A stretch of 64,000 nucleotides of DNA from Verrucomicrobiota bacterium (GTDB taxonomy: Bacteria > Verrucomicrobiota > Verrucomicrobiia > Chthoniobacterales > UBA10450), in contig QHNH01000013.1 in NCBI GenBank assembly GCA_003218375.1, forward strand, positions 62,001-126,000, written 5' to 3'. Of the stretch, positions 1-64,000 are shown piece by piece. Each line of letters opens with the position of its first letter. The stretch's first letter is position 1. The position numbers and the translations under genes were made by a program. The notes under the pieces were generated by a model. That model was not told where the DNA came from, made no database searches, and saw nothing but the letters and a program-made list of their open reading frames with translations.

Positions 1-1
1 G

Positions 2-1255
<1,254 letters not shown>

Positions 1256-1264
<9 letters not shown>

Positions 1265-1337
1265 CCGCGGCCCTGCGGGCCGCATGAGAGCGGCAACACT
1301 TTCTCCCACGCTTCGCACAGCGAAACGGCTACAGAAG
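1256..1337. repeat. Intergenic inverted repeat, CTGTAGCCG family
   Basis: Outer arms CTTCTGTAGCCG (1256-1267) and CGGCTACAGAAG (1326-1337) match perfectly, with GC-rich inner hairpins such as GCGGCCCTGCGGGCCGC. The left arm contains the TAG stop codon of argG. The same arm sequence recurs at 6278 (one-sided) and at 52771-52829. It could act as an mRNA 3' end structure, but no U-tract follows, so I do not call it a terminator. Confidence 0.75.
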
Positions 1338-1418
1338 AAGCGCAGAAAAAGCAGTTGGCTCAGGGGCAACTCGCCGTAAATTCAGCCCCGCTCCAACCGG
1401 GAAATCTTTCTTTCTCTT

Positions 1419-2969
1419 ATGATCACCGTAATGCGCAAGCACCACAAATGGCTCATGATCGTCATCGCAATCCTGGCCATTCCGTTCATTTTCTACTTCA
1501 ACAAATCGGATCTTAGCGTAAGACGCGAAACCGACCTCGGCCGCATCTACGACCGGCCCGTCACCAACGTCGAGTTCCAGCGCAGCGTCCGTCTTTTCAC
1601 GCTCGCCCAAATGGTCGGCCTCTCGCAGTTGGTCCAGGATTTGATCATGCGCCCGATGACCGAGACCGACATGTACATCAATTTCGCGTTTAACCGGCTC
1701 GTGCTCGAACACGAAGCGGAGGCGCTCGGGATCCGGCCTACCTCGGACGAAATCCTGGCCTTCGTGAAAACGCTTGCGGCGTTTCAGGGCACCAGCGGTT
1801 TCGATCGCACCAAGTTCACCGACTTCACCCAGAATAGACTTCCGGCGCTCGGTTTCACCGAAGCGCAACTCGAGGAACTGGTTTCCGATCAGCTCGCCCT
1901 GAATCGATTGAAGGATCTGCTCGGCGCGGGATTGCACGTCGCCGACTCCGAAAGCGCGGAATACTACGATCAGGCTTACGGGAAACTACACATCGCCGTG
2001 GTCCGATTTCGTGAGGAAGATTTCCAGAAGGACGTGAAGGTCTCCGATGGGGACGTCGCAGCTTATTACGAGGCGCGCAAGGCCGAGCTGAAGACCGACG
2101 AGAAACGCAAGGTGGAGTTCGTGGCGTTTTCGCTGAGCGACGCGGAAAAGAAACTCGCCGGCAAAGAAAAAGTGGATGCGCTCCAGAAATTGGCGAACCG
2201 CGCCAACGATTTTGCCCAGGCGATGCTAGAGAAGGGAGTAAAGTTCGCCGAGGTGGCGGCGAAATTTAACGTGCCGGTGACCACCACCGGCGAGTTCTCT
2301 GTCACCGCGCCGGATCCGCAGCTGGGCGGGAACGCACAGCTCGCGCAATACGCGTTTCAATTGAAACCAGACGAGCCGGTAAGTGATGCGCTTCAGGGAG
2401 CGGACGTGTTTTACGTCATGCATCTGCTCGGCGTGACGCCGTCGCGACCGCTCACCCTCGATGAGGCGAAACCGAAAATTACGGAGACGTTCACCAAGGA
2501 AAGGCTAAAACAATTGGTGGCCCAACGCGGCAACGACGTCGCACGCACGGTCCGCGAGGCAGCGAAGGCGAACACGCCTCTCGACAAGGCGCTCGGTCAG
2601 ATGGGACTCCAGGCGGAACGCATTCCGCCATTCTCCATCGTCGAGAATCCGCCGCCGCCGCCGCCAAAACCGGAGGAAACCAAGGATAAAAAACCGGACA
2701 TCCCAGACCTTGCGACCATCAAGAGTGCGGTGCGGGAATTGAACCCGGGCGACGCGACCGACTTCGTTTCAACCGAGAAGGGCGGCCTCGTGGCCGTGCT
2801 GGAGGCACGCGAGCCGGGCGACCCGGCCGGCTTTGAGAAAGCAAAAACGAATTTCGAAAAAAATTATCTGCTGAGCAAGAAGATGGTGGTTTTCGACGAA
2901 TGGTTGCACGACCGCCGCCGGGCCGCGGGGCTGCAATTGCCCGCCACGACTGCTCCGGTCGAAACCTGA
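1419..2969 (+). CDS. Membrane-anchored PpiD/SurA-like peptidyl-prolyl isomerase
   Basis: Predicted periplasmic foldase of 516 aa. A short cytoplasmic start is followed by one membrane helix (about residues 10-27, rich in I, V, A and F). Next comes a SurA_N-type helical region with the motif NRLVLEHEAEALGI (about 95-108), then a rotamase-like part containing VSDGDVAAYYEA and DPQLGGNAQLAQYAF. A proline run (PPPPPPKPEE, about 410-420) separates a second, weaker rotamase-like segment. This anchor-chaperone-PPIase order is that of PpiD. The PPIase residues look degenerate, so a pure chaperone role is possible. It sits upstream of a TPR gene 20 nt away and may be cotranscribed with it. Confidence 0.8.
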   Translation: MITVMRKHHKWLMIVIAILAIPFIFYFNKSDLSVRRETDLGRIYDRPVTNVEFQRSVRLFTLAQMVGLSQLVQDLIMRPMTETDMYINFAFNRLVLEHEAEALGIRPTSDEILAFVKTLAAFQGTSGFDRTKFTDFTQNRLPALGFTEAQLEELVSDQLALNRLKDLLGAGLHVADSESAEYYDQAYGKLHIAVVRFREEDFQKDVKVSDGDVAAYYEARKAELKTDEKRKVEFVAFSLSDAEKKLAGKEKVDALQKLANRANDFAQAMLEKGVKFAEVAAKFNVPVTTTGEFSVTAPDPQLGGNAQLAQYAFQLKPDEPVSDALQGADVFYVMHLLGVTPSRPLTLDEAKPKITETFTKERLKQLVAQRGNDVARTVREAAKANTPLDKALGQMGLQAERIPPFSIVENPPPPPPKPEETKDKKPDIPDLATIKSAVRELNPGDATDFVSTEKGGLVAVLEAREPGDPAGFEKAKTNFEKNYLLSKKMVVFDEWLHDRRRAAGLQLPATTAPVET

Positions 2970-2989
2970 CTCACCGGGACTCCGTCCCC

Positions 2990-3322
2990 ATGTCCGACCT
3001 CGACGAGATTTTCGACGATGCGAACGGCGATCTCGCGATCGGCGAACTGGACAGCGCGGTGGAGAAATACCGCCGCTGCGTGGAACTCGACCCGGCGTTT
3101 TTCGATGGCTGGCATGCCCTCGGCATGGCGCTGATGAAAACCGGACGTTTCCCTGAAGCGATCGCCGCCGGGAAAAAAGCGACCGAGCTCCGGCCTAACG
3201 ACCAGATCGCGTGGACAAGTCTTTCCCTTTTCTACAATCGCAACGGCGAGATCAAGGAAGCTGAGGCTGCCGGAACGAAAGCGAAGATCCTCTCCTGGGG
3301 CGGCAAGGTGGCAAAAGAATAA
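2990..3322 (+). CDS. Small TPR-repeat protein
   Basis: A 110-aa soluble protein starting MSDLDEIFDDA. It is built from about two and a half tetratricopeptide units (e.g. SAVEKYRRCVELDPAFFDGW, then FPEAIAAGKKATELRPND), so it is probably a protein-binding scaffold. I chose the ATG at 2990 because upstream codons in frame still lie inside the foldase gene and do not look like TPR sequence. It lies 20 nt after the PpiD-like gene, which suggests one transcript. The CCTAACGA motif occurs at 3194. The partner is unknown. Confidence 0.75.
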   Translation: MSDLDEIFDDANGDLAIGELDSAVEKYRRCVELDPAFFDGWHALGMALMKTGRFPEAIAAGKKATELRPNDQIAWTSLSLFYNRNGEIKEAEAAGTKAKILSWGGKVAKE

Positions 3323-3445
3323 AGCTCCAAATTCCAAGCACCAGAGAAATTCCAAACAGCAAGCTCCAAAGCGGCGACGACTCGGCGCGTTGGTGTTTGG
3401 CGCTTGGAGCTTCTCTGGAGCTTGGTGTTTGGAGCTTGGAGCTTC
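3322..3445. repeat. AGCTCCAAGCACC-family intergenic palindrome
   Basis: The left part consists of AAGCTCCAA, AAGCACC and CAAACAGCAAGCTCCAAAG units. The right part is the mirrored TTGG(A/T)GCTTC...GGAGCTTGG. The two halves can fold into one long imperfect hairpin between convergent genes. The same units make up the elements at 4651-4835 and 31293-31408. Confidence 0.75.
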
Positions 3446-3463
3446 GGTCGCCAACGACGACCG

Positions 3464-4585
3464 TCACGTCGTCAGTTCTTTGAACACCGCCAAAAACCGT
3501 TCCATCTGCGGCTTCGTCCCGATCGTCACACGCAGGTGATTCGGCAGCGGCGGGAAGAGCCGGCCCACCTGGACCTTTTTGTCCTTGAACGCGGCGATCA
3601 GCGGTTTCACTTCGCGGCGCATGTCGATCATCATGAAGTTCGCGTGCGAGGGGATGTAGTTGAATTTCAACTTGTCCAGCTCGCCGCAGACGAACTTGCG
3701 GACCACGGAATTATTTTTCCGCCCGTTCTCGACCTGGGCATTGTCATCCAGGCTGGCCCGCGCCGCGACGATCGCCATGATGCTTTCGCTGTCCCACGAT
3801 TGCTGCGCCCGCATTAGCTCGATCTTGTCCGGCTGCGCGACGCAATAGCCGTAGCGCAATCCCGCCATCCCATAAACCTTCGAGAAAGTGCGCGCCACGA
3901 TCAGGTTCGGATGATCTTTCACCAGCGGGATCACGCTCTCGTAATCGGCGCTCTCGACGAAATGATGATAGGCCTCGTCCACCAGCACGATGGTTTCGGG
4001 CGGCACCTTGGCCAGAAACGCGCTGAGCTCACTCTTCGGCGTGATGCTTGCCGTCGGATTATTCGGATTGCAGACGTAATGAAGTCCGACGCCGGGAGCC
4101 TCGAGCATCTTCGGCAAATCGTGCGCGTAAGTTGCGTTCAACTTTACTTTCACAACCTCGGCGCGGCTGGCTTTCGCGTGGCCCGCGGCCGCTTCGAAAG
4201 TCGGATCGCCCACGACCAGTTTTTTGTCGGGTCCCGTGAACGCGGCTACCGCGACTTTCAAGATCTCGCCCGAGCCGGCGCCGGGCAAAATCTGCTCTTT
4301 CGAAACTTGATTGAGTCTCGCGAGTGCGTCGACGAGATCGTCCTGCGTCTCGTCTGGATATTTCCAGGCCAGCGCGAACGCCGCGGTCATCGCCCTGAGC
4401 GCGGCGGGCGAGGGACCATACGGGTTTTCATTCGAGCTGAGCCGAACAACATCGGACGTTTTGGTTTCTGTCGGATTAGGCGTGGATTCCGAAAGTCCGA
4501 GCGCCGGCCGCAATGCCGCGTAGGCAGCGCCCGCCCCCAGAAGTTTCGCGAACCCCCGACGCGAGAGCGCGGTTGGATTTTTCAC
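3464..4585 (-). CDS. Tat-exported HisC-like PLP aminotransferase
   Basis: Fold-type I aminotransferase of the histidinol-phosphate aminotransferase family. Visible blocks are SSNENPYGPSP, GAGSGEILKVA, CNPNNPT, VDEAYHHF and the PLP-lysine motif RTFSKVYGMAGLRYGY. The N terminus carries a twin-arginine signal (SRRGFAKLLGAGAAYAA), so a folded, cofactor-loaded enzyme is predicted to be exported. That is unusual for a histidine-pathway enzyme and argues for another amino-acid substrate. I used the GTG at 4585, which puts the RR motif about ten residues from the start; a TTG at 4633 would add 16 residues. It is convergent with the TPR gene, separated by a palindrome. Confidence 0.88.
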   Translation of the reverse strand: MKNPTALSRRGFAKLLGAGAAYAALRPALGLSESTPNPTETKTSDVVRLSSNENPYGPSPAALRAMTAAFALAWKYPDETQDDLVDALARLNQVSKEQILPGAGSGEILKVAVAAFTGPDKKLVVGDPTFEAAAGHAKASRAEVVKVKLNATYAHDLPKMLEAPGVGLHYVCNPNNPTASITPKSELSAFLAKVPPETIVLVDEAYHHFVESADYESVIPLVKDHPNLIVARTFSKVYGMAGLRYGYCVAQPDKIELMRAQQSWDSESIMAIVAARASLDDNAQVENGRKNNSVVRKFVCGELDKLKFNYIPSHANFMMIDMRREVKPLIAAFKDKKVQVGRLFPPLPNHLRVTIGTKPQMERFLAVFKELTT

Positions 4586-4650
4586 GAAACGTTTGTGCCG
4601 GAGGCAACGCGGCGAGTCAATCTTTAGCTGCAATTGCAGCGACGCTTTTT

Positions 4651-4835
4651 AAGCACCAAGCACCAAGCACCAAGCACCAAGCACCAAGCACCAAGCACCA
4701 AGCACCAAGCTCCAAGCACCAGAGAAATTCCAAACATCAAGCTCCAAAGGAAGCGCGGCGGTTCGCGGGTTGAGGTTTGGTGCTTGGAGCTTCTCTGGAG
4801 CTTGGTGCTTGGTGCTTGGTGCTTGGAGCTTTTTT
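4651..4835. repeat. Tandem AAGCACC array and large intergenic palindrome
   Basis: Ten consecutive 7-bp units occupy 4651-4720: eight exact AAGCACC, one AAGCTCC, one AAGCACC. An AGAGAAATTCC segment follows, and the mirrored GGTGCTT/GGAGCTT units run to 4835, ending in a T6 run. The whole can fold back on itself. It sits between the divergent aminotransferase and MFS genes, where promoters would be expected. Confidence 0.85.
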
Positions 4836-4858
4836 GTATCGCGCCACATTGTCGATGA

Positions 4859-6283
4859 ATGGTTGGCGAATACATCGAATCTTACGTCCCGGCCCGGCTC
4901 GACCGGATGCCGTGGGGCCGATGGCATTGGCTCATCGTCGGCGCGCTCGGCGCGACCTGGATTCTTGACGGACTCGAAGTCACGCTGGCCGGTTCGCTCG
5001 GCGGTATCCTGACGCATCGCGAGACGCTCGGCCTGACCGATGCGCAAGTCGGCGCCAGTGCTACTTTCTATCTCGCCGGTGCCGTGCTCGGTGCGCTTCT
5101 CTTCGGATACGGTACCGATCGGCTGGGCCGAAAGAAATTATTCTTCATCACAGTCGCGGTCTACTTGGCGGCCACGGCGCTCACAGCATTTTCCTGGAGC
5201 TTCGCGAGCTACGCTTTCTTCCGTGCCCTCACTGGCGCTGGCATCGGCGGCGAATACGCCGCGATCAATTCCGCGATCGACGAGCTGATCCCCGCGCGCG
5301 TCCGCGGTCGGGTGGATCTGATGATCAACGGCTCCTATTGGGTCGGCGCCGCCATGGGTTCCGGCGCAACGATCATTCTCCTCAATCCGCATTACCTTCC
5401 GATCTGGCTCGGCTGGCGTCTCGCCTTCGGCATCGGGGCCACGCTGGGTCTCGTCGTCATTTTCTTTCGCCGATGGATTCCAGAAAGCCCGCGCTGGCTT
5501 CTCATTCACGGCCGTCCCGCGGAGGCGGAACGCATTCTCGATGATGTGGAACGGTCCGTCGCCGCGCACGCGCTGCTTCCGCATGACGCGCCGCCAACGC
5601 GCGTCCGAACTCGCACGCATACGCCTTGGCGCCAGATTTGGAACACGATCGTGCACGAACATCGACGCCGCTCGCTTCTCGGTTTCGTTCTCATGCTCAC
5701 GCAGGCGTTTTTCTACAACGCCATCTTCTTCACCTACGGCCTCGTCCTGATGCGGTTCTACGATGTCCCCGCGCAAAACGTCGGAGGTTACCTGCTGCCG
5801 TTCGCGCTCGGAAACGTTCTTGGTCCGATCGTCCTCGGTCATCTCTTCGACACCGTCGGCCGCCGGAAAATGATCACCACGACCTATGCGATCGCCGGTC
5901 TGCTGTTGGCCGCGACCGGCTGGCTTTTCCACGCCGGCATGCTGACCGCCCAAACCCAGACGATCGCCTGGATGATCATCTTCTTCGTCGCGTCCGCCGC
6001 GGCCAGCTCAGCCTACCTGACCGTGAGCGAAATTTTCCCACTCGAAATCCGCGCCCTCGCGATCGCGATCTTCTACGCCTTCGGAACCCTGGCCGGCGGC
6101 GTCGGCGCCCCGATCCTCTTCGGTTGGATCATCGGCACCGGCTCGAGAACTGCATTGCTCGCCGGCTATCTCGTCGGCGCCGCCCTCATGGTTTTCGGTG
6201 CCGTTGTCGAAGCCTTCATCGGCGTTGATGCCGAGCGAAAACCCCTCGAGCACGTCGCCACGCCGTTGTCCTGCAAGCTGTAG
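4859..6283 (+). CDS. MFS transporter, metabolite:H+ symporter type
   Basis: A 474-aa, 12-helix major facilitator protein of the sugar/aromatic-acid porter type. Evidence includes the loop 2-3 signature GYGTDRLGRKK (about residues 83-93), RALTGAGIGGEYAAINSAI in helix 4, RRWIPESPRWLL before the central loop, and a second GxxxDxxGRRK repeat (HLFDTVGRRK). The substrate cannot be told from the sequence; carboxylates or aromatic acids are plausible. The TAG stop lies in a GTAGCCGCG palindrome arm. A diverged copy of its last ~84 codons follows at 6555-6810. Confidence 0.9.
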   Translation: MVGEYIESYVPARLDRMPWGRWHWLIVGALGATWILDGLEVTLAGSLGGILTHRETLGLTDAQVGASATFYLAGAVLGALLFGYGTDRLGRKKLFFITVAVYLAATALTAFSWSFASYAFFRALTGAGIGGEYAAINSAIDELIPARVRGRVDLMINGSYWVGAAMGSGATIILLNPHYLPIWLGWRLAFGIGATLGLVVIFFRRWIPESPRWLLIHGRPAEAERILDDVERSVAAHALLPHDAPPTRVRTRTHTPWRQIWNTIVHEHRRRSLLGFVLMLTQAFFYNAIFFTYGLVLMRFYDVPAQNVGGYLLPFALGNVLGPIVLGHLFDTVGRRKMITTTYAIAGLLLAATGWLFHAGMLTAQTQTIAWMIIFFVASAAASSAYLTVSEIFPLEIRALAIAIFYAFGTLAGGVGAPILFGWIIGTGSRTALLAGYLVGAALMVFGAVVEAFIGVDAERKPLEHVATPLSCKL

Positions 6284-6390
6284 CCGCGATCGTCGTTCGC
6301 GGCCGCGCTGCAGCGACGGTCTCGCACTTGTGGGATAGCCGTGCCGAAACCAGAAGGGCCTCGACGTAGCGACGCCTATTCGCCTCCAAA

Positions 6391-6415
6391 ACTCGACCGC
6401 TTAAAGCGGTCGAGT
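6391..6415. repeat. Perfect short palindrome in the MFS downstream gap
   Basis: ACTCGACCGC / GCGGTCGAGT arms around a TTAAA centre give a strong hairpin. No U-tract follows, so a Rho-independent terminator is not claimed. The gap 6284-6554 otherwise holds only fragments of other palindromes and no convincing gene. Confidence 0.6.
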
Positions 6416-6554
6416 CTCTGAAGGCTGGGATTGGAAACTCCCGAAACCTCCGCGAAGTCATCGCGCTGCTTTTCGGGCAGCGAAGATCAGCAGCATCCAC
6501 GCTCGACCGATTTGACCAATCGAGTTTTCGCCGACCGGTATGCGGAATTCCGTT

Positions 6555-6810
6555 CGAAATTTTCCTGCTCGAGATTCGCGCTTTGGCGATCGCGCTTTTC
6601 TACGCCTTCGTAACTCTCGCTGGCGGCGTCGGTGCACCGATCCTCTTCGGCTCGATCATCGGCACCGGCTCGAGAACCGCATTGCTCGCCGGCTATCTCG
6701 TCGGCGCCGCCCTCATGATTCTGGGCGCCATCGTCGAAGCCTGGATCGGTGTCGACGCCGAACGAAAATCCCTCGAGCACGTCGCCACGCCGCTCTCCTG
6801 CCGCGAATGA
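6555..6810 (+). pseudogene. Duplicated 3' fragment of the upstream MFS gene
   Basis: The sequence repeats the last ~84 codons of the MFS gene: TLAGGVGAPILFG(S/W)IIGTGSR and VGAALMxxGAxVEA(W/F)IGVDAER, and so on to the stop. The two differ mainly at third positions, plus a few conservative changes such as K/P and W/F. No N-terminal part or start context is present. An ATG-initiated 75-codon frame from 6583 survives, but it would encode only two helices. It is probably the remnant of a tandem duplication that lost its 5' part. Conservative differences suggest it stayed in selection or gene conversion for some time. Confidence 0.85.
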
Positions 6811-6944
6811 AACGTCTTCATTCGATTGGCCCAATATACAGTTATTGTGGCAATGGATTCCTTTCCATCGTAGCGTCGCGGGGGTCGAGCGATCAAAGGC
6901 ACATCTCTTGGATTCGGGACACGCGAGTTCTCGGCCTAACCCCT

Positions 6945-7583
6945 ATGAAAAAGCACCTCTTCTACACGGTACTCGTGATCTTTATCGTTACCTCGGCGAT
7001 TACGTTGGCCGGTACGGTTCGGCTGCTACCGATAGAAGAAAAGTACCTCGATAAGCTTATCTGGGCGTTCCTGCTCCAGCTGGCCGCCGCCATCTTTTCG
7101 GTATTTAGGAAGGCGAATTTTTTTACCGAAGAAGAGAAGGCTCGTCTCGAATCTGTTGAAGTAGCAATTGCGCAAACAAGGCCGGCCGCGCAAAGGACTT
7201 TGTTGGATCCGCCGCCGGGAATGCCCAAGCCAGTAAAGACAATTGATGTTGCGGCAACAGGATATTTTGAAAACCTAGCGCGTCTTCAAGATCGGCCTTT
7301 AGAAAGAGATACTTGGTTGCGCGATGTAAATGGAAAAGAGGTAACGTGGGTTGGAGTTTTTGCTGACATCAATGCGCAACTGGAAACCGGTGGGGTGCAA
7401 CTACAGCTTCATCCAACATCATCAACAAATGCGACGTTCTTCGTATTCGCGCCGGCTGCGCTGCGCGATTTTGCTTATTCCTTACGAAAAGGCGATCGCG
7501 TCCGAGCCCGCGGCGTGATTAACTGCAGCGTTCTGTCGAGAAGTCCTTATATCACTGCGTCGCTATTGGAACGCGCTGATTAA
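6945..7583 (+). CDS. Hypothetical membrane protein, two helices plus soluble domain
   Basis: A 212-aa protein of unknown family. Residues about 5-25 and 38-55 are hydrophobic (YTVLVIFIVTSAITLAG, LIWAFLLQLAAAIFSVF). They are followed by a charged stretch and a soluble C-terminal domain that looks beta-rich and OB-like (VTWVGVFADINAQLE... GDRVRARGVI). Base composition is visibly more AT-rich than its neighbours (for example GTTGCGGCAACAGGATATTT), suggesting recent acquisition. The start ATG at 6945 lies 6 nt after GGCCTAAC. A longer upstream reading frame runs through the MFS remnant and was rejected. Function unknown. Confidence 0.65.
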   Translation: MKKHLFYTVLVIFIVTSAITLAGTVRLLPIEEKYLDKLIWAFLLQLAAAIFSVFRKANFFTEEEKARLESVEVAIAQTRPAAQRTLLDPPPGMPKPVKTIDVAATGYFENLARLQDRPLERDTWLRDVNGKEVTWVGVFADINAQLETGGVQLQLHPTSSTNATFFVFAPAALRDFAYSLRKGDRVRARGVINCSVLSRSPYITASLLERAD

Positions 7584-7678
7584 CTATCTCGGCGACATTG
7601 CATTGATCACGGCCGGAGAGTGAACGGTGCTCAGGTTTGCGGTTGCGCCGCGACGCGGCGCAACCGACGCTCGCGGCG

Positions 7679-9289
7679 ATGAAGACGGATGTGATCGATC
7701 CGGCAGTGGCTTCGCAACCGGCGCCATCGGTGCCCGATCCGAAAGCCCCAATTCCGCGGCAAATCCGCTACATCATCGGGAACGAAGGGTGCGAGCGGTT
7801 CAGCTTTTATGGGATGCGCAACATCCTGACGGTGTTCCTGACCACGTCGCTGCTCATGTATCTGCCGGAAGCGGAGCGGGGGAGCGCGGCGAAGGAGGTC
7901 TTCCACACGTTCGTCATCGGCGTTTATTTTTTTCCGCTGCTCGGCGGATGGATCGCGGACCGGTTCTTTGGGAAATACAACACGATCTTCTGGCTCAGCC
8001 TGGTTTATTGTCTTGGGCAAGCCTGCCTCGCATTGTTCGTCACGAACCGGCTCGGGTTTTACGTCGGGCTGTCGCTGATCGCGCTCGGATCGGGCGGGAT
8101 CAAGCCATGCGTGTCGGCGTTCGTGGGCGATCAGTTCGACCAGACGAACAAGCATCGGGCGAAGGTCGTCTTTGACGCTTTTTACTGGATCATCAACTTC
8201 GGCTCGCTGTTCGCGTCGGGGCTAATGCCGATCTTCCTGCGGAGCTTCGGACCGCGCATCGCGTTCGGAATTCCGGGCGCGCTCATGTTCGTCTCGACGT
8301 TCATCCTGTGGATCGCGCGCCAGCAGTACGTGATGCTGCCGCCCACGCCGCCTGATCCGCATTCCTTCTTCAACGTGTCCCGGAGTGCCCTCATGTCGGG
8401 CACGCGCGGGCGCGTTCTGGCAATCATGGGCGCGGCGGCCGCGATCGGGTCGTTCCTGCTCATGCCGAAATTCGGGTTCGTGATCGCCGCCTGCCTCGCG
8501 CTCGTCGCGGTGATCGGATTCGGCGGCACCGGCGTCTGGATCCAACTGGACGCGGTGCGCGGGAAACATCCAGAGGAAGCGATCAATGGTGTTCGCTCGG
8601 TGCTGCGGGTGCTGGTGCTTTTCGCGCTGGTCACGCCGTTCTGGTCATTGTTCGATCAAAAGGCGTCGACCTGGGTCCTCCAGGCAGATGGGATGACGAA
8701 GCCGAGCTGGTTCCAGTCGTCACAGATGCAGGCGCTCAATCCGGCGCTGGTGATGTTGCTCATTCCCTTCAACAACCTCGTGCTTTATCCCGCGTTGCGA
8801 CGACGAGGTTACGAACCGACAGCGCTGCGGCGAATGACGGCGGGGATCGCGTTTGCCGGAATGTCGTGGATCGTAGTGGGGGCGATGCAGATGGTGCTCA
8901 ACGGCGGCAACGCATTCTCGATCGCCTGGCAGATTCTGCCCTACACGCTGCTTACCCTCGGTGAAGTGCTCGTCTCCGCGACCGGCCTCGAGTTCGCCTA
9001 TAGCCAGGCGCCGCTGGCGATGAAGAGCGCGATCATGGCCTTTTGGAGTTTGTCAGTGACGATCGGCAATCTCTGGGTGCTGGTGGTGAATGCCGGCGTG
9101 AAGAACGACCGGGTCATTGGGTTCATCAAATCGAGCGGGGTCGAGATCACCGCGTTCCAGATGTTTTTCTTCGCGGTGTTCGCGTTTGCCGGGCGTGTAA
9201 ACGGAACCGGCTGGCGTGAGCTCGCTGGAATTGAGGCAGAAGGATTCGACGTGAATCATGCCGGCGTCGAAATCGGCGTGAACTTTTAG
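7679..9289 (+). CDS. POT/PTR2 family proton-dependent oligopeptide transporter
   Basis: Proton-coupled di/tripeptide symporter, 536 aa from the ATG at 7679. Family signatures are GNEGCERFSFYGMR (helix 1 ExxERFxYY-type proton site), GGWIADRFFGKYNTI (loop 2-3) and FYWIINFGSLFAS (PTR2 signature 2). The last ~33 residues after FAVFAFAG turn hydrophilic and are the antisense of thpR, so the normal final helix and tail appear to be missing. It overlaps the convergent thpR gene by 237 nt. The family call is secure; the C terminus is odd and may reflect a deletion that joined the two genes. Confidence 0.92.
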   Translation: MKTDVIDPAVASQPAPSVPDPKAPIPRQIRYIIGNEGCERFSFYGMRNILTVFLTTSLLMYLPEAERGSAAKEVFHTFVIGVYFFPLLGGWIADRFFGKYNTIFWLSLVYCLGQACLALFVTNRLGFYVGLSLIALGSGGIKPCVSAFVGDQFDQTNKHRAKVVFDAFYWIINFGSLFASGLMPIFLRSFGPRIAFGIPGALMFVSTFILWIARQQYVMLPPTPPDPHSFFNVSRSALMSGTRGRVLAIMGAAAAIGSFLLMPKFGFVIAACLALVAVIGFGGTGVWIQLDAVRGKHPEEAINGVRSVLRVLVLFALVTPFWSLFDQKASTWVLQADGMTKPSWFQSSQMQALNPALVMLLIPFNNLVLYPALRRRGYEPTALRRMTAGIAFAGMSWIVVGAMQMVLNGGNAFSIAWQILPYTLLTLGEVLVSATGLEFAYSQAPLAMKSAIMAFWSLSVTIGNLWVLVVNAGVKNDRVIGFIKSSGVEITAFQMFFFAVFAFAGRVNGTGWRELAGIEAEGFDVNHAGVEIGVNF

Positions 9290-9712
9290 GAAGGGTCGGA
9301 TCGTTTGCGACGAGACGTCCCGGCAACGCGCGAGGGTGATGTGAGGATGGAATGCGCGCAGATCTGGCTCGAGACCGGCGGCGAGGACGGCTTCCTGGAC
9401 GCGCTTGTGCAATTGAAACAAATGCGGATGGCCGGTGCCGACACCGATCCAGACGATCTTCGGCCAGCCTTTGCTCGGGAAAGTTCCAAGACCGACGAGC
9501 GGCAGGAAGAACGATTTCCAGGAAATCGCGCGCAGCTTTTCCGTCAAGCTCTCCTGAGTTTCGCTCGAAACATTTCCGAGGAAGCTAAGCGTCAAATGCA
9601 TTTGCTGCGGCTCGAGCCAGCGTACGCCGCGCAGACGCGGATTCAATTCGGCGAGACGTTGCCGAACAGATTCGGGAAGCTCGATGGAAACGAAGAGTCG
9701 TTTCGCGCTCAT
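9053..9712 (-). CDS. thpR: RNA 2',3'-cyclic phosphodiesterase (2H family), abnormal C terminus
   Basis: LigT/ThpR 2H phosphoesterase that opens 2',3'-cyclic phosphates on RNA ends. Both catalytic HxT motifs are present: HLTL (His39-Thr41) and HITL (His124-Thr126). The start MSAKRLFVSIELPE at 9712 matches the family; upstream codons derive from a palindrome. After SVYTP (about residue 177) the sequence is no longer ThpR-like, and ~40 residues are the complement of the POT transporter gene. At 219 aa it is longer than the usual ~180. The core is intact, so activity is plausible. Confidence 0.88.
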   Translation of the reverse strand: MSAKRLFVSIELPESVRQRLAELNPRLRGVRWLEPQQMHLTLSFLGNVSSETQESLTEKLRAISWKSFFLPLVGLGTFPSKGWPKIVWIGVGTGHPHLFQLHKRVQEAVLAAGLEPDLRAFHPHITLARCRDVSSQTIRPFLKVHADFDAGMIHVESFCLNSSELTPAGSVYTPGKREHREEKHLERGDLDPARFDEPNDPVVLHAGIHHQHPEIADRH

Positions 9713-9727
9713 CGAATCTGATCTTAT

Positions 9728-9800
9728 CGGAGGGACGTGCTTCTGCATGTCCGCGTTGTTGGGTGATGAAATTTGGGACGCGCAGAAGCACGTCCCTCCG
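9728..9800. repeat. GGAGGGACG-family intergenic palindrome
   Basis: Perfect 19-bp arms CGGAGGGACGTGCTTCTGC (9728-9746) and its complement (9782-9800). It separates the minus-strand thpR and MFS genes. It is nearly identical in arm sequence to the element at 11074-11164. Confidence 0.9.
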
Positions 9801-9805
9801 AGGGG

Positions 9806-11026
9806 CTACAGCCCGGGAGCGATATCATCGGCGGAGCGATCTTCGGCGGGCTTCTTCACGCAGAAGGCGAGGATGGCGCCGACGAGACACAGTAAGGCGC
9901 CGACGAGAAAAGGTGTGCGGGCGTATTCCGTGAGCGGCTTTCGTAAATCGAACATGAGAAGCCAGCCGCCGAGAAGGGGACCGAGCAAGCGCGCGGTGCT
10001 GCCGGCGGATTGCATGACGCCGAGGGCGCGGCCCTGCCAGCTGCGCTCGATCATTTGCGACGCCAACCCGCTCAAGGGAGGACTGGCGAATCCGCTTCCG
10101 CAGGATAATCCGGCGGACACCAGCAACAGAACGGTAAGACTGGAGCTGAGTGGCAACAGTGCGAGCGAGATCGCCGTCAAAACCATTCCGGCGCGGGCGA
10201 GCGCGACTTCACCGAACATCTTGATCAAGCGGCCGATCAAACCGCCTTGGACAATGACGCTCACGATGCCTACGAACCCGAAGAGGTAACCGTTCGCCTG
10301 TGCGTCGTAGCCGAAGCGCTTTTCGGTGAAGAGCGCGTAGAGCGTTGTCATGATGGAGAAGCCGACGATCAAGAAAAAATAAGTGCCGACGACGATCGCG
10401 AACATCGCGCCGCGACCATGCCGGAAAACCTCGGTGATGCTGGCTTCTTCGTGCGGTTTTGCGCGATGTTCCCGGGACAAACTTTCGGGCAGGATCAGGT
10501 AAACGAGCGCGGCGTTGATGACGGCCAGACCGGCGGCGAAGAAAAAGGGCGCGCCGTAGGAAATGCGGCTCATCATGCCGCCGATCAAAGGCCCGAAAGT
10601 AAAACCGAGCCCGAACGCGGCGCCGATCATGCCCATGGCGCGCGACCTTTTTTCGGGTGCGGTGACATCGGCGATGTAGGCCTGGGGAATGGAGATGTTT
10701 CCGCCGGTAATGCCGGCGAGAATTCGCGCGGCGAAAAGCAACGTGAGCGATTGCGCGAGGCCCATGAGCGCGAAGCCCAGCGCGGTCCCGACGATGCTGA
10801 CGAATAAAACCGGCTTGCGACCGAACCGATCGGAAAGTTTGCCGAGGATCGGGGTGAAGATGATCTGCATGCCGGAATAAATCCCGGTCAACCAGCCGAT
10901 CGTGACGGGCGACGCATGGAAGTGCTCCGCGTAAAGCGGCAGGATCGGAATGACGATGCCGAAGCCCACCAGGTCGATGAAGACGGTGAGGAAGAGGACG
11001 AAGAGCGGTGAGCGCGGACGAGACAC
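9806..11026 (-). CDS. MFS efflux transporter, TetA-like (DHA1)
   Basis: A drug:H+ antiporter-1 type MFS protein of about 406 aa. Helix 1 is LFVLFLTVFIDLVGFGIVIP, followed by loop motif GKLSDRFGRKPVL (motif A) and helix 5 motif C-like GFTFGPLIGG, as in tetracycline and multidrug exporters. The substrate is not predictable. I chose the GTG at 11026 (MSRPRSPLF). An ATG at 11062 would add 12 residues made of low-complexity GTGAC-repeat sequence. It lies on the same strand as smpB upstream and thpR downstream, each separated by a palindrome. Confidence 0.87.
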   Translation of the reverse strand: MSRPRSPLFVLFLTVFIDLVGFGIVIPILPLYAEHFHASPVTIGWLTGIYSGMQIIFTPILGKLSDRFGRKPVLFVSIVGTALGFALMGLAQSLTLLFAARILAGITGGNISIPQAYIADVTAPEKRSRAMGMIGAAFGLGFTFGPLIGGMMSRISYGAPFFFAAGLAVINAALVYLILPESLSREHRAKPHEEASITEVFRHGRGAMFAIVVGTYFFLIVGFSIMTTLYALFTEKRFGYDAQANGYLFGFVGIVSVIVQGGLIGRLIKMFGEVALARAGMVLTAISLALLPLSSSLTVLLLVSAGLSCGSGFASPPLSGLASQMIERSWQGRALGVMQSAGSTARLLGPLLGGWLLMFDLRKPLTEYARTPFLVGALLCLVGAILAFCVKKPAEDRSADDIAPGL

Positions 11027-11073
11027 TTCGGAAAGTGACGGGTGACAAGTGACGAGTGACAAGTGGAAAATCC

Positions 11074-11164
11074 AATCTCGGAGGGACGTGCTTCTGCACG
11101 TCCGACTTTGAATCTCGCGTTCCCTCGAAGAATGGGACGTGCAGAAGCACGTCCCTCCGAGATT
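11074..11164. repeat. GGAGGGACG-family intergenic palindrome (second copy)
   Basis: Long arms from AATCTCGGAGGGACGTGC (11074) to the complementary GCACGTCCCTCCGAGATT (ending 11164), with internal GCAGAAGC pairing. The right end overlaps the last codons and stop of smpB. Confidence 0.9.
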
Positions 11165-11624
11165 ATCCGTGCTTGCGATTGAAGCGGGCGATTTCGCGTT
11201 CGGTCTCGCGGTCGGTCGCGCGTTTCTTCAAATCGGCGCGCTTGTCGTGCGCGACTTTTCCGGTCGCAACGCCGATCTCGGATTTCAGCTTTCCATTTTT
11301 CCAATAGAGGCTCAGGACGACCAGGGCGCGGCCGGCGATCGCGGTAAGTCCGTAGAGCTTGTCGATTTCCTGCCGGTGAAGAAGCAGGCGCCGGACGCGT
11401 TTGGCCGCGGGAACTTCGTGACTGGCGCGCTCGTAGGGTTGGATGTCGGCATTGTAGAGAAACGCCTGGCCTTTCTCAATGCGGACGAAGGCGTCGCTGA
11501 TATTGGCTTTGCCGGCGCGGATGGATTTGACCTCGCTGCCCTTAAGCTCGATGCCGGCTTCGTAGCGTTCGAGAATGTGAAAATCGCGCAGCGCTTTGCG
11601 GTTGAGGATCGTCTCGGTCGCCAT
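11163..11624 (-). CDS. smpB: SsrA-binding protein SmpB
   Basis: tmRNA partner in trans-translation, which frees stalled ribosomes. It has the full 153-aa length. Family blocks are NRKALRDFHILERYEAGIEL, GSEVKSIRAGKANISDAFV, ALVVLSLYWKNGKLKSEIGV and the basic tail KKRATDRETEREIARF. It is downstream of rpoZ on the same strand, with a palindrome between. No tmRNA gene is visible in the window. Very secure call. Confidence 0.97.
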   Translation of the reverse strand: MATETILNRKALRDFHILERYEAGIELKGSEVKSIRAGKANISDAFVRIEKGQAFLYNADIQPYERASHEVPAAKRVRRLLLHRQEIDKLYGLTAIAGRALVVLSLYWKNGKLKSEIGVATGKVAHDKRADLKKRATDRETEREIARFNRKHG

Positions 11625-11632
11625 GATTCAGA

Positions 11633-11692
11633 GTAGCACAGGCATCCTGCCTGTGGTGGCGATCGAATTCACAGGCAAGATGCCTGTGCTAC
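11633..11692. repeat. GTAGCACAGGCATC palindrome between rpoZ and smpB
   Basis: Perfect arms GTAGCACAGGCATC (11633-11646) and GATGCCTGTGCTAC (11679-11692), with an inner CCTGCCTGTG/CACAGGCAAG pairing. On the minus strand the arm provides the TAG stop codon of rpoZ. Confidence 0.85.
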
Positions 11693-11910
11693 TTTGCGCC
11701 GTCGGCGGGTGTCTCGGGAGTCAGCTCGTAGGTCAATTTGCCGGCAATGATTTCGCGGAGCGCGATGTCGGTGAGCGACGAGCGCGGAGTGGCTTCGACG
11801 AGCGGACGATGGCCCAACCCCAACTGGCGCACGCGCCGGGAAACGACGTTGATCAGCAACTGCTGATTCGGGATCACTTGAGCTGCTTCTTGCAGGAGTT
11901 GAGTGGTCAT
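11689..11910 (-). CDS. rpoZ: RNA polymerase omega subunit
   Basis: Small assembly subunit of RNA polymerase. The core INVVSRRVRQLGLGHRPLV and LTDIALREIIAGKLTYEL match the omega fold. I start at the ATG at 11910 (MTTQLLQEAAQVIPNQQ), giving 73 aa, because this matches the usual N terminus. An ATG at 12012 in the same frame would add 34 atypical residues. The TAG stop lies in a palindrome arm. It follows the prepilin cluster on the same strand and precedes smpB, so it forms part of a minus-strand run of housekeeping genes. Confidence 0.85.
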   Translation of the reverse strand: MTTQLLQEAAQVIPNQQLLINVVSRRVRQLGLGHRPLVEATPRSSLTDIALREIIAGKLTYELTPETPADGAK

Positions 11911-12110
11911 ATTGCGCAAGGAACGGACGGGGCGCGTGGCCTCCGCCGGAAACTGAAGAATGGTCGGCGTGCCGCCAGAAACGACAGGTGGAATAAGGTT
12001 GGAGGCGAGCATCGTCGGGCAAAAAGAGAATGTTGACTTTGCGAGCGGTGGCTCTCGCTGTCAACCGATTTGTTCGCGGGAAAACGCGGATGGCGCCGCG
12101 ATATTCCGGC

Positions 12111-13622
12111 CTAACGGATGTCCTCGACGTAGCTGGCGATGCGGTAGTCGATGGCGGCACCCTCGGAATCGAGGCGACGATCGTAGTGCCAGTGCACGTT
12201 ACCGTTGGCGTAGAAATTCTTGCACACAATGGCGCCGGTAATGTCTGGAGCGCCATTGATGGTGAAATTAGCAGACGGGGCATAAAAAACCGCGGAGAAA
12301 CCAGCATTTGACCCACCGCCGGAGTTTAAATTGATGGTTTGCTGAAGACTCGGATCCGTCGGGCTGATCGCATATAACTGAAGATTACCCGAGTAACCAC
12401 TCGTGTTCACAATGTTCTCGGCTTTGGTCTGGAAGTTTCCGGTGAAGTAGATCTTTAGGTGAACGTACGCCGGCACGTTGATGGTCGGCTGGCTGCTGGT
12501 GCTGTTGCCGATATCGCCCGTGACGCTAAGCACAACGTAAGTGTCCTTTGGCGTTCCATTGATAACGGCAGGATTCACCGTCAGGTTGCCATTATTCACG
12601 AAGTAAGAAATCAGGTAATAATTGGGACTTGACGCGGTTCCCGGTTGGGGGACGCCACCCACGACTGGAGGATCGATGACCGTATTGCCGGTTACCGCTG
12701 TGGGAGTAGGCACATAATTCCACGTCGCAGTGCTCGGCATTTCCAGTGGGTTCAGAGAGAAAGGGACATTGTTATCGATGACTCCAGAAACGCTGGCGGT
12801 CTTCTTCGTGACCGTTCCGCCGTTCGTATAAAGATTGCCGTAGATACTTCCCTGGACCGTCGCAACGGAGGAGTTGATTTCCACGGTACCGCTTTGCGAG
12901 TCGACATACCGCGGGTCAGTTGGATTATTTCTTACATTGGGATCGTAGGGGCCGGCAGATGACCGATAGCTGTCAATATAAGCGGCCGAGCCGAGACCGT
13001 AAAAGGTTCCGGCAGCTTTGATGGCCGCTTCGAACGGGGTGATCGGCGCGCTGATTTGCTCGATCCGCCGTGTGATTTGCGGGTTTGTCACTGGCACGAG
13101 GGCTTGGCCGGCGCCGTCGCCGTTCGGTCCGTAGGTGGCCAGGAAATGATCGGTTTTGAAGTCAATCTTTCGCAGTAGACTATCGCCGCGAACGCCTGCG
13201 CCCATCCGATCGTCCATGCCGGTGCGCGCCATGCCAAGCACCGGCGCCGTGCCCCTGCTGCGGGAGCGATACCACGGATTTCCTGCCGGATCGTTATAGA
13301 ACAAGTCGACAACGGTGCTGGTGATGAGATTGTTTGCGCCGAAGGTTGTGACAGGGCTGACATGCTTCGCGCCGGAATTGTCCCATCCGGTGAAGGCATG
13401 CGGCGGATCGAGCACCGTCTTTCTGACTTCCGCATATCCTATGTCGCCGCCCGCCTCCGCGGCAAAAAGTGATTCCTTCCAACTGCGGACCTGGCTGGAG
13501 GAGACATTGTAGCGCGTCGTACAATTGCGCAGCACGTTCGCGCCGATGAGTGAGATGATCAGGATCGTGCACAACGCGCAGATGAGCACGTTGCCTTCTT
13601 CTGCCAAGCGTCTTGAGCGCAT
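12111..13622 (-). CDS. PilX-like pilus/secretion-associated protein
   Basis: A 503-aa protein last in a three-gene prepilin cluster. The N terminus EEGNVLICALCTILIISLIG resembles PilX_N: a hydrophobic prepilin-like helix just after the start, but lacking the Glu5-type cleavage context of its neighbours. The long body is Gly/Asn/Thr-rich and beta-helix-like. It ends with FYAPSANFTINGAPDITGAIV, the pattern of surface-exposed DUF7305-type domains. It is probably exported as a large minor-pilin-like subunit. It starts 21 nt after the preceding prepilin gene. GCCTAACGG abuts its stop codon. Confidence 0.72.
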   Translation of the reverse strand: MRSRRLAEEGNVLICALCTILIISLIGANVLRNCTTRYNVSSSQVRSWKESLFAAEAGGDIGYAEVRKTVLDPPHAFTGWDNSGAKHVSPVTTFGANNLITSTVVDLFYNDPAGNPWYRSRSRGTAPVLGMARTGMDDRMGAGVRGDSLLRKIDFKTDHFLATYGPNGDGAGQALVPVTNPQITRRIEQISAPITPFEAAIKAAGTFYGLGSAAYIDSYRSSAGPYDPNVRNNPTDPRYVDSQSGTVEINSSVATVQGSIYGNLYTNGGTVTKKTASVSGVIDNNVPFSLNPLEMPSTATWNYVPTPTAVTGNTVIDPPVVGGVPQPGTASSPNYYLISYFVNNGNLTVNPAVINGTPKDTYVVLSVTGDIGNSTSSQPTINVPAYVHLKIYFTGNFQTKAENIVNTSGYSGNLQLYAISPTDPSLQQTINLNSGGGSNAGFSAVFYAPSANFTINGAPDITGAIVCKNFYANGNVHWHYDRRLDSEGAAIDYRIASYVEDIR

Positions 13623-13643
13623 AATCTCTTTCTCCTGTGGCGA

Positions 13644-14270
13644 TCAGCCACGCCGTTTGTTTCTCAGATAAGCCGTTGAATAAACGATAGTGCCGCTCCG
13701 GGAGGCCTGGGCGCCGCCGGAGGTAAAGATCGGCTGAAAAGTAATGCTGGTTTTTGCGTACTCGGTGTTGGTCAGCTCAACGTCAGTGGTCTGTGGCACG
13801 AGCTGGTCCGTGCTAGAGGCAATCGTCGTGACGGTACCGTTTTCCGTCCGTAAGATCGACATGCCGCTGATGGAATAAACGACGGTGCTCGTTGTGTTGC
13901 CATAATTCACCTGCCATCCGCTGGGCGTGTAAGCCATCGTCGGCGTGCGCGGCGTCCCGACCAATGTGGGATTCACCAGCGCCTCGGGGTCGCCCGCTTG
14001 GATGATGTAGTTTGGGATTGTGATCGTCACGGTTTGCAAATCTGCGGACGTCGTCACGATCAATCCGCGTTTCACATCGCGACTGAGATAGTCGACAATG
14101 CGAATCTGCTGCATGTGCGTCCCGAAATAGCTGTCGAGCGCGTTGAAACTTTTTTGAAGTGAGGTCGACGACGTCAGGGTCGCACCGAACACGACCCCAC
14201 TCACCGCCAAAGCCAGCGTTATTTCGGGGAGCGTGAAGGCGAAGCGTTTGCGGGAAATTTTTAGATTCAT
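13644..14270 (-). CDS. Type IV prepilin-like protein, PilW/GspJ type
   Basis: A 208-aa protein with a class III signal: a basic leader ending RKRFAF, then TLPEITLALAVSGVVFGATL, where Glu sits at the +5-type position of the pilin helix. The remainder is a soluble beta-rich head with LVPQTTDVELTNTEYAK, similar in style to PilW/GspJ minor pseudopilins. Its ATG overlaps the stop of the upstream prepilin by 4 nt (ATGA), so translation is coupled. The prepilin peptidase and motor ATPase must be encoded elsewhere. Confidence 0.78.
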   Translation of the reverse strand: MNLKISRKRFAFTLPEITLALAVSGVVFGATLTSSTSLQKSFNALDSYFGTHMQQIRIVDYLSRDVKRGLIVTTSADLQTVTITIPNYIIQAGDPEALVNPTLVGTPRTPTMAYTPSGWQVNYGNTTSTVVYSISGMSILRTENGTVTTIASSTDQLVPQTTDVELTNTEYAKTSITFQPIFTSGGAQASRSGTIVYSTAYLRNKRRG

Positions 14271-14761
14271 TTTTTGGATCCGTTTGAAAGAATGTTGGTT
14301 GTCTGCTCCGTCCGTGATCGTCCGCCCAAGGTCATCGTCCAGGCGACCTTGACGTCGACCTTAACGAGCTCCTTGCCAAGGTCGGTCGCCACCGAATCAG
14401 TCGTCACCGTCCCAGCCGGTGTTCGCGTGAATTGGGTGACGCCATTCGGAGTCGGGAAGGCACTGATCGTTACGGTCTCAGTGGCTTTTTGCGCGAAGGG
14501 CGCCGCGTTCGGCGCAGGGAGCATTAAGGTTTGCACCGCGGTGGCATCGGTCAGATCGGTGAAGGCGAGATTGCGTAACATTTCCGCGCGATCCTGCACG
14601 CTCTGGAGTGCCGCGACCGATTCTTTGGTCGCGTCGATATAACGTAAACAAACCGCATTCAGCTCGAAAACGGAGGCGAAGAAGGTCGCGAGCAGAAGGA
14701 GGCCGACGAGGGTTTCGGGGAGCGTCGTGCCACGGATTTGGAGTTGGAAGGGCCGTTTCAT
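14267..14761 (-). CDS. Type IV prepilin-like protein, PilV/GspI type
   Basis: A 164-aa protein and the first gene of the cluster. The leader MKRPFQLQIRG is followed by TTLPETLVGLLLLATFFASV, a typical processed pilin helix with Glu at +5. The head domain includes VTVSAFPTPNGV-like and KVDVKVAWTMTLGGRSRTEQT, the conserved end of PilV/GspI-type minor pilins. The AT-rich stretch upstream on the minus strand (about 14765-14810, with TTATAG/CATTATAG hexamers) is the likely promoter area, but no good -35 box could be assigned. Confidence 0.78.
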   Translation of the reverse strand: MKRPFQLQIRGTTLPETLVGLLLLATFFASVFELNAVCLRYIDATKESVAALQSVQDRAEMLRNLAFTDLTDATAVQTLMLPAPNAAPFAQKATETVTISAFPTPNGVTQFTRTPAGTVTTDSVATDLGKELVKVDVKVAWTMTLGGRSRTEQTTNILSNGSKK

Positions 14762-15078
14762 GCCAAGTTTGCTATAATGACTATAAAAAACAGCATTTAA
14801 TGTACCGTTATTCTCGTTCCTGAGAGCCGGGTTTCGCGCGGTTGATACAAACTGCGAATTTTATCAAATATGATACTAAATCAGCCCGCGAACGGGTTCT
14901 CTAATGTGCAGCGGACGAATTGCGACCGTCACTGCGTCGAGTAACGCCACCTCAGCGTCGTCCATCGATCCGATTTTACAGACTTTTTGAAGAATTGGAG
15001 CGCGGTAGAGCTTGCTACTCCCGCCGAAATGCGCGAGATAGGGCGTGCGCCGTTTGAATTTTCACGCGACGCGCAGTT
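14762..15078. other. Intergenic region between prepilin cluster and tRNA-Pro
   Basis: The region holds an AT-rich block (14765-14880) with TATAAT-like hexamers, a plausible promoter for the minus-strand prepilin genes. I see no convincing gene. Translated frames crossing it give tRNA-derived peptides only. Confidence 0.5.
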
Positions 15079-15152
15079 CGGGCTGTGGCTCAGCTTGGTA
15101 GAGCGTTCGCCTCGGGTGCGAAAGGTCGCAGGTTCGAATCCTGTCAGCCCGA
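15079..15152 (+). tRNA. tRNA-Pro (CGG)
   Basis: Cloverleaf by eye: acceptor CGGGCTG/CAGCCCG, D arm GCTC...GAGC, anticodon stem TTCGC/GCGAA with loop CTCGGGT (anticodon CGG), T arm GCAGG-TTCGAAT-CCTGT, discriminator A. CCA is not encoded. Confidence 0.97.
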
Positions 15153-15223
15153 TAAACTCTCGCCATTCCGCGCCGGTAGTGCAGTTTCCAATTCGCAACC
15201 CGGCCTAATCTTTTCTCGTGTTC

Positions 15224-15961
15224 ATGAACCAAACCGTTCTCACCACGATTGCGCTCACAGGTTTCGGCGTCGCTTTTTTCCACGCGGCGATTCCGACACA
15301 CTGGCTGCCTTTCGTTCTGACCGCGCGGGTCCAGGGCTGGAACGCATCGAAGACCATCGCGGTGACCGCGCTCGCCGGAACCGGCCATGTAATGGTGACC
15401 GCCGTTCTGGGTCTGGCGATCACCTTGTTTGGCGCGGCCCTCAGCGAAACCATCGGCGCGTGGTTCCCCCGGATCGCGGGAGGCGCACTTTTACTTTTCG
15501 GAATTTACTATCTCGTCCGGCAATTCATGGGGAAAGGGCACGTTCATTTTCATTATCCACACGAGCACTTGCATGAACCCGGGCATGAACACGAACATGC
15601 GCACGGACATGCGCATCCGCACGATTACGAGCACGACCATAATGAGGAGCATCACGGCTGTCAGGCGCACCCGACGTCAGATCGCGCCGCCATTCTCAGT
15701 TTGCTGGCGTTCCTCACGTTCTCGCCCTGCGAGGGCTTCGTTCCCTTTTACGTTTCGGGGATTCGATACGGTTGGAGCGGGTTCGCGGTGCTGACCGCCG
15801 TCCTTTCAATCGCCACCGTCGCCGGCATGGTGCTGTTTACGTCGCTTACCCTGGCAGGTTTGAGTAAAATCAAGCTGGGCGTGCTCGAGAAATACGAAAG
15901 CGTCCTGATGGGGATTCTGCTTTGCGCTGTCGGCATCTTGATAATCGTGTTCGAAACATGA
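15224..15961 (+). CDS. NicO/RcnA-type metal transporter with His-rich loop
   Basis: An integral membrane protein of about 245 aa with roughly six helices. An N-terminal helix carries FFHAAIPTHWLPF (His/Pro motif as in nickel/cobalt transporters and UreH-like proteins). A cytoplasmic loop of about 50 residues contains over 20 His with Glu and Asp (e.g. HEHEHAHGHAHPHDYEHDH). A later helix has LTFSPCEGFVPF (Cys-Glu site). The architecture fits export or uptake of Ni, Co or another divalent metal. The start is the ATG at 15224; a GTG at 15218 adds two residues. The stop overlaps the peroxiredoxin start (ATGA). Confidence 0.8.
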   Translation: MNQTVLTTIALTGFGVAFFHAAIPTHWLPFVLTARVQGWNASKTIAVTALAGTGHVMVTAVLGLAITLFGAALSETIGAWFPRIAGGALLLFGIYYLVRQFMGKGHVHFHYPHEHLHEPGHEHEHAHGHAHPHDYEHDHNEEHHGCQAHPTSDRAAILSLLAFLTFSPCEGFVPFYVSGIRYGWSGFAVLTAVLSIATVAGMVLFTSLTLAGLSKIKLGVLEKYESVLMGILLCAVGILIIVFET

Positions 15962-16458
15962 AGAAAAATGACCCCCAGCTCGCGGTGGGAGACAAGGCCC
16001 CGGCGTTTCGAGCCATCGCCGTGGGAGGCGAATATGGCGACGGCCGCGAGATCGAGCTCGGCGATTTCCGGGGCACGCCAGTTGTCCTTTATTTTTATCC
16101 GAAAGACGACACACCTGGGTGCACGGTTCAGGCGTGCAGCCTGCGCGATTCCTGGGGGGATCTGCGTGGGAGCGCGAAAGTCTTCGGCGTCAGTGTCGAT
16201 TCAACGCGGAGTCACGAGAAGTTTATCGAGAAGTATCAACTGCCGTTCCCGCTCCTCTCGGATCCGGAAAAAGAAATCGTGAATGCCTATGGGGTCTGGG
16301 TTGAAAAAAGCATGTATGGCAAGAAATATATGGGAACCGAACGCAGCACTTTCGTCATCGATGGCGCCGGCCGGATTGCCTCGATTCTGCGGAAGGTGAA
16401 ACCCGAAGATCACGTGGGATTGGTGCGCGATGCGCTGGAAAAGCTGACGGCTAAGTGA
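15958..16458 (+). CDS. bcp: Thioredoxin-dependent peroxiredoxin, Bcp/PrxQ type
   Basis: A 166-aa thiol peroxidase that reduces H2O2 and organic peroxides. Motif DDTPGCTVQACSLRD contains the peroxidatic Cys and, five residues later, the resolving Cys, as in atypical 2-Cys Bcp enzymes. VGDKAPAF and LYFYPKD support the thioredoxin fold. Start ATG 15958 overlaps the stop of the metal transporter by 4 nt. This coupling links metal handling to peroxide defence. Very secure family call. Confidence 0.95.
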   Translation: MKKNDPQLAVGDKAPAFRAIAVGGEYGDGREIELGDFRGTPVVLYFYPKDDTPGCTVQACSLRDSWGDLRGSAKVFGVSVDSTRSHEKFIEKYQLPFPLLSDPEKEIVNAYGVWVEKSMYGKKYMGTERSTFVIDGAGRIASILRKVKPEDHVGLVRDALEKLTAK

Positions 16459-16522
16459 AAGAACGGTTGCGTGGCACCGCTTCCGGTGCTTGCATTGCGC
16501 TCCGGGAAACCGGGAAATCTCT

Positions 16523-16627
16523 ATGGGTTCGCTGAAGAAACGCCGGAAGGCCAAGATCTCCAAACACAAGCGCCGCAAGCGCATGAAGGAGAACCGCCAC
16601 AAGAAGCGTCTGCGTTACAAATCGTAA
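16523..16627 (+). CDS. bS22/mS38-like small ribosomal protein (AURKAIP1/COX24 domain)
   Basis: A 34-residue protein, extremely basic: MGSLKKRRKAKISKHKRRKR, then a tail with ENRHKKRLRYKS. The SKHKRRKRxxxNRHKKR core is the AURKAIP1/COX24 domain, found in mitochondrial mS38 and mycobacterial bS22, which bind the small ribosomal subunit near the decoding region. It is too short for ordinary gene callers. It starts 64 nt after bcp and is followed at 16637 by the TCGTTAGG motif. The role in this organism is inferred from the domain. Confidence 0.8.
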   Translation: MGSLKKRRKAKISKHKRRKRMKENRHKKRLRYKS

Positions 16628-16689
16628 TCGCACCGCTCGTTAGGCCGCTACGGTTGCGCCTCGCCCCGCCAGAAGCTACAATCCTGAAC

Positions 16690-18537
16690 ATGATTTCGGG
16701 GACGAACGGGAGCGCTCCATCTCTCCGCGGCGTTCTCCTTTGCCTCGCGCTTCTTTTTCTTAATGGCGTGGCGGTCGCGCGGTCACCGTCCACCTCACCG
16801 ACTCCACCGGACCTCGGCGTCAGGTTGACGCCGCCGAAAAAAGGCGCGTCGCAGGACGATTCGTTTATTCTCACTCCTCCGAAGGATCTTGGGCTCCAAC
16901 CCGAGAGCGCCCGCAAGGCCGACGCCCTCGCTGATTTCGTGGAAGGGACCCGGCTCGAAGAAAATGCCGAGATGGAAAATGCCCTGGCCACGTACCAGCG
17001 CGTTTTGAATTTCGATCCCGGTTTATCCGAGCTGGCGCTGCGGGTGGCAGCCCTGCTCAGCCGGCAGGGAGATTATCCGCGGGCCATCGACGTCTTGAAA
17101 GACGCGATCAAAGCCCGGCCGAAGGACGGGGGCCCTTATCTGCAACTCGCCTTCATCTACGCGAAGTATCTCCGGAAGACCGATCAGGCAGTGAAATACG
17201 CGAACCAGGCGATCGCCCTCGATCCACTTAATTTCGAAGCTTACCAGCGCCTTTACGAAATCGAGGCGGCGGCGGGCGCATCGCAAAAAGCTCTCATGGC
17301 GCTCGACCGGGCGGCCAGCGTCGAAAGTGCAGACGCCGCTTTTTGGATTCGATTGGGCAAGCTTTACGCCACCATCATTTTCAAATCGGACACCGAGCCG
17401 AAGCCCGAAGAAATCAAACGGGTCAATGCCTTTTTCGAAAAAGCGGTCGCTCACGCCGGTGACGATTCGGCGGCGCTCAAGGAAGTCGCCGACTACTTTG
17501 CGGCCTCCCAGCAAATCCAGGAAGCCATTCCGCTTTACCTCAAGGTCCTCGAGCTTCAGCCCGACGACGTGAATGCGCGGGAAAAACTGGCCACCGGCTT
17601 TGTCCTCACCAACCAGCGGGACAAAGCGATCGCAATGCTGGAGGAAATCATCCGGAAACAGCCAGCGAAATACCAGCCCTACGAATTGCTCGCGCAATTG
17701 TTCGACGAAGGGGCGCGTGCCCTCGAGCGGGCGAACCAGCCGGAGCAGGCGAAGCCGCAATTCGTGAAAGCCGCCGCGAATTACGAGCAAAGCCTTCTCA
17801 TCAACCCGACTCGCGCGAATACCTATCTGCGCCTCGCGGAATTGTTGATCGTGCCGCTCAAGGACAGCGAACGCGCGGCGAAAGTCCTCACCGAAGCGCG
17901 GCAGCGCTTTCCGGGCGTCCCCGAGTTCAGTTATTTCCTCGCCATCGCTCAGCGCGAAGCGAAGCATCCGCAGCAGGCCGTCATCACTTTTGAAGAAGCG
18001 CTCAATGAAGCCCAGGCCGCCAACGATGAAGTTCTCAACGCCCGCTTTTATTTCGATTACGGCGCGGCCGCCGACCAAGCCGCGCTCTACGACAAAGCCG
18101 CCGATTTGTTCCGTAAATCGATCTCACTCGATCCGGCGAACTCGGCCGAGGCTTATAATTACGTTGCGTTCATGTGGGCCGAGCACAGCATGCACCTCGA
18201 CGAAGCCGAGGAAATGGTCGGCCGCGCCCTCCAGTTCGATCCCAACAATGGCGCCTACCTCGATACCCTCGGCTGGATTCATTATCGCAAGGGAAAGTTC
18301 GAGGACGCGCTCAACGAATTGCTGCGCGCTGCGCAGAACCTCACCAAGCCCGATCCGATTGTCCTCGAGCACATCGGCGATGCCTATGCGAAACTCAATC
18401 GTGTCCCGCAGGCGCTTGATTTTTGGCAAAAGGCGATCGCGCTGAGCCCGGAGAACAAGTCACTGGCCGAGAAGATTGAGAAAACCAAGACGACGATCAG
18501 CAAGGGACCGCCGGGAAAAATCAATCGGATCGATTAG
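16690..18537 (+). CDS. Exported TPR-repeat protein
   Basis: A 615-aa protein with a signal peptide (LRGVLLCLALLFLNGVAVARS). A proline-rich linker (about 35-70) follows, then about 12-14 TPR units through to the C terminus, e.g. SELALRVAALLSRQGDYPRA, AYNYVAFMWAEHSMHLDEAE and AYLDTLGWIHYRKGKFEDAL. The last-named repeats (YLDTLGWxxYRxG) are common in outer-membrane-associated TPR proteins of Bacteroidota and Verrucomicrobiota. It is probably a periplasmic scaffold. A longer in-frame start at 16471 would swallow the small ribosomal gene and was rejected. Confidence 0.82.
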   Translation: MISGTNGSAPSLRGVLLCLALLFLNGVAVARSPSTSPTPPDLGVRLTPPKKGASQDDSFILTPPKDLGLQPESARKADALADFVEGTRLEENAEMENALATYQRVLNFDPGLSELALRVAALLSRQGDYPRAIDVLKDAIKARPKDGGPYLQLAFIYAKYLRKTDQAVKYANQAIALDPLNFEAYQRLYEIEAAAGASQKALMALDRAASVESADAAFWIRLGKLYATIIFKSDTEPKPEEIKRVNAFFEKAVAHAGDDSAALKEVADYFAASQQIQEAIPLYLKVLELQPDDVNAREKLATGFVLTNQRDKAIAMLEEIIRKQPAKYQPYELLAQLFDEGARALERANQPEQAKPQFVKAAANYEQSLLINPTRANTYLRLAELLIVPLKDSERAAKVLTEARQRFPGVPEFSYFLAIAQREAKHPQQAVITFEEALNEAQAANDEVLNARFYFDYGAAADQAALYDKAADLFRKSISLDPANSAEAYNYVAFMWAEHSMHLDEAEEMVGRALQFDPNNGAYLDTLGWIHYRKGKFEDALNELLRAAQNLTKPDPIVLEHIGDAYAKLNRVPQALDFWQKAIALSPENKSLAEKIEKTKTTISKGPPGKINRID

Positions 18538-18567
18538 TAAACCACGCCGGAACGCGCACCACCGCGA

Positions 18568-19956
18568 ATGACAAAGTATCCCACCACCTGGCAGCGCAAG
18601 ACGATGTGGGCGGCGCTCACCGCGATTTTCATCGTTGTCCTGATCACGATTGCGTGTTCGGTCGTCTGGATCGTAGCGAACGTGGTCGGCTTCATTCAAC
18701 CGATTCTTATCCCGGTGGCGATCGCGGTCATCCTCGCCTACCTGCTTGATCCCGTCGTGACGAAAATGTGCGCACGCGGTCTCGGGCGCACCAAAGCCGT
18801 CTTCGCCCTTTTCGCCATCGCGTTTCTCTCGATCACGGCGCTCGTCGCCTGGCTGGCGCCGGTTGTTTCCATGCAAGCTACCAACGTCGGTCGCGAGCTG
18901 CCGCAATACACCCTGAAAGCGCGCGACACGATCGTAGACCTCATCTTTAAATACGATCACGCCTTCGGCGGGCCGAGCACCAAGCGCGATAAAGTTTCAT
19001 CGCCCACCACCAGCCTGCTGAACTGGTTGTTCGCGTCCCCGCCGCCTTCACGGAAACCGACGCCGACTCCGGCGCCGTCCCCCGATACCGCCACGCCTGC
19101 AGAAATCGTTCCCTTGGATTCCACGATGTCCATGCCGCGCGAGGAAATCAATCCGACGCCGGACAAGATCTCGACTGCGGACCGCCAGCGGATCCAGGCC
19201 TGGGTGCAGCGGCAGCTGCCGAACCTCGAGCGCCAGCTGCCTTACATCAGCGAGAAGATTTGGGCGCTGCTCAAGCAAAGCATCGGCGGCTTCCTCGGCA
19301 TCACCGGCTTTTTGCTCAGCCTGGTGATGGTGCCGATCTATTTGTTCTTCCTCTTGAAAGAAAGCCCGGCGATCGAACGCCGCTGGCGCGAGTACTTGCC
19401 GCTGCGAAACTCTCCCTTGAAAACGGAAGTCGCCTCCGTCCTCTCGCAAATCAACAACTACATCATCGCTTATTTCCGCGGCCAGCTTCTCGTCTGTCTC
19501 ATCGACGGCACCCTCATTGGCGTCGCCCTTTACCTCACCGGCCTCAACTTCGCGCCGCTCATTGGAGTTCTCGTCGTGATCCTCACCATGATCCCGTACG
19601 TCGGCATCATCCTCTGCTGGATTCCGGCGGTCCTCATCGCCGCGGGCCAATGGGGAGATTGGACGCATCCGCTCATCGTCACCGGCGTGTTTATCGTCGT
19701 GCAAAATCTGGAGGCGATCTTCGTCGCGCCGCGCATCGTGGGAAATTCTGTCGGTTTGCATCCGATGACGGTGATCGTTTCCATTTTCGTCTGGGGCTTG
19801 CTCATCGGTGGATTGCTCGGGCCGATTCTGGCGGTGCCCTTAACCGCGACCATCAAGGTGCTTCTCGCGCGTTATGTCTGGGGTCGCCGCCTCCGCGAAA
19901 AAGTGGCGGACGCGGTGGACGAAGTTCCCGTCGTGCGTGCCGAACAGGCGACGTAG
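18568..19956 (+). CDS. AI-2E family (PerM/YdiK-like) membrane permease
   Basis: A 462-aa member of the AI-2 exporter/PerM family with about seven or eight helices. Features are FIQPILIPVAIAVILAYLLDP near the N terminus, LLKESPAIERRWREYLP and a C-terminal block GVLVVILTMIPYVGIILCWIP followed by VGNSVGLHPMTVI. The extracytoplasmic domain contains an unusual Pro/Ser/Thr insert (about residues 140-205, with SPPPSRKPTPTPAPSPDT). Family members include Na+/H+ antiporters and putative signal exporters, so the substrate is open. It starts 30 nt after the TPR gene, possibly in one transcript. Confidence 0.88.
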   Translation: MTKYPTTWQRKTMWAALTAIFIVVLITIACSVVWIVANVVGFIQPILIPVAIAVILAYLLDPVVTKMCARGLGRTKAVFALFAIAFLSITALVAWLAPVVSMQATNVGRELPQYTLKARDTIVDLIFKYDHAFGGPSTKRDKVSSPTTSLLNWLFASPPPSRKPTPTPAPSPDTATPAEIVPLDSTMSMPREEINPTPDKISTADRQRIQAWVQRQLPNLERQLPYISEKIWALLKQSIGGFLGITGFLLSLVMVPIYLFFLLKESPAIERRWREYLPLRNSPLKTEVASVLSQINNYIIAYFRGQLLVCLIDGTLIGVALYLTGLNFAPLIGVLVVILTMIPYVGIILCWIPAVLIAAGQWGDWTHPLIVTGVFIVVQNLEAIFVAPRIVGNSVGLHPMTVIVSIFVWGLLIGGLLGPILAVPLTATIKVLLARYVWGRRLREKVADAVDEVPVVRAEQAT

Positions 19957-20013
19957 TGCGTTGCTGAGCGAGGCAGTTGCAATCGCCTTCGCTTGCAAGG
20001 ATAGGAATGCGCA

Positions 20014-21804
20014 ATGGTAGAGCAGGTTCGACGCGTGCGGCGGAGACGCCGCGTAAAACGAGTCCGGAGTGGACGTTTGAAGTTCACGCCCGCGCGTCTG
20101 GCGATCTGCGCCGCCTCGCTCCTTCTTGGCTTCGGATTCGGCTGGATGCTGCTGACCTCCGGCCCGAAAGCGTACCGCGGCTGGCGTGAATCGAGCCTGC
20201 TCAAGAGCGCCGCGGCCCTGATGACCAGGGAAGATTTCGACGGCGCCACTCGCGCCGCGCGGGAAGTCCTGCTTCATCACGATTCCCTTCCTGCGTTCCA
20301 TATTCTCGCGGAGGCGAGTGAAAAACAAAACCGGGCCGAGACCGTCACGTGGCGCGCGCAAATCGCCCGGCTTGAACCGGGCAATCTCGACAGCCAGCTC
20401 AATCTCGCTTCCGCCGCACTGCGTTTCGGCCAGCTCGATACCGCCCGGAAAGCGCTCGAAACGGTCCCGCCCGTCCAACGCGATCGGGCCGCGTATCACG
20501 TCGTCGCCGGCTGGCTCGCCCGCGCCCAGGGCAACGATGCCGATGTCGAGATGCACTTCGCTGCGGCCGTTGCCCAGGAGCCGGCCAACGACCTTTACGA
20601 ATTCAATCTGGCCGTCCTGCGGATTCGTTCTTCCGCGCCGGAGAAAAGCGACGAGGCGCGCAAAGTCCTCGAGCGCTTGAAAGGCATTCCCGCGTATCGG
20701 GCCGGCTCGCTCCGGGCCCTTCTCAGCGACGCCATCCAGCGCAACGATCTCCAGCGCGCCGATTCGCTCGCCCAGGATTTGCAGATGAGCCAGCAGGTCA
20801 CCTTCACCGATTACCTCCTCTGCCTGGAGTTTTACCGGAAGCTCGACGAGAAAAAATTTTCCGCGCTGCTCGAAAAGGTGAAGCCGGTCGCGGCGCGCAA
20901 TCCACTCGACCTCGCCCTCCTCATGGATTGGCTGAACAAGAACGGACTCGGCGCCGAGGTCCTGAAGTGGATGGAAAAGTTGCCGTCGGAAACGACGACG
21001 AACCCGCCGCCGGCCATCGCGATTGCCGATGCCTTCGCGGAAGCGAAAAACTGGTCGCGCTTGAAACGTTGGACCCGCAGCGGCGCGTGGGGTGATTCCG
21101 AATATCTGCGTCTCGCTTATCAGGCCTATAGCTCGAAGCAGGCGCGCCAGACTTCGTCGGACGCGGAGTTCTCCTCGCTCTGGCATTCGGCCGAGCGGGC
21201 CGCGGGGGACCAGGCCGATCGCGAAATCAATCTCGCGCGTCTCGCTTCGAAATGGAGTTTGTCCGCGGAAGCCGAACAACTCTGGCTGCGGGTTGCGAAG
21301 GACGCGCCGAGGCGGCGGGAAGCGCTCGATGCGCTTTTTCGCATTTATCGGGCGAACAACGATCTGCCGAATTTGTACCGCATCGCCCAGCGCCTGCATG
21401 AGAATTCGCCTAACGAACCGGCCCTCGCCGCGAACTGCGCGCGGCTCGCGCTGCACGTCGATCAAAACCCTGCCGAAGGCCACCGCCTTGCGAAGGAGAC
21501 CTACGATCGCGCGCCGAATGACGTAAACGCCGCCATGACTTATGCGTTCTCGCTCTACATGCTCGGTCGCACCGCCGAAGGCGTGGAGATTATTAACAAG
21601 CTACCGCCCGAAGGCGTGCATGATCCCCATGCCGCGGTTTACGCTGCCGTGCTCCTGCTTGACGAAAACCAGGCGCCCGCCGCACAGGAGTATATCTTCG
21701 CCGCCCAGACCGGCCCCATTTTCTCCGAGGAAAAAAAACTTCTCGACGAAGCGATCGCGAAAGCGCGAGCCGCAATACCGAGCCCATCACCGTCGCCGAA
21801 GTAA
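20014..21804 (+). CDS. Membrane-anchored helical-repeat (TPR-like) protein
   Basis: A 596-aa protein with a very basic N terminus (about 9 Arg/Lys in the first 20 residues), one membrane helix (about 29-50, LAICAASLLLGFGFGWMLL) and a long extracytoplasmic TPR-like solenoid. Repeat pieces include REDFDGATRAAREVLLHHDS, NLDSQLNLASAALRFGQLDTA and AAMTYAFSLYMLGRTAEGVE. It ends in SPSPSPK. It resembles the soluble part of TPR scaffolds used in polysaccharide or exosortase machinery, but no partner genes are nearby. CCTAACGA occurs at 21409. Function unknown. Confidence 0.72.
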   Translation: MVEQVRRVRRRRRVKRVRSGRLKFTPARLAICAASLLLGFGFGWMLLTSGPKAYRGWRESSLLKSAAALMTREDFDGATRAAREVLLHHDSLPAFHILAEASEKQNRAETVTWRAQIARLEPGNLDSQLNLASAALRFGQLDTARKALETVPPVQRDRAAYHVVAGWLARAQGNDADVEMHFAAAVAQEPANDLYEFNLAVLRIRSSAPEKSDEARKVLERLKGIPAYRAGSLRALLSDAIQRNDLQRADSLAQDLQMSQQVTFTDYLLCLEFYRKLDEKKFSALLEKVKPVAARNPLDLALLMDWLNKNGLGAEVLKWMEKLPSETTTNPPPAIAIADAFAEAKNWSRLKRWTRSGAWGDSEYLRLAYQAYSSKQARQTSSDAEFSSLWHSAERAAGDQADREINLARLASKWSLSAEAEQLWLRVAKDAPRRREALDALFRIYRANNDLPNLYRIAQRLHENSPNEPALAANCARLALHVDQNPAEGHRLAKETYDRAPNDVNAAMTYAFSLYMLGRTAEGVEIINKLPPEGVHDPHAAVYAAVLLLDENQAPAAQEYIFAAQTGPIFSEEKKLLDEAIAKARAAIPSPSPSPK

Positions 21805-21807
21805 ACT

Positions 21808-21923
21808 CTGGGGAGCGCACGCGCCTCGCGTGCTGGTTTCGGCGTCTCGCCGAAACAGGCTTCCAGGAAAGTTCGCGCCGGCGAGACGCCATCGCCAACG
21901 CGCGAGACGCGCGCGCTACCCAG
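21808..21923. repeat. Large CTGGGTAGCGCG-family palindrome
   Basis: Outer arms CTGGGGAGCGCACGCG / CGCGCGCGCTACCCAG with inner modules GGCGTCTCGCCGAAAC and GGCGAGACGCC. It lies between the convergent TPR and Hsp70 genes and provides the TAG stop of the Hsp70 gene. It is closely related to the element starting at 25562. Confidence 0.8.
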
Positions 21924-23703
21924 GCCCAGACTGCATCGCCTTTTGCACGAGCACAGCCGCCAGATTCTGCGTCGCCTCATCGAGCGCGTTGTTCGCGGCC
22001 TGAAGTTTTCGCGCATCATGTGTCGCCAGCGAATCGCGGACCTGCGTGGCCGCGCCTAGGATCCTCTCCTTCTCCGCCGCATCGATCGTATCCCCGATCT
22101 GCGCGAATGCTGCATCCACCGCGCTCAGCATTTCCTCGGCTTTGAGTTTCGTCTCCGTCCAAACGCGTTCGCTCATGTCGTCGAAGGCGTGCTCGAGCGA
22201 TTCGGAGATCATCGCTTCGACCGCTTCATCGGAAACATCTACCGCACTGTTGATCTCCACTACTTTTTCCGCGCCCGTTTTCGTGTCGCGCGCCAGCACG
22301 TGCAGGATCCCGTTCGCATCGATCTCGAATTGCACGCCGACGCGCGCCACGCCTTTGGGCGCCGGTTCAAACTCGATCTCGAACTGGCCGAGCGGCCAGT
22401 TGTCCCGCGCCATTTCGCGCTCGCCCTGCAGCACCTTGATCGACATCGACCGTTGCTGGTTCACCGCGGTCGTAAACATTTCGCCCGCCTTGATCGGGAT
22501 CGTCGAGTTCCGCGGAATGATCACATTCATCAGCCCGCCGAAAGTCTCGATGCCTAACGACAACGGCGTCACATCCAGCAGGACCACGTCCCGGACCGCG
22601 CCGGAAAGAATTCCCGCCTGGATCGTTGCGCCGATCGCGACCGCCTCGTCGGGGTTTTGCGACGTGTTTGGCTCTCGGCCGAAAATCTCCGCGACGAGTG
22701 TCCGCACTAGCGGCATTCGCGTCATCCCGCCCACCAGAATTACTTCATCCAGATCGGAAGGTTCGAGTTTCGCGTCAGCCAGCGAACGGCGGCAATGCGC
22801 GCGCGTCTGCTCGATGATCGGCCGGCTCAGTCGCTCCAGCTCTGTGCGGGTCAGCTCAGCGGAAAAATTTTGCCCGCCTTCGAGAAACGGAATTTCGATC
22901 GTTACGCTCATCTCAACGGAGAGTCGATGTTTCGCATCAACGGCCGCCTCGCGCAGGCGCGCGATGCTTTCGGGTTTATCCGCCGGAAAACCTTTCGCGC
23001 GGAGATGCGCCATGATCGCGTTATCGATGTCGTCGCCGCCGAGCCGCGTGTTCCCATTCGTCGAGAGGACTTCAAACACGCCGTGGTTCAGTTCGAGAAT
23101 CGAGATGTCGAACGTGCCTCCGCCCAGGTCGAAGACGGCGATCTTCGAATGGCCCTCGAGCTTGTCGAGCCCGTAAGCGAGCGCCGCCGCGGTCGGCTCG
23201 TTGACGATGCGCTCGACGGTAAATCCAGCCAGCTCGCCCGCGCGCTTGGTAGCGCTGCGTTGCGCATCGTTGAAATACGCCGGCACCGTGATCACCGCGC
23301 GCGAGACCGGATGTCCGAGCGCCGCTTCGGCGTCGGCCTTCAGCTTTCCCAGAATGAGCGCGGAAATTTCCTCGGGTGAATGCGATTTACCGCGCGCCGC
23401 AATGCGGAGAGCTTTACCGCTCTTCCGTTCGAGCTGGTAAGAAACGTCCGCATCGCTCTCACGCAGGTCTTCGCCGCGCAGACCCATGAAGCGCTTGATG
23501 GAATAAATCGTCTGCGCCGGCTTGAGCGCGCGCATTCGCGTCGCCGGTTGTCCTACGAGCGGAGTTCCGTCCGACGAGAAATGGACGACGGACGGCGTCA
23601 ACCGCTCGCCGTTCTTGTCTGCGATCAGGATGGGAAACCCGGCGTCCATCACTCCGATGAGCGAGTTGGTCGTTCCAAGATCGATCCCGACAATTTCATT
23701 CAT
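21916..23703 (-). CDS. Hsp70/DnaK-family chaperone, short form
   Basis: ATP-driven chaperone of 595 aa, about 40 shorter than canonical DnaK. Signatures are GIDLGTTNS (6-14), VFDLGGGTFDIS (190-201) and VILVGGMTRMPLV. The substrate-binding domain starts at DVTPLSLGIETFGG. The helical lid is shortened and ends without the usual disordered Gly-rich tail. It may be a secondary Hsp70 or HscA-like rather than the main DnaK, since no grpE, dnaJ or isc genes are adjacent. The start MNEIVGIDLG at 23703 was preferred over an extension running into a palindrome. It lies downstream of rtcB on the same strand. Confidence 0.9.
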   Translation of the reverse strand: MNEIVGIDLGTTNSLIGVMDAGFPILIADKNGERLTPSVVHFSSDGTPLVGQPATRMRALKPAQTIYSIKRFMGLRGEDLRESDADVSYQLERKSGKALRIAARGKSHSPEEISALILGKLKADAEAALGHPVSRAVITVPAYFNDAQRSATKRAGELAGFTVERIVNEPTAAALAYGLDKLEGHSKIAVFDLGGGTFDISILELNHGVFEVLSTNGNTRLGGDDIDNAIMAHLRAKGFPADKPESIARLREAAVDAKHRLSVEMSVTIEIPFLEGGQNFSAELTRTELERLSRPIIEQTRAHCRRSLADAKLEPSDLDEVILVGGMTRMPLVRTLVAEIFGREPNTSQNPDEAVAIGATIQAGILSGAVRDVVLLDVTPLSLGIETFGGLMNVIIPRNSTIPIKAGEMFTTAVNQQRSMSIKVLQGEREMARDNWPLGQFEIEFEPAPKGVARVGVQFEIDANGILHVLARDTKTGAEKVVEINSAVDVSDEAVEAMISESLEHAFDDMSERVWTETKLKAEEMLSAVDAAFAQIGDTIDAAEKERILGAATQVRDSLATHDARKLQAANNALDEATQNLAAVLVQKAMQSGPG

Positions 23704-23713
23704 GCCCGCAAAC

Positions 23714-23801
23714 TGTAGCGGCGGTCTATGACCGTCGCACTTTGAGTTTGGCGAAGTCGGCCGGATCGGAAATAGTCCGGCGGTCACAGACCGCCGCTAC
23801 A
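23714..23801. repeat. GTAGCGGCGGTCT palindrome
   Basis: Arms TGTAGCGGCGGTCT (23714-23727) and AGACCGCCGCTACA (23788-23801), with inner GACCGTCGCACT and AGTCCGGCGGTC pairing. It separates rtcB from the Hsp70 gene. Confidence 0.85.
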
Positions 23802-23803
23802 AA

Positions 23804-24973
23804 TCAATCCTTGTATGGATCGACAATATCTTTGCCCGCCATCGCGACGCCGAGTGGCGTGAGGGTGTGGAGGATCCGGATCGTGCCGGCGTGCGCGGCC
23901 AGGACCTCCGGCAATCGTCGATACGCCTGGGGCGCTTCGTCCAGATCACCGCCGCGCAGGACCACGTTTTTGTCGGCGATCCATTTCATCATTTCGTCAT
24001 GCCTCACGAGTCCATCCTGCCGGATCCGTTTTCCACCGATCTTCACAAACTTTCCCTTCGCCGCCGTGCGCGACATGATCCGGCCGGCGCCGTGGACCGT
24101 TGAGAAAAGTGCGTCGCGCGAAGTTGCCGAATCGATGCCTTCGATGATCACGGCATCGTCGCCCATGCTTCCGCCGACGAAACCTTTCTGACCCGGGAAC
24201 GCGGGCGTGGCGCCCTTGCGCACGACCCAATATTGCCGGCCGTCGTGTTCCTCGCGCCAGGCGAAGTTGTGATGGTTGTGGACTTCCTCGATTGTGTTGG
24301 CGCGGAGAATCCCGCGCACGACATGGCGTGCGACCGCTTCGCGCCCGGCATAAGCGTAGCGCCCAGCGAGCGTCATCGCCGCGATGTAATCTTCGCCCAG
24401 CGGCGACGCTTCCGAGACGACAGTCGGTGGAACATCCATCCCGTCCTTGCCGCCGGCCGCCTTCAGAAAATGCGTGGCGGTCTTATGCCCGAGCCCGCGC
24501 GAGCCGAAATGGACACCGACCCAAATCCGATCGGATTCATCCGCGAAAATATCGACGTAATGATTTCCGCCGCCGACGGTACCGAGCTGGCTGGCCGCGC
24601 TCTGTTTCAACTCGCGCATGGGCGACAACTGCCACGCCGGATCGTCGAAGAGCTCGTGCTCGATCCTCGTCTTGCTGCTTTGCCCGATCCCGAATGAAAC
24701 GTCACGCACGACGTCATTCATGATTTCTTCCATGGCCGGAGCAACTTGATCGCGGGTTACATCGGTCCGAATGGCGAGATTGCCGCAGGCGATATCGAAC
24801 CCGACCCCGGAGAGCGAAATCTTGTCGGTGTAAGCCACCACGCCACCGATCGGCTGGGCGTAGCCTTTGTGCCCGTCGGCGCACAACACGGCGCGCTCTC
24901 CACCGGCCGCGACGCAGCGTTCGATCTGCGCGATCGTCGCTTCGTCGTGCTCGCCGAAGATTTTGGTTTTCAT
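23804..24973 (-). CDS. rtcB: RNA-splicing ligase RtcB
   Basis: GTP- and Mn-dependent ligase that joins RNA 3'-phosphate or 2',3'-cyclic phosphate ends to 5'-OH ends. Metal-site motifs are ADGHKGYAQPIGG, SGVGFDIACGN (Asp60, Cys63), GGGNHYVD (His138) and VGVHFGSRG (His155). The guanylated His is His294 in VHGAGRIMSRT. The 389 aa is typical of the short bacterial form. The start ATG 24973 overlaps the stop of the 2H phosphoesterase gene by 4 nt, giving a coupled RNA-repair pair. Confidence 0.95.
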   Translation of the reverse strand: MKTKIFGEHDEATIAQIERCVAAGGERAVLCADGHKGYAQPIGGVVAYTDKISLSGVGFDIACGNLAIRTDVTRDQVAPAMEEIMNDVVRDVSFGIGQSSKTRIEHELFDDPAWQLSPMRELKQSAASQLGTVGGGNHYVDIFADESDRIWVGVHFGSRGLGHKTATHFLKAAGGKDGMDVPPTVVSEASPLGEDYIAAMTLAGRYAYAGREAVARHVVRGILRANTIEEVHNHHNFAWREEHDGRQYWVVRKGATPAFPGQKGFVGGSMGDDAVIIEGIDSATSRDALFSTVHGAGRIMSRTAAKGKFVKIGGKRIRQDGLVRHDEMMKWIADKNVVLRGGDLDEAPQAYRRLPEVLAAHAGTIRILHTLTPLGVAMAGKDIVDPYKD

Positions 24974-25503
24974 CCGGTAATCCGATGCGTGGCCACCACT
25001 CTCCACGCTTCCACATCCGCGCGCGATTCGATCTTCGCCGGGCTGATCACCGCTTTCGCCGAATCGAAGCGGACTTTATCAAACGGGAGGCGAAGCGAAG
25101 CGGCCAGGTCGCGTTTCGTTTCTCGGTCCATCGTCTTGTAGATCAAACTGAGATGAGGGTTCAGTTGATAATCGTTTTGAGCGGTCGAAGCGCGTCGCAA
25201 ATCCGAACTTAAGCGCGCCAGATCTTCGTCCGGCTCAAATTGCACGAAAACGGTTTTCGTGAATTTGTCCGAATGATCGAGGCCGCGAACCGAAAGGTGA
25301 CAGGATTGGCGATTTTTCACGACCTGCTCGAGAACAGCGCTCGGATTTTCATTCGCGGCGTCGGTTACATATAGCGTGACGTGCGGCTCAAAGAATGGAG
25401 CGTTAAACTTCTCCGCCAGATTGCATATTAGCATGGCGAAATGGTTTCGCGCCGGCTCGGCTGGACAAAGCCAGTAGGTAACGATTGTCTTTTCCGCGAC
25501 CAT
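24970..25503 (-). CDS. 2H phosphoesterase, cyclic-phosphodiesterase type
   Basis: A 177-aa enzyme with the two HxT/S motifs of the 2H superfamily: PHVTLYV (His41, Thr43) and PHLSLIYK (His117, Ser119). It is closer to plant/yeast CPDases than to ThpR. Such enzymes hydrolyse 2',3'-cyclic phosphates on nucleotides or RNA. Translational overlap with rtcB strongly suggests joint work on broken RNA ends, one remodelling the end and the other sealing it. The start at 25503 (MVAEKTIVTYWL) was chosen over a 33-codon extension through palindromic sequence. Confidence 0.85.
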   Translation of the reverse strand: MVAEKTIVTYWLCPAEPARNHFAMLICNLAEKFNAPFFEPHVTLYVTDAANENPSAVLEQVVKNRQSCHLSVRGLDHSDKFTKTVFVQFEPDEDLARLSSDLRRASTAQNDYQLNPHLSLIYKTMDRETKRDLAASLRLPFDKVRFDSAKAVISPAKIESRADVEAWRVVATHRITG

Positions 25504-25561
25504 TCGAGGAATGTCGAATAAGCATCGGGTTGCAACAAGGAGGAGAGGTTGCTGCCTTGTG

Positions 25562-25748
25562 CTGGGTAGCGCGGGCGTCTCGCGCGTTGATGACGGCGTC
25601 ACGCCGGCCTGGACTTTCCTTCACGATACATTGCGGGTTCGGCTGCGGACTAAGGAAAGAATGTTTTGGCGAGCCGCCAAAACCAGCACGCGAGACGCGC
25701 GCGCTACCCAGAACCGAAATCGGCGGTTTGGAAACCGCCGCTCCTTGG
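25562..25748. repeat. Composite palindromic region upstream of the DUF2237 gene
   Basis: A large CTGGGTAGCGCG...CGCGCTACCCAG inverted repeat (25562-25711) is followed directly by CGGCGGTTTGGAAACCGCCG plus CTCCTTGG (25721-25748). The second unit recurs at 45670-45697. The composite fills the divergent promoter region between the RNA-repair pair and the DUF2237 gene. Confidence 0.8.
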
Positions 25749-25760
25749 CTACTGTGCGCC

Positions 25761-26123
25761 ATGGTCACGAACGTTCTTGGCACTGAGCTGCGCTGCTGTT
25801 GCCGCGACCCGATAACGGGATTTTATCGCGATGGCTATTGCCGGACCGGGGCGGACGATATCGGGCTGCACACGGTTTGCGTGGAAGTCACTGAGGAATT
25901 CCTCGATTTCTCCGTCCTCGATGGGAACGATCTCGTGACGCCCATGCCGCAATGGGGTTTTCCCGGCCTCAAACCGGGAGATCGTTGGTGCGTCTGCGTT
26001 ACGCGATGGAAAGCCGCGCTCGACCACGGCCGCGCCGCGCCCATCGATCTTGAAGCAACGCATTCCTCGGTGCTTGAGTTCGTAGATCTCGAAGATCTCA
26101 AAGCGCACGCCGTGAAGGAATGA
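25761..26123 (+). CDS. DUF2237 family protein
   Basis: A 120-aa protein clearly matching DUF2237: NVLGTELRCCCRDPITGFYR, DIGLHTVCVEVTEEFLDFS, GNDLVTPMPQWGFPGLKPGD and RWCVCVTRW, ending with VDLEDLKAHAVKE. The function of the family is not established; conserved Cys and Asp suggest metal binding. The start at 25761 follows the palindromic region; a longer frame upstream is only palindrome sequence. Confidence 0.9.
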   Translation: MVTNVLGTELRCCCRDPITGFYRDGYCRTGADDIGLHTVCVEVTEEFLDFSVLDGNDLVTPMPQWGFPGLKPGDRWCVCVTRWKAALDHGRAAPIDLEATHSSVLEFVDLEDLKAHAVKE

Positions 26124-26157
26124 CGGCGCTAGGTACCCGATAACTGTTCCCATGCGG

Positions 26158-26922
26158 TCATGACATCGCCAGACCCTCTGAGAAATCGGCTCTTCGGAAG
26201 CCGATGACCAACGATGTAACGATGTCGCCGCTTCGCAACCAAAACAGGCTGTATTCGCCGGACTCGGCAAGTGTAAGCAGACAGCGCGTAACCCCGCTTA
26301 GCGTCTTCAGTTTGGAATAATCATGCCAAAGGATGAATCCCTGTTTCGCAAGGTGCCGCAAGGCGAATTGCGTATCAGAGTAACAGTATTGAAAGGTATG
26401 GCTGCCATCTATCAAAAAACAATCATACGTTGATCTAGTTAAGTCGGCCTCATCCAAGCTGGCGGAGTCTTTTCGTATTTGCCTAACTTTTCCGGCCTGA
26501 GGATGAGAGCTAAGGCGAGAGCCGACTGCAACGGTGTCCAACATAGACGCGTTAATTTGGTCTAGCGGATGGCGAGTACCGCTGCCCCCCGCTCTATGGA
26601 TTTCATCTGGTAGGTCGACGGTGACGATTTCTCTAACAGCCGCGCAATTTCGAAGAATATTGAGTGCAGTCAATCCATCGAAAGTCCCAATTTCAAGGAA
26701 GGATGACGCATTTGAAACTTTGATTAGCCCAACCACGAGCACCATCTCTGTATGCGTCATGTGACCACCTAAAGGAACTAGCGGAACCTCTAAATCGACC
26801 GCTAGGTATTCCTTACCGAGCCCATAGTTAATCAAAATATCCTCCGCCGAAAGCTGTGGAATACCTTCATAATCCGCAAATCGATTTTCTCTCGGAAATT
26901 TGAATGGATTTAGTACGACCAT
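26158..26922 (-). CDS. Class I SAM-dependent methyltransferase (Methyltransf_24-like)
   Basis: A 254-aa Rossmann methyltransferase. Motif I is SSFLEIGTFDGLTALNIL, motif II has EIVTVDLPDE, and the later motif YDCFLIDGSHTFQYCYSD is typical of Methyltransf_24/cephalosporin-hydroxylase-like proteins that modify sugars or small molecules. The sequence is visibly less GC-rich and uses more A/T-ending codons than the flanking genes, so it was probably acquired horizontally. The substrate is unknown. No adjacent sugar-modification genes are present. Confidence 0.8.
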   Translation of the reverse strand: MVVLNPFKFPRENRFADYEGIPQLSAEDILINYGLGKEYLAVDLEVPLVPLGGHMTHTEMVLVVGLIKVSNASSFLEIGTFDGLTALNILRNCAAVREIVTVDLPDEIHRAGGSGTRHPLDQINASMLDTVAVGSRLSSHPQAGKVRQIRKDSASLDEADLTRSTYDCFLIDGSHTFQYCYSDTQFALRHLAKQGFILWHDYSKLKTLSGVTRCLLTLAESGEYSLFWLRSGDIVTSLVIGFRRADFSEGLAMS

Positions 26923-27040
26923 GTTGCGTTCTTAGGTTTTGATCATACAGACGTTGGTAAATCGTCGGGCGTCATAAATGCGCAATCGCTGAAATTGTCG
27001 ACAGTGCCGCTCAAAACGTTGAGTAGAATGACATTCCAAC

Positions 27041-27628
27041 CTAGTACGGCAAAGATACGCGAAATCGATCTTCTCCGACAACGGCTAAGAATTCGAGACG
27101 AAAGTAACGTTGTCGGTTCAAGAACTTCCGCCATGCGGATGGCTTATACGAAAGCAATGCGTCGCTAGCCTCGGAGACCAGTGCTATCCAAGTATCAACA
27201 GACTGATCTGTTTGGAGAATTGTCTGCCTTATATGAAATGTCTTGTTTGCGGAATCAAAGAACTTTAGTTCATAGGACGAATCACTGATGTCTCGGGCAG
27301 CCAGTTGATGGACAGCAAAATCGCTAGTTATCCCGAGCAGACGACCATTCGAGAGATAAACGACTGATCCAGTTTTGTTGACAAATGTGATTTCAATACC
27401 CTCACAAGAGGTCTCGTCGATCTTGCCTCGACGCCGGCTTAGCCGAACCTCTAAATTCGGGATTGTAGTAACCTTCCGCTTGGACCAAACCCAGAGAGCC
27501 AGTGGCCATACGATGGCCGTAAAGAGGAAGATTGCGAAATTCGGAATGTCAGCATCTTTGAGCCATTTCCAATATCGCAAAGCGCTTTCCGGCGGATTTG
27601 GAGTCGGCGTAATAATCTCGAGTATCAC
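27041..27628 (-). CDS. Hypothetical single-pass membrane protein
   Basis: A 195-aa protein with a short N-terminal segment, one helix (about residues 30-48, FAIFLFTAIVWPLALWVW) and a soluble C-terminal domain that looks like a beta sandwich (GIEITFVNKTGSVVYLSNGR, RFRVSLPY at the end). No family is recognised. Base composition is AT-rich like the neighbouring methyltransferase gene 118 nt downstream, which suggests the two arrived together. A GTTTTCC-free, weakly AT-rich stretch lies upstream. Function not assignable. Confidence 0.6.
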   Translation of the reverse strand: MILEIITPTPNPPESALRYWKWLKDADIPNFAIFLFTAIVWPLALWVWSKRKVTTIPNLEVRLSRRRGKIDETSCEGIEITFVNKTGSVVYLSNGRLLGITSDFAVHQLAARDISDSSYELKFFDSANKTFHIRQTILQTDQSVDTWIALVSEASDALLSYKPSAWRKFLNRQRYFRLEFLAVVGEDRFRVSLPY

Positions 27629-27946
27629 GGATTGATGATAATAATAAGGCCGTGAAAGTGCCGCTGTTTGCCAAAGTGTGACCTGAATGCGGCTGGCGCG
27701 CCTGCCCAGAAGAGTCGCAGTGAGTGCCTCGCGATTTCCGCGAACATTTCGCCAGATTCCCCGGGACTGATCAAATGATATTTAATGCACTAACATTGCT
27801 TGGAGTAACTCGCGATCGCAACTTGTTTCATGGCGCTTCGGCATATTCTCCCGATTCCTCGAAATGTACGCAATTCCTCGGGATTCTGGACGCGGCAGCG
27901 GGATCCCTCGACTTCCCTCGGCATGATACGCAACGGTTCTCTTTTC

Positions 27947-28000
<54 letters not shown>

Positions 28001-28086
28001 GCCACGGAGCGGGTGCGCTTATGCAGCGCTGCCAAGGCTTGTCGCTTGCGCGACTCTTCTTTGCACGCTAGAGGCTACCGCCCACT

Positions 28087-29379
28087 TTGAAACTTCCGTT
28101 CAGTTTCTTTCTCGCGCTGCGGTATCTCAAACCGAAGCGCACTTTCGTCTCGATCATCACGCTCATTTCGATGGTCGGCGTGATGCTTGGCGTCACCGTG
28201 CTAATCGTCGTGATCTCGGTCATGACCGGGTTCGACCGCGAGCTGCGGCAAAAAGTGGTCGACTGGGACGCGCACATCCTGGTTAGCACCGAAGACGTCT
28301 TGCGCGATTGGCGCGATCTCACGGTGAAGATCCGCAACACCCCCGGCGTGGTCGCCAGCGCACCATACGTCCAAGGCCCGGTGATCGTCGAGTTTCAGCA
28401 TCAACGGCTCGCGCCGATGATTCGCGGAATCGATCCCGCCGAGGAAGAGAAGGTTGTGCCATTAGAACACTTCATTATTAAAGGATCGCTCGATTTGGAT
28501 GGCGACTCGACCGTGCTTGGGGTGGAGCTGGCCCGCAAACTTCACATCGACGTCGGGGACAAGCTGACCGTTTATTCGCCCGGTAATCTCGGCGAGATCC
28601 TCGACGGGATGAAAGAGCTGGAGAAATCGAAGGGCGGCGAGGAGCGCAAGGCGATCGATAAATTGCGCGAGGTTGTGCTGCCGAAAGAGCTGACCGTGAC
28701 CGGCATCTTCAAAACCGATCATTACATGCACGATTCCGAGTTTCTTCTCGTGCCGATTCATGTCGGACAAGAACTTTACGGATTGGGCGATGCGCTTCAC
28801 GGCATCACCGTGCGGACCACCGATCCGTACGGCGCGGAGCGGGTGAAAAAAAACCTCGAGAAGTTTCTCGAGCCGCCGCAATTCGCTCAGACCTGGATTG
28901 ATATGAACAACCAGTTCTTCGAAGCGGTGCGGCTCGAGCGGACGGTAATGTTTTTCCTCCTCTTTTTCATCATCATCGTGGCGGCCTTCGGCATAATGAA
29001 CACGCTCATCACGGTGACCGTGCAAAAGACGCGGGACATCGGAGTGATGAAAGCGATTGGCGCCAACATCACCCAGATCGTCGGCGTATTCCTCGGGCAG
29101 GGGATTATCGTCGGTCTGTTCGGCACCCTGATGGGGCTGGGACTCGGGATGACGCTGGTGCGCTATCGAAATGAATTCAACAATTGGTTGGCCAACGTGG
29201 CGCACATCGAAGTATTCCCGAAACAAGTCTACCTTTTCTCGAAACTCCCTGCCGAAGTTGTCCCGCGTGATGTCGCTGTCATTTGCATCGGCGCGTTCCT
29301 GATCTGCTGCCTCTTCGCGTTTCTCCCCGCGTATCGCGCCGCGCGGCTCGATCCGGTGAAAGCGTTGAGGTACGAGTAG
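28087..29379 (+). CDS. LolC/LolE-family lipoprotein-releasing permease
   Basis: A 430-aa ABC permease of the lipoprotein-export (Lol) type. The N terminus PFSFFLALRYLKPKRTFVS precedes helix 1 (SIITLISMVGVMLGVTVLIV). A ~240-residue periplasmic domain is followed by three C-terminal helices with the FtsX-like signature FGIMNTLITVTVQKTRDIGVMK and end motif YRAARLDPVKALRYE. It would pass outer-membrane lipoproteins to a LolA-type carrier. The ATPase LolD is not adjacent. The start is TTG at 28087, which fits the family N terminus exactly. The (GA)24 tract lies in its leader region. Confidence 0.92.
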   Translation: MKLPFSFFLALRYLKPKRTFVSIITLISMVGVMLGVTVLIVVISVMTGFDRELRQKVVDWDAHILVSTEDVLRDWRDLTVKIRNTPGVVASAPYVQGPVIVEFQHQRLAPMIRGIDPAEEEKVVPLEHFIIKGSLDLDGDSTVLGVELARKLHIDVGDKLTVYSPGNLGEILDGMKELEKSKGGEERKAIDKLREVVLPKELTVTGIFKTDHYMHDSEFLLVPIHVGQELYGLGDALHGITVRTTDPYGAERVKKNLEKFLEPPQFAQTWIDMNNQFFEAVRLERTVMFFLLFFIIIVAAFGIMNTLITVTVQKTRDIGVMKAIGANITQIVGVFLGQGIIVGLFGTLMGLGLGMTLVRYRNEFNNWLANVAHIEVFPKQVYLFSKLPAEVVPRDVAVICIGAFLICCLFAFLPAYRAARLDPVKALRYE

Positions 29380-29390
29380 CGAGAGGGAAC

Positions 29391-29466
29391 GTTTAAGCGT
29401 TAAATCGTTAAAGCGTTATATCGTAAAGAAGGCAGTCTTCCCGCTTTAACATTTAAACGCTTAAAC
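29391..29466. repeat. AT-rich palindrome upstream of ggt
   Basis: Arms GTTTAAGCGTTAAATCG...AAAGCG (29391-29415) and CGCTTTAACATTTAAACG...TTAAAC (29442-29466) pair with only a few mismatches. It differs from the GC-rich families elsewhere and is built from TTAAAGCG-like units. Confidence 0.8.
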
Positions 29467-29539
29467 CCTTCAACGCACCATGTCCTCGCCGTCTACGCGG
29501 CTCGGGATGACACGCTGAAAGGAACGGCTAGTTTCCCGC

Positions 29540-31270
29540 ATGAACCGACTCGCTCTTCTCGCATTGCTTTCGTCGTTCGCGGCCTCATCGCTCTTCGCCC
29601 AAATCGATCGCATCACCGGCAAAGCATTCGCGACTCGCTCTGAAGTTCTCGCGCGGCACGGCATGGTCTGCACGAGCGTGCCGCTGGCCACGCAAGTTGG
29701 GCTCGATGTTTTGAAGCGCGGCGGCAACGCGATCGATGCCGCCATCGCGGCGAACGCGACGCTTGGCCTGATGGAACCAGTCTCGAACGGCATCGGAGGC
29801 GATCTGTTCGCGATCGTTTACAGCGCGAAGGAAAACAAACTCTACGGCCTGAACGGCAGTGGCCGTTCGCCGCTCGGCCTGAGCTACGAGCAAATGAAAG
29901 CCGAGCTCGAAAAGTTGCATCGCAAAACAATTCCGCCGCGCGGCATGCTGCCCATCAGTGTGCCGGGAACGGTGGATGCCTGGGCCGAACTGCACAAAAA
30001 ATTCGGCAAGCTCTCGTTAGGTGACGACCTCTCCGGCGCGATCCGTTACGCCGAGGAAGGATTCCCGGTCACGGAACTCATCGCCTTCTATTGGCATTTC
30101 GGGCCGGAACTTTACAAGGATCTGCCCGGCGCGTTTCTCGAAACCTACACGCTCGATGGCAAGGGACGCACGCCGGCGAAAGGCGACATCTTCAAAAACC
30201 CGGCGCTCGCCCGCAGCCTGCGCTTGATCGGCGAGAAAGGGCGTGACGCTTATTACAAAGGCGAGATCGCGGACAAGATCGATGCGTTCATGCAGGCGAA
30301 CGGCGGTTACCTGCGCAAAACCGATTTCGAGAAGCATACCTCTACCTGGGTCGATCCCGTCTCGGTGAACTATCGCGGCTACGACGTCTTCGAATTGCCG
30401 CCGAACGGGCAGGGGATCGCGACGCTCCAGATCCTGAACATGCTCGAGGGTTTCGATCTGAAAGCGATGGGTTACAATTCGCCCGCGGCTCTGCACGTCA
30501 TGATCGAGGCGAAGAAAATCGCATGGGCCGATCGCGCGAAATTCTATGCCGATCCCGCGTTCGCGAAAATTCCGCTGGCCGGTTTGCTTTCGAAAGATTA
30601 CGCGACCCAACGGCGCAAACTGATCGATCCGAATCGCGCGTCGCGGAAAATCGCGCCGGGCAACCCGGCCTTGAAAGACGGCGATACGATCTACATGTGC
30701 ACCGCCGACGACGAAGGCAACATGGTTAGTCTGATTCAGAGCAACTACCGCGGCATGGGCAGCGGCATCGTCGTTCCCGGCCTCGGCTTCATGTTCCAGG
30801 ATCGCGGCGAATTATTTTCGATGGAGCCCGGCCACGCTAATGTTTACGCGCCGGGCAAGCGGCCCTTCCACACCATCATACCCGGCTTCGTGATGAAAGA
30901 TGGCAAACCGTGGGAAGCGTTCGGCGTGATGGGCGGCGGAATGCAACCGCAAGGGCACGCCCAGGTCCTGACGAACCAAATCGATTTCGGTATGGCCGTG
31001 CAGGAAGCCGGCGATGCCTCGCGCTGGCAGCACGAAGGCGACGCCGAGCCGACCGGCGAAAAACTGACGGAGACCGGCGGCTACGTGAACGTCGAAAGCG
31101 GCGTGCCGTGGGAGACGGTTCGCGAGCTAAAGAAGAAAGGCCACGATGTCCGATCCGATCTCGGCGGATACGGCGGCTATCAGGCCATCAAAGTCGAGAT
31201 CCACGACGGCCAGCGCGTTTACGTTGGCGCCAGCGAAAGCCGCAAGGATGGGCAAGCGGCCGGCTATTAG
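29540..31270 (+). CDS. ggt: Gamma-glutamyltransferase
   Basis: Periplasmic N-terminal-nucleophile enzyme that cleaves the gamma-glutamyl bond of glutathione. Signal peptide MNRLALLALLSSFAASSLFA precedes the mature protein. RGGNAIDAAIAANATLGL and SNGIGGDLFAIVY are large-subunit motifs. The autoprocessing/catalytic Thr is Thr383 in GDTIYMCTADDEGN; the usual TTH is TIY here, a mild deviation. The oxyanion motif VMGGGMQPQGHAQ is conserved. 576 aa is typical. The TAG stop sits within a small palindrome. TCGTTAGG occurs at 30014. Confidence 0.95.
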   Translation: MNRLALLALLSSFAASSLFAQIDRITGKAFATRSEVLARHGMVCTSVPLATQVGLDVLKRGGNAIDAAIAANATLGLMEPVSNGIGGDLFAIVYSAKENKLYGLNGSGRSPLGLSYEQMKAELEKLHRKTIPPRGMLPISVPGTVDAWAELHKKFGKLSLGDDLSGAIRYAEEGFPVTELIAFYWHFGPELYKDLPGAFLETYTLDGKGRTPAKGDIFKNPALARSLRLIGEKGRDAYYKGEIADKIDAFMQANGGYLRKTDFEKHTSTWVDPVSVNYRGYDVFELPPNGQGIATLQILNMLEGFDLKAMGYNSPAALHVMIEAKKIAWADRAKFYADPAFAKIPLAGLLSKDYATQRRKLIDPNRASRKIAPGNPALKDGDTIYMCTADDEGNMVSLIQSNYRGMGSGIVVPGLGFMFQDRGELFSMEPGHANVYAPGKRPFHTIIPGFVMKDGKPWEAFGVMGGGMQPQGHAQVLTNQIDFGMAVQEAGDASRWQHEGDAEPTGEKLTETGGYVNVESGVPWETVRELKKKGHDVRSDLGGYGGYQAIKVEIHDGQRVYVGASESRKDGQAAGY

Positions 31271-31292
31271 CCGGCTGACGCCGGCAAATACC

Positions 31293-31408
31293 GGAAGCTC
31301 CAAATCCCAAGCACCAAATCCCAAAACGGGACGCAACGGGGACATGGCTTTTGGGACCCTGATGTTTGGGATTTCCCTGGAGCTTGGAGCTTGGGATTTG
31401 GAGCTTCC
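31293..31408. repeat. AGCTCCAA-family palindrome between ggt and the cytochrome gene
   Basis: Arms GGAAGCTCCAAATCCCAAGC and GCTTGGGATTTGGAGCTTCC are perfectly complementary at the ends (31293-31312 and 31389-31408). Inner CAAATCCCAAAA / TTTGGGATTTCC units pair as well. It is the third member of the SKHQAP-type repeat family in this window and lies between convergent genes. Confidence 0.88.
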
Positions 31409-31421
31409 GCGCGAAGCGCGG

Positions 31422-32975
31422 TCAGAGCGTCTTGAGATACTCCATCAGTTCCCGCTTCTGTTCCGCCGAGAGCTTCGTGCCGTATTCGTGACCGGCATTC
31501 GAATTGCCTTCAGTCGCCGTGTCGAAAACGTAGGCGCCGCCATCGGTGTAGCCTATCTGGTTCGCATCGTATTCCTGCGAGCCGCGATGGAAGATCTTCG
31601 CCCGTTGCGCGGGTGACGTCAGCAATTCCTGGATGGTGCGGACCGAGCCATTGTGCAGATACGGTGAGCGCGCCCACACGCCGCCCAAAGTCGCCGCGAA
31701 ATATTTTCCGGTGCTACGGACCCCATATTCTTTTGGCGGCTCGTAACCGACGGCTTCCAGCTCAGCGAGAAATTTGTTGAATCCTTCCGCCTGTTTTTCC
31801 GTGAACAATTCCGCGCGATGCGGATCGGTTCCCACTTCCGCGATCGAATACAAACGCTTGTCGCCTTCCGGCCCGCCGTGGCATGACGCGCATTTCGATT
31901 CGAAATGCGCCGCGCCGCGTTTCGCCGCCGCCTGGTCGATGGAAAGTGGATATTTCGGCGGCCGGATGCTTTCGGAGAGATCGGTCTGCCGTTTCACCGC
32001 GGCGAAATCGAGGTCGGCGCGTTTTCCATGGAGCGGCGCGCCGAGACCGAGCGATGCCAGCAGATTTCTCGCGATCGGAGATTTCGTGTTGCCGTCCCAA
32101 TGCACCCACGTCCGCTGGTCGACGTTCCAAACCAGTCCGAATTTGATCGGTGCGTATGGCTGCGGCCGGTTGAGGAGCGCGGCGGAAAGAAGTCCGAATG
32201 CATCATTGCGTCCAGGTCCCGACGCTGGCGGAACTTTATCAGGCGGCTGATCCGGAACGTGAAGCGCGGCGCGGATGTTGTGCAAAAGTTTCAGCATTGA
32301 ATGCGCAAGCTCGGGCAGCCCGGCCGCATCCTTTCCCAGTTCCAATTCGCCGGGCGCGATCTGGTGCAGTTCTCCCGGCGTAACCTCCTTCGCGCCGAAT
32401 GGGTCCGCGGCCATTCGCTCCGTGATCTTTGCCTGCTGCTCTTCCCAAGCGGCTTCGAGCGCCGGGCTGGCGAAGTACGCATTCAGAAACAATTTCATGT
32501 TCGCCGGCTCGGAGGTCTTGAACGTCGAGACCAGCACGGCGCCGAAGAATCCTTCGACGTTGAAATGGCTCGTCACGCCGAGAATTCGAATTGGTCCCTT
32601 CGCTCCGCTCGAGGTGATCTGGGCCATGTGACACGAGGCGCAATTGATCCCGACTGCCGAGAGTCCGCCGAGATGTTTGACCTCGTTCTTGCGGCTGAAC
32701 CCGATCGGCCAGCCGAAGTCCGGGTCGGGAATCAAACCGAGATAGGCAAGGTCTGACGCCGGGAACAGATCGGGATAAATCTTGATGAACGCGCGCAGCA
32801 CGCGCTCCGGCACCACCTCCGTGCTCATCGATCCGTGAAGGAAAAATTCCAGGTCGTCCCTGGACCATTTCGGCACCTGGGCCAATTCGATTTTCGGTTT
32901 CGTTGGCTGCTCCGTGACCGCTGCCATCGTCACCGCGGCGGCCACAAGCGCCAGAGCTGAGAGGATTTTCTTCAT
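31422..32975 (-). CDS. Exported di-heme c-type cytochrome (CcpA/RoxA-like)
   Basis: A 517-aa periplasmic protein with a signal peptide (MKKILSALALVAAAVTMAAV) and two heme-attachment motifs, CASCHM (Cys112-His116) and CASCHG (about residue 375). Blocks such as LGGVWARSPYLHNGSV and SIDQAAAKRGAAHFESKC are shared with the di-heme cytochrome c peroxidase / rubber-oxygenase (RoxA) superfamily. Whether it is a peroxidase, an oxygenase or an electron carrier is not decidable. A longer reading frame upstream to 33668 covers antisense of the lipid operon and was rejected. It is divergent from that operon. Confidence 0.85.
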   Translation of the reverse strand: MKKILSALALVAAAVTMAAVTEQPTKPKIELAQVPKWSRDDLEFFLHGSMSTEVVPERVLRAFIKIYPDLFPASDLAYLGLIPDPDFGWPIGFSRKNEVKHLGGLSAVGINCASCHMAQITSSGAKGPIRILGVTSHFNVEGFFGAVLVSTFKTSEPANMKLFLNAYFASPALEAAWEEQQAKITERMAADPFGAKEVTPGELHQIAPGELELGKDAAGLPELAHSMLKLLHNIRAALHVPDQPPDKVPPASGPGRNDAFGLLSAALLNRPQPYAPIKFGLVWNVDQRTWVHWDGNTKSPIARNLLASLGLGAPLHGKRADLDFAAVKRQTDLSESIRPPKYPLSIDQAAAKRGAAHFESKCASCHGGPEGDKRLYSIAEVGTDPHRAELFTEKQAEGFNKFLAELEAVGYEPPKEYGVRSTGKYFAATLGGVWARSPYLHNGSVRTIQELLTSPAQRAKIFHRGSQEYDANQIGYTDGGAYVFDTATEGNSNAGHEYGTKLSAEQKRELMEYLKTL

Positions 32976-33065
32976 CGCGCCGCCATCGTAGAAAATCCAG
33001 CTCGCCGGTGTAAAGCAGCCGATTGACCCTGCGCGCGCGAAACCGTACAACCGGCCGGAGATCGC

Positions 33066-33731
33066 ATGGCCCAATACGAACCAACTTCGCGGCGGCCAAT
33101 CGGCGAGGGCTTTCGATCGACCGCCTGTCTCGCGACCGCCCTCTGCGTCCAGCTCAAGATTCATCCCGACTCGATTTCGTACGCGTCCGTCGTCGCTGCC
33201 GCGATCGGCGCGTTCTGTTTCTGGAAATCCGGAGGGCATCCGTGGCTGCTCTTTGTCGCGCCGCTGTTCTGCTATCTGCGCCTCTGGTTCAATATGCTCG
33301 ACGGCATGGTCGCGCTCGCTTCCAGCAAAGCGAGCTGGCGCGGCGAAATCCTGAACGACCTGCCGGATCGCGTCTCCGACGTGCTGATCTTTGCCGGCGT
33401 CGCGCACAGCGGCTGGATGAATCCGTTTCTCGGATACTGGGCCGCGATCTTCGCGCTTCTCACCGCCTACGTTGGGATGTTCGGCCAGGCCGTCGGCGTG
33501 CAGCGCGAATTCAGCGGCGTGATGTCGAAGCCGTGGCGGATGGTGACGCTGCATCTCGGTGCGTGGATCGCGTTCGCTTTCTTCTGGTGGAACAACGGCG
33601 TACCTGCGCTGGGAGACTTGACGATTCTCGACTGGGCCTGCGTAATTGTCGTGGCAGGCTGCCTGCAAACGATGGCCATTCGGTTAAAGCGCATCATGGC
33701 GGCGTTGCGCGCGAAGTCCGCCGCACCCTGA
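33066..33731 (+). CDS. CDP-alcohol phosphatidyltransferase, YnbA-like
   Basis: First gene of a five-gene lipid operon, 221 aa with about five or six helices. The active-site motif reads NMLDGMVALASSKASWRGEI followed by LNDLPDRVSD, matching D-x2-DG-x2-A...G-x3-D-x3-D except that the first Asp is Asn. The family transfers a phosphatidyl group from CDP-diacylglycerol to an alcohol. The variant motif and the operon partner set match E. coli YnbA, whose alcohol substrate is unknown. The stop overlaps the next start (TGATG). Confidence 0.85.
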   Translation: MAQYEPTSRRPIGEGFRSTACLATALCVQLKIHPDSISYASVVAAAIGAFCFWKSGGHPWLLFVAPLFCYLRLWFNMLDGMVALASSKASWRGEILNDLPDRVSDVLIFAGVAHSGWMNPFLGYWAAIFALLTAYVGMFGQAVGVQREFSGVMSKPWRMVTLHLGAWIAFAFFWWNNGVPALGDLTILDWACVIVVAGCLQTMAIRLKRIMAALRAKSAAP

Positions 33732-34684
33732 TGTCCCCGCACCACGCGCTGCACGATCCGGTTTTTCTCGCTTATCTGCGCGTCATCTTCGTCTCCCTGT
33801 TCGTGGGAGGAATTGTCCTGGGTATTTTGCATTGGGGATTCAAGAAGGATCTCGGCTCGATCTGGAGCACCTATCGTTCGTGGCTCATCCTGGCGCCGGT
33901 GGGATTGGCCGCCATTTTCGCCGGCCGTGTGCCGACGATCATCGGAATCACGCTGCTCGCGATCTTCGGGTTCAAGGAATTCGCGCGCGCGTCGGGTTTG
34001 TATCGCGACTGGTGGATGACCGGCGCCGCATACGCCGGCATCGTCACCGTAGGCATCGCCTCGCTCATGCCACATCCGCGCGGCGAAGAACCGGGCACCG
34101 GCTGGTACGGGTTTTTTGTGGCGGTTCCGGTCTTCGCCATCGCGCTGATCCTGCTCGTCCCGATCCTGCGCAATCGCGCCCGCGGGGAGCTGCAACGAAT
34201 GTCGTTAGGCATCGTCGGGTTCGTTTACATCGGCTGGATGTTCGGGCACCTCGGGTTCCTGGCGAACGCGGTGAACGCCTACGGTTATCTGCTCTACATC
34301 ATCTTCGCGACCGAGCTGAACGACGTGGCCGCCTTTACCTTCGGCCGGCTCTTCGGGCGGCATCCGTTGCGGAGCGAGATCAGCCCGAAGAAAACCTGGG
34401 AAGGCGCGATCGGGGCGCTCGCGGTCTCAATGATCCTGCCGTGGCTCCTGCGTTTTTCTTTTCCGGAGTTCACCGCGTGGCAGCTCATTCTTACCGGGCT
34501 CATCGTTGGCATTGGCGGGCAGCTGGGCGATCTTTCCATCAGCGTGATCAAACGTGACATCGGCACCAAGGACATGGGCGCCCTCATTCCCGGCCACGGC
34601 GGCATCCTCGACCGGATCGACAGTTTGATTTACGTGGCGCCGCTCTTCATGCACATGGCCGGTTATTATCACGAGCTCCGATGA
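33731..34684 (+). CDS. Phosphatidate cytidylyltransferase, YnbB/CdsA-like
   Basis: Makes CDP-diacylglycerol from phosphatidate and CTP at the inner membrane, supplying the neighbouring transferase. 317 aa with about eight helices. The CdsA signature near the C terminus is intact: SPKKTWEGAIGALAVS, GGQLGDLSISVIKRDIGTKD and PGHGGILDRIDSL, including the metal-binding Asp residues. Start ATG 33731 overlaps the YnbA-like stop by 1 nt, and its own stop overlaps the acyltransferase start by 4 nt. A separate housekeeping CdsA is expected elsewhere in the genome. Confidence 0.92.
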   Translation: MSPHHALHDPVFLAYLRVIFVSLFVGGIVLGILHWGFKKDLGSIWSTYRSWLILAPVGLAAIFAGRVPTIIGITLLAIFGFKEFARASGLYRDWWMTGAAYAGIVTVGIASLMPHPRGEEPGTGWYGFFVAVPVFAIALILLVPILRNRARGELQRMSLGIVGFVYIGWMFGHLGFLANAVNAYGYLLYIIFATELNDVAAFTFGRLFGRHPLRSEISPKKTWEGAIGALAVSMILPWLLRFSFPEFTAWQLILTGLIVGIGGQLGDLSISVIKRDIGTKDMGALIPGHGGILDRIDSLIYVAPLFMHMAGYYHELR

Positions 34685-35409
34685 AGCGCTGGCAATACGA
34701 GCCCGCCGCTGATCTCGATCAACGATTGATCGAGCGGCTCCGGAATTTTCCCCGCGAACCGGACATGTTCGTTTACGGCGTGCGCTCGCTCGTCGCGCTG
34801 ATCATTCGCGGATTGCTCCGGACGTATTGCCGGTTTGAGATCGTCGGGGAGGAACATCTGCGCAGCAATCGCTCGTTCGTCCTGGTGGCGAACCATTCCA
34901 GTCATCTCGACACGGTGTGTCTCCTGGCCGGTTTGCCGCTGCGCCGGTTGCATCGCGCGTTTCCCGCCGCCGCCGCGGATTATTTTTTCAAGAGCGTGCC
35001 GCGCACCTGGATCGCGACGGTCATCGTGAACGCGCTCCCGTTCGCGCGGCAGGCCCACGCCCGGCACAGCCTCGCGATTTGCGGTGAGCTGCTCGCCAAT
35101 GCTGGAAACATCCTCATCATTTTTCCCGAAGGCACCCGCTCGACAACGGGCGCGCTCCAGGAATTCAAAGGCGGCATCGGTGCACTCGTCGCCGGACGCG
35201 ACGTTCCAGTGTTGCCCTGTTATCTCGACGGCGCGTTCCGGGCCTGGCCGAAAGGGAGCCGCTTCCCGCGGCCGCGAAAGGTGCGGCTCATTATCGGCGC
35301 GCCCCGCAACTACGAGAAAATGCCGCCCGACAAAACCGCGAGCGCCGCCATCGCCGCGGAGCTGCGCGCCGCGGTCCAGCAATTGGCGCAACAACATGCC
35401 GGCGGCTGA
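34681..35409 (+). CDS. 1-acylglycerol-3-phosphate acyltransferase, PlsC family
   Basis: A 242-aa lysophospholipid acyltransferase. Block I is NHSSHLD (His and Asp catalytic pair), block III is FPEGTRSTTG, and the later block is VPVLPCYLDGAF. It would acylate a lysolipid to make phosphatidate or a related lipid for the CdsA-like enzyme. It lies between the YnbB- and YnbC-like genes, an arrangement I do not know from the E. coli ynbABCD operon. It overlaps the upstream gene by 4 nt and the downstream gene by about 14 nt. Confidence 0.9.
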   Translation: MKRWQYEPAADLDQRLIERLRNFPREPDMFVYGVRSLVALIIRGLLRTYCRFEIVGEEHLRSNRSFVLVANHSSHLDTVCLLAGLPLRRLHRAFPAAAADYFFKSVPRTWIATVIVNALPFARQAHARHSLAICGELLANAGNILIIFPEGTRSTTGALQEFKGGIGALVAGRDVPVLPCYLDGAFRAWPKGSRFPRPRKVRLIIGAPRNYEKMPPDKTASAAIAAELRAAVQQLAQQHAGG

Positions 35410-37162
35410 ACACACCATGTCGAGCTGGGATGGCGCCCAGCTGTTTTATCGTTCGTGGATTCCGCCGCAGCCCACTGCGAAAGCAGTGCTGCTATTTCAT
35501 CGCGGCCACGAACATTCCGGCCGTTGGGCGGAATTCGTGGAGATGTTCGGTCTCAACGACATCGCGATTTTCGCCTGGGACGCGCGCGGGCACGGGCGAT
35601 CGACGGGCGAGCGGGGCGCCGCGGAAAATTTCGGAACAATGGTGAAAGACGTGGACACGTTCGTGCGCCACATCGGTGAGCATCACGGCTTCGCCCTCGA
35701 AAACATGATTGTGCTCGCGCACAGCGTCGGCGCGGTCTCCGTCGCCGCGTGGGTCCATGATTACGCGCCGCCGATTCGTGCCATGATTCTGGCCACGCCG
35801 GCGTTTCGTGTCCGGCTCTACGTGCCGCTCGCGATCCAGTCGCTCCGGCTGAAACAAAAATTCGTCGGGCCCGGTTACGTGAAGAGTTACGTGAAAGCGA
35901 AGATGCTGACTCACGATCCGGCGCAGGCCGCGCTTTACGACGCCGACCCGCTCATCTTCCGGCAAATCGCGGTGAACGTCCTCATTGGTTTGCACGACGC
36001 TGGCACCCGCCTGCTGGCCGACGCGGGCGCAATCAATCTCCCGACGCTCATGCTTTCCGCGGGCCGCGATTGGGTTGTCAACCTTAAGGCGCAACGCCAG
36101 TTCTTCAACGGCCTCTCGTCGTCGGAGAAACGGATGCACGTTTTTCCAGCGGCGTATCACGCCCTGTTTCACGAGCGCGAACGAGCGCAGGTGATCGATC
36201 GCGTGCGTGATTTTGTCCAGGAACGATTCGCCAAACCGGTGAAGCCGCCGTCGTTGCTCGAGGCGGATAAGTATGGCCACACCTGGGAGGAACATGAGCG
36301 GTTGAAACTGCGCGGCAGCCCGGTCTTCGCGTTGGTCCGCGGCGGAATGAAAACCGCCGGACGCCTGAGCAAGGGGATCGACCTTGGCTGGCGGAGCGGT
36401 TTCGATTCCGGCCTGACGCTCGACTACGTTTACGAAAACAAGGCGCAAGGTTCGACCCCGCTCGGGCGTCTGATCGATCGTAATTATCTCAACAGCCCAG
36501 GGTGGCGCGGCATTCGGGAGCGCAAGAAAAACTTGGAAACATTGTTGCGGCGCGTGATCGAGAAGACCCAGGCCGAAGGGCGTCCCGTCCGGATCGTCGA
36601 CATCGCGGCCGGTGGCGGACGTTATCTGCTGGAAACGATGCGCGATTTGCCGGAGATCCCGATGACGGCAGTCCTGCGCGATTACAAACCGGAGAACGTC
36701 GCTGCGGCGCGGCGTCGGGCGGCTGAGTTTGGCCTAACGAATGTTACCGTCGCGTCTGGCGACGCGTTCGATCGCGCTTCGCTGGCCACGATCGAGCCGC
36801 GTCCGACGATCGGGATTGTTTCCGGGTTGTTCGAATTGTTTCCAGCGAATGCAGGCGTGCTTGATTCCTTGCGCGGCCTGGCGGAAGCGATCGAGCCGGG
36901 CGGTTATCTCATTTACACAAACCAGCCGTGGCATCCACAGGTGGAATTTATCGCGCGGGTTTTGCGCAATCGCGAAGGCCAGCCGTGGATCATGCGGCGT
37001 CGCACCACGGCCGAGATGGACGAGCTGGTGCGCGTCGCGGGATTCAAGAAAACCGAGATGGAAGTGGACGAGTGGGGAATGTTCACGGTCTCGATCGCGC
37101 AGCGTGGTGGATCGAGCGCTCCGCCGCTCGATGGCAAAAATGGCGCCGATGGCGCACTCTAA
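35396..37162 (+). CDS. Fusion: alpha/beta hydrolase + SAM methyltransferase, YnbC-like
   Basis: A 588-aa two-domain protein. Residues about 5-290 form an alpha/beta hydrolase of the monoacylglycerol-lipase type (FHRGHEHSGRW, DARGHGRSTG, nucleophile elbow AHSVGA, and a late His in YHALFHE). Residues about 340-570 form a class I methyltransferase (motif I IVDIAAGGGRYLLE). This fusion is the hallmark of E. coli YnbC, next to YnbA, YnbB and YnbD. It probably trims and methylates an unusual lipid. The last ~19 residues (GGSSAPPLDGKNGADGAL) derive from a palindromic element. An alternative start is ATG 35417. Confidence 0.88.
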   Translation: MPAAEHTMSSWDGAQLFYRSWIPPQPTAKAVLLFHRGHEHSGRWAEFVEMFGLNDIAIFAWDARGHGRSTGERGAAENFGTMVKDVDTFVRHIGEHHGFALENMIVLAHSVGAVSVAAWVHDYAPPIRAMILATPAFRVRLYVPLAIQSLRLKQKFVGPGYVKSYVKAKMLTHDPAQAALYDADPLIFRQIAVNVLIGLHDAGTRLLADAGAINLPTLMLSAGRDWVVNLKAQRQFFNGLSSSEKRMHVFPAAYHALFHERERAQVIDRVRDFVQERFAKPVKPPSLLEADKYGHTWEEHERLKLRGSPVFALVRGGMKTAGRLSKGIDLGWRSGFDSGLTLDYVYENKAQGSTPLGRLIDRNYLNSPGWRGIRERKKNLETLLRRVIEKTQAEGRPVRIVDIAAGGGRYLLETMRDLPEIPMTAVLRDYKPENVAAARRRAAEFGLTNVTVASGDAFDRASLATIEPRPTIGIVSGLFELFPANAGVLDSLRGLAEAIEPGGYLIYTNQPWHPQVEFIARVLRNREGQPWIMRRRTTAEMDELVRVAGFKKTEMEVDEWGMFTVSIAQRGGSSAPPLDGKNGADGAL

Positions 37163-37193
37163 TAACATCGAGCGTCGGAGCGCTCGATCCACC
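37106..37193. repeat. Palindrome spanning the ynbC/ynbD-like gene junction
   Basis: Arms 37106-37133 (GGTGGATCGAGCGCTCCG...) and 37166-37193 (its complement) match over 28 bp with one mismatch. The left arm encodes the last residues of the hydrolase-methyltransferase; the right arm encodes the first residues of the PAP2/phosphatase. An inner GGCGCCGATGGCGCC-like centre lies between. It is an example of a palindrome absorbed into two reading frames. Confidence 0.88.
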
Positions 37194-38489
37194 TTGAAGG
37201 CTTTCGGCGCATCGGCCGGATTGTCGCTGCTCTTTCTTATCGTTTACGGCTGGTGCAACTGGTTCACGGCCCAGCGCGCGCACGTGCCGACCCTGTTCTT
37301 CGAATGGGAACGGCTCATTCCCTTCGTGCCCCTGATGATCGTCCCCTACATGTCGATCGACCTTTTCTTTGTCGCGGCGCCCTTCGTTTGCACCAGCGAT
37401 CGGGAACTCGCGACGTTCTCGAAGCGAATCGCCACCGCGATTTTGGTAGGAGGCGTTTGCTTTCTTTTGTTTCCGCTCCGGTTCGCTTTCGAACGCCCGC
37501 GCGCCGCCGGCTGGCTTGGCGCGTTCTTCGATTGGTTCCGGGGAATGGACCGGCCCTACAATTTGCTTCCGTCGCTCCATATCGCGCTGCGGACGATTCT
37601 TGCCGAACTTTATGCGCGGCACACGCGAGGATTTCTCCGCTACGCCTCGAACTTCTGGTTCGTCCTCATCGGTCTTTCCGCCGTGCTGACTTATCAGCAC
37701 CACATCATGGATGTCGTCGCCGGCTTCGCGCTCGGCGTCTACTGTCTTTATTTTTTTCCCGAATCGGCCACGCGGTTGCCGGTCATCCCAAACCGGCGCG
37801 TGGGCTCGTACTATCTAATCGGCGCCTTTGTTATCGCGTCGCTCGCTGTGTTGTTATGGCCATGGGGAGCATTCCTGATCTGGCCCATCGTGTCGTTAGG
37901 CATCGCGGCGGCCGCTTACTTCGGAGTGGGCCCCCGGGTCTTTCGAAAACGCGACGGTCGATTGCCCTGGCCCACGTGGTGGACGCTCGGCCCGGTTTTG
38001 TTAGGCCAGGAAATCTCCCGGCTCTATTATCGGCGGCAATGCTGCGCCTGGAATGAACTGACGCCGTGGGTTTGGATTGGAGGCGTCTTGAGCGAAAAAG
38101 AAGCGGCCGCAGCGATTCGACGAGGTGTGACCGCCGTCCTCGATCTCACCGCCGAATTTTCGGAACCGGCGCCATTTCGTTCCGTGAGTTACAAGAACAT
38201 TCCAATTCTGGACCTCACCGCCCCGACGCTTGGTCAGCTCGAGGAGTCGGTCGCGTTTATCGAGGAACAATCCAGGACTGGCATTGTTTACGTCCACTGC
38301 AAAATCGGATACTCACGCACGGCGGCCGCGGCCACCGCCTATTTGCTTTGCGCTCGAACGATGCGGACGGTTTCGGAAGCGATTGACCTTCTCCGGCGCG
38401 CTCGTCCAACGATTGTGATCCGGCCGGAGATTGCCGCGGTCTTAGACGAATACGCGGGATCCCTCGAATGCGGCGCCCTTCGATCGTAG
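37149..38489 (+). CDS. Fusion: PAP2 phosphatase + dual-specificity phosphatase, YnbD-like
   Basis: A 446-aa membrane protein. The N-terminal ~310 residues hold about eight or nine helices with a PAP2-type active site: PYNLLPSLHIALR (PSxH) and YQHHIMDVVAG (HxxxD). The C-terminal ~140 residues are a dual-specificity phosphatase with the P-loop VHCKIGYSRTA (HCx5R). This PAP2-DSP fusion is the YnbD type. It likely dephosphorylates lipid intermediates made by the operon. Starts at 37131, 37140 and 37149 are all possible within the palindrome; I use the last. Confidence 0.9.
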   Translation: MAHSNNIERRSARSTLKAFGASAGLSLLFLIVYGWCNWFTAQRAHVPTLFFEWERLIPFVPLMIVPYMSIDLFFVAAPFVCTSDRELATFSKRIATAILVGGVCFLLFPLRFAFERPRAAGWLGAFFDWFRGMDRPYNLLPSLHIALRTILAELYARHTRGFLRYASNFWFVLIGLSAVLTYQHHIMDVVAGFALGVYCLYFFPESATRLPVIPNRRVGSYYLIGAFVIASLAVLLWPWGAFLIWPIVSLGIAAAAYFGVGPRVFRKRDGRLPWPTWWTLGPVLLGQEISRLYYRRQCCAWNELTPWVWIGGVLSEKEAAAAIRRGVTAVLDLTAEFSEPAPFRSVSYKNIPILDLTAPTLGQLEESVAFIEEQSRTGIVYVHCKIGYSRTAAAATAYLLCARTMRTVSEAIDLLRRARPTIVIRPEIAAVLDEYAGSLECGALRS

Positions 38490-38538
38490 CGTTTCTCCTC
38501 GCCTCGCCCCGGTCGTCCCTCAATAATGATTGCCGCCT

Positions 38539-38979
38539 ATGAAATACAACGATTTGATCCAGCTCTACTTCGAACGCACGACGGCGCTACAGAATTATTG
38601 GACGCTTTACGTCGTCATCGTCGGCGGCTTGCTCGCCTTCTCGTCGCTGCGCAAACAGCCGGCCGCGCTCACGACTCTGATCGTCTCGATTCTCTTCGGC
38701 TTGTTCGCCTACGAAAATCTCGATGCCATCAAGGCCACGGCCACCCAACGCCACGCCACTCTCGCCGCGATCAAGCAGTCCGATGCCGGCTCCACCGCAC
38801 CTGAGATCAAACCCGTCCGCGATCTTATCGAGCCGACCCTCAATCCTGCGTCGATCAGCTCCACTCAAATGACGCATCTGATCAGCGACATTCTTACGAT
38901 CGCCGGGCTCTGGGTCATGGAGTTGCGCCGCCGGAAGAATGCCGTGATCGCGGCGGTGGCGGCCCAGCCTTTCCCCTGA
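38539..38979 (+). CDS. Small membrane protein of unknown function
   Basis: A 146-aa protein with two closely spaced N-terminal helices (about 19-37, YWTLYVVIVGGLLAFSSL; 47-62, LTTLIVSILFGLFAYEN). A short soluble loop follows, and a possible third helix near LISDILTIAGLWVME. No family is recognised; it resembles uncharacterised small inner-membrane proteins found near transporters. It lies 6 nt before corA and is probably cotranscribed with it. The start is ATG 38539. Confidence 0.65.
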   Translation: MKYNDLIQLYFERTTALQNYWTLYVVIVGGLLAFSSLRKQPAALTTLIVSILFGLFAYENLDAIKATATQRHATLAAIKQSDAGSTAPEIKPVRDLIEPTLNPASISSTQMTHLISDILTIAGLWVMELRRRKNAVIAAVAAQPFP

Positions 38980-38985
38980 CGAACC

Positions 38986-40071
38986 ATGTTCAAATTGCGC
39001 AACCCGATTCCCGGTGAATCTCCGGGAACGCTGCGGTTGAGGGAAGAAGTCGTCCGGCGCAAACCAGTCGTCACCTTGATCGAATACGATCGGGCGCATC
39101 TGGAGGAGCGCGTCATCGAGGACCGGGAGGAACTGGTTTCGCACCTCGATAATCAGCGCGTCACCTGGATCAACATCGATGGTCTCGGCGACATCGAAAT
39201 TCTTCGCGCCCTCGGGTCCCAGTTTAATCTCCATCCGCTCGCACTCGAAGACGTTCTCGATACCGCACAGCGCCCGAAGGTGGAGCAATACGATAACTAT
39301 CTCTTCATCGTCGCCCACATGCTCTACCTCGACCGGGGCAAAGCAATGTGCGGCGAACAGGTCAGCATGTTTCTCGGAAAACATTTCCTGATCACGCTCC
39401 AGGAAGAAGCTGAGTTCGATGTCTTCGAACCGGTTCGCGGCCGGATTCGGGCGGGCAACGGCACCATTCGCAAAATGGGGCCGGACTACCTCGCCTACGC
39501 GCTGCTCGATTCGATCGTCGATCATTATTACCCGGTGCTCGAGGACGTCGGCGCCAAGATCGACCTGATCGAAGACAACCTGGTGGAACTCCCGACCGCG
39601 AGCCCCGTCGGCGAGCTGCACGGACACAAGCGCGCCCTGACCCAGATCCGGCGCTACATCTGGCCGGTGCGCGACCTCGTTAACTTTCTGTTGCACGAAG
39701 AAGGCGGGCTCGTGACCAAAGGAACGAAGGTTTACCTGCGCGATTGCTACGATCATACGGTCCAGCTCATGGACTTGGTCGAGAGCTACCGCGACGTGCT
39801 TTCCGGGCTGATGGAATTATATCTCTCCGCGGTCGGCATCCGGACGAACGAGATCATGCGCGTGCTGACGGTCATCTCGTCGGTTTTCATTCCACTCACG
39901 TTCATCGCCGGGGTTTACGGCATGAATTTCCAGCGGGAAGTCGACGGAAAGAAAATTCCCTGGAACATGCCCGAGCTTTATCATCCCTATGGTTACGTGG
40001 CCTGTCTGCTATTCATGCTGGCGGTGGCTATTTTCCAGATCATCTATTTCAAGAAGCGCCGCTGGCTATAA
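38986..40071 (+). CDS. corA: CorA-type Mg/Co transporter
   Basis: A 361-aa pentameric divalent-cation channel. It has a large cytoplasmic N-terminal domain (PLALEDVLDTAQRPKVEQY and DNYLFIVAHML are conserved), a long stalk helix (ALTQIRRYIWPVRDLVNFLL) and two C-terminal helices joined by the selectivity loop YGMNF. It ends in the basic tail FKKRRWL. Family and fold are certain; the preferred ion (Mg, Co, Ni) is not decided by sequence. Confidence 0.95.
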   Translation: MFKLRNPIPGESPGTLRLREEVVRRKPVVTLIEYDRAHLEERVIEDREELVSHLDNQRVTWINIDGLGDIEILRALGSQFNLHPLALEDVLDTAQRPKVEQYDNYLFIVAHMLYLDRGKAMCGEQVSMFLGKHFLITLQEEAEFDVFEPVRGRIRAGNGTIRKMGPDYLAYALLDSIVDHYYPVLEDVGAKIDLIEDNLVELPTASPVGELHGHKRALTQIRRYIWPVRDLVNFLLHEEGGLVTKGTKVYLRDCYDHTVQLMDLVESYRDVLSGLMELYLSAVGIRTNEIMRVLTVISSVFIPLTFIAGVYGMNFQREVDGKKIPWNMPELYHPYGYVACLLFMLAVAIFQIIYFKKRRWL

Positions 40072-40101
40072 CGGTGGTTTGCAACCGCTGTTGACAGCGC
40101 A

Positions 40102-40190
40102 TTGAATCGCGCCTTCAGCGCTTGTTGATCCTCGGATCACCAACCTGGGGCGATGCCCCAGGCTTTTTGTGATCGTGCGCCTTTGGCGCT
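40102..40190 (+). repeat. Triple-hairpin intergenic element, copy 1
   Basis: An ordered set of three small palindromes: GAATCGCGCCTTCAGCGCTT, then CCTGGGGCGATGCCCCAGG, then GCGCCTTTGGCGC, with ~15-25 nt spacers. It is one of five copies in the window. With copies 2 and 3 it fills the 494-bp gene-free gap 40072-40565, in which I see no gene. Confidence 0.88.
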
Positions 40191-40269
40191 CAGCGAATCA
40201 AGCATACTGCGGCAGTGCATGATACCTTGCAATTCTTCTCGCATGGAAGACAACGGAAGGTGCCTGTTA

Positions 40270-40357
40270 AGCGCCAAAGGCGCGACATTTATATCAGCCT
40301 GGGGCAACGCCCCAGGGGGTTAGAAACACCAAAGCGCAAGCGCTGAAAGCGCGATTC
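40270..40357 (-). repeat. Triple-hairpin intergenic element, copy 2 (inverted)
   Basis: The same three modules in reverse order: GCGCCAAAGGCGC, CCTGGGGCAACGCCCCAGG, then AGCGCTGAAAGCGCGATTC. It is inverted relative to copy 1, making a head-to-head pair. Confidence 0.88.
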
Positions 40358-40403
40358 ATTTCCCGCGACCAAGCCGGTGATGTTTACCGCGAACCGCTGC
40401 CTT

Positions 40404-40489
40404 GAATCGCGCTTTCAGCGCTTGGTCATCATCCGGCCAGAATCCCGGGGCGATGCCCCAGGCTATTATGAGGCCGCGCCTTTGGCGCT
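40404..40489 (+). repeat. Triple-hairpin intergenic element, copy 3
   Basis: GAATCGCGCTTTCAGCGCTT, CCCGGGGCGATGCCCCAGG-type hairpin and GCGCCTTTGGCGC in the order of copy 1. It lies upstream of the secreted repeat-protein gene. Confidence 0.88.
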
Positions 40490-40565
40490 TTTTCGATGCC
40501 CGAGTCCAATGTGATTGTGCGGGTCCGCCGCTCCTTGAGGCTTAATTACTGCTGCCTTTCTCTCG

Positions 40566-42671
40566 ATGATCATGTGCCGCAGTCTGCTGCTTTTCCTGGC
40601 CCTGGTCAGCCTTGTCTATGGCGAGCGGATCAACCACGAGGGCCGTATCCTCGGCCCCGCGCCAGTCGTGACCACGCCGACTTTGTTCAACACGCCTGCC
40701 GCTGACACCATCGTTTCCGCGATGCAGATCATGCCGCGCGATAATTCCTGGAACGAAGACATCTCGCGGCGCCCGGTCTTGCCGAACTCGGATGTGATGA
40801 TCGCCCAAATCAAATCTGACCTGGGCACTCGCCAGACGCTCCAGCCCTTTTACGAAATGAATTACGCCCTCGTGCCGGACAATCAGCCGCGCGTCCCAAT
40901 CCCGTTCCTGGATTATCCCGATGAGTCGGACCTCGACGGCGGCGCCTATCCGAGCGGCAGTTATCCAATTCCCGCCAACCAGCCGATCGAGACCTGGCCG
41001 CGAGGAACCGGCAACTTGACTCTGCAACAATGGCAGATGGACGCGAACAACAATGGCGGCGATCGCCATGGAATCATGGTTGCGCCCGGGGCCGGCTCGG
41101 TTTGGGAAACCTGGCAGATGAAATTGACCCAGGCCGGTTGGCAGGCCTCGAACGGCGCGAAGTTCAATCTCAATTCGAATGCGCTCCGCCCCGCCGGCTG
41201 GACCTCCGGTGATGCCGCCGGGTTATCGATGTTCGTCGCGACTGTGCGCTACGATGAGTGTGAGCGCGGCATGGTCGAACACGCCTTGCGCTTGGTGGTG
41301 AAGCGGACGCGGAAGGAATACATCTACCCTGCTACGCATTACGCCTCCTCGATTCCGGCGACCTCCACAAATTATCCGGCCATGGGGCAGCGACTGCGGC
41401 TAAAAACGGGCTTCGCGATTCCCGGCAGTTGGACCGTCGAAGAAAAAGCGGTCCTGCTCGCCCTGAAAAAGTATGGCGCGATCGTGGCCGACAATGGGAA
41501 TTTCTTTTCGGTCTCGGTGTGTCCGGACGATCGGTTTAGTTCGAGCGCATTCAGTCATCTCGCTACGATCGATATCAGCAATTTCGAAGTCATCCAGACG
41601 ACCGGGCCGGCGGAAGGTCCACGCTCACCGGGCGCGCCCAGCGTCGATGCGGGTCCGGATCAATTCCTGGAATGGCCGGCGAACATTTCCCTGAGCGGTT
41701 CGGTCAACGATCCCTCGGGACACGCGTCTTTTCTTTGGAAAGTTTATTCCGGGCCGGCCGGCGTTTCCTTCGCGAACGCGAACCAGGCGGCGACGACCGC
41801 GACGATCAATGCGCCCGGGACTTACACCTTCCTGCTGAGCGCGGATGACGGCACGCATGCTGTCGCTTATGACGCGACCGCGGTGCGCGTCACCGGTCGC
41901 AACGCTCTCGCGAATCTTTCGACGCGCGTCCCAGTGGGCACGGCCAGCAATGTCGCCATCGCCGGTTTTATCGTTACCGGAAACACGGCCAAACAAGTCG
42001 TCGTGCGTGGACTCGGGCCCTCACTTGCGAGCGTTGGTGTGCAAGGCGCCCTGAGCGATCCGGTCCTGGAACTCCACGATGCGAGCGGAAGTCTTCTCGC
42101 GAGCAACAACGACTGGCAGCAGAGCCAGGCCCAGGCTTTACGTGACGCGAACCTCGCGCCGCCTGACAATCTTGAATCCGCGATTCTTGCCACGCTCGCG
42201 CCCGGTGCCTACACCGCGATCTTGCGCGGTAACGGCAACGCCACCGGCATCGGCCTCGTGGAAGTTTACGATTTGCAGGCCAGCGCTTCATCGAAGCTCG
42301 GGAATCTCAGCACCCGCGGACTCGTCGGCAGCGCGCAGAATGTGATGATCGGTGGAACGATCGTGACCGGCCCCGACACGGCGCGCGTGGTTTTTCGCGC
42401 CCTCGGGCCATCGTTGGCCGCGGTCGGAATTCAAAATCCACTCGGCGATCCGCAGCTCGATTTGTTCGATGCGAATGGCGGGAAGATTTCGTCGAATAAT
42501 AATTGGAAAGATTCACAGCAGGCCGCGATCGCGAGCGCTGGTCTTGCGCCGGCGAACGACCTGGAATCCGCGATCCTCGCCGATCTCGTGCCCGGCAATT
42601 ACACAGCCGTCGTCAGCGGCGTGAATGGCGCGAACGGCGTGGCCCTCGTGGAGGCATATCATTTGCAATAG
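40566..42671 (+). CDS. Secreted protein with PKD-like domain and paired LSTR repeats
   Basis: A 701-aa exported protein (signal MCRSLLLFLALVSLVYG). The N-terminal ~330 residues form an unrecognised domain (NSWNEDISRRPVLPNSD, YPATHYAS), possibly enzymatic. A PKD/Ig-like domain follows at about 350-435 (VDAGPDQFLEWPANISLSGS). Two ~120-residue C-terminal repeats begin NLSTRVPVG and NLSTRGLVG. Each repeat contains LGPSLA, DPxLxLxDAxG, NNxWxxSQ, LAPxxxLESAIL and YTAxxxGxN. The same repeat pair ends the protein at 48399-50447. It is probably a cell-surface or secreted hydrolase-like protein; the function is not assignable. Confidence 0.75.
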   Translation: MIMCRSLLLFLALVSLVYGERINHEGRILGPAPVVTTPTLFNTPAADTIVSAMQIMPRDNSWNEDISRRPVLPNSDVMIAQIKSDLGTRQTLQPFYEMNYALVPDNQPRVPIPFLDYPDESDLDGGAYPSGSYPIPANQPIETWPRGTGNLTLQQWQMDANNNGGDRHGIMVAPGAGSVWETWQMKLTQAGWQASNGAKFNLNSNALRPAGWTSGDAAGLSMFVATVRYDECERGMVEHALRLVVKRTRKEYIYPATHYASSIPATSTNYPAMGQRLRLKTGFAIPGSWTVEEKAVLLALKKYGAIVADNGNFFSVSVCPDDRFSSSAFSHLATIDISNFEVIQTTGPAEGPRSPGAPSVDAGPDQFLEWPANISLSGSVNDPSGHASFLWKVYSGPAGVSFANANQAATTATINAPGTYTFLLSADDGTHAVAYDATAVRVTGRNALANLSTRVPVGTASNVAIAGFIVTGNTAKQVVVRGLGPSLASVGVQGALSDPVLELHDASGSLLASNNDWQQSQAQALRDANLAPPDNLESAILATLAPGAYTAILRGNGNATGIGLVEVYDLQASASSKLGNLSTRGLVGSAQNVMIGGTIVTGPDTARVVFRALGPSLAAVGIQNPLGDPQLDLFDANGGKISSNNNWKDSQQAAIASAGLAPANDLESAILADLVPGNYTAVVSGVNGANGVALVEAYHLQ

Positions 42672-42706
42672 CGTCCGCGCCTCGGTCGCGCGATGGTGCG
42701 CGCGAG

Positions 42707-43651
42707 ATGCAGACGGTGAGGGGACTTCATCACGTGACGGCTATTGCCGGGTCCGCACAGGAGAACCTGGATTTTTATGCGGGCGTTCTCGGGATGCGCC
42801 TCGTGAAAAAAAGTGTGAATCAGGATGATCCCGGGACCTACCATCTTTTCTATGCGGATGCGGAAGGTCACCCGGGCACGGACCTGACTTTTTTCCCCTG
42901 GGCGCAAATGGCGCCGAGCCGCGAAGGTTACGGATTGAGCAGCGAGGTTTCGTTGGCGGTTCCACCCGGCAGCCTGGATTTCTGGGGCGAACGGTTGCAA
43001 CGACATGGCGTCAACGTCAGTCCGCTCGAGTCGCGTTTCGGCCAGCCGGCTCTGCCGCTCCGCGATCCCCACGGATTGCATGTTGCCCTGGTTGAAAGCC
43101 AGGACTCGTTAGGCCGACCGTTCACTTCCTGGGACCAAAGTCCAATCCCGAAGCAACACCAGATCCGCGGCCTGGAAAGCGCGCGCCTGGTTGAGCGCGA
43201 TCTCGTCCGAACCAGTTCGTTTCTGACCGAGGCGATGGGATTCGCGCACGTCGGAGCTGAGAATGGCTGGAATCGTTACGGCGTCGCCGGCGGAAAATCC
43301 GGCGCGTATGTTGACGTTTACGAATCGCCAACATCGGGTCGCGGCGCGTGGGGAACGGGCAGCATTCATCATCTCGCCTGGCGTGTGGACGACGAGGCAC
43401 ATCAGCTCGAAGTCCGTCAGCGCGTGCTCGAAGGCGGCTCGCGTCCCACGCCCGTGATCGATCGTTTCTGGTTCGAGTCTGTTTATTTTCCGGAACCCGG
43501 TGGCGTTCTTTTCGAGCTCGCGACAGAAGGGCCGGGTTTCGCCGTCGACGAAGATCCCGCGCACCTCGGCGAAACGCTGGTTCTTCCGCCGTGGCTTGAG
43601 CCAGAGCGCGCCAGCATCGAAGCAGTGCTGCCGCGACTCGTGATGCCGTAA
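42707..43651 (+). CDS. Ring-cleaving dioxygenase / glyoxalase superfamily (VOC)
   Basis: A 314-aa tandem-VOC protein of the hydroquinone/catechol dioxygenase type (MhqO/LinE-like). Metal ligands visible are His in GLHHVTA (residues 6-8), His in SIHHLAWRV and Glu in PGGVLFELATEGPG. Other family blocks are VKKSVNQDDPGTYHLFY and ESVYFPEPGG. It would open aromatic rings such as hydroquinones with Fe(II) and O2. I start at ATG 42707 because upstream codons belong to the preceding gene. TCGTTAGG occurs at 43106. Confidence 0.92.
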   Translation: MQTVRGLHHVTAIAGSAQENLDFYAGVLGMRLVKKSVNQDDPGTYHLFYADAEGHPGTDLTFFPWAQMAPSREGYGLSSEVSLAVPPGSLDFWGERLQRHGVNVSPLESRFGQPALPLRDPHGLHVALVESQDSLGRPFTSWDQSPIPKQHQIRGLESARLVERDLVRTSSFLTEAMGFAHVGAENGWNRYGVAGGKSGAYVDVYESPTSGRGAWGTGSIHHLAWRVDDEAHQLEVRQRVLEGGSRPTPVIDRFWFESVYFPEPGGVLFELATEGPGFAVDEDPAHLGETLVLPPWLEPERASIEAVLPRLVMP

Positions 43652-43740
43652 TTGGAGGGACGGGCGCTGCCCATCCCATTATCTGCAGCAGGACGACATC
43701 CCTTCGACGCGCTCAGGGCAGGCTGAGGTCGTCCCTCCAA
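43652..43740. repeat. GGAGGGACG-family palindrome with inserted segment
   Basis: Outer arms TTGGAGGGACG (43652-43662) and CGTCCCTCCAA (43730-43740), with an inner segment CTTCGACGCGCTCAGGGCAGGC. It directly follows the dioxygenase stop codon. It belongs to the family with members at 697, 9728 and 11074. Confidence 0.8.
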
Positions 43741-43826
43741 AAATCTTTGCGCAAGGGTCTGACGCCAAGCCCGTCTATCTCGCTGCGTGCTTGTCACGCG
43801 AGAACCCGTTCGCTATTCATTTCGCC

Positions 43827-45632
43827 ATGTCGCCACGTCCGACCATTTTCATTTCCGCCGTCAGCAAAGAACTGCGTAGCGCGCGCCAGCTCGTCGCGAA
43901 TACCCTCACCTTCCTCGGTTACGAGCCGGTCTGGCAGGACATTTTCGGGACCGAAACGGGCGATCTCCGCCAGATGTTGCGCACCCAGATCGATCAATGC
44001 AAAGGCGTCGTCCAGCTCGTCGGCCAATGTTATGGCGCGGAGCCGCCAGTTCCGGATGAAGAGTTTGGTCGGGTCAGTTACACGCAATACGAAGCGCTCT
44101 ACGCTCGCAAGAAGGGGATAAAGGTCTGGTACCTTTTCATGGACAAGAGCTTTCCGATCGATCCCCACGAACCGGAACCGGAAGAGATCCAGCATCTCCA
44201 AGCTTCCTATCGAAACATCCTGAAAGTCGATACCCACCTCTTTCATCCACTAGCCACTCGAGAAGCGTTGGAGGCGGGCGTTCTCAAGCTTCGCGATGAT
44301 CTCACCCAGCTGCGTCGCGGTGCGAAACGATGGGCATGGGGGGTAGCAGCGCTGCTCGTCTTCATTGCGATTTTGGCCATATGGCTCGTGGGCGGCCAGG
44401 GCAGAATGGCAACCAAGTTAGATAGGGGACAGGAAACACTCGAGAAGATCGCGCAACGCTTCGACTCGCTTTCTTCCAACGGCGGACTGATTCAGAACGC
44501 GAAAACGCCGGAAGAGCATTATCACAATGCGCGGATCCACGAGCTCGGCGGCAATTTCGCCGCAGCCCGCAAGGAATATTCCGAATACCTGGTCTCCAAT
44601 CTTGAAGCGCTCGACCCATGGCTGAGTTATACCGCCATGCTCAAATCGGCCGAGGGCAAAGCCGGCGCGGTCGAGGCAATGCATTACTTCGCCGACAAAC
44701 TCAAACCGCCCACGATCTCCTACCAGACCGCGCTCGCACTCCTCGATGACGGCGAGAAGCGCGTCGAGAAACTGAAAGCTCTCGCCGCCGCCAACCCCGA
44801 TTTCGGTCCGTTGCCGTGGCTCATCAGCCAGGAATTTTCCGAAGCGCGAAAGGGCGATCAAACGCTCGCCGACCAGCGCGCCGAAAAAGAATGGCTGGAG
44901 AAATTCCGCGCTGCCAATGCCGCGGGGAAATTCGAGAAGTTTTTCCTCGATAAAAAAGAGGCGCAGAAATGGATTGAGACTGCCCAGGTTCGCTGGGCCA
45001 AACTGACCAGCACGCCGGATCGCGTTCTGGAGAATCCCGTCACCGTTACCGCGCAGCAGAGCAATTCCGGATGGGCCGCCATTTTTTCGCTGACCGACTT
45101 CAAAGCCAAAGAGCTTTTCTACCGGCTCGATGGCAAAGGTGAATTCATCTCGACCGGTCATCTCCCTTACCAAAGTCCGCAGACCGGCCTGCCGATGATC
45201 AACACCTTCGTGCCGATGCCGAACCTGCCGCCCGGCGAGCATACGGTCGAGGTGAAATACACCGACAAGAACGGCGCGACCAACGGCCCTTACACGCTCA
45301 AGTTCTCCACCGGCGACCAGCAATTCGCGCAGGCCAAGATGTCGCTCAATATGGTGTCTGGTTCGTGGCTAAGCTTCCGCGATTACAACGGCAAAGTGCT
45401 GCTCTATTTCACTACCCTGATGTCGTATCGCCCGGCGATCAAAGAAGTGCATTACTCGCTCAACAGCGAAGCGCTCGACCAATCCTTCAAGTTCAAGGCA
45501 ACCGACAAAATGCTCGAAGTCGGCGACGACCTCTACCTGACCGTGCCCGGCAACACCCAGTACGCCAGCGTCCAGCTCACCTACAAAGACGGCACCAAAT
45601 CCCCCGTGCAAAAAGTGATGCGGACGCAGTAG
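43827..45632 (+). CDS. DUF4062 (TIR/SEFIR-like) domain fused to membrane helix and exported region
   Basis: A 601-aa protein. Residues 5-~150 are a DUF4062 domain (TIFISAVSKELRSARQLV, GDLRQMLRTQIDQCKGVVQL, VSYTQYEALYA), related to the TIR/SEFIR flavodoxin-like signalling fold. A single helix follows at about 169-188 (WAWGVAALLVFIAILAIWLV). The remaining ~400 residues have a TPR-like part (HNARIHELGGNFAAARKEYS) and beta-rich domains near the C terminus. This looks like a sensor or effector with a cytoplasmic TIR-like head. Function unknown; defence or signalling is inference. The start is ATG 43827. Confidence 0.78.
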   Translation: MSPRPTIFISAVSKELRSARQLVANTLTFLGYEPVWQDIFGTETGDLRQMLRTQIDQCKGVVQLVGQCYGAEPPVPDEEFGRVSYTQYEALYARKKGIKVWYLFMDKSFPIDPHEPEPEEIQHLQASYRNILKVDTHLFHPLATREALEAGVLKLRDDLTQLRRGAKRWAWGVAALLVFIAILAIWLVGGQGRMATKLDRGQETLEKIAQRFDSLSSNGGLIQNAKTPEEHYHNARIHELGGNFAAARKEYSEYLVSNLEALDPWLSYTAMLKSAEGKAGAVEAMHYFADKLKPPTISYQTALALLDDGEKRVEKLKALAAANPDFGPLPWLISQEFSEARKGDQTLADQRAEKEWLEKFRAANAAGKFEKFFLDKKEAQKWIETAQVRWAKLTSTPDRVLENPVTVTAQQSNSGWAAIFSLTDFKAKELFYRLDGKGEFISTGHLPYQSPQTGLPMINTFVPMPNLPPGEHTVEVKYTDKNGATNGPYTLKFSTGDQQFAQAKMSLNMVSGSWLSFRDYNGKVLLYFTTLMSYRPAIKEVHYSLNSEALDQSFKFKATDKMLEVGDDLYLTVPGNTQYASVQLTYKDGTKSPVQKVMRTQ

Positions 45633-45633
45633 C

Positions 45634-45697
45634 AAGGAGGGGCGGTTTCCAAACCGCCCGCCAAAAAAACGGCGGTTTGTAAACCGCCGCTCCTTGG
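45634..45697. repeat. Paired GGCGGTTT palindromes
   Basis: AAGGAGGGGCGGTTTCCAAA plus CCGCCCG (45634-45660) and CGGCGGTTTGTAAACCGCCG plus CTCCTTGG (45670-45697) each self-pair and also pair with each other (AAGGAG/CTCCTT). It begins 1 nt after the TAG stop of the DUF4062 gene. Confidence 0.85.
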
Positions 45698-45748
45698 AGC
45701 TGACGATGTGACGTATCCCGGTTAGCTGTGGCGTTGCATGATCGAGCG

Positions 45749-45955
45749 ATGTCCGGTAAGATTTCTCCCGTGGACTCCATCGCTGAAAAGCTCGACACGA
45801 AATTGAACACATGGAAGCCCGAGATCTCGCGCGAGGTGCGGGCGGTGATCGCTGATGTAATCGATGCAGCCGACAATGACGCCCTCGATTTGTTTCGCTC
45901 TCGCGCGGTCGAGCAGGACGTGCTAGACCAACTGGATGAACCCTCGTCAAGGTGA
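45749..45955 (+). CDS. Small hypothetical protein (68 aa)
   Basis: A charged, helical 68-aa protein: MSGKISPVDSIAEKLDTKLN, then a middle with WKPEISREVRAVIADVIDAA and end ALDLFRSRAVEQDVLDQLDE. The regular heptad-like spacing of hydrophobics and a composition consistent with coding favour a real gene, but no family was recognised. It lies between a palindrome and the cassette-like region. An upstream in-frame ATG at 45728 would add seven residues. Confidence 0.5.
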   Translation: MSGKISPVDSIAEKLDTKLNTWKPEISREVRAVIADVIDAADNDALDLFRSRAVEQDVLDQLDEPSSR

Positions 45956-46008
45956 AGCCTGGCTGGCCGACCCTTGGTCTGCCCGCGAAGACATCCGGGA
46001 AGGTCTTA

Positions 46009-46029
46009 GCTGCATCGAATGGCTTAGGC
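46009..46029 (-). repeat. Cassette-end-like repeat after the PIN gene
   Basis: The plus-strand sequence GCTGCATCGAATGGCTTAGGC lies 5 nt beyond the stop codon of the PIN gene. It matches GCTGCATGGTTGCTTAGGC at 47250-47268, which sits 10 nt beyond the stop of the TIR gene. In gene orientation both begin GCCTAAGC, close to the RYYYAAC core of integron attC sites. No convincing partner GTTRRRY core is seen further downstream, so this copy may be degenerate. Confidence 0.45.
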
Positions 46030-46034
46030 TACGT

Positions 46035-47177
46035 TTAGTCGAGTAGTATTCGTTTACATGATTTCGGTTGGCCCTTCAGGCCCGCATCGCCAGGGTCCAA
46101 ATCAATAAGTGCTGTTTTGCGTCCCTTCTTGGAATCGAACAGTAACACCTCCCCACAAGTCAAGAACTCGACATCGAAGCATTTAGGCTCTCCGACCGGG
46201 ATTCGTTTTGGGATCGTTTTTACTAAGTCTCTGAGTTCGGCCGGAATCGCTTGTAATTCCTCGTTGGTAATTGGGTTTTCTTCGGGCTCTATCAACTTTG
46301 AGGCAAAGGCGTCGGCCGAAATTCCTACACGGGCTTCAAATTGAAGATGATTATTATATTGAGCTTTGCCGACGGGTCTCCGAAATCCCTTAAGAACGCA
46401 TACGTCCGATACATAAGTAACGCTGAACGAACCAAGAAATAGATCTCCGGGTATCCCATGTTCGATGATATTGGAAACGCCACTCTCCCAAGACTCTGTA
46501 GGATCGCGAGCGACATAGGAGAAAATCATATCCTTCAGCTCGTTCGTGCTAATCAATCTGGTCAGTGCATCGGGCTCCACAAATTCCGGGTCCGGAATCA
46601 TCGCCTTCAGAAACTCACGCATTGACGCGTAACGAAGGATCTCGAGTGGCCATTCAGCGACTTCTGTTTGCAATCTGTCTACTGCAAACGCCGCGTCGTC
46701 ACTTAGGAGGACTAGAGGGCCGCCGTAATCATGAACAGCACTTAGCGCAGCTTCCCAGATCATAGCATCTCTTAGTTGTTCGCCGCCTGGCGAGCAGGGT
46801 GCGCGGCGTTCGACAGCACGAACAACTGCGGCCCGAGCGTGCTCCGCCGCGATCGGTATCCAGATAAGCCGGTGGTTGTCTAGAAAGTCTTGCAGGCGTG
46901 TCTCTAAAGTCTTTCGAAGCCGCTCCGTCTCGGCGGAAAATGCATCTTTATCAAAGACGTGTTTGACCCTCGCAGGAAGGCGTTTTAACGCTTTTTCGAT
47001 GTCCTCAACGCGATTGGCAATCTCACGATCGACATAGCCTAAAAACTCGAGATAGACTACCTCGGAGAGGAAAAGACCAGCGTGCGCCGTGCGGCAATAC
47101 TCAGCCAACTCCTTCAACGAGGGGAGCTCGACCGGCAGCTCCTGCACAAGGGCATTTGTGTCAAGGAGAACTACCAT
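46035..47177 (-). CDS. PIN-like domain protein (DUF4935 type)
   Basis: A 380-aa protein. The N-terminal ~180 residues are a PIN-like nuclease: MVVLLDTNAL (Asp6), an acidic SEVVYLEFLG (Glu39/Glu44), EQLRDAMIWEAAL (Asp137) and VLLSDDAAF (Asp160/161), the four-acid pattern of PIN/DUF4935. The C-terminal ~190 residues are unrecognised. Such long PIN proteins are usually stand-alone RNases linked to stress or defence. It is more AT-rich than the core genes. It starts about 30 nt after TCGTTAGGC and ends just before a GCCTAAGC repeat, so it looks like a single-gene cassette. No antitoxin-like partner is adjacent. Confidence 0.78.
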   Translation of the reverse strand: MVVLLDTNALVQELPVELPSLKELAEYCRTAHAGLFLSEVVYLEFLGYVDREIANRVEDIEKALKRLPARVKHVFDKDAFSAETERLRKTLETRLQDFLDNHRLIWIPIAAEHARAAVVRAVERRAPCSPGGEQLRDAMIWEAALSAVHDYGGPLVLLSDDAAFAVDRLQTEVAEWPLEILRYASMREFLKAMIPDPEFVEPDALTRLISTNELKDMIFSYVARDPTESWESGVSNIIEHGIPGDLFLGSFSVTYVSDVCVLKGFRRPVGKAQYNNHLQFEARVGISADAFASKLIEPEENPITNEELQAIPAELRDLVKTIPKRIPVGEPKCFDVEFLTCGEVLLFDSKKGRKTALIDLDPGDAGLKGQPKSCKRILLD

Positions 47178-47205
47178 TGGCTTTTGTCTCCAATTGTTGT
47201 GAAAG

Positions 47206-47268
47206 GCCTAACGAAGCAGATGAGCCGCCACCGGCAACAGCGAGCATTCGCTGCATGGTTGCTTAGGC
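47206..47268 (-). repeat. attC-like recombination site between TIR and PIN genes
   Basis: A 63-nt site. Read on the minus strand it opens GCCTAAGC and closes CGTTAGGC, so the ends pair as GCCTAA/TTAGGC. Inside are CAGCGA-atgc-TCGCTG and GCCG-gtgg-CGGC hairpins. The closing GTTAGGC fits the integron core consensus GTTRRRY exactly; the opening core differs from RYYYAAC at its last base. The location, right after one stop codon and about 30 nt before the next start, is that of an attC site. No integrase gene is in the window. Confidence 0.5.
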
Positions 47269-47278
47269 GCTGTCGAGT

Positions 47279-47899
47279 TCATTTGACTGCATGTCTCGTA
47301 ATACGCGGTCTCTGTTTGGTTAGTGCCCGGTCAGCTCGTGCTGTCGTCGGGATAGTCTCGCCGCATTCGGTGCACACCCAGTCGCCGCACAAAAGGCAAA
47401 GATATACATGCACATCCGTTTTCTTGCAGCGTGGACAAACCAGTGCGTGCGGCAAATGCAGAATCATCGCGTCGTCGGTCTGGATCTCCGATGCCTTATA
47501 AAGTGGCAAGCCTCGCTCCTTTGCGTAATCGCGCAGGTACTCGGCGATTCTAATAAAGTCGGATAAAGGATTGGTTTTAGAAAACGTATGATACTCGTAA
47601 CCGTCCAACATAGCGGCGAGGCGGGCCGTGCGAGTCTTCAGTGGTATGATGTCCTTCTGAAATGCCTTCGCACAACCAATCTCTTGCTGAACCCATCGGT
47701 TCTTGGATGCTCGAACGGTGTTGAGGACGAGCACGCAATCGGACTCTGCAATCATATCGCGAATTTTGTCCTCTAACCTGCGGCCTGGAGAGAGCCGCAA
47801 TGCTGCAATCAATGGCGTAATGCCAGCCTCAGTAAGCGTGCCACTAAGGACATGAACCAAACGGTGATCCGGTGCCGCGAAACTAATGAAGACTTTCAT
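47279..47899 (-). CDS. TIR-domain protein with C-terminal zinc ribbon
   Basis: A 206-aa protein. Residues 1-~125 form a bacterial TIR domain: MKVFISFAAPDHRLVHVL (first strand and box 1), SDCVLVLNTVRASKNRWVQQ, with Glu73 in WVQQEIGCAKAF at the position of the NADase catalytic Glu, then DIIPLKTR. Residues 155-179 form a double zinc-ribbon/RING-like Cys cluster: CPRC, CLLC, CTEC. TIR proteins of this kind act as NAD-consuming effectors or cyclic-ADP-ribose makers in phage defence. The zinc ribbon may bind nucleic acid or a protein trigger; that is inference. Its codons are AT-richer than the neighbours. It starts just after CGTTAGGC, like a gene cassette. Confidence 0.83.
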   Translation of the reverse strand: MKVFISFAAPDHRLVHVLSGTLTEAGITPLIAALRLSPGRRLEDKIRDMIAESDCVLVLNTVRASKNRWVQQEIGCAKAFQKDIIPLKTRTARLAAMLDGYEYHTFSKTNPLSDFIRIAEYLRDYAKERGLPLYKASEIQTDDAMILHLPHALVCPRCKKTDVHVYLCLLCGDWVCTECGETIPTTARADRALTKQRPRITRHAVK

Positions 47900-47922
47900 C
47901 GTTTAATCTGAACACGCGTCCG

Positions 47923-47930
47923 GCCTAACG
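47923..47930 (-). repeat. Core-site-like boundary upstream of the TIR gene
   Basis: CGTTAGGC on the minus strand, 24 nt before the TIR start codon, in the same relation as CGTTAGGC before the PIN start. It fits the 5' edge of a gene cassette (G/TTAGGC). No opening RYYYAAC core is evident in the preceding ~130 bases, so this could equally be one of the dispersed CCTAACGA motifs. Confidence 0.4.
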
Positions 47931-48092
47931 AGAATTTAGAGAGGTGTCTTCGCATCACAGATGCGTTCGGGGCAGAAAGTTTCCAAGTCGGGGAACATCC
48001 CTCGGAACTTAGCGTTCCAGTTCCGGGGTAACAAGGCGAAACTCCGCGCCTAGACGGGCAATCCATCTGCCCAAGCGGCCTAGCTGTCGCCG

Positions 48093-48255
48093 TTATTTCG
48101 TCTGCGGTTTCAATTCGGCGTCGAAGAAATCGATGATGCGGATTTGGCGGCGGAGGCGGAGGAGCGGTTCGCTGACCATGTGGGTGCCGAGAAGGGGAAG
48201 GAAATTGAAAGGCTTGCCGGATTGGAAAAGCGCTTCGGATAGTTGGACGGAATGG
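48093..48255 (-). pseudogene. Duplicated 3' fragment of the S9 peptidase gene
   Basis: On the minus strand this reads the end of the downstream peptidase: SGKPFNFLPLLGTHMVSEPL, then a RIIDFFDAELKPQTK-type ending with stop. It matches 50512-50690 closely at DNA level with scattered substitutions. No upstream part is present. It lies in the gene-free 47900-48398 stretch; the rest of that gap holds small palindromes and a terminator. It is a dead 3' duplicate, like the MFS remnant at 6555. Confidence 0.85.
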
Positions 48256-48320
48256 TCGCTCTATTGAAAAGCATCGCAAGTAAAGTAGAAGCGGCGCCTC
48301 GTCGCTTTCTTGCCCCAATT

Positions 48321-48346
48321 AAAAAAAACGCGACGTGGGCGTCGCG
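48321..48346 (-). terminator. Rho-independent terminator for the secreted SGNH-like gene
   Basis: On the minus strand CGCGACG-CCCA-CGTCGCG forms a perfect 7-bp GC stem followed at once by eight T. It lies 53 nt beyond the stop of the gene at 48399-50447. Confidence 0.85.
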
Positions 48347-48398
48347 TCTACAGTGCGGCATCGCGCGCTGAAGCTTCTCCTCTGCCACCGAGCCGCAA

Positions 48399-50447
48399 CT
48401 ACAACTTATAGAACTCGACCAGACCAATGCCGGTGCCGCCGTTTTTGCCGGCGACGATGGCGGTGTAATTGCCCGGTGCGAGGGTGGCGACGATCGCCGC
48501 CTCCAAGTTGTTCGTGGGCGGAATACCCGTCGCTTCAATTTCCAATTGTTGATCGCTGCGCCAGTCGTCGTTGGAACGAACGAGCGCGCCGTTGTTATCG
48601 CGCAGCTCGAGGGTGGGATCTGTCAGGACCCCGGTGAGTCCAGCTTGCGTGAGCGAGGGGCCCAAGGCACGCGCGATGATTTTGGCTGAATCGGGCCCGC
48701 CGATGATTAATCCCCCGATCAAAACTTTTTCGGCGGTTTGGACGAGGCCGCGTGTGCTAATGTTGGCGAGCTTGGCCGGCGCGGCGCCATCGAGGTCGTA
48801 CGCTTCCACCAGGCCCATCCCGCTGCCGTTATTGGCGCCGCGGACGATTACCGTGTAACTCCCAGCCGCGAGCGAAACGATCATCGCGGACTCCGCTGGG
48901 TTCGAAGGCGCGATGCCGCTGCCCTGAATATCGGTCGCCTGACTGGCGGTGATGACGCCGCCGATCTGCGTGGTCTGCCAGTTGTCGTTGCGCGCGATCA
49001 CCGCGCCGCTGGCGTCGTGCAACTCGAGCGCGGGATCAGCCAGCGGGCCCGGTACCCCGAGCGCAGCGAGCGACGGCCCGATCGCGCGCAGAATTAATTT
49101 TTTTGGACCGTTGCCCTGGACAATAAAACCGCCGATTAGGACATTGTCGACAATGCCTACCTGCATCCGTGTCGAAATGTTCAGCAGGGGCGCGGCGCCG
49201 GCGTTCACCGACACGGTCACGGTGGTGAAATCGCCATCGTTGTCGGTGACAGTAAGATGAACATTGTAAGAACCGGGCGCGGAAAAAACCTTGAGCGGAT
49301 TTTGCGCGTACGAGTACGTCCCGTCATCAAACGTCCAGATGTAGGCGGAGATCGTGCCGTCCGGATCGGTGGCGCTCGAGTTGAATTGCACGGATAGATT
49401 CGTCGTGCCGAGGGCCGGGCTAGCGGCGGCGGCCGTGACCTGTGGCGGCTGGCGCGCCGCCCGTTTCTTCAGAAACCACGGCGTCGCCGTCGGATCGGTC
49501 TTGAAGAAGGCCAGGAGTTGATCGGCGACTTTGGTTACGCCGCTGTTCGACGGATGAGTGAAATCGTTCACCACGTCGGGGCACAACCAGGTGAAGCCAT
49601 CCGAGCGCGGGTTAGTCCCGTCGGTCCAGAGGTACGGCCCCCACGCCAGGTAAGGTGCGACGACGGCGCCTTTACTCGCGTCGAAATTCAAATTGCCGAG
49701 GCCGTTGATTTGATCAGCGATCGTCCATTGAACTGAAAAGCCCGACTCGTAGGCGAACGGCTCCGGGTTCAACGTCGTAGCGTCGTTGGTGTAGGCGCGG
49801 GTGCGGCTGGAAAGGTACGCGATGCGGATATTCGGATAGCGCGTTTTCAGATTGCGCACGATGGTTTCGAGATCGGCTTGCAGCGCTTGCGCGTGCGCTG
49901 GAAATGCGCCGTAGTTTCGGGGCGAGGCCAGCGCTTGTTTCACCCACGCTACCTGGACCTGGCTCTGGGTAACTCCGGCGGCGACCAGGCGTTGGTCCAC
50001 CGTCGCCCATGTCGCCGCGCTCGGATCCAACCACGTTGTCGCATCTTGGCCGCCCTGCGCTCCGTCCACGATGACGAGCTGCGGATTTTTGCCAGGGTCG
50101 AGATCAGCGCGAGGCTTGAAGGCAGTCGAGCCTTTGCTGGCAAATTCCTGGGTTGTGTTGGACATGCCGACTGAGATGAAGACGATCTTGCCGTTGGTCG
50201 CGTCAGGCTGGCCGGCGGCATTGAGCGGCTGAATCTGATTTGCGATCGCCTGTCCCGCGGCATCGTGCGCGGAAGGCCGCTGATTGCTTCCATTTGGGTA
50301 AAGTCCGCCGAGATAACCGCGATAAGTGCCAGGGCCGAGGTCGGGTAACGGGACATTGCCGGTGCTGGTGAGCGAACAATCAGCCCGCAGGGTTGTGGCA
50401 CAGGCCAGCAACAATGCGGCGGGAATAAATCGGCCAAAACTTTTCAT
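48399..50447 (-). CDS. Secreted SGNH-hydrolase-like protein with PKD and paired STR repeats
   Basis: A 682-aa exported protein (signal MKSFGRFIPAALLLACATTLRA). The N-terminal ~330 residues look like an SGNH/GDSL-type esterase fold: VFISVGMSNTTQEF with a Ser, DGAQGGQDATTW, and DFTHPSNSGVTKVADQLL with a late Asp-His. A PKD domain follows (about 345-425, YIWTFDDGTYSYAQNP). Two C-terminal repeats begin NISTRMQVG and NISTRGLVQ, each with AIGPSLAALG/ALGPSLTQAG, ELHDASG/ELRDNNG and YTVIVRGANN/YTAIVAGKNG. The same tail is found on the unrelated protein at 40566-42671, so the tail is probably a shared surface or sorting module. Confidence 0.8.
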   Translation of the reverse strand: MKSFGRFIPAALLLACATTLRADCSLTSTGNVPLPDLGPGTYRGYLGGLYPNGSNQRPSAHDAAGQAIANQIQPLNAAGQPDATNGKIVFISVGMSNTTQEFASKGSTAFKPRADLDPGKNPQLVIVDGAQGGQDATTWLDPSAATWATVDQRLVAAGVTQSQVQVAWVKQALASPRNYGAFPAHAQALQADLETIVRNLKTRYPNIRIAYLSSRTRAYTNDATTLNPEPFAYESGFSVQWTIADQINGLGNLNFDASKGAVVAPYLAWGPYLWTDGTNPRSDGFTWLCPDVVNDFTHPSNSGVTKVADQLLAFFKTDPTATPWFLKKRAARQPPQVTAAAASPALGTTNLSVQFNSSATDPDGTISAYIWTFDDGTYSYAQNPLKVFSAPGSYNVHLTVTDNDGDFTTVTVSVNAGAAPLLNISTRMQVGIVDNVLIGGFIVQGNGPKKLILRAIGPSLAALGVPGPLADPALELHDASGAVIARNDNWQTTQIGGVITASQATDIQGSGIAPSNPAESAMIVSLAAGSYTVIVRGANNGSGMGLVEAYDLDGAAPAKLANISTRGLVQTAEKVLIGGLIIGGPDSAKIIARALGPSLTQAGLTGVLTDPTLELRDNNGALVRSNDDWRSDQQLEIEATGIPPTNNLEAAIVATLAPGNYTAIVAGKNGGTGIGLVEFYKL

Positions 50448-50511
50448 CGGCTTTTCATCGACAGGACATTTTAGATTAAACCGGAATCACGCAATCGTTG
50501 CGCGCGCGACT

Positions 50512-52734
50512 TCATTTCTTGGCAGCAGTTTCCGGGCGCAATTCGGCATCAAAAAACTCGATGATCCGGGTTTGCCGGCGCAAGCGCAGGAGCGGTTCGC
50601 TGACCATGTGGGTGCCGAGGAGAGGGAGGAAGTTGAAAGGCTTGCCGGATTGGAAGAGCGCTTCGGAGAGTTGGACGGAGTGTTGGAAATAAACGTTGTC
50701 GTCGGTCAGGCCGTGAATGAGTAGAAGTGGGCGCGTTAGTTTCGGTGTGTAAGTCAGGACGCTGCTCTTGCGATAACCATCGACGTTTTCAGATGGCAAT
50801 CCGAGATAACGCTCGGTGTAATGAGTGTCGTAATTTTCCCAAGTGACGACCGGCGCGCCGACGACGGCGCAGCGGAAAATTTCCGGCTTCTGCATCGCTG
50901 CCATCGCGGAGAAGTAACCGCCGAACGACCAGCCGACGACGCCGACGCGCTTCAGGTCCATGGCGGGCTCGTGTCTGGCGAGCACTTGCAGTCCTGCGAC
51001 CTGATCGGCGAGCGGGACCTCGATCAGGTTGCCGCGAATCGCGCGCTCCCAATCGCGGCCGTGTCCCGGCGTCCCGCGGCCATCGATCAAGACCACGATA
51101 TAACCCCGGTCGGCCATCCATTGGTCGATCATGTAACGATCGGGTTGGGCCAGCACCTGCTTGCTTCGAGGACCCGCGTAGACGTCGAGGATCACGGGAT
51201 AGTGCGCGGCTTTCTTGAAATCCCGCGGCCTAACGATCGCAGCGTCCATCGGGCGCATGCCTTCGGTGCGCAGCAGCTCGACTCTCGGGAGCGAGGAGGG
51301 GCGCTCGGCCACGGAGGGGAGGGTGGCGACTTGTTTTGCGTCCGCCGAATGCAGGACCTCCCATCCCGCGCGTCCATCGAGAAGATCGAAGCGATGCAGA
51401 AACGTTTCTTTCGATTCGCCGAACACGGCGGTGTGGCGGCCGGGCTCGCGAGTGAAGCGTTGCGGTTCGCTTTTTGCCTCTAAGGAAAAACGAAAAAGGT
51501 GTCGCTCGCGCGAATCAGGTCCGCCGCTGACCACGACCGAGCGGGCCACCTCATCAACGTCGATCGGTTCATCGAGCTGAAAATCGACGGGCGTGACGGC
51601 GCAGACTAGCGCGCCATCGGCGGAATGAAGTTCGACCTGCCAACTGCCATTGCGCTCGGTTGTCCAGAGAAATTGCCGGCCGTCCTTGAGCCACCTCGGC
51701 ATCGGCTTGCGATCGAGATTCAACCAGGCGGTGTCTTTTTCCCCGAGCAACTGATGCGTGGCGCCGGTCTGCGGATCCACTGCGAGCAAAAGCTCCTCTT
51801 GTTGGGCGCGATTCTGGACGACGATGCAGAGCGGCGCGGCCGCTTCCTTCCAGATGACGCGCGCGAGGTAGGGATATTTTTCGCGGTCCCATTCCAACCA
51901 CCGAGTCTCGCCGCTGGAGCGCGCCACGATTCCCAGCCGCACTTTCGCGTTCTGGGTCCCGGCGCGCGGATAGAAATTTTTCGCCGGCGGCGTTTCGGGA
52001 TGGAGCGGATCGGCGATGAACCGCGGTTCAACGCCGCTGTTATCCGTTTCCTGGTAAACGATCGATTGCGAATCGGGCGACCACCAGAAGCCTTCGTGGC
52101 GGTCCATTTCTTCCTGGGCAACGAACTCGGCGGTTCCGTGCTGGAGCGTTTCGCTCGCGCCCGAAGTCAGCGCTGCGTCGGCCAGCGTCTCCAGGTTGAT
52201 GACATGCAGTTCGCCGCCGCTGACCGCCGCGACGACGCGCCCGTCCGGCGAGAAATGCGGGTCGATCCAATTGCGGCCCGGTAGCTCGGTCACGCGTCCG
52301 TCCGCGCGCGTCACGACGTAAAGCTTGCTCGAGAGCGCCACCAGCAATTTGCTCCCGTCCTTCGATAACTGGAAACTGGTGAAGCCGCGCAAGCTCTGGC
52401 GTTCCCGTTCGCGGCGGCTCCGTTCTTCCGCCGTCAGTTTTTCTTCGGCGCCCTGGAGCAATTTTTCCGGCGTCAGGATTTCGCGCAGGCGGCCATAGGC
52501 TATCGTAAATTCGTAGAGCCGCAGGACTGGATCTCGGGCGCCGCCGCGGAGAAACACGACCGTTTTACCATCGGGCGTGAGCTGGGGTAAAACCGGCTGG
52601 CCTAACGAATAATTGCGGGTCTCGACCAATTCGCGGAAGTAGCGCAGATCGGCTGATTCGAGTTCGGCGGCGGAAGCGGAGCAAGCGAACAGGGCAATCC
52701 AAGCGAACGGGGCGAGATGGAGATGGCGTCGCAT
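50512..52734 (-). CDS. Exported S9 prolyl oligopeptidase / dipeptidyl-peptidase IV-like protease
   Basis: A 740-aa periplasmic peptidase with signal peptide (APFAWIALFACSASA). The N-terminal beta-propeller (DPPIV_N) carries FQLSKDGSKLLVAL, DPHFSPDGRVVAAV and HEGFWWSPDSQSIVYQETD. The C-terminal alpha/beta hydrolase has GVVGWSFGGYFS (Ser about 603), HGLTDDNVYF (Asp about 679) and LLGTHMVSEP (His about 709), an intact triad. It cleaves X-Pro or related dipeptides from peptide N-termini. The start at 52734 gives a clean signal peptide; the longer frame is palindrome sequence. CCTAACGA occurs at 51229 and 52601. Confidence 0.93.
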   Translation of the reverse strand: MRRHLHLAPFAWIALFACSASAAELESADLRYFRELVETRNYSLGQPVLPQLTPDGKTVVFLRGGARDPVLRLYEFTIAYGRLREILTPEKLLQGAEEKLTAEERSRRERERQSLRGFTSFQLSKDGSKLLVALSSKLYVVTRADGRVTELPGRNWIDPHFSPDGRVVAAVSGGELHVINLETLADAALTSGASETLQHGTAEFVAQEEMDRHEGFWWSPDSQSIVYQETDNSGVEPRFIADPLHPETPPAKNFYPRAGTQNAKVRLGIVARSSGETRWLEWDREKYPYLARVIWKEAAAPLCIVVQNRAQQEELLLAVDPQTGATHQLLGEKDTAWLNLDRKPMPRWLKDGRQFLWTTERNGSWQVELHSADGALVCAVTPVDFQLDEPIDVDEVARSVVVSGGPDSRERHLFRFSLEAKSEPQRFTREPGRHTAVFGESKETFLHRFDLLDGRAGWEVLHSADAKQVATLPSVAERPSSLPRVELLRTEGMRPMDAAIVRPRDFKKAAHYPVILDVYAGPRSKQVLAQPDRYMIDQWMADRGYIVVLIDGRGTPGHGRDWERAIRGNLIEVPLADQVAGLQVLARHEPAMDLKRVGVVGWSFGGYFSAMAAMQKPEIFRCAVVGAPVVTWENYDTHYTERYLGLPSENVDGYRKSSVLTYTPKLTRPLLLIHGLTDDNVYFQHSVQLSEALFQSGKPFNFLPLLGTHMVSEPLLRLRRQTRIIEFFDAELRPETAAKK

Positions 52735-52770
52735 GGGCTCGTTTGTAGCGAAGCGCACGCGCTTCGGCAA

Positions 52771-52829
52771 CTGTAGCCGCGGCGCTGTGTCGCCGCGTCG
52801 GACGCCCCGACACAGCGGGGCGGCTACAG
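52771..52829. repeat. CTGTAGCCGC palindrome upstream of the S9 peptidase
   Basis: Arms CTGTAGCCGC..CGCTGTGTCG (from 52771) and CGACACAGCG..GCGGCTACAG (to 52829). It is the same outer arm family as at 1256 and 6278. Confidence 0.85.
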
Positions 52830-52842
52830 TGGCGGACAGAGG

Positions 52843-52882
52843 AAAAAAAATGCGGCAGAGCACCGTCGCGCTCTGCCGCATT
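52843..52882 (-). terminator. Rho-independent terminator for the small secreted protein gene
   Basis: On the minus strand a perfect 13-bp stem AATGCGGCAGAGC / GCTCTGCCGCATT, with an 8-nt loop, is followed by TTTTTTTT. It lies about 46 nt after the stop of the gene at 52928-53278. Confidence 0.9.
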
Positions 52883-52927
52883 GTTGAAATTCACGCAGCC
52901 CAAGCCCGCGCTAAAATCGAGACCCGC

Positions 52928-53278
52928 CTAAAACTCGATCTCGAGACCTTTCTCGCAGAAGTTGAATTTCACCGGCTTGCCTTCCTCGCCGCTTTCCCAA
53001 ACCGCCTTGAACCATTGGGTGCAGCTCTGGCCATTAGTGTCCTTATTCCAGACCAGCGTCATCGATTCTCCCGGTTTGATTCCTTTCCCAATGTCGAAAA
53101 ATCCGTACTTTTCACCGTCCTCCGAGACGAGGATCTTCGTAATCAACTCCTTGGTGGTGTTTTTCACCTTGAAGGAATATTCGTCACCGGCGGCGAGCGC
53201 GGCGGGCGAGAGAAAAGTGTTGGCGAGAAGAGCGCAGCCGACGAGGAACGTTTTCTTTAAGTGAGTGTGAAGTTTCAT
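52928..53278 (-). CDS. Small exported protein, unknown family
   Basis: A 116-aa protein with a clear signal peptide (FLVGCALLANTFLSPAALAA). The ~85-residue mature part looks like a beta-sandwich: YSFKVKNTTKELITKILVSE, DIGKGIKPGESMTLVW, QWFKAVWESGEEGKPV. Two Cys (QSCTQW and NFCEKG) could form a disulfide. It resembles small periplasmic proteins of unknown role. It is monocistronic, with its own strong terminator. Confidence 0.72.
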   Translation of the reverse strand: MKLHTHLKKTFLVGCALLANTFLSPAALAAGDEYSFKVKNTTKELITKILVSEDGEKYGFFDIGKGIKPGESMTLVWNKDTNGQSCTQWFKAVWESGEEGKPVKFNFCEKGLEIEF

Positions 53279-53378
53279 GTTTTTTTGAGGTTCGAGGTTA
53301 GTTGTTTGATCCAGCGATCCGATTTTAGCTTTGCCGCTTTAGGGCTGCAACTTGAAACCCGGCGAACGCGAAGAAGTC

Positions 53379-53822
53379 TCAGTAAACCCGGTAATCAACC
53401 ACCTGCCAGCCATCGGATTCGCGGCTCAGAATCACCCGCTCGGCGGCGACCTTTTTATTCTCGAACGAGGTCCTGAACAGAATGCTCTCGTAGTTCCCGT
53501 CCGGCGCGCCCGTAAGTTTACGTGTGTAGGCCGCACCGATGAATTTTCTCGAAAGAACGCGGCCGAACGGTTGGCGTCGGGATTGCATCGAGCGCACGAA
53601 TTGTTCCGGCGTAGCGGCGGCGCGCAATCGGGGCGGTTCCGCCGCGTAGGCTGCGGCGTAATCAGCCGAATCGATCAACCCGAGCCATTCTTCCGCCGCG
53701 GCCCGGACCTCCTTTTCGCGGATCCGTTTTTCCACGACCGATTTCGTGACCGACCGATGGATCGCGCAAGCGGGCAACAGTCCGACTCCCAGACAAGCCA
53801 GGACGAGCACAGCGCGGCGCAT
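53379..53822 (-). CDS. Putative lipoprotein with DUF4019-like domain
   Basis: A 147-aa protein. The N terminus VLVLACLGVGLLPACA gives a lipobox-like LPAC, so a lipid-anchored periplasmic protein is likely. The body AAEEWLGLIDSADYAAAYAA, SRRQPFGRVLSRKF and FRTSFENKKVAAERVIL follows the DUF4019 pattern (a small NTF2-like fold). Role unknown. It is followed on the same strand by the small exported protein gene ~100 nt away. Confidence 0.75.
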   Translation of the reverse strand: MRRAVLVLACLGVGLLPACAIHRSVTKSVVEKRIREKEVRAAAEEWLGLIDSADYAAAYAAEPPRLRAAATPEQFVRSMQSRRQPFGRVLSRKFIGAAYTRKLTGAPDGNYESILFRTSFENKKVAAERVILSRESDGWQVVDYRVY

Positions 53823-54116
53823 GCCTCGACGGTGTAGAGCGTGGCGCGCGAACTCGCAATTCCAAAAACGCCGGTGCGTGTCGCGATGGAATCAGGCGGT
53901 TTGACGGGGATGGGCGGCCATCCTCTCTGGAGTGACCGGGAAATTGGGGGATTCTGGGGGGAACAACCAGGCGCTGGAGGAACAGCACATTTTGGTACTG
54001 TTGCCCGTCCAACAGCTACTACGACTTCTGGAAGGCGAAGTTCGCGGATTTCTTTCGGGCCCAGCGTCCGCCCCTCAGCGAACGTTATTTACGCGCCAAG
54101 AAATTGTCGTGGATTA

Positions 54117-54200
54117 GCGCCATGGGCGCGTCCTCATGGCAGCCTGGGGCATCGCCCCAGGATTTGATAGACGGATGAACAAGCGCTGAAAGCGCGATTC
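54117..54200 (-). repeat. Triple-hairpin intergenic element, copy 4 (inverted)
   Basis: GCGCCATGGGCGC, GCCTGGGGCATCGCCCCAGG and AGCGCTGAAAGCGCGATTC in inverted order. It lies in the 588-bp gene-free gap 53823-54410. Apart from copies 4 and 5, that gap shows only weak short frames. Confidence 0.85.
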
Positions 54201-54245
54201 AACGCACCGATTCGCCTTGGAACGCACGCAAATGCCGCGCCCAGT

Positions 54246-54335
54246 GAATCGCGCTTTCAGCGCTGCGCATTTTCGTGTCGGACCGATCCTGGGGCGGTGC
54301 CCCAGGCTTTCGATGATCGCCGCGCCTTTGGCGCT
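54246..54335 (+). repeat. Triple-hairpin intergenic element, copy 5
   Basis: GAATCGCGCTTTCAGCGCT, CCTGGGGCGGTGCCCCAGG and GCGCCTTTGGCGC in direct order. It faces copy 4 as an inverted pair, as copies 1 and 2 do at 40.1-40.4 kb. Confidence 0.88.
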
Positions 54336-54410
54336 ATCAGCAGGACGAACCGAATTGGAAACAAGGCATCACCGAGATTCGAATCGGGCGCGGCGCTAAG
54401 AGGAGGCGCC

Positions 54411-54701
54411 TCACTTCTTCGTCCGCACAATCACCGCGGCGATATCCGCCGAATCCACGGCAGCATCGAAAAACTCCGCGCCGGTCAATTGCGAGAGGTG
54501 CACCAGCTTATCGCCGACTTTCTCGATCTTGCCGCCAATCTTTTCGCCGGACTTCATTCGCAACTCGACCATCTGCCCGACATTTTTCTGGAGAATTCCC
54601 AGGATGGTATCGCTGGTTTGGAGATCGATCTTGCCTTGCGCGAAAAGATCAGAGCAAGCGAACGCGACGACGAACCCAATGAGAAGAGACAAGCGTTTCA
54701 T
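54411..54701 (-). CDS. Small exported protein, possibly Sm-like fold
   Basis: A 96-aa protein with a signal peptide (MKRLSLLIGFVVAFACSDLFA). The mature ~75 residues contain GQMVELRMKSGEKIGGKIEK and VGDKLVHLSQLTGAEFFDAA, then AVIVRTKK. The pattern of strands (ELRMKSGEKIxGKIxxVxDxxVxL) resembles an Sm-like barrel, but in an exported context. No function can be assigned. Confidence 0.7.
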   Translation of the reverse strand: MKRLSLLIGFVVAFACSDLFAQGKIDLQTSDTILGILQKNVGQMVELRMKSGEKIGGKIEKVGDKLVHLSQLTGAEFFDAAVDSADIAAVIVRTKK

Positions 54702-54803
54702 ATCGCTTCGTTCTGCCGGAGAACCGCGTCGTTTGCCAGCGAATAATCCAAGCCGCGCTGTTCAATGTCGCCGCGGATTTGATTTTCCACCTTTCCCATT
54801 CTT

Positions 54804-56408
54804 TCACTGGTAGAGGACGAAATAGTCCGTTTCGTGCACCTTCTCGAGATTCCGGCGAACATAGCGAACCACCTCGTAATAGGAACCCTCCGGCAGAGGC
54901 ACAAAGCCGTTGGCCAGGTTATCGGCCGCAACCTTCTGCACAATTACGGTCGTATCTATTCTCCCGGCGTCGATGGCCCTGAGATAACGATTCAGGAGCG
55001 GAGGGGTCTTTAGTTCCCCGCCATGCGGCCAGACGGCGGGAAAGGGATTTGCCTGCGGTGATTGCACCCAATAGGCGGCCACATCCGGGATGATCGCGTA
55101 TTTTCGGTGACTTTGTTCGACGAACGCCACCGCGCGTTGCAAATCGCTTAGAAACGCGTGGGTATTTGGGTTCGTGTAAATTCCATTGCCGCCAGGCATG
55201 ACATCTCCAATTGGGCGGTCGAGGTGAGTGGCGGTTTGATCGCGATAAATATGCTGTACTCGGCCCACGACAAAAGCGGCGACAATCAAGGCGCAGAAAC
55301 CCGGCAGCGAATATTCGATCAGGCGTCGCTGCAATCGCGGGCCCTGGTCCAAAACAGTTACCGCCAAAGCGACAAGTAGAGCTCCCGCGCCCAAGGCGGG
55401 GCTGTTGTAGCCCCCGGACATAGAGGCCGTCCAGGCAGCCAGGAGCGCGAGTGACAGCACCCGCTTCGACGCAGGTGAATCTTGATGGAACACCGACCCA
55501 TAGGCCGCGATTCCCAGACACAGTCCGAACAATAGGAACGCGTTCGAGATCATAGTCCCACGGGCAAGGCTGATGGTTGTTCCAGTAAAGGGCGCCAGGT
55601 ACAGGATGATAAGTGCGCTCCATCGCCGCACTCCGTTAGTGGCCTCGCTGTTGATCAGATGCGCGGCACAGAAACCGATGCCCGCTGCGAGGAGAATGCG
55701 CGGCTGACAATAGGCAAGAATCGCCGTTGATAAGAATTCCTGGTGCGACGTGAGTTGGGTGGCCGCGTCGGAAACGCCGCCGGCAAAGAGCAAGAAAGCC
55801 AGGTAGAGAAATCCAGGCAATGCGCCCGCGCCCCAGTATTTGATCGAGCGCCAATCATGCAAAAGAAGCAGGGCGCCTGGAACTACAAAAACAAAACCTT
55901 GCTTGCACAGCGGCGCTAATCCCAAAAGAAAATAACCGGCGAGCTTCGCCGAGGTTTTTGGTTGGATACAAAACGTCAGACCGACAAACAGGAAGAAGAG
56001 ACCATCGATAGTGTGCCAGGCCGTCAGGTGTTTGGTGTGAACGGTTGCCGCAAAGCAAATAAGCCCGCAGAAGAAAGCGGCGGCCGGAGAAAAGGACCGA
56101 TTGGTCAGCCGATTGCAGACCAGCGTCCAGGCCGCGGCCAGGCAGGCAAATTGAAACCAGACGATCAGCCGGGATAACCACAACGTAGAAGCGCCGCCCA
56201 GCCAGACCTCGGGCACATGAAGCAGCGGGGAAAAAAACGGCCGGATAATAATGAAATCGCGATGAGGAACCTGGCCGTCGAGAATGCGTCGACTATGGGC
56301 CAGGGTGAAACCCTCATCAGTCGGGGTGAAACCCATCCAGGAAAAACACAGATGACAGGTCAAAGCAACACCGATGACGATGCCGCCGACAAGTAACGCG
56401 CGTTTCAC
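54804..56408 (-). CDS. Polytopic membrane protein, GT-C glycosyltransferase-like
   Basis: A 534-aa protein with about 11-12 helices and a C-terminal periplasmic domain. The first extracytoplasmic loop carries FTPTDEGFTLAHSRRILDGQ, where an acidic DE pair follows helix 1 as in GT-C (GT39/ArnT/PMT-like) lipid-linked sugar transferases. HLTAWHTIDGLFFLF and PLCKQGFVFVVPGALL are further conserved-looking loops. The soluble tail contains YAIIPDVAAYWVQSP. It would use a polyprenyl-phosphate sugar donor; acceptor unknown. The family call is by architecture and is not certain. Confidence 0.65.
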   Translation of the reverse strand: MKRALLVGGIVIGVALTCHLCFSWMGFTPTDEGFTLAHSRRILDGQVPHRDFIIIRPFFSPLLHVPEVWLGGASTLWLSRLIVWFQFACLAAAWTLVCNRLTNRSFSPAAAFFCGLICFAATVHTKHLTAWHTIDGLFFLFVGLTFCIQPKTSAKLAGYFLLGLAPLCKQGFVFVVPGALLLLHDWRSIKYWGAGALPGFLYLAFLLFAGGVSDAATQLTSHQEFLSTAILAYCQPRILLAAGIGFCAAHLINSEATNGVRRWSALIILYLAPFTGTTISLARGTMISNAFLLFGLCLGIAAYGSVFHQDSPASKRVLSLALLAAWTASMSGGYNSPALGAGALLVALAVTVLDQGPRLQRRLIEYSLPGFCALIVAAFVVGRVQHIYRDQTATHLDRPIGDVMPGGNGIYTNPNTHAFLSDLQRAVAFVEQSHRKYAIIPDVAAYWVQSPQANPFPAVWPHGGELKTPPLLNRYLRAIDAGRIDTTVIVQKVAADNLANGFVPLPEGSYYEVVRYVRRNLEKVHETDYFVLYQ

Positions 56409-56459
56409 GGTGGCGAATAAATCACATTGGCAGGCGAACCGCCTCCTCTACAATTCTGC

Positions 56460-57185
56460 ATGACAGAAATCGCGGCTAACCTCGAGCGGGTTCGAGCCCA
56501 AACTGCCGAGGCGGCTAAAAAGAGCGGGCGCTCGAGCGACGAAATCGAACTGGTGGCGATTTCGAAAACCCACGAGGCGGAGAAGGTGCGCGCCGCGTTC
56601 GACGCCGGCCAGCAGCTCTTTGGCGAGAGCCGCGTCCAGGAAGCGCGCGCCAAGATTCCGCTGCTGCCTTCGGCGGCGCGCTGGCATTTCGTCGGGCGGC
56701 TCCAGAAGAACAAGGTCCGACACGCGTTGCCGCTCTTCGAGCTTTTCCACAGCGTCGATTCGCTCGAGCTCGCACAGCAAATGAACCGGATCGCGGTCGA
56801 AGAAGGTTCGCGTCCGCGCATTTTGCTGGAGGTGAACGTGGCAGGCGAGGGGAGCAAGATCGGGTTCGCGCCTGATGTTCTGAGCGCGGAAATGGAGGCT
56901 CTTCTCGATCTGCCGCGTTTGACGATCGAAGGCCTCATGACGATTCCGCCGCTCGCGCCGGAGGCGGAAGCGTCCCGTCGGTATTTTATTGCGCTGAGAG
57001 AGCTGCGCGAGCAGCTCGCCGCCGAGTTTCAGATGCAACTTCCGCAACTGTCCATGGGAATGAGCGACGATTTCGTCGTCGCTATTGAAGAAGGCGCGAC
57101 GCTCGTCCGCGTCGGCACCGCTATTTTCGGTAAGCGGACGCCGCTGCGATTGCGGAATCCCGCTGGCGATTTTGATGCCACTTGA
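56460..57185 (+). CDS. yggS: YggS/PLPBP family PLP-binding protein
   Basis: A 241-aa PLP homeostasis protein with an alanine-racemase-type TIM barrel but no enzyme activity known. ELVAISKTHEAEKVRAAFDA carries the PLP Lys. FGESRVQEARAKI, WHFVGRLQKNKV, HSVDSLELA, LMTIPP and SMGMSDDFVVAIEEGATLVR are all family blocks, with GTAIFGKR at the end. The start is ATG 56460; a TTG at 56427 is possible. It overlaps the DUF971 gene by 11 nt. Confidence 0.94.
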   Translation: MTEIAANLERVRAQTAEAAKKSGRSSDEIELVAISKTHEAEKVRAAFDAGQQLFGESRVQEARAKIPLLPSAARWHFVGRLQKNKVRHALPLFELFHSVDSLELAQQMNRIAVEEGSRPRILLEVNVAGEGSKIGFAPDVLSAEMEALLDLPRLTIEGLMTIPPLAPEAEASRRYFIALRELREQLAAEFQMQLPQLSMGMSDDFVVAIEEGATLVRVGTAIFGKRTPLRLRNPAGDFDAT

Positions 57186-57486
57186 ATTGAAGAACGTGCA
57201 GTTGATCGGGGACGAGCTGGCCATCCAGTGGGGCGACGGCCTGGAATCGTATCTGCCATTGGAGCGGTTTCGCCGCGCGTGTCCCTGCGCGTTATGCGGC
57301 GGCGAGCCGGATGTGCTCGGGAATATTTCGCGGCCCGATGTGACCTACACGCCTTCGAGCTTCGAGCTCGTCGGCTGGCAATTGATCGGCGGTTACGCAC
57401 TCCAGCCGCGCTGGGGCGATGGGCACAATACGGGCCTGTATTCGTTCCAGTATTTGCGTCGCCTCACCGCGACTCCTTCATCGTAA
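57175..57486 (+). CDS. DUF971 (GBBH-like N-terminal domain) protein
   Basis: A 103-aa protein: LAIQWGDGLESYLPLERFRR, ACPCALCGGE, FELVGWQLIGGYALQPRWGD, HNTGLYSFQYLRRL. This is the DUF971 pattern, also found at the N terminus of gamma-butyrobetaine hydroxylase, with two Cys in CPCALC that could bind metal. Bacterial stand-alone members are linked to Fe-S assembly in some genomes (family knowledge, not shown here). Start ATG 57175 overlaps yggS. Confidence 0.9.
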   Translation: MPLELKNVQLIGDELAIQWGDGLESYLPLERFRRACPCALCGGEPDVLGNISRPDVTYTPSSFELVGWQLIGGYALQPRWGDGHNTGLYSFQYLRRLTATPSS

Positions 57487-57539
57487 TCGAGCAGGAACAA
57501 GAATGGCTATTGACGGCTCTGGTAAGGTTTACATCCCCA

Positions 57540-57986
57540 ATGCCGCAAACCATCAAAGCCTCGCTGCTCTTCAGCGTTTTCGCGCTTTGCGCCGCGGCCA
57601 TGGTTCTCACGCAACGGGCGCGACAGCGGGTTCCCCCGCCGGCGCCGCATCAGTTGTTCGCCGTGGTCGAGCAACATCTCTCGGCTTTCCGCGCCGCTGA
57701 TTATTCCAGCATTTATCGCCAGGCTTCGAGCGGCGTGCAGCAAAAGTTCACCCCGCCACAGTACGAAGCCATGATCCGGCGCGATTACGCTGAGGTCGCT
57801 CGCGCCGAACGCATCGAGTTTGGCTTTGTGAAAGCAAGCGGCTCGTCGGCCATCGTGCAGGTCTTCTTCCGCGATAGCAGCGGAGCAAATCACTGCTTTC
57901 TCTACAGCCTCATCGCCGAGGACGGTTTGTGGAAAATCAATGGCGTGGAACCGATGCAGCCGACCGCGCGAGGATTGCACGTGTAA
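57540..57986 (+). CDS. Exported DUF4864-like protein
   Basis: A 148-aa protein with an N-terminal signal or anchor (IKASLLFSVFALCAAAMVLT). The body has VVEQHLSAFRAADYSSIYRQ, SSGVQQKFTPPQYEAMIRRD, VQVFFRDSSGANHCFLYSL and EDGLWKINGVEP. The spacing fits DUF4864 and other small NTF2-like folds. Function unknown. It lies 53 nt after the DUF971 gene on the same strand. Confidence 0.7.
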   Translation: MPQTIKASLLFSVFALCAAAMVLTQRARQRVPPPAPHQLFAVVEQHLSAFRAADYSSIYRQASSGVQQKFTPPQYEAMIRRDYAEVARAERIEFGFVKASGSSAIVQVFFRDSSGANHCFLYSLIAEDGLWKINGVEPMQPTARGLHV

Positions 57987-58002
57987 AGCTGTTCGCTGGA
58001 GC

Positions 58003-58071
58003 CGGCACGACCTCGTGCCGGGCTGCGATAGCCCGTGTGTCCCAACGGCCTGAGGGCAGGCCGTCTCCAAT
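58003..58071. repeat. Row of small hairpins between convergent genes
   Basis: CGGCACGA-cc-TCGTGCCG (58003-58020) is followed by GGCTGCGATAGCCC and GGCCTGAGGGCAGGCC. The array lies between the DUF4864-like gene and manA. It could act as a bidirectional 3' end structure. Confidence 0.6.
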
Positions 58072-59022
58072 TCAGTGCGGCATCATCACCCGCAGCAGAG
58101 AGACATCGTTTCTAATCGGACGCACGACCCGGTCTTCCAGCTCTGCCGGCGCCAGAAAGAAATCGCCTGGCTTGAATCGGCGTCCGGCGCATTCGAGTTC
58201 GCCTGTCAGGCAAACGACAATCGCAAATCGGCCGCGTTCCGCGACCTCGCGTTCTCGCTTCAGCTCCCACTTGTCGATTTCGAATAGCTCATGCCTGACG
58301 AGCGATTCGCTCTTCGGGCGCAAGAGGGCCGGCTCGACGTCGCTAAAATCGACGCACTGCATTGCCTCGGCGATGTGCATTGGACGGGGGGCGCGCCTTT
58401 TTTTCGCGCGGTTCCAATCGTAGATCCGATAAGTCGTATCGCTGTTCTCCTGGATCTCGACCAGGACGGTCCCGGCGCCGAGCGCATGCATTCGGCCGCT
58501 GGGCAAAAAAATCGCATCGCCGGTCTTTAGTTCGAGAGCGTGAAGATGCTTCTCCACTTTTCCCTGGGCGAGCGCTTTTTTGAAACCTTCCCGCGTCGTT
58601 CCCTTTCTCACCCCGGCGTAGAGGCGCGCCTTCGGCGCCGCATTCGCCACATACCAAAGCTCCGATTTCGATTCGCCACCGAGTTTTTTCGCCATTTCCC
58701 GTGGCGGATGCACTTGGAGCGAAAGGTTTTCCTGCGCGTCGAGCAGCTTTGCCAGGATGGGAAAACGAGAAAAGTCCGGCACCTTCCCGAAAATTTGTTC
58801 GCGATGTTTGCACCAGAGTTCGTGCAGCGTCGTGCCGCGCAAAGGCCCTTCATGCACCACGCTCTGGGCCTCCGGCCGATCGACGATTTCCCAGGATTCG
58901 CCGATCAGCGCCGCTGAAGGCAATCGCTTTCCGTAGAGCGACTCCAGTCGGCGCCCACCCCAGACGCTCTCCATGAAGATCGGCTCGAAAACGAGCGGCT
59001 GGGTGATCATCGGTTTCATCAC
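58072..59022 (-). CDS. manA: Mannose-6-phosphate isomerase, class I (short type)
   Basis: A zinc cupin enzyme interconverting fructose-6-P and mannose-6-P, feeding GDP-mannose synthesis. The 316 aa matches the Bacillus-type short form. Metal-site motifs are LQVHPP (Gln, His), KSELWYV (Glu) and SGRMHALG (His). VEIQENSDTTYRIYDW and the N-terminal ESVWGGRRLESLYGKRLP are diagnostic. A second ATG two codons downstream of the first is also possible. Confidence 0.94.
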   Translation of the reverse strand: MMKPMITQPLVFEPIFMESVWGGRRLESLYGKRLPSAALIGESWEIVDRPEAQSVVHEGPLRGTTLHELWCKHREQIFGKVPDFSRFPILAKLLDAQENLSLQVHPPREMAKKLGGESKSELWYVANAAPKARLYAGVRKGTTREGFKKALAQGKVEKHLHALELKTGDAIFLPSGRMHALGAGTVLVEIQENSDTTYRIYDWNRAKKRRAPRPMHIAEAMQCVDFSDVEPALLRPKSESLVRHELFEIDKWELKREREVAERGRFAIVVCLTGELECAGRRFKPGDFFLAPAELEDRVVRPIRNDVSLLRVMMPH

Positions 59023-59051
59023 GCCGCGAAATTAGCACAAGCGGCCCGGTT

Positions 59052-59504
59052 GTGGTTTCGTTTTCGGTGCGCCGATTTCTCAAATTCTGGCTGCCGGTCC
59101 TCGCCTGGATGATTTTCATCTTCATCGGCTCCACCGATCTGCTTTCCGCGGAACACACCTCGCGATTCATCGGTCCGTTCCTCCGCTGGCTCGCTCCCGG
59201 CATTTCGGATGCAACAGTTGCGTCGATCCAGCTCGTTGTCCGCAAAGGCGCGCATCTGACCGAATACGCGATTCTCGCCGCGCTTCTTTCCCGGGCACTG
59301 CGCCTGATTCAGCAGCAAGTCGGCCGAGCCTTTCTCGTTTCCTTCCTCATCGCCGCCGTCTATGCCGTGCTCGATGAATTCCATCAATCATTTGTCGCCT
59401 CGCGAACCGGCTCGCCCTGGGATGTTCTGATCGATTGCGCCGGCGCGCTCGCTGGCGTCTTGATCTATTGGCGTGCGATCCGCAATCGAAAATCTAAAAT
59501 CTGA
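59052..59504 (+). CDS. VanZ family membrane protein
   Basis: A 150-aa protein with four helices. Diagnostic VanZ features are WMIFIFIGSTD in helix 1, RKGAHLTEYAILAALLSRAL and AVYAVLDEFHQSFVASRTGS (the acidic DExHQ segment). It ends with a basic cytoplasmic tail. The start is GTG 59052, placing the first helix about ten residues in. It is divergent from manA and 8 nt upstream of namZ. VanZ relatives affect teicoplanin resistance in Gram-positives; the role here is unknown. Confidence 0.88.
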   Translation: MVSFSVRRFLKFWLPVLAWMIFIFIGSTDLLSAEHTSRFIGPFLRWLAPGISDATVASIQLVVRKGAHLTEYAILAALLSRALRLIQQQVGRAFLVSFLIAAVYAVLDEFHQSFVASRTGSPWDVLIDCAGALAGVLIYWRAIRNRKSKI

Positions 59505-59512
59505 AATCGAAA

Positions 59513-60604
59513 ATGGCCCGGGTTCTACTTCCACTCGATCATTTGGAAGAGCTTTGGCCGGAAAATTTGTCCGGCGCGCGGATCGGGGCCTTGCTGCATC
59601 CCGCCTCGGTCTCGGCCACGCTCGAGCACGCCGCGAAAATTTTCGAGCGCAACGCCGGCAAGCTGTTCTGGCTGCGCGCGCTCTTCGGGCCGCAACACGG
59701 CTACCTCGGGCAGACCCAGGACAACATGATCGAGTGGCAGAGCTACGAACATCCGCGGCTCGGCATTCCCGTCTTCAGCCTTTACGGCGAACATCGGGAA
59801 CCGACCGCGTCGATGCTCGAGAATCTTGATGCGCTGGTCATCGATCTCCAGGACGTGGGCGCGCGCTATTACACTTTTGTCTGGACGATGTTTCTTTGCC
59901 TGCGGGCATGCGAGAAAGCGCGGATCGACGTGGTCGTGCTCGACCGGCCCAATCCAATCAACGGCCTAACGACCGAAGGGCCGGTGCTCGATCCGGCTTT
60001 TCGTTCGTTCGTCGGGATGCATCCTTTGCCAGTTCGTCATGGCCGGACGATCGGTGAGCTGGCGGAACAATTTCGGCAGGAAGCTTTCCCGCGTTGCCGG
60101 CTGACCGTGCTGCCCATGAAAGGATGGGAACGCGCCATGTGGTTCGACGAAACCGGGCTGCCCTGGGTCATGCCGTCGCCGAATATGCCGACGCTGGAAA
60201 CGGCGACGGTCTATCCCGGAATGTGTCTGTTGGAAGGCACAAATATTTCGGAAGGGCGGGGAACCACCCGGCCGTTCGAAATTTTCGGCGCGCCGGTCAT
60301 CGATGCGGAAACGTTGACTCGTGAACTCAATCAGCTGCGCCTGCCGGGGGTGCATTTCCGGGAAAACTGGTTTCAACCGTCGTTCCACAAATTTGCCGGC
60401 GAAATCTGCGGCGGCGCCCAAGTGCACGTAACCAACCGTGATCTCTTCACGCCGTATCGCACCGGGATCGAAATCATTCGAACCATCCGCCGGATGTCCG
60501 GCGATTCCTTTGCGTGGAAACAACCACCCTACGAGTACGAATACGAGCGCTTGCCCATCGAAGTTCTACTGGGCGGATCCGTCGCGGATTTCTTTCCGGA
60601 CTAG
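59513..60604 (+). CDS. namZ: DUF1343 / NamZ-type exo-N-acetylmuramidase
   Basis: A 363-aa enzyme of the DUF1343 family, whose characterised member NamZ releases N-acetylmuramic acid from peptidoglycan fragments. Conserved blocks are ALFGPQHGYLG, VIDLQDVGARYYTF, VVLDRPNPI, PSPNMPTL, LLEGTNISEGRGTTRPFE and the end YEYERLPIEVLLGG. No signal peptide is apparent, unlike many relatives, so either the start is further in or it acts inside the cell. The next gene starts 6 nt after its stop, so they are likely cotranscribed. CCTAACGA occurs at 59965. Confidence 0.92.
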   Translation: MARVLLPLDHLEELWPENLSGARIGALLHPASVSATLEHAAKIFERNAGKLFWLRALFGPQHGYLGQTQDNMIEWQSYEHPRLGIPVFSLYGEHREPTASMLENLDALVIDLQDVGARYYTFVWTMFLCLRACEKARIDVVVLDRPNPINGLTTEGPVLDPAFRSFVGMHPLPVRHGRTIGELAEQFRQEAFPRCRLTVLPMKGWERAMWFDETGLPWVMPSPNMPTLETATVYPGMCLLEGTNISEGRGTTRPFEIFGAPVIDAETLTRELNQLRLPGVHFRENWFQPSFHKFAGEICGGAQVHVTNRDLFTPYRTGIEIIRTIRRMSGDSFAWKQPPYEYEYERLPIEVLLGGSVADFFPD

Positions 60605-60609
60605 AGACA

Positions 60610-61257
60610 TTGGTCGTCTTCGTCGCATTCGTCCTATCGCCGATTGCAACGTGCTTCGCTGACATTCCGTGGGCCGAAGCGAAGGTGCGCCTCGCTCGCG
60701 AGAACGAACTCCTCGCCCGGCGCTCCCAAGGCCACGCCGGCACTTACTTCGTCATTTGCACGCTTTACTACACCCCGATGGAATCCGGTTTCACCGCTCA
60801 ACGTGGTTTCGATGTTACACCGGTGGCCGCGCGCGGTTTGCGCGGGCAGCGCTATCCGCGCGAATTCCTGGCGGCCGTGAAGAAAGAAGGATTTGGTCGC
60901 ATCGTCACGCCGGTCGAGGGCTTGAGTTACATTCGATACAATGGCGGCGGCGTCTATCGCTTTGCCGCGCATCCCGTCGGACGAGGCGCAAACGTCCTGG
61001 TGCCGCGCTCATCGGCCGCGGCTCGAAAAGGCAAATACGGCTTTGTGGATGGCGCCGAGCTGACCACGCTCGACAACACCGTGAGCGCAGTTTTCCGCAG
61101 TGCCCGCTGGCAGATCGCGGATACCGGCGGCGCGCTCAAGCGATGGCAGATCGATCTTTACTGGGGCGATGACGAACCGCTGGGCCCGGGCCACCTCGCG
61201 GCGCGACCGCGCGGCACGACATTTGAATATGCGTATTCGTTGGTGACAATGAAATGA
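60610..61257 (+). CDS. Exported protein of unknown function
   Basis: A 215-aa protein starting at TTG 60610, which gives a signal peptide (LVVFVAFVLSPIATCFA-D). The mature part has WAEAKVRLARENELLARRSQ, TYFVICTLYYTPMESGFTAQ, GRGANVLVPRSSAAARKG and DLYWGDDEPLGPGHLAARPR. TYYTP-like and Asp-rich pieces recall 3D-domain/MltA-like peptidoglycan proteins, and its neighbour is a muramidase. This is weak, so I leave the function open. It has a 4-nt gap or near-overlap with the genes on both sides. Confidence 0.65.
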   Translation: MVVFVAFVLSPIATCFADIPWAEAKVRLARENELLARRSQGHAGTYFVICTLYYTPMESGFTAQRGFDVTPVAARGLRGQRYPREFLAAVKKEGFGRIVTPVEGLSYIRYNGGGVYRFAAHPVGRGANVLVPRSSAAARKGKYGFVDGAELTTLDNTVSAVFRSARWQIADTGGALKRWQIDLYWGDDEPLGPGHLAARPRGTTFEYAYSLVTMK

Positions 61258-61258
61258 C

Positions 61259-62020
61259 ATGAACGTCGCCCTTTCTGCGAACGCGTTCACCGTCCGTTTT
61301 TACTTTCATGGCTCGCTCTCTTTTTTTCTGCGCCGCGAAGACCGGGCCGAACCGATCACGAAATATCTCCGCGAGAAAACGTCGGTTAAAGACGCGATCG
61401 AGTCCTGCGGTGTGCCCCATCCCGAAGTGGATTTGATCTGCTGCGATGGCCAGGCCGTGCCCTTTGAGCATTGCCTGATCGCGGATGCAATCGTCGATGT
61501 CCATGGCGTGATCGATTCGCCCGCAAAGCCGGGCGAAGGATTGCAGGAACGGAGCGTTACGAGATTTGTCGCGGACGGCCATCTCGGAAAACTGGCGCGT
61601 GACCTTCGCCTCCTCGGCTTCGATGTCGTTTACGCGCCCGCCGCCTCCGATTCGTCCCTCGCCGCGAGCTGCTCGGACGACCGCGCCCTGCTTACCCGCG
61701 ATCGCCGCTTGCTCATGCACAAAATCGTCCGGCACGGCTATTGCCCGCGATCGCAGGACCCGACGGAACAGATTCTCGAAGTGATCCGAAGGTTTGACCT
61801 CGCGAAAATGATCGCGCCATACACCCGCTGCCTGCAGTGCAACGGTCTGCTCGCTCACGCAAACAAAATGGACGTAATCGAGCAGCTCCAGCCGCTTACG
61901 AAAATTTACTACCAGGATTTTCGCCGATGCCCAGGCTGCGGCAAAATTTACTGGTCCGGCTCGCATTTCGGAAAACTGGAAGCGCGGATTGAGAGAATTC
62001 GAAAGGCGCTTACCACGTGA
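61259..62020 (+). CDS. Mut7-C RNase-domain protein with ubiquitin-like N-terminal domain
   Basis: A 253-aa protein. Residues ~10-95 look like the Mut7-C ubiquitin-like domain (VRFYFHGSLSFFL). Residues ~105-250 are the Mut7-C PIN-like RNase: FVADGHLGKLARDLRLLGFD (Asp), SCSDDRALLTRDRRLLMH (Asp pair), then a zinc ribbon CLQCNGLL...CPGCGKIYWSGSHF. The combination is common in bacteria; the RNA substrate is unknown. It starts 1 nt after the stop of the exported-protein gene. Confidence 0.9.
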   Translation: MNVALSANAFTVRFYFHGSLSFFLRREDRAEPITKYLREKTSVKDAIESCGVPHPEVDLICCDGQAVPFEHCLIADAIVDVHGVIDSPAKPGEGLQERSVTRFVADGHLGKLARDLRLLGFDVVYAPAASDSSLAASCSDDRALLTRDRRLLMHKIVRHGYCPRSQDPTEQILEVIRRFDLAKMIAPYTRCLQCNGLLAHANKMDVIEQLQPLTKIYYQDFRRCPGCGKIYWSGSHFGKLEARIERIRKALTT

Positions 62021-62081
62021 GCGCCTTGACCAATGACCGATCACCGATCACTATTCACCTCCGCGGCTCCGCCGCGTCCCC

Positions 62082-62155
62082 GGGCCTGTAGCTCAGTTGG
62101 TTAGAGCATGCGCTTGATAAGCGCAGGGTCGCTGGTTCGAGCCCAGCCAGGCCCA
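62082..62155 (+). tRNA. tRNA-Ile (GAT)
   Basis: Acceptor GGGCCTG/CAGGCCC, D arm GCTC...GAGC, anticodon stem TGCGC/GCGCA with loop TTGATAA (anticodon GAT), T arm GCTGG-TTCGAGC-CCAGC, discriminator A. CCA is not encoded. It stands alone, not inside an rRNA operon spacer. Confidence 0.98.
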
Positions 62156-62238
62156 TTGATAACCGATAACTTTAACTTTTGTATTCCCCCCTTTTCGTTC
62201 GCGCGAGTCCAGAACTTCGCTACGGTATCGGACTTTCC

Positions 62239-63635
<1,397 letters not shown>

Positions 63636-63639
<4 letters not shown>

Positions 63640-64000
63640 GCTTTCGCGCTATTTCGACCGCAGGATTTTTATTTGTCGCGACGGTGTCGTCCGCCCTGGC
63701 GATTGGTGGCGTCGATACTCCGCCGCCCCCTTCGGCTCCGCATGAGGTCACGTTTTCGCAGCCGAAGGAAACGAAACTCGCGAACGGCTTGCGCGTCATC
63801 GTCGTCGAGCGCCCGGGTTTGCCGCTTCTCGCGGCGGAGCTTCTCGTGCGAAGCGGCGCCGAAGTCGACGGAAAAGATCTGGCCGGCACCGCGAGCATGA
63901 CCGGCTCTCTTTTGACCCGAGGCACGGAGAGCATGTCGGCGCCGCAAATTGCGACTGCGATCGAATCGCTCGGCGGCACGATCGATTCCGGCGCGCACTG
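63636..64000 (+). CDS. M16-family peptidase, non-catalytic partner (3' truncated by window edge)
   Basis: The first 121 codons of a second M16 protein: signal peptide FRAISTAGFLFVATVSSALA, then TKLANGLRVIVVERPGLPLL. At the position of the zinc motif it reads DLAGTASMTGSLLTRGTESM, so HxxEH is absent. This is the hallmark of the inactive subunit that pairs with an HxxEH partner. The GTG start overlaps the catalytic gene. The rest lies beyond the window. Confidence 0.88.

Follow-up and report, generated by a model that had tools for sequence, protein, structure and literature searches.

Bacterial RtcB ligases are known from operons with RtcA, archease, PrfH, and Ro proteins, with TROVE/Ro60 and RlaP known as companions of RNA repair, and RNA ends that carry a 2′-phosphate (2′-P) are not used by RtcB. 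In the E. coli rtcBA operon, RtcB is encoded with an enzyme that sets RNA 3′-end chemistry, the RNA 3′-phosphate cyclase RtcA. Archease and RtcB likewise form a two-gene unit, and in the RtcB2-PrfH operon a short RtcB is joined to a partner gene. Plant and fungal tRNA ligases, which combine a CPD domain with a kinase and an ATP ligase and act with Tpt1, tie 2H CPD activity to an RNA ligase. In animals, the 2H cyclic phosphodiesterase CNP acts on the same 2′,3′-cyclic phosphate (2′,3′>P) ends as RTCB, with the 2′-P ends made by CNP leading to less RTCB-dependent splicing, and RTCA counteracting this effect (PMC10630183; PMC13247085).

The locus described here lies in a 64,000-nucleotide stretch (the window) of a 3.96-Mb draft metagenome-assembled genome (MAG) of the Chthoniobacterales (Verrucomicrobiota), whose nearest named relatives in our tree are Chthoniobacterales/“Spartobacteria” MAGs from soil and palsa. 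It encodes a 2H phosphodiesterase of the plant cyclic phosphodiesterase (CPDase) type in overlap with a short RtcB, and differs from each of the systems above. In contrast to E. coli rtcBA, the partner is a 2H phosphodiesterase with a likely opposite effect, and RtcA is absent from the bacterial family concerned. Archease (PF01951) is absent from the window genome and its genus, occurring only in genus g5 together with a long RtcB. Unlike RtcB2, the window RtcB falls far below the RtcB2 model cut-offs, and prfH is absent from the unit. CNP is structurally distant from the window 2H protein (Z ~7) and unlinked to RTCB, with RTCA available to animals for reversal, whereas the plant and fungal ligases require the 2′-P, which Tpt1 then removes; the window instead has RtcB, and Tpt1 is absent. 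The neighbourhoods that contain TROVE/Ro60 or RlaP share the same short RtcB subfamily (L102, L142, and L248), however neither gene adjoins the window rtcB. Each of the enzyme families is known; the literature searched, which did not extend to the principal RNA-repair operon survey of Burroughs and Aravind (2016), yielded neither an overlapping CPDase-type 2H and RtcB unit that is likely ancestral to a family of bacteria, nor any report of a 2H phosphodiesterase as the overlapping-gene partner of RtcB.

Organisation of the locus

The gene order on the minus strand is 2H, rtcB, and Hsp70 (Table 1). Direct reading of the junction (...CCGGATGAAAACC) bears out the 4-nt overlap reported in the initial annotation, with the letters ATGA serving both the end of 2H and the start of rtcB. 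Judging from this gene spacing, 2H and rtcB are probably co-transcribed and made together, with translation of rtcB plausibly coupled to that of 2H by re-initiation at the ATGA. The initial annotation had also placed a second 2H gene, thpR, at 9053, and a gene of this class is indeed encoded there.

Table 1. Features of the 2H-rtcB locus and related genes, in window coordinates.
Feature	Position	Strand	Details
2H phosphoesterase, plant-CPDase type	25503-24970	minus	177 aa; ATG at 25503, TGA at 24972-24970
RtcB RNA ligase, short subfamily	24973-23804	minus	389 aa; ATG at 24973-24971, stop ends at 23804
ATGA overlap, 2H stop codon/rtcB start codon	24970-24973	minus	4 nt, direct reading
Hsp70/DnaK paralogue	21916-23703	minus	595 aa; PF00012 E=2.5e-192
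Intergenic region between divergent 2H and DUF2237	25504-25760		Presumed promoter region; direct reading
DUF2237 gene, divergent neighbour of 2H	25761-26123	plus	PF09996 E=6.7e-53
Inverted 23-nt hairpin repeat pair between rtcB and Hsp70	23715-23800		Pattern search
Second 2H gene (thpR/LigT class), unlinked	9053-9748	minus	PF02834 (LigT_PEase) E=1.7e-26

A minus-strand open reading frame upstream of 2H (25749-26138) was considered as a fourth gene and rejected as antisense to the plus-strand DUF2237 gene; 2H is therefore the first gene of the unit. DUF2237 itself lies outside the transcript, and synteny shows that it is kept beside 2H even where rtcB is missing. A scan for a sigma-70-like promoter returned none.

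The Hsp70 gene, said in the initial annotation to follow on the same strand, does so and belongs to PF00012, however it begins ~100 nt downstream of rtcB, and the window genome has at least two further Hsp70-like genes elsewhere. Hsp70 adjoins rtcB in all eight window-genus genomes, and also in G017 and G019, and is absent from the 2H-rtcB locus in genera g6 and g14. It is a possible third gene of the unit, the ~100-nt gap and the hairpin repeat after rtcB making its place on the same transcript uncertain.

Two repeats were observed around these genes. The inverted hairpin repeats between rtcB and Hsp70 read GTAGCGGCGGTCTRTGACCGCCG, with 2 copies recovered in a pattern search where 0 would be expected. 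The other repeat has inverted arms resembling GTAGCGCGCGCGTCTCGCG, and occurs at 25566-25707 upstream of 2H (arms at 25566-25584 and 25689-25707) and at 21812-21919 just after Hsp70, such that its copies bracket the three genes; four such arms were found against 0.2 expected.

The 2H and RtcB proteins

The identities of both enzymes given by the initial annotation are upheld by Pfam. The 2H protein matches PF07823 (CPDase, E=2.8e-12, 47.2 bits against a curated cut-off of 21) and also PF13563 (E=2.8e-10), and carries the two H-x-T/S motifs His41-Val-Thr43 and His117-Leu-Ser119. Residues His41, His117, Ser119, and Tyr122 are invariant among 31–36 homologues (both histidines in 36), and the active site is, on this alignment, intact. 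The closest solved relative by sequence is the Arabidopsis CPDase (1fsi/1jh6, 8e-7), which is also the top structural match (1jh6, Z 20.9, rmsd 3.4 over 174 aligned residues) of a model built by AlphaFold2 with 31 homologues (pLDDT 92.7). The next matches are B. subtilis YjcG (Z 15.5), LigT (~14), and human Usb1 (13.7), with AKAP18 (12.7), the signalling phosphodiesterases of the 2H fold that act as Acb1, on cGAMP, or on 2′-5′A (10–11.5), yeast-type Usb1 (8.8–10), and CNP (~7) being remoter. A search of 240 genomes of the phylum for CPDase recovered the Chthoniobacterales family and one other genus only, with RtcB not nearby there. Searches for CPDase-type 2H proteins gave no match in phages, and two matches only, of 24–27% identity, in plasmids.

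The window RtcB matches PF01139 (E=2.5e-64, 218.5 bits against a curated cut-off of 27) and PHROG 1075 (tRNA splicing ligase), and is 29% identical to E. coli RtcB over their alignment, in which residues Asp60, Cys63, Asn137, His138, His155, His235, and His294 align with the catalytic residues of the E. coli enzyme. We take the metal- and GMP-site roles of these positions, including that of the guanylylated histidine, to be those of E. coli and Pyrococcus RtcB, and the catalytic site is intact as far as the aligned residues indicate. Membership of the RtcB2/PrfH group was rejected, with scores of 99.7 against a cut-off of 271.8 for TIGR03073, and 116.8 against 407 for PRK09588.

Conservation of the pair

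Within a set of 61 family genomes, counting RtcB at or above ~65% identity with fragments included, the 2H gene is present in 55, window-type RtcB in 36, and both in 34. The two genes are adjacent in 23 genomes of seven genera (seven in g1, four in g3, one in g5, four in g6, one in g11, one in g13, and five in g14), as counted from match coordinates with the neighbourhoods of representatives checked, and two further genomes at contig ends being undecidable. This adjacency exceeds chance. An exact overlap of 4 nt is kept in nine species, comprising seven of the seven window-genus members with both genes and two g3 species, with an overlap of 1 nt in another g3 genome. In g6, g14, and others the spacing is larger, at 9 to 238 nt when taken to the first codon that aligns with the window RtcB. 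Compared with the window, the other species with the 4-nt overlap have 2H proteins of 39–58% identity and RtcBs of 80–92% identity.

In a quick tree of 145 RtcBs, those of the family form one clade with 98% SH-aLRT (leaf L105, labelled “otherbact”, is family genome G003), and members with adjacent genes occur in both of its main subclades, therefore adjacency is likely to be ancestral to the family. This is consistent with synteny, with RtcB phylogeny and synteny together pointing to the pair as the likely ancestral state. The genes on both sides of the pair are also syntenic, some of them on the opposite strand, and adjacency alone is thus weaker evidence than the kept overlap.

The conserved adjacency that the initial annotation proposed to look for in other genomes is therefore real, however it is confined to one family. 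Among 44 non-family genomes with window-type RtcB, 36 have some 2H gene, and in only one was it found to adjoin rtcB. In this genome, of a PVC bacterium (L119), the two genes (5029-6782) overlap by 4 nt; the 2H gene is of the LigT class, and the rtcB is 63% identical. It appears to be a second, independent coupling that involves another class of 2H protein, and, as a single case for which ~0.01 would be expected by chance (a rough figure from 44 genomes with ~1.2 2H genes in ~4000 genes, placed upstream on the same strand), is suggestive. No LigT-rtcB adjacency was present in its relatives among matches from 57 genomes. Open reading frames with 2H motifs in the RtcB flanks of L106, L127, L142, L151, and L088 are not 2H by Pfam.

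End chemistry and competition between 2H and RtcB

E. coli LigT converts 2′,3′-cAMP to 2′-AMP (PMC5283653), and the 2H CPD domains of yeast and plants make 2′-P ends (PMC3400036). As CPDase and LigT are the closest relatives of the window 2H protein with known chemistry, and both leave a 2′-P, a 2′-P product is by analogy our best guess. It should not be taken as proven, since one 2H enzyme, yeast Usb1, produces a 3′-phosphate (3′-P) (PMC5591277). RtcB itself opens the cyclic phosphate and joins >p or 3′-P ends, with 2′,3′>P preferred over 3′-P (PMC10630183), and hence needs no 2H helper. Furthermore, neither RtcA (PF01137; E. coli positive control detected) nor Tpt1/KptA (positive control working) was found in any of 71 family genomes, so that a 2′-P outcome, if the 2H protein makes it, would be irreversible for RtcB.

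These observations lead us to favour, at a probability of roughly 0.4, a reading in which 2H and RtcB are co-expressed competing enzymes, the former acting as a brake on RtcB or as a scavenger of cyclic ends. Co-transcription and re-initiation of rtcB at the ATGA would set a fixed 2H:RtcB ratio, with the 2H protein, like its relatives, converting the 2′,3′-cyclic phosphate ends of RNA fragments, nucleotides, or both to 2′-P, and RtcB drawing on the same cyclic ends, or on 3′-P, in sealing tRNA and other cleaved RNAs. Because both would use the same cyclic ends, they would compete for one substrate pool, in which RtcB may prevail at ends with a 5′-OH partner held in position, leaving the 2H protein to clear loose fragments and block unwanted joining. 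Such competition would resemble that of animal CNP against RTCB, inside one operon. Against the competition model, a brake coupled to its own target would need a selective reason. Should the enzymes indeed be competitors, the locus would offer a genetically simple setting in which to study the choice between repair and discard of cleaved RNA, which in animals is now approached mostly via over-expression. We regard as doubtful the further step of an operon-encoded end-fate switch, in which the coupled 2H protein irreversibly commits cyclic ends to 2′-P and so sets the shares of cleaved RNA that are sealed and discarded, a prokaryotic parallel to CNP-RTCB antagonism without RtcA.

Separation of 2H from RtcB

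The nearest contender to competition, a tentative reading of slightly lower standing, is that 2H and rtcB are operon neighbours that share no pathway step, the 2H protein being a housekeeping 2′,3′-cyclic phosphodiesterase (acting, for example, on cyclic nucleotides from RNA decay). It draws on the greater frequency of 2H than of window-type RtcB in the family, with 21 genomes having 2H without it (12 of g5, five of g10, and four of g4), and the 2H proteins aligned from genomes of this kind keeping both motifs, which argues against the protein serving RtcB alone. The g10 genomes keep 2H and yielded no complete RtcB, one of them showing a fragment; in g4 and g7, rtcB has moved away from 2H, g4 being nested inside one of the main subclades of the family RtcB tree. 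The confinement of adjacency to one family, with L119 alone among the 44 genomes outside it, also favours unlinked roles, as do the syntenic flanks, which make the conservation partly plain collinearity. Against this stand the exact 4-nt overlap kept in nine species despite fast divergence of 2H, the independent overlap in L119 with a different 2H class, and the action of both enzymes on the same chemical end. The persistence of 2H where RtcB has been lost indicates that it has a job of its own too, and is no worse a fit to an unrelated housekeeping role than to competition.

Most of g5 has a long RtcB instead of the short type, and archease, found in 14 of the 71 family genomes, is restricted to g5 and mostly lies within 1–2 kb of the long rtcB; in g5 genomes such as G011, G023, G046, and G060, the short RtcB has seemingly been replaced by long RtcB with archease, with 2H left at the old site. 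Conversely, the window-genus genome G004 has rtcB and lacks 2H. The rtcB of G003, a sister species, is broken at roughly codon 343 by ~4.2 kb (L066:8125-12287) that hold an IS1-type transposase-like open reading frame and one with an NYN domain, and 2H is intact.

The initial annotation had end-processing and ligation forming one module; as a single pathway of healing and sealing, this would have the 2H protein opening the cyclic phosphate to 3′-P and handing it over to RtcB. Such a pathway is unlikely. The overlap of the genes, the acceptance of 3′-P by RtcB, and the 3′-P product of yeast Usb1 (PMC5591277) are all in keeping with it, but the 2H protein lies closest in family and fold to the 2′-P makers CPDase and LigT, with Usb1 remoter (Z 13.7 for the human and 8.8–10 for the yeast type, compared with 20.9). 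Moreover, RtcB opens cyclic ends unaided and favours them over 3′-P (PMC10630183), making the step superfluous, RtcA and Tpt1 are both missing, and 2H persists without window-type RtcB. As for the pair of outcomes that the initial annotation considered fatal to its proposal, a 2′-P product, by analogy, is likely, and adjacency is conserved, but narrowly. Least probable of all is that the 2H protein acts on a substrate other than RNA>p, such as Appr>p from Tpt1, 2′-5′ linkages, or cyclic oligonucleotide signals, since, whilst the Arabidopsis CPDase hydrolyses Appr>p (entry titles of 1fsi/1jh6) and Acb1, cGAMP, and 2′-5′A phosphodiesterases share the 2H fold, Tpt1/KptA as the source of Appr>p is missing from all 71 family genomes, and the signalling enzymes are remoter in fold.

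The short RtcB subfamily in phages and other bacteria

Phages commonly carry the short RtcB subfamily to which the window protein belongs (IMG/VR contigs, L239-L318), with 214 candidate stretches on viral contigs, the best 80 of which are of 52–70% identity. No 2H gene was found beside rtcB in these best 80 of the 214 stretches. Viral and bacterial RtcBs are intermixed in the tree, with at least six label changes forced by strongly supported branches, which makes repeated transfer likely. In another Verrucomicrobia genome (L102, 4417-7865), a TROVE/Ro60 gene lies 9 nt upstream of a window-type rtcB, and an HNH nuclease gene overlaps the end of rtcB by 4 nt. RlaP occurs near window-type RtcB in L142 and in the phage contig L248, and genes for RNA ligase and RlaP flank some of the viral rtcB copies.
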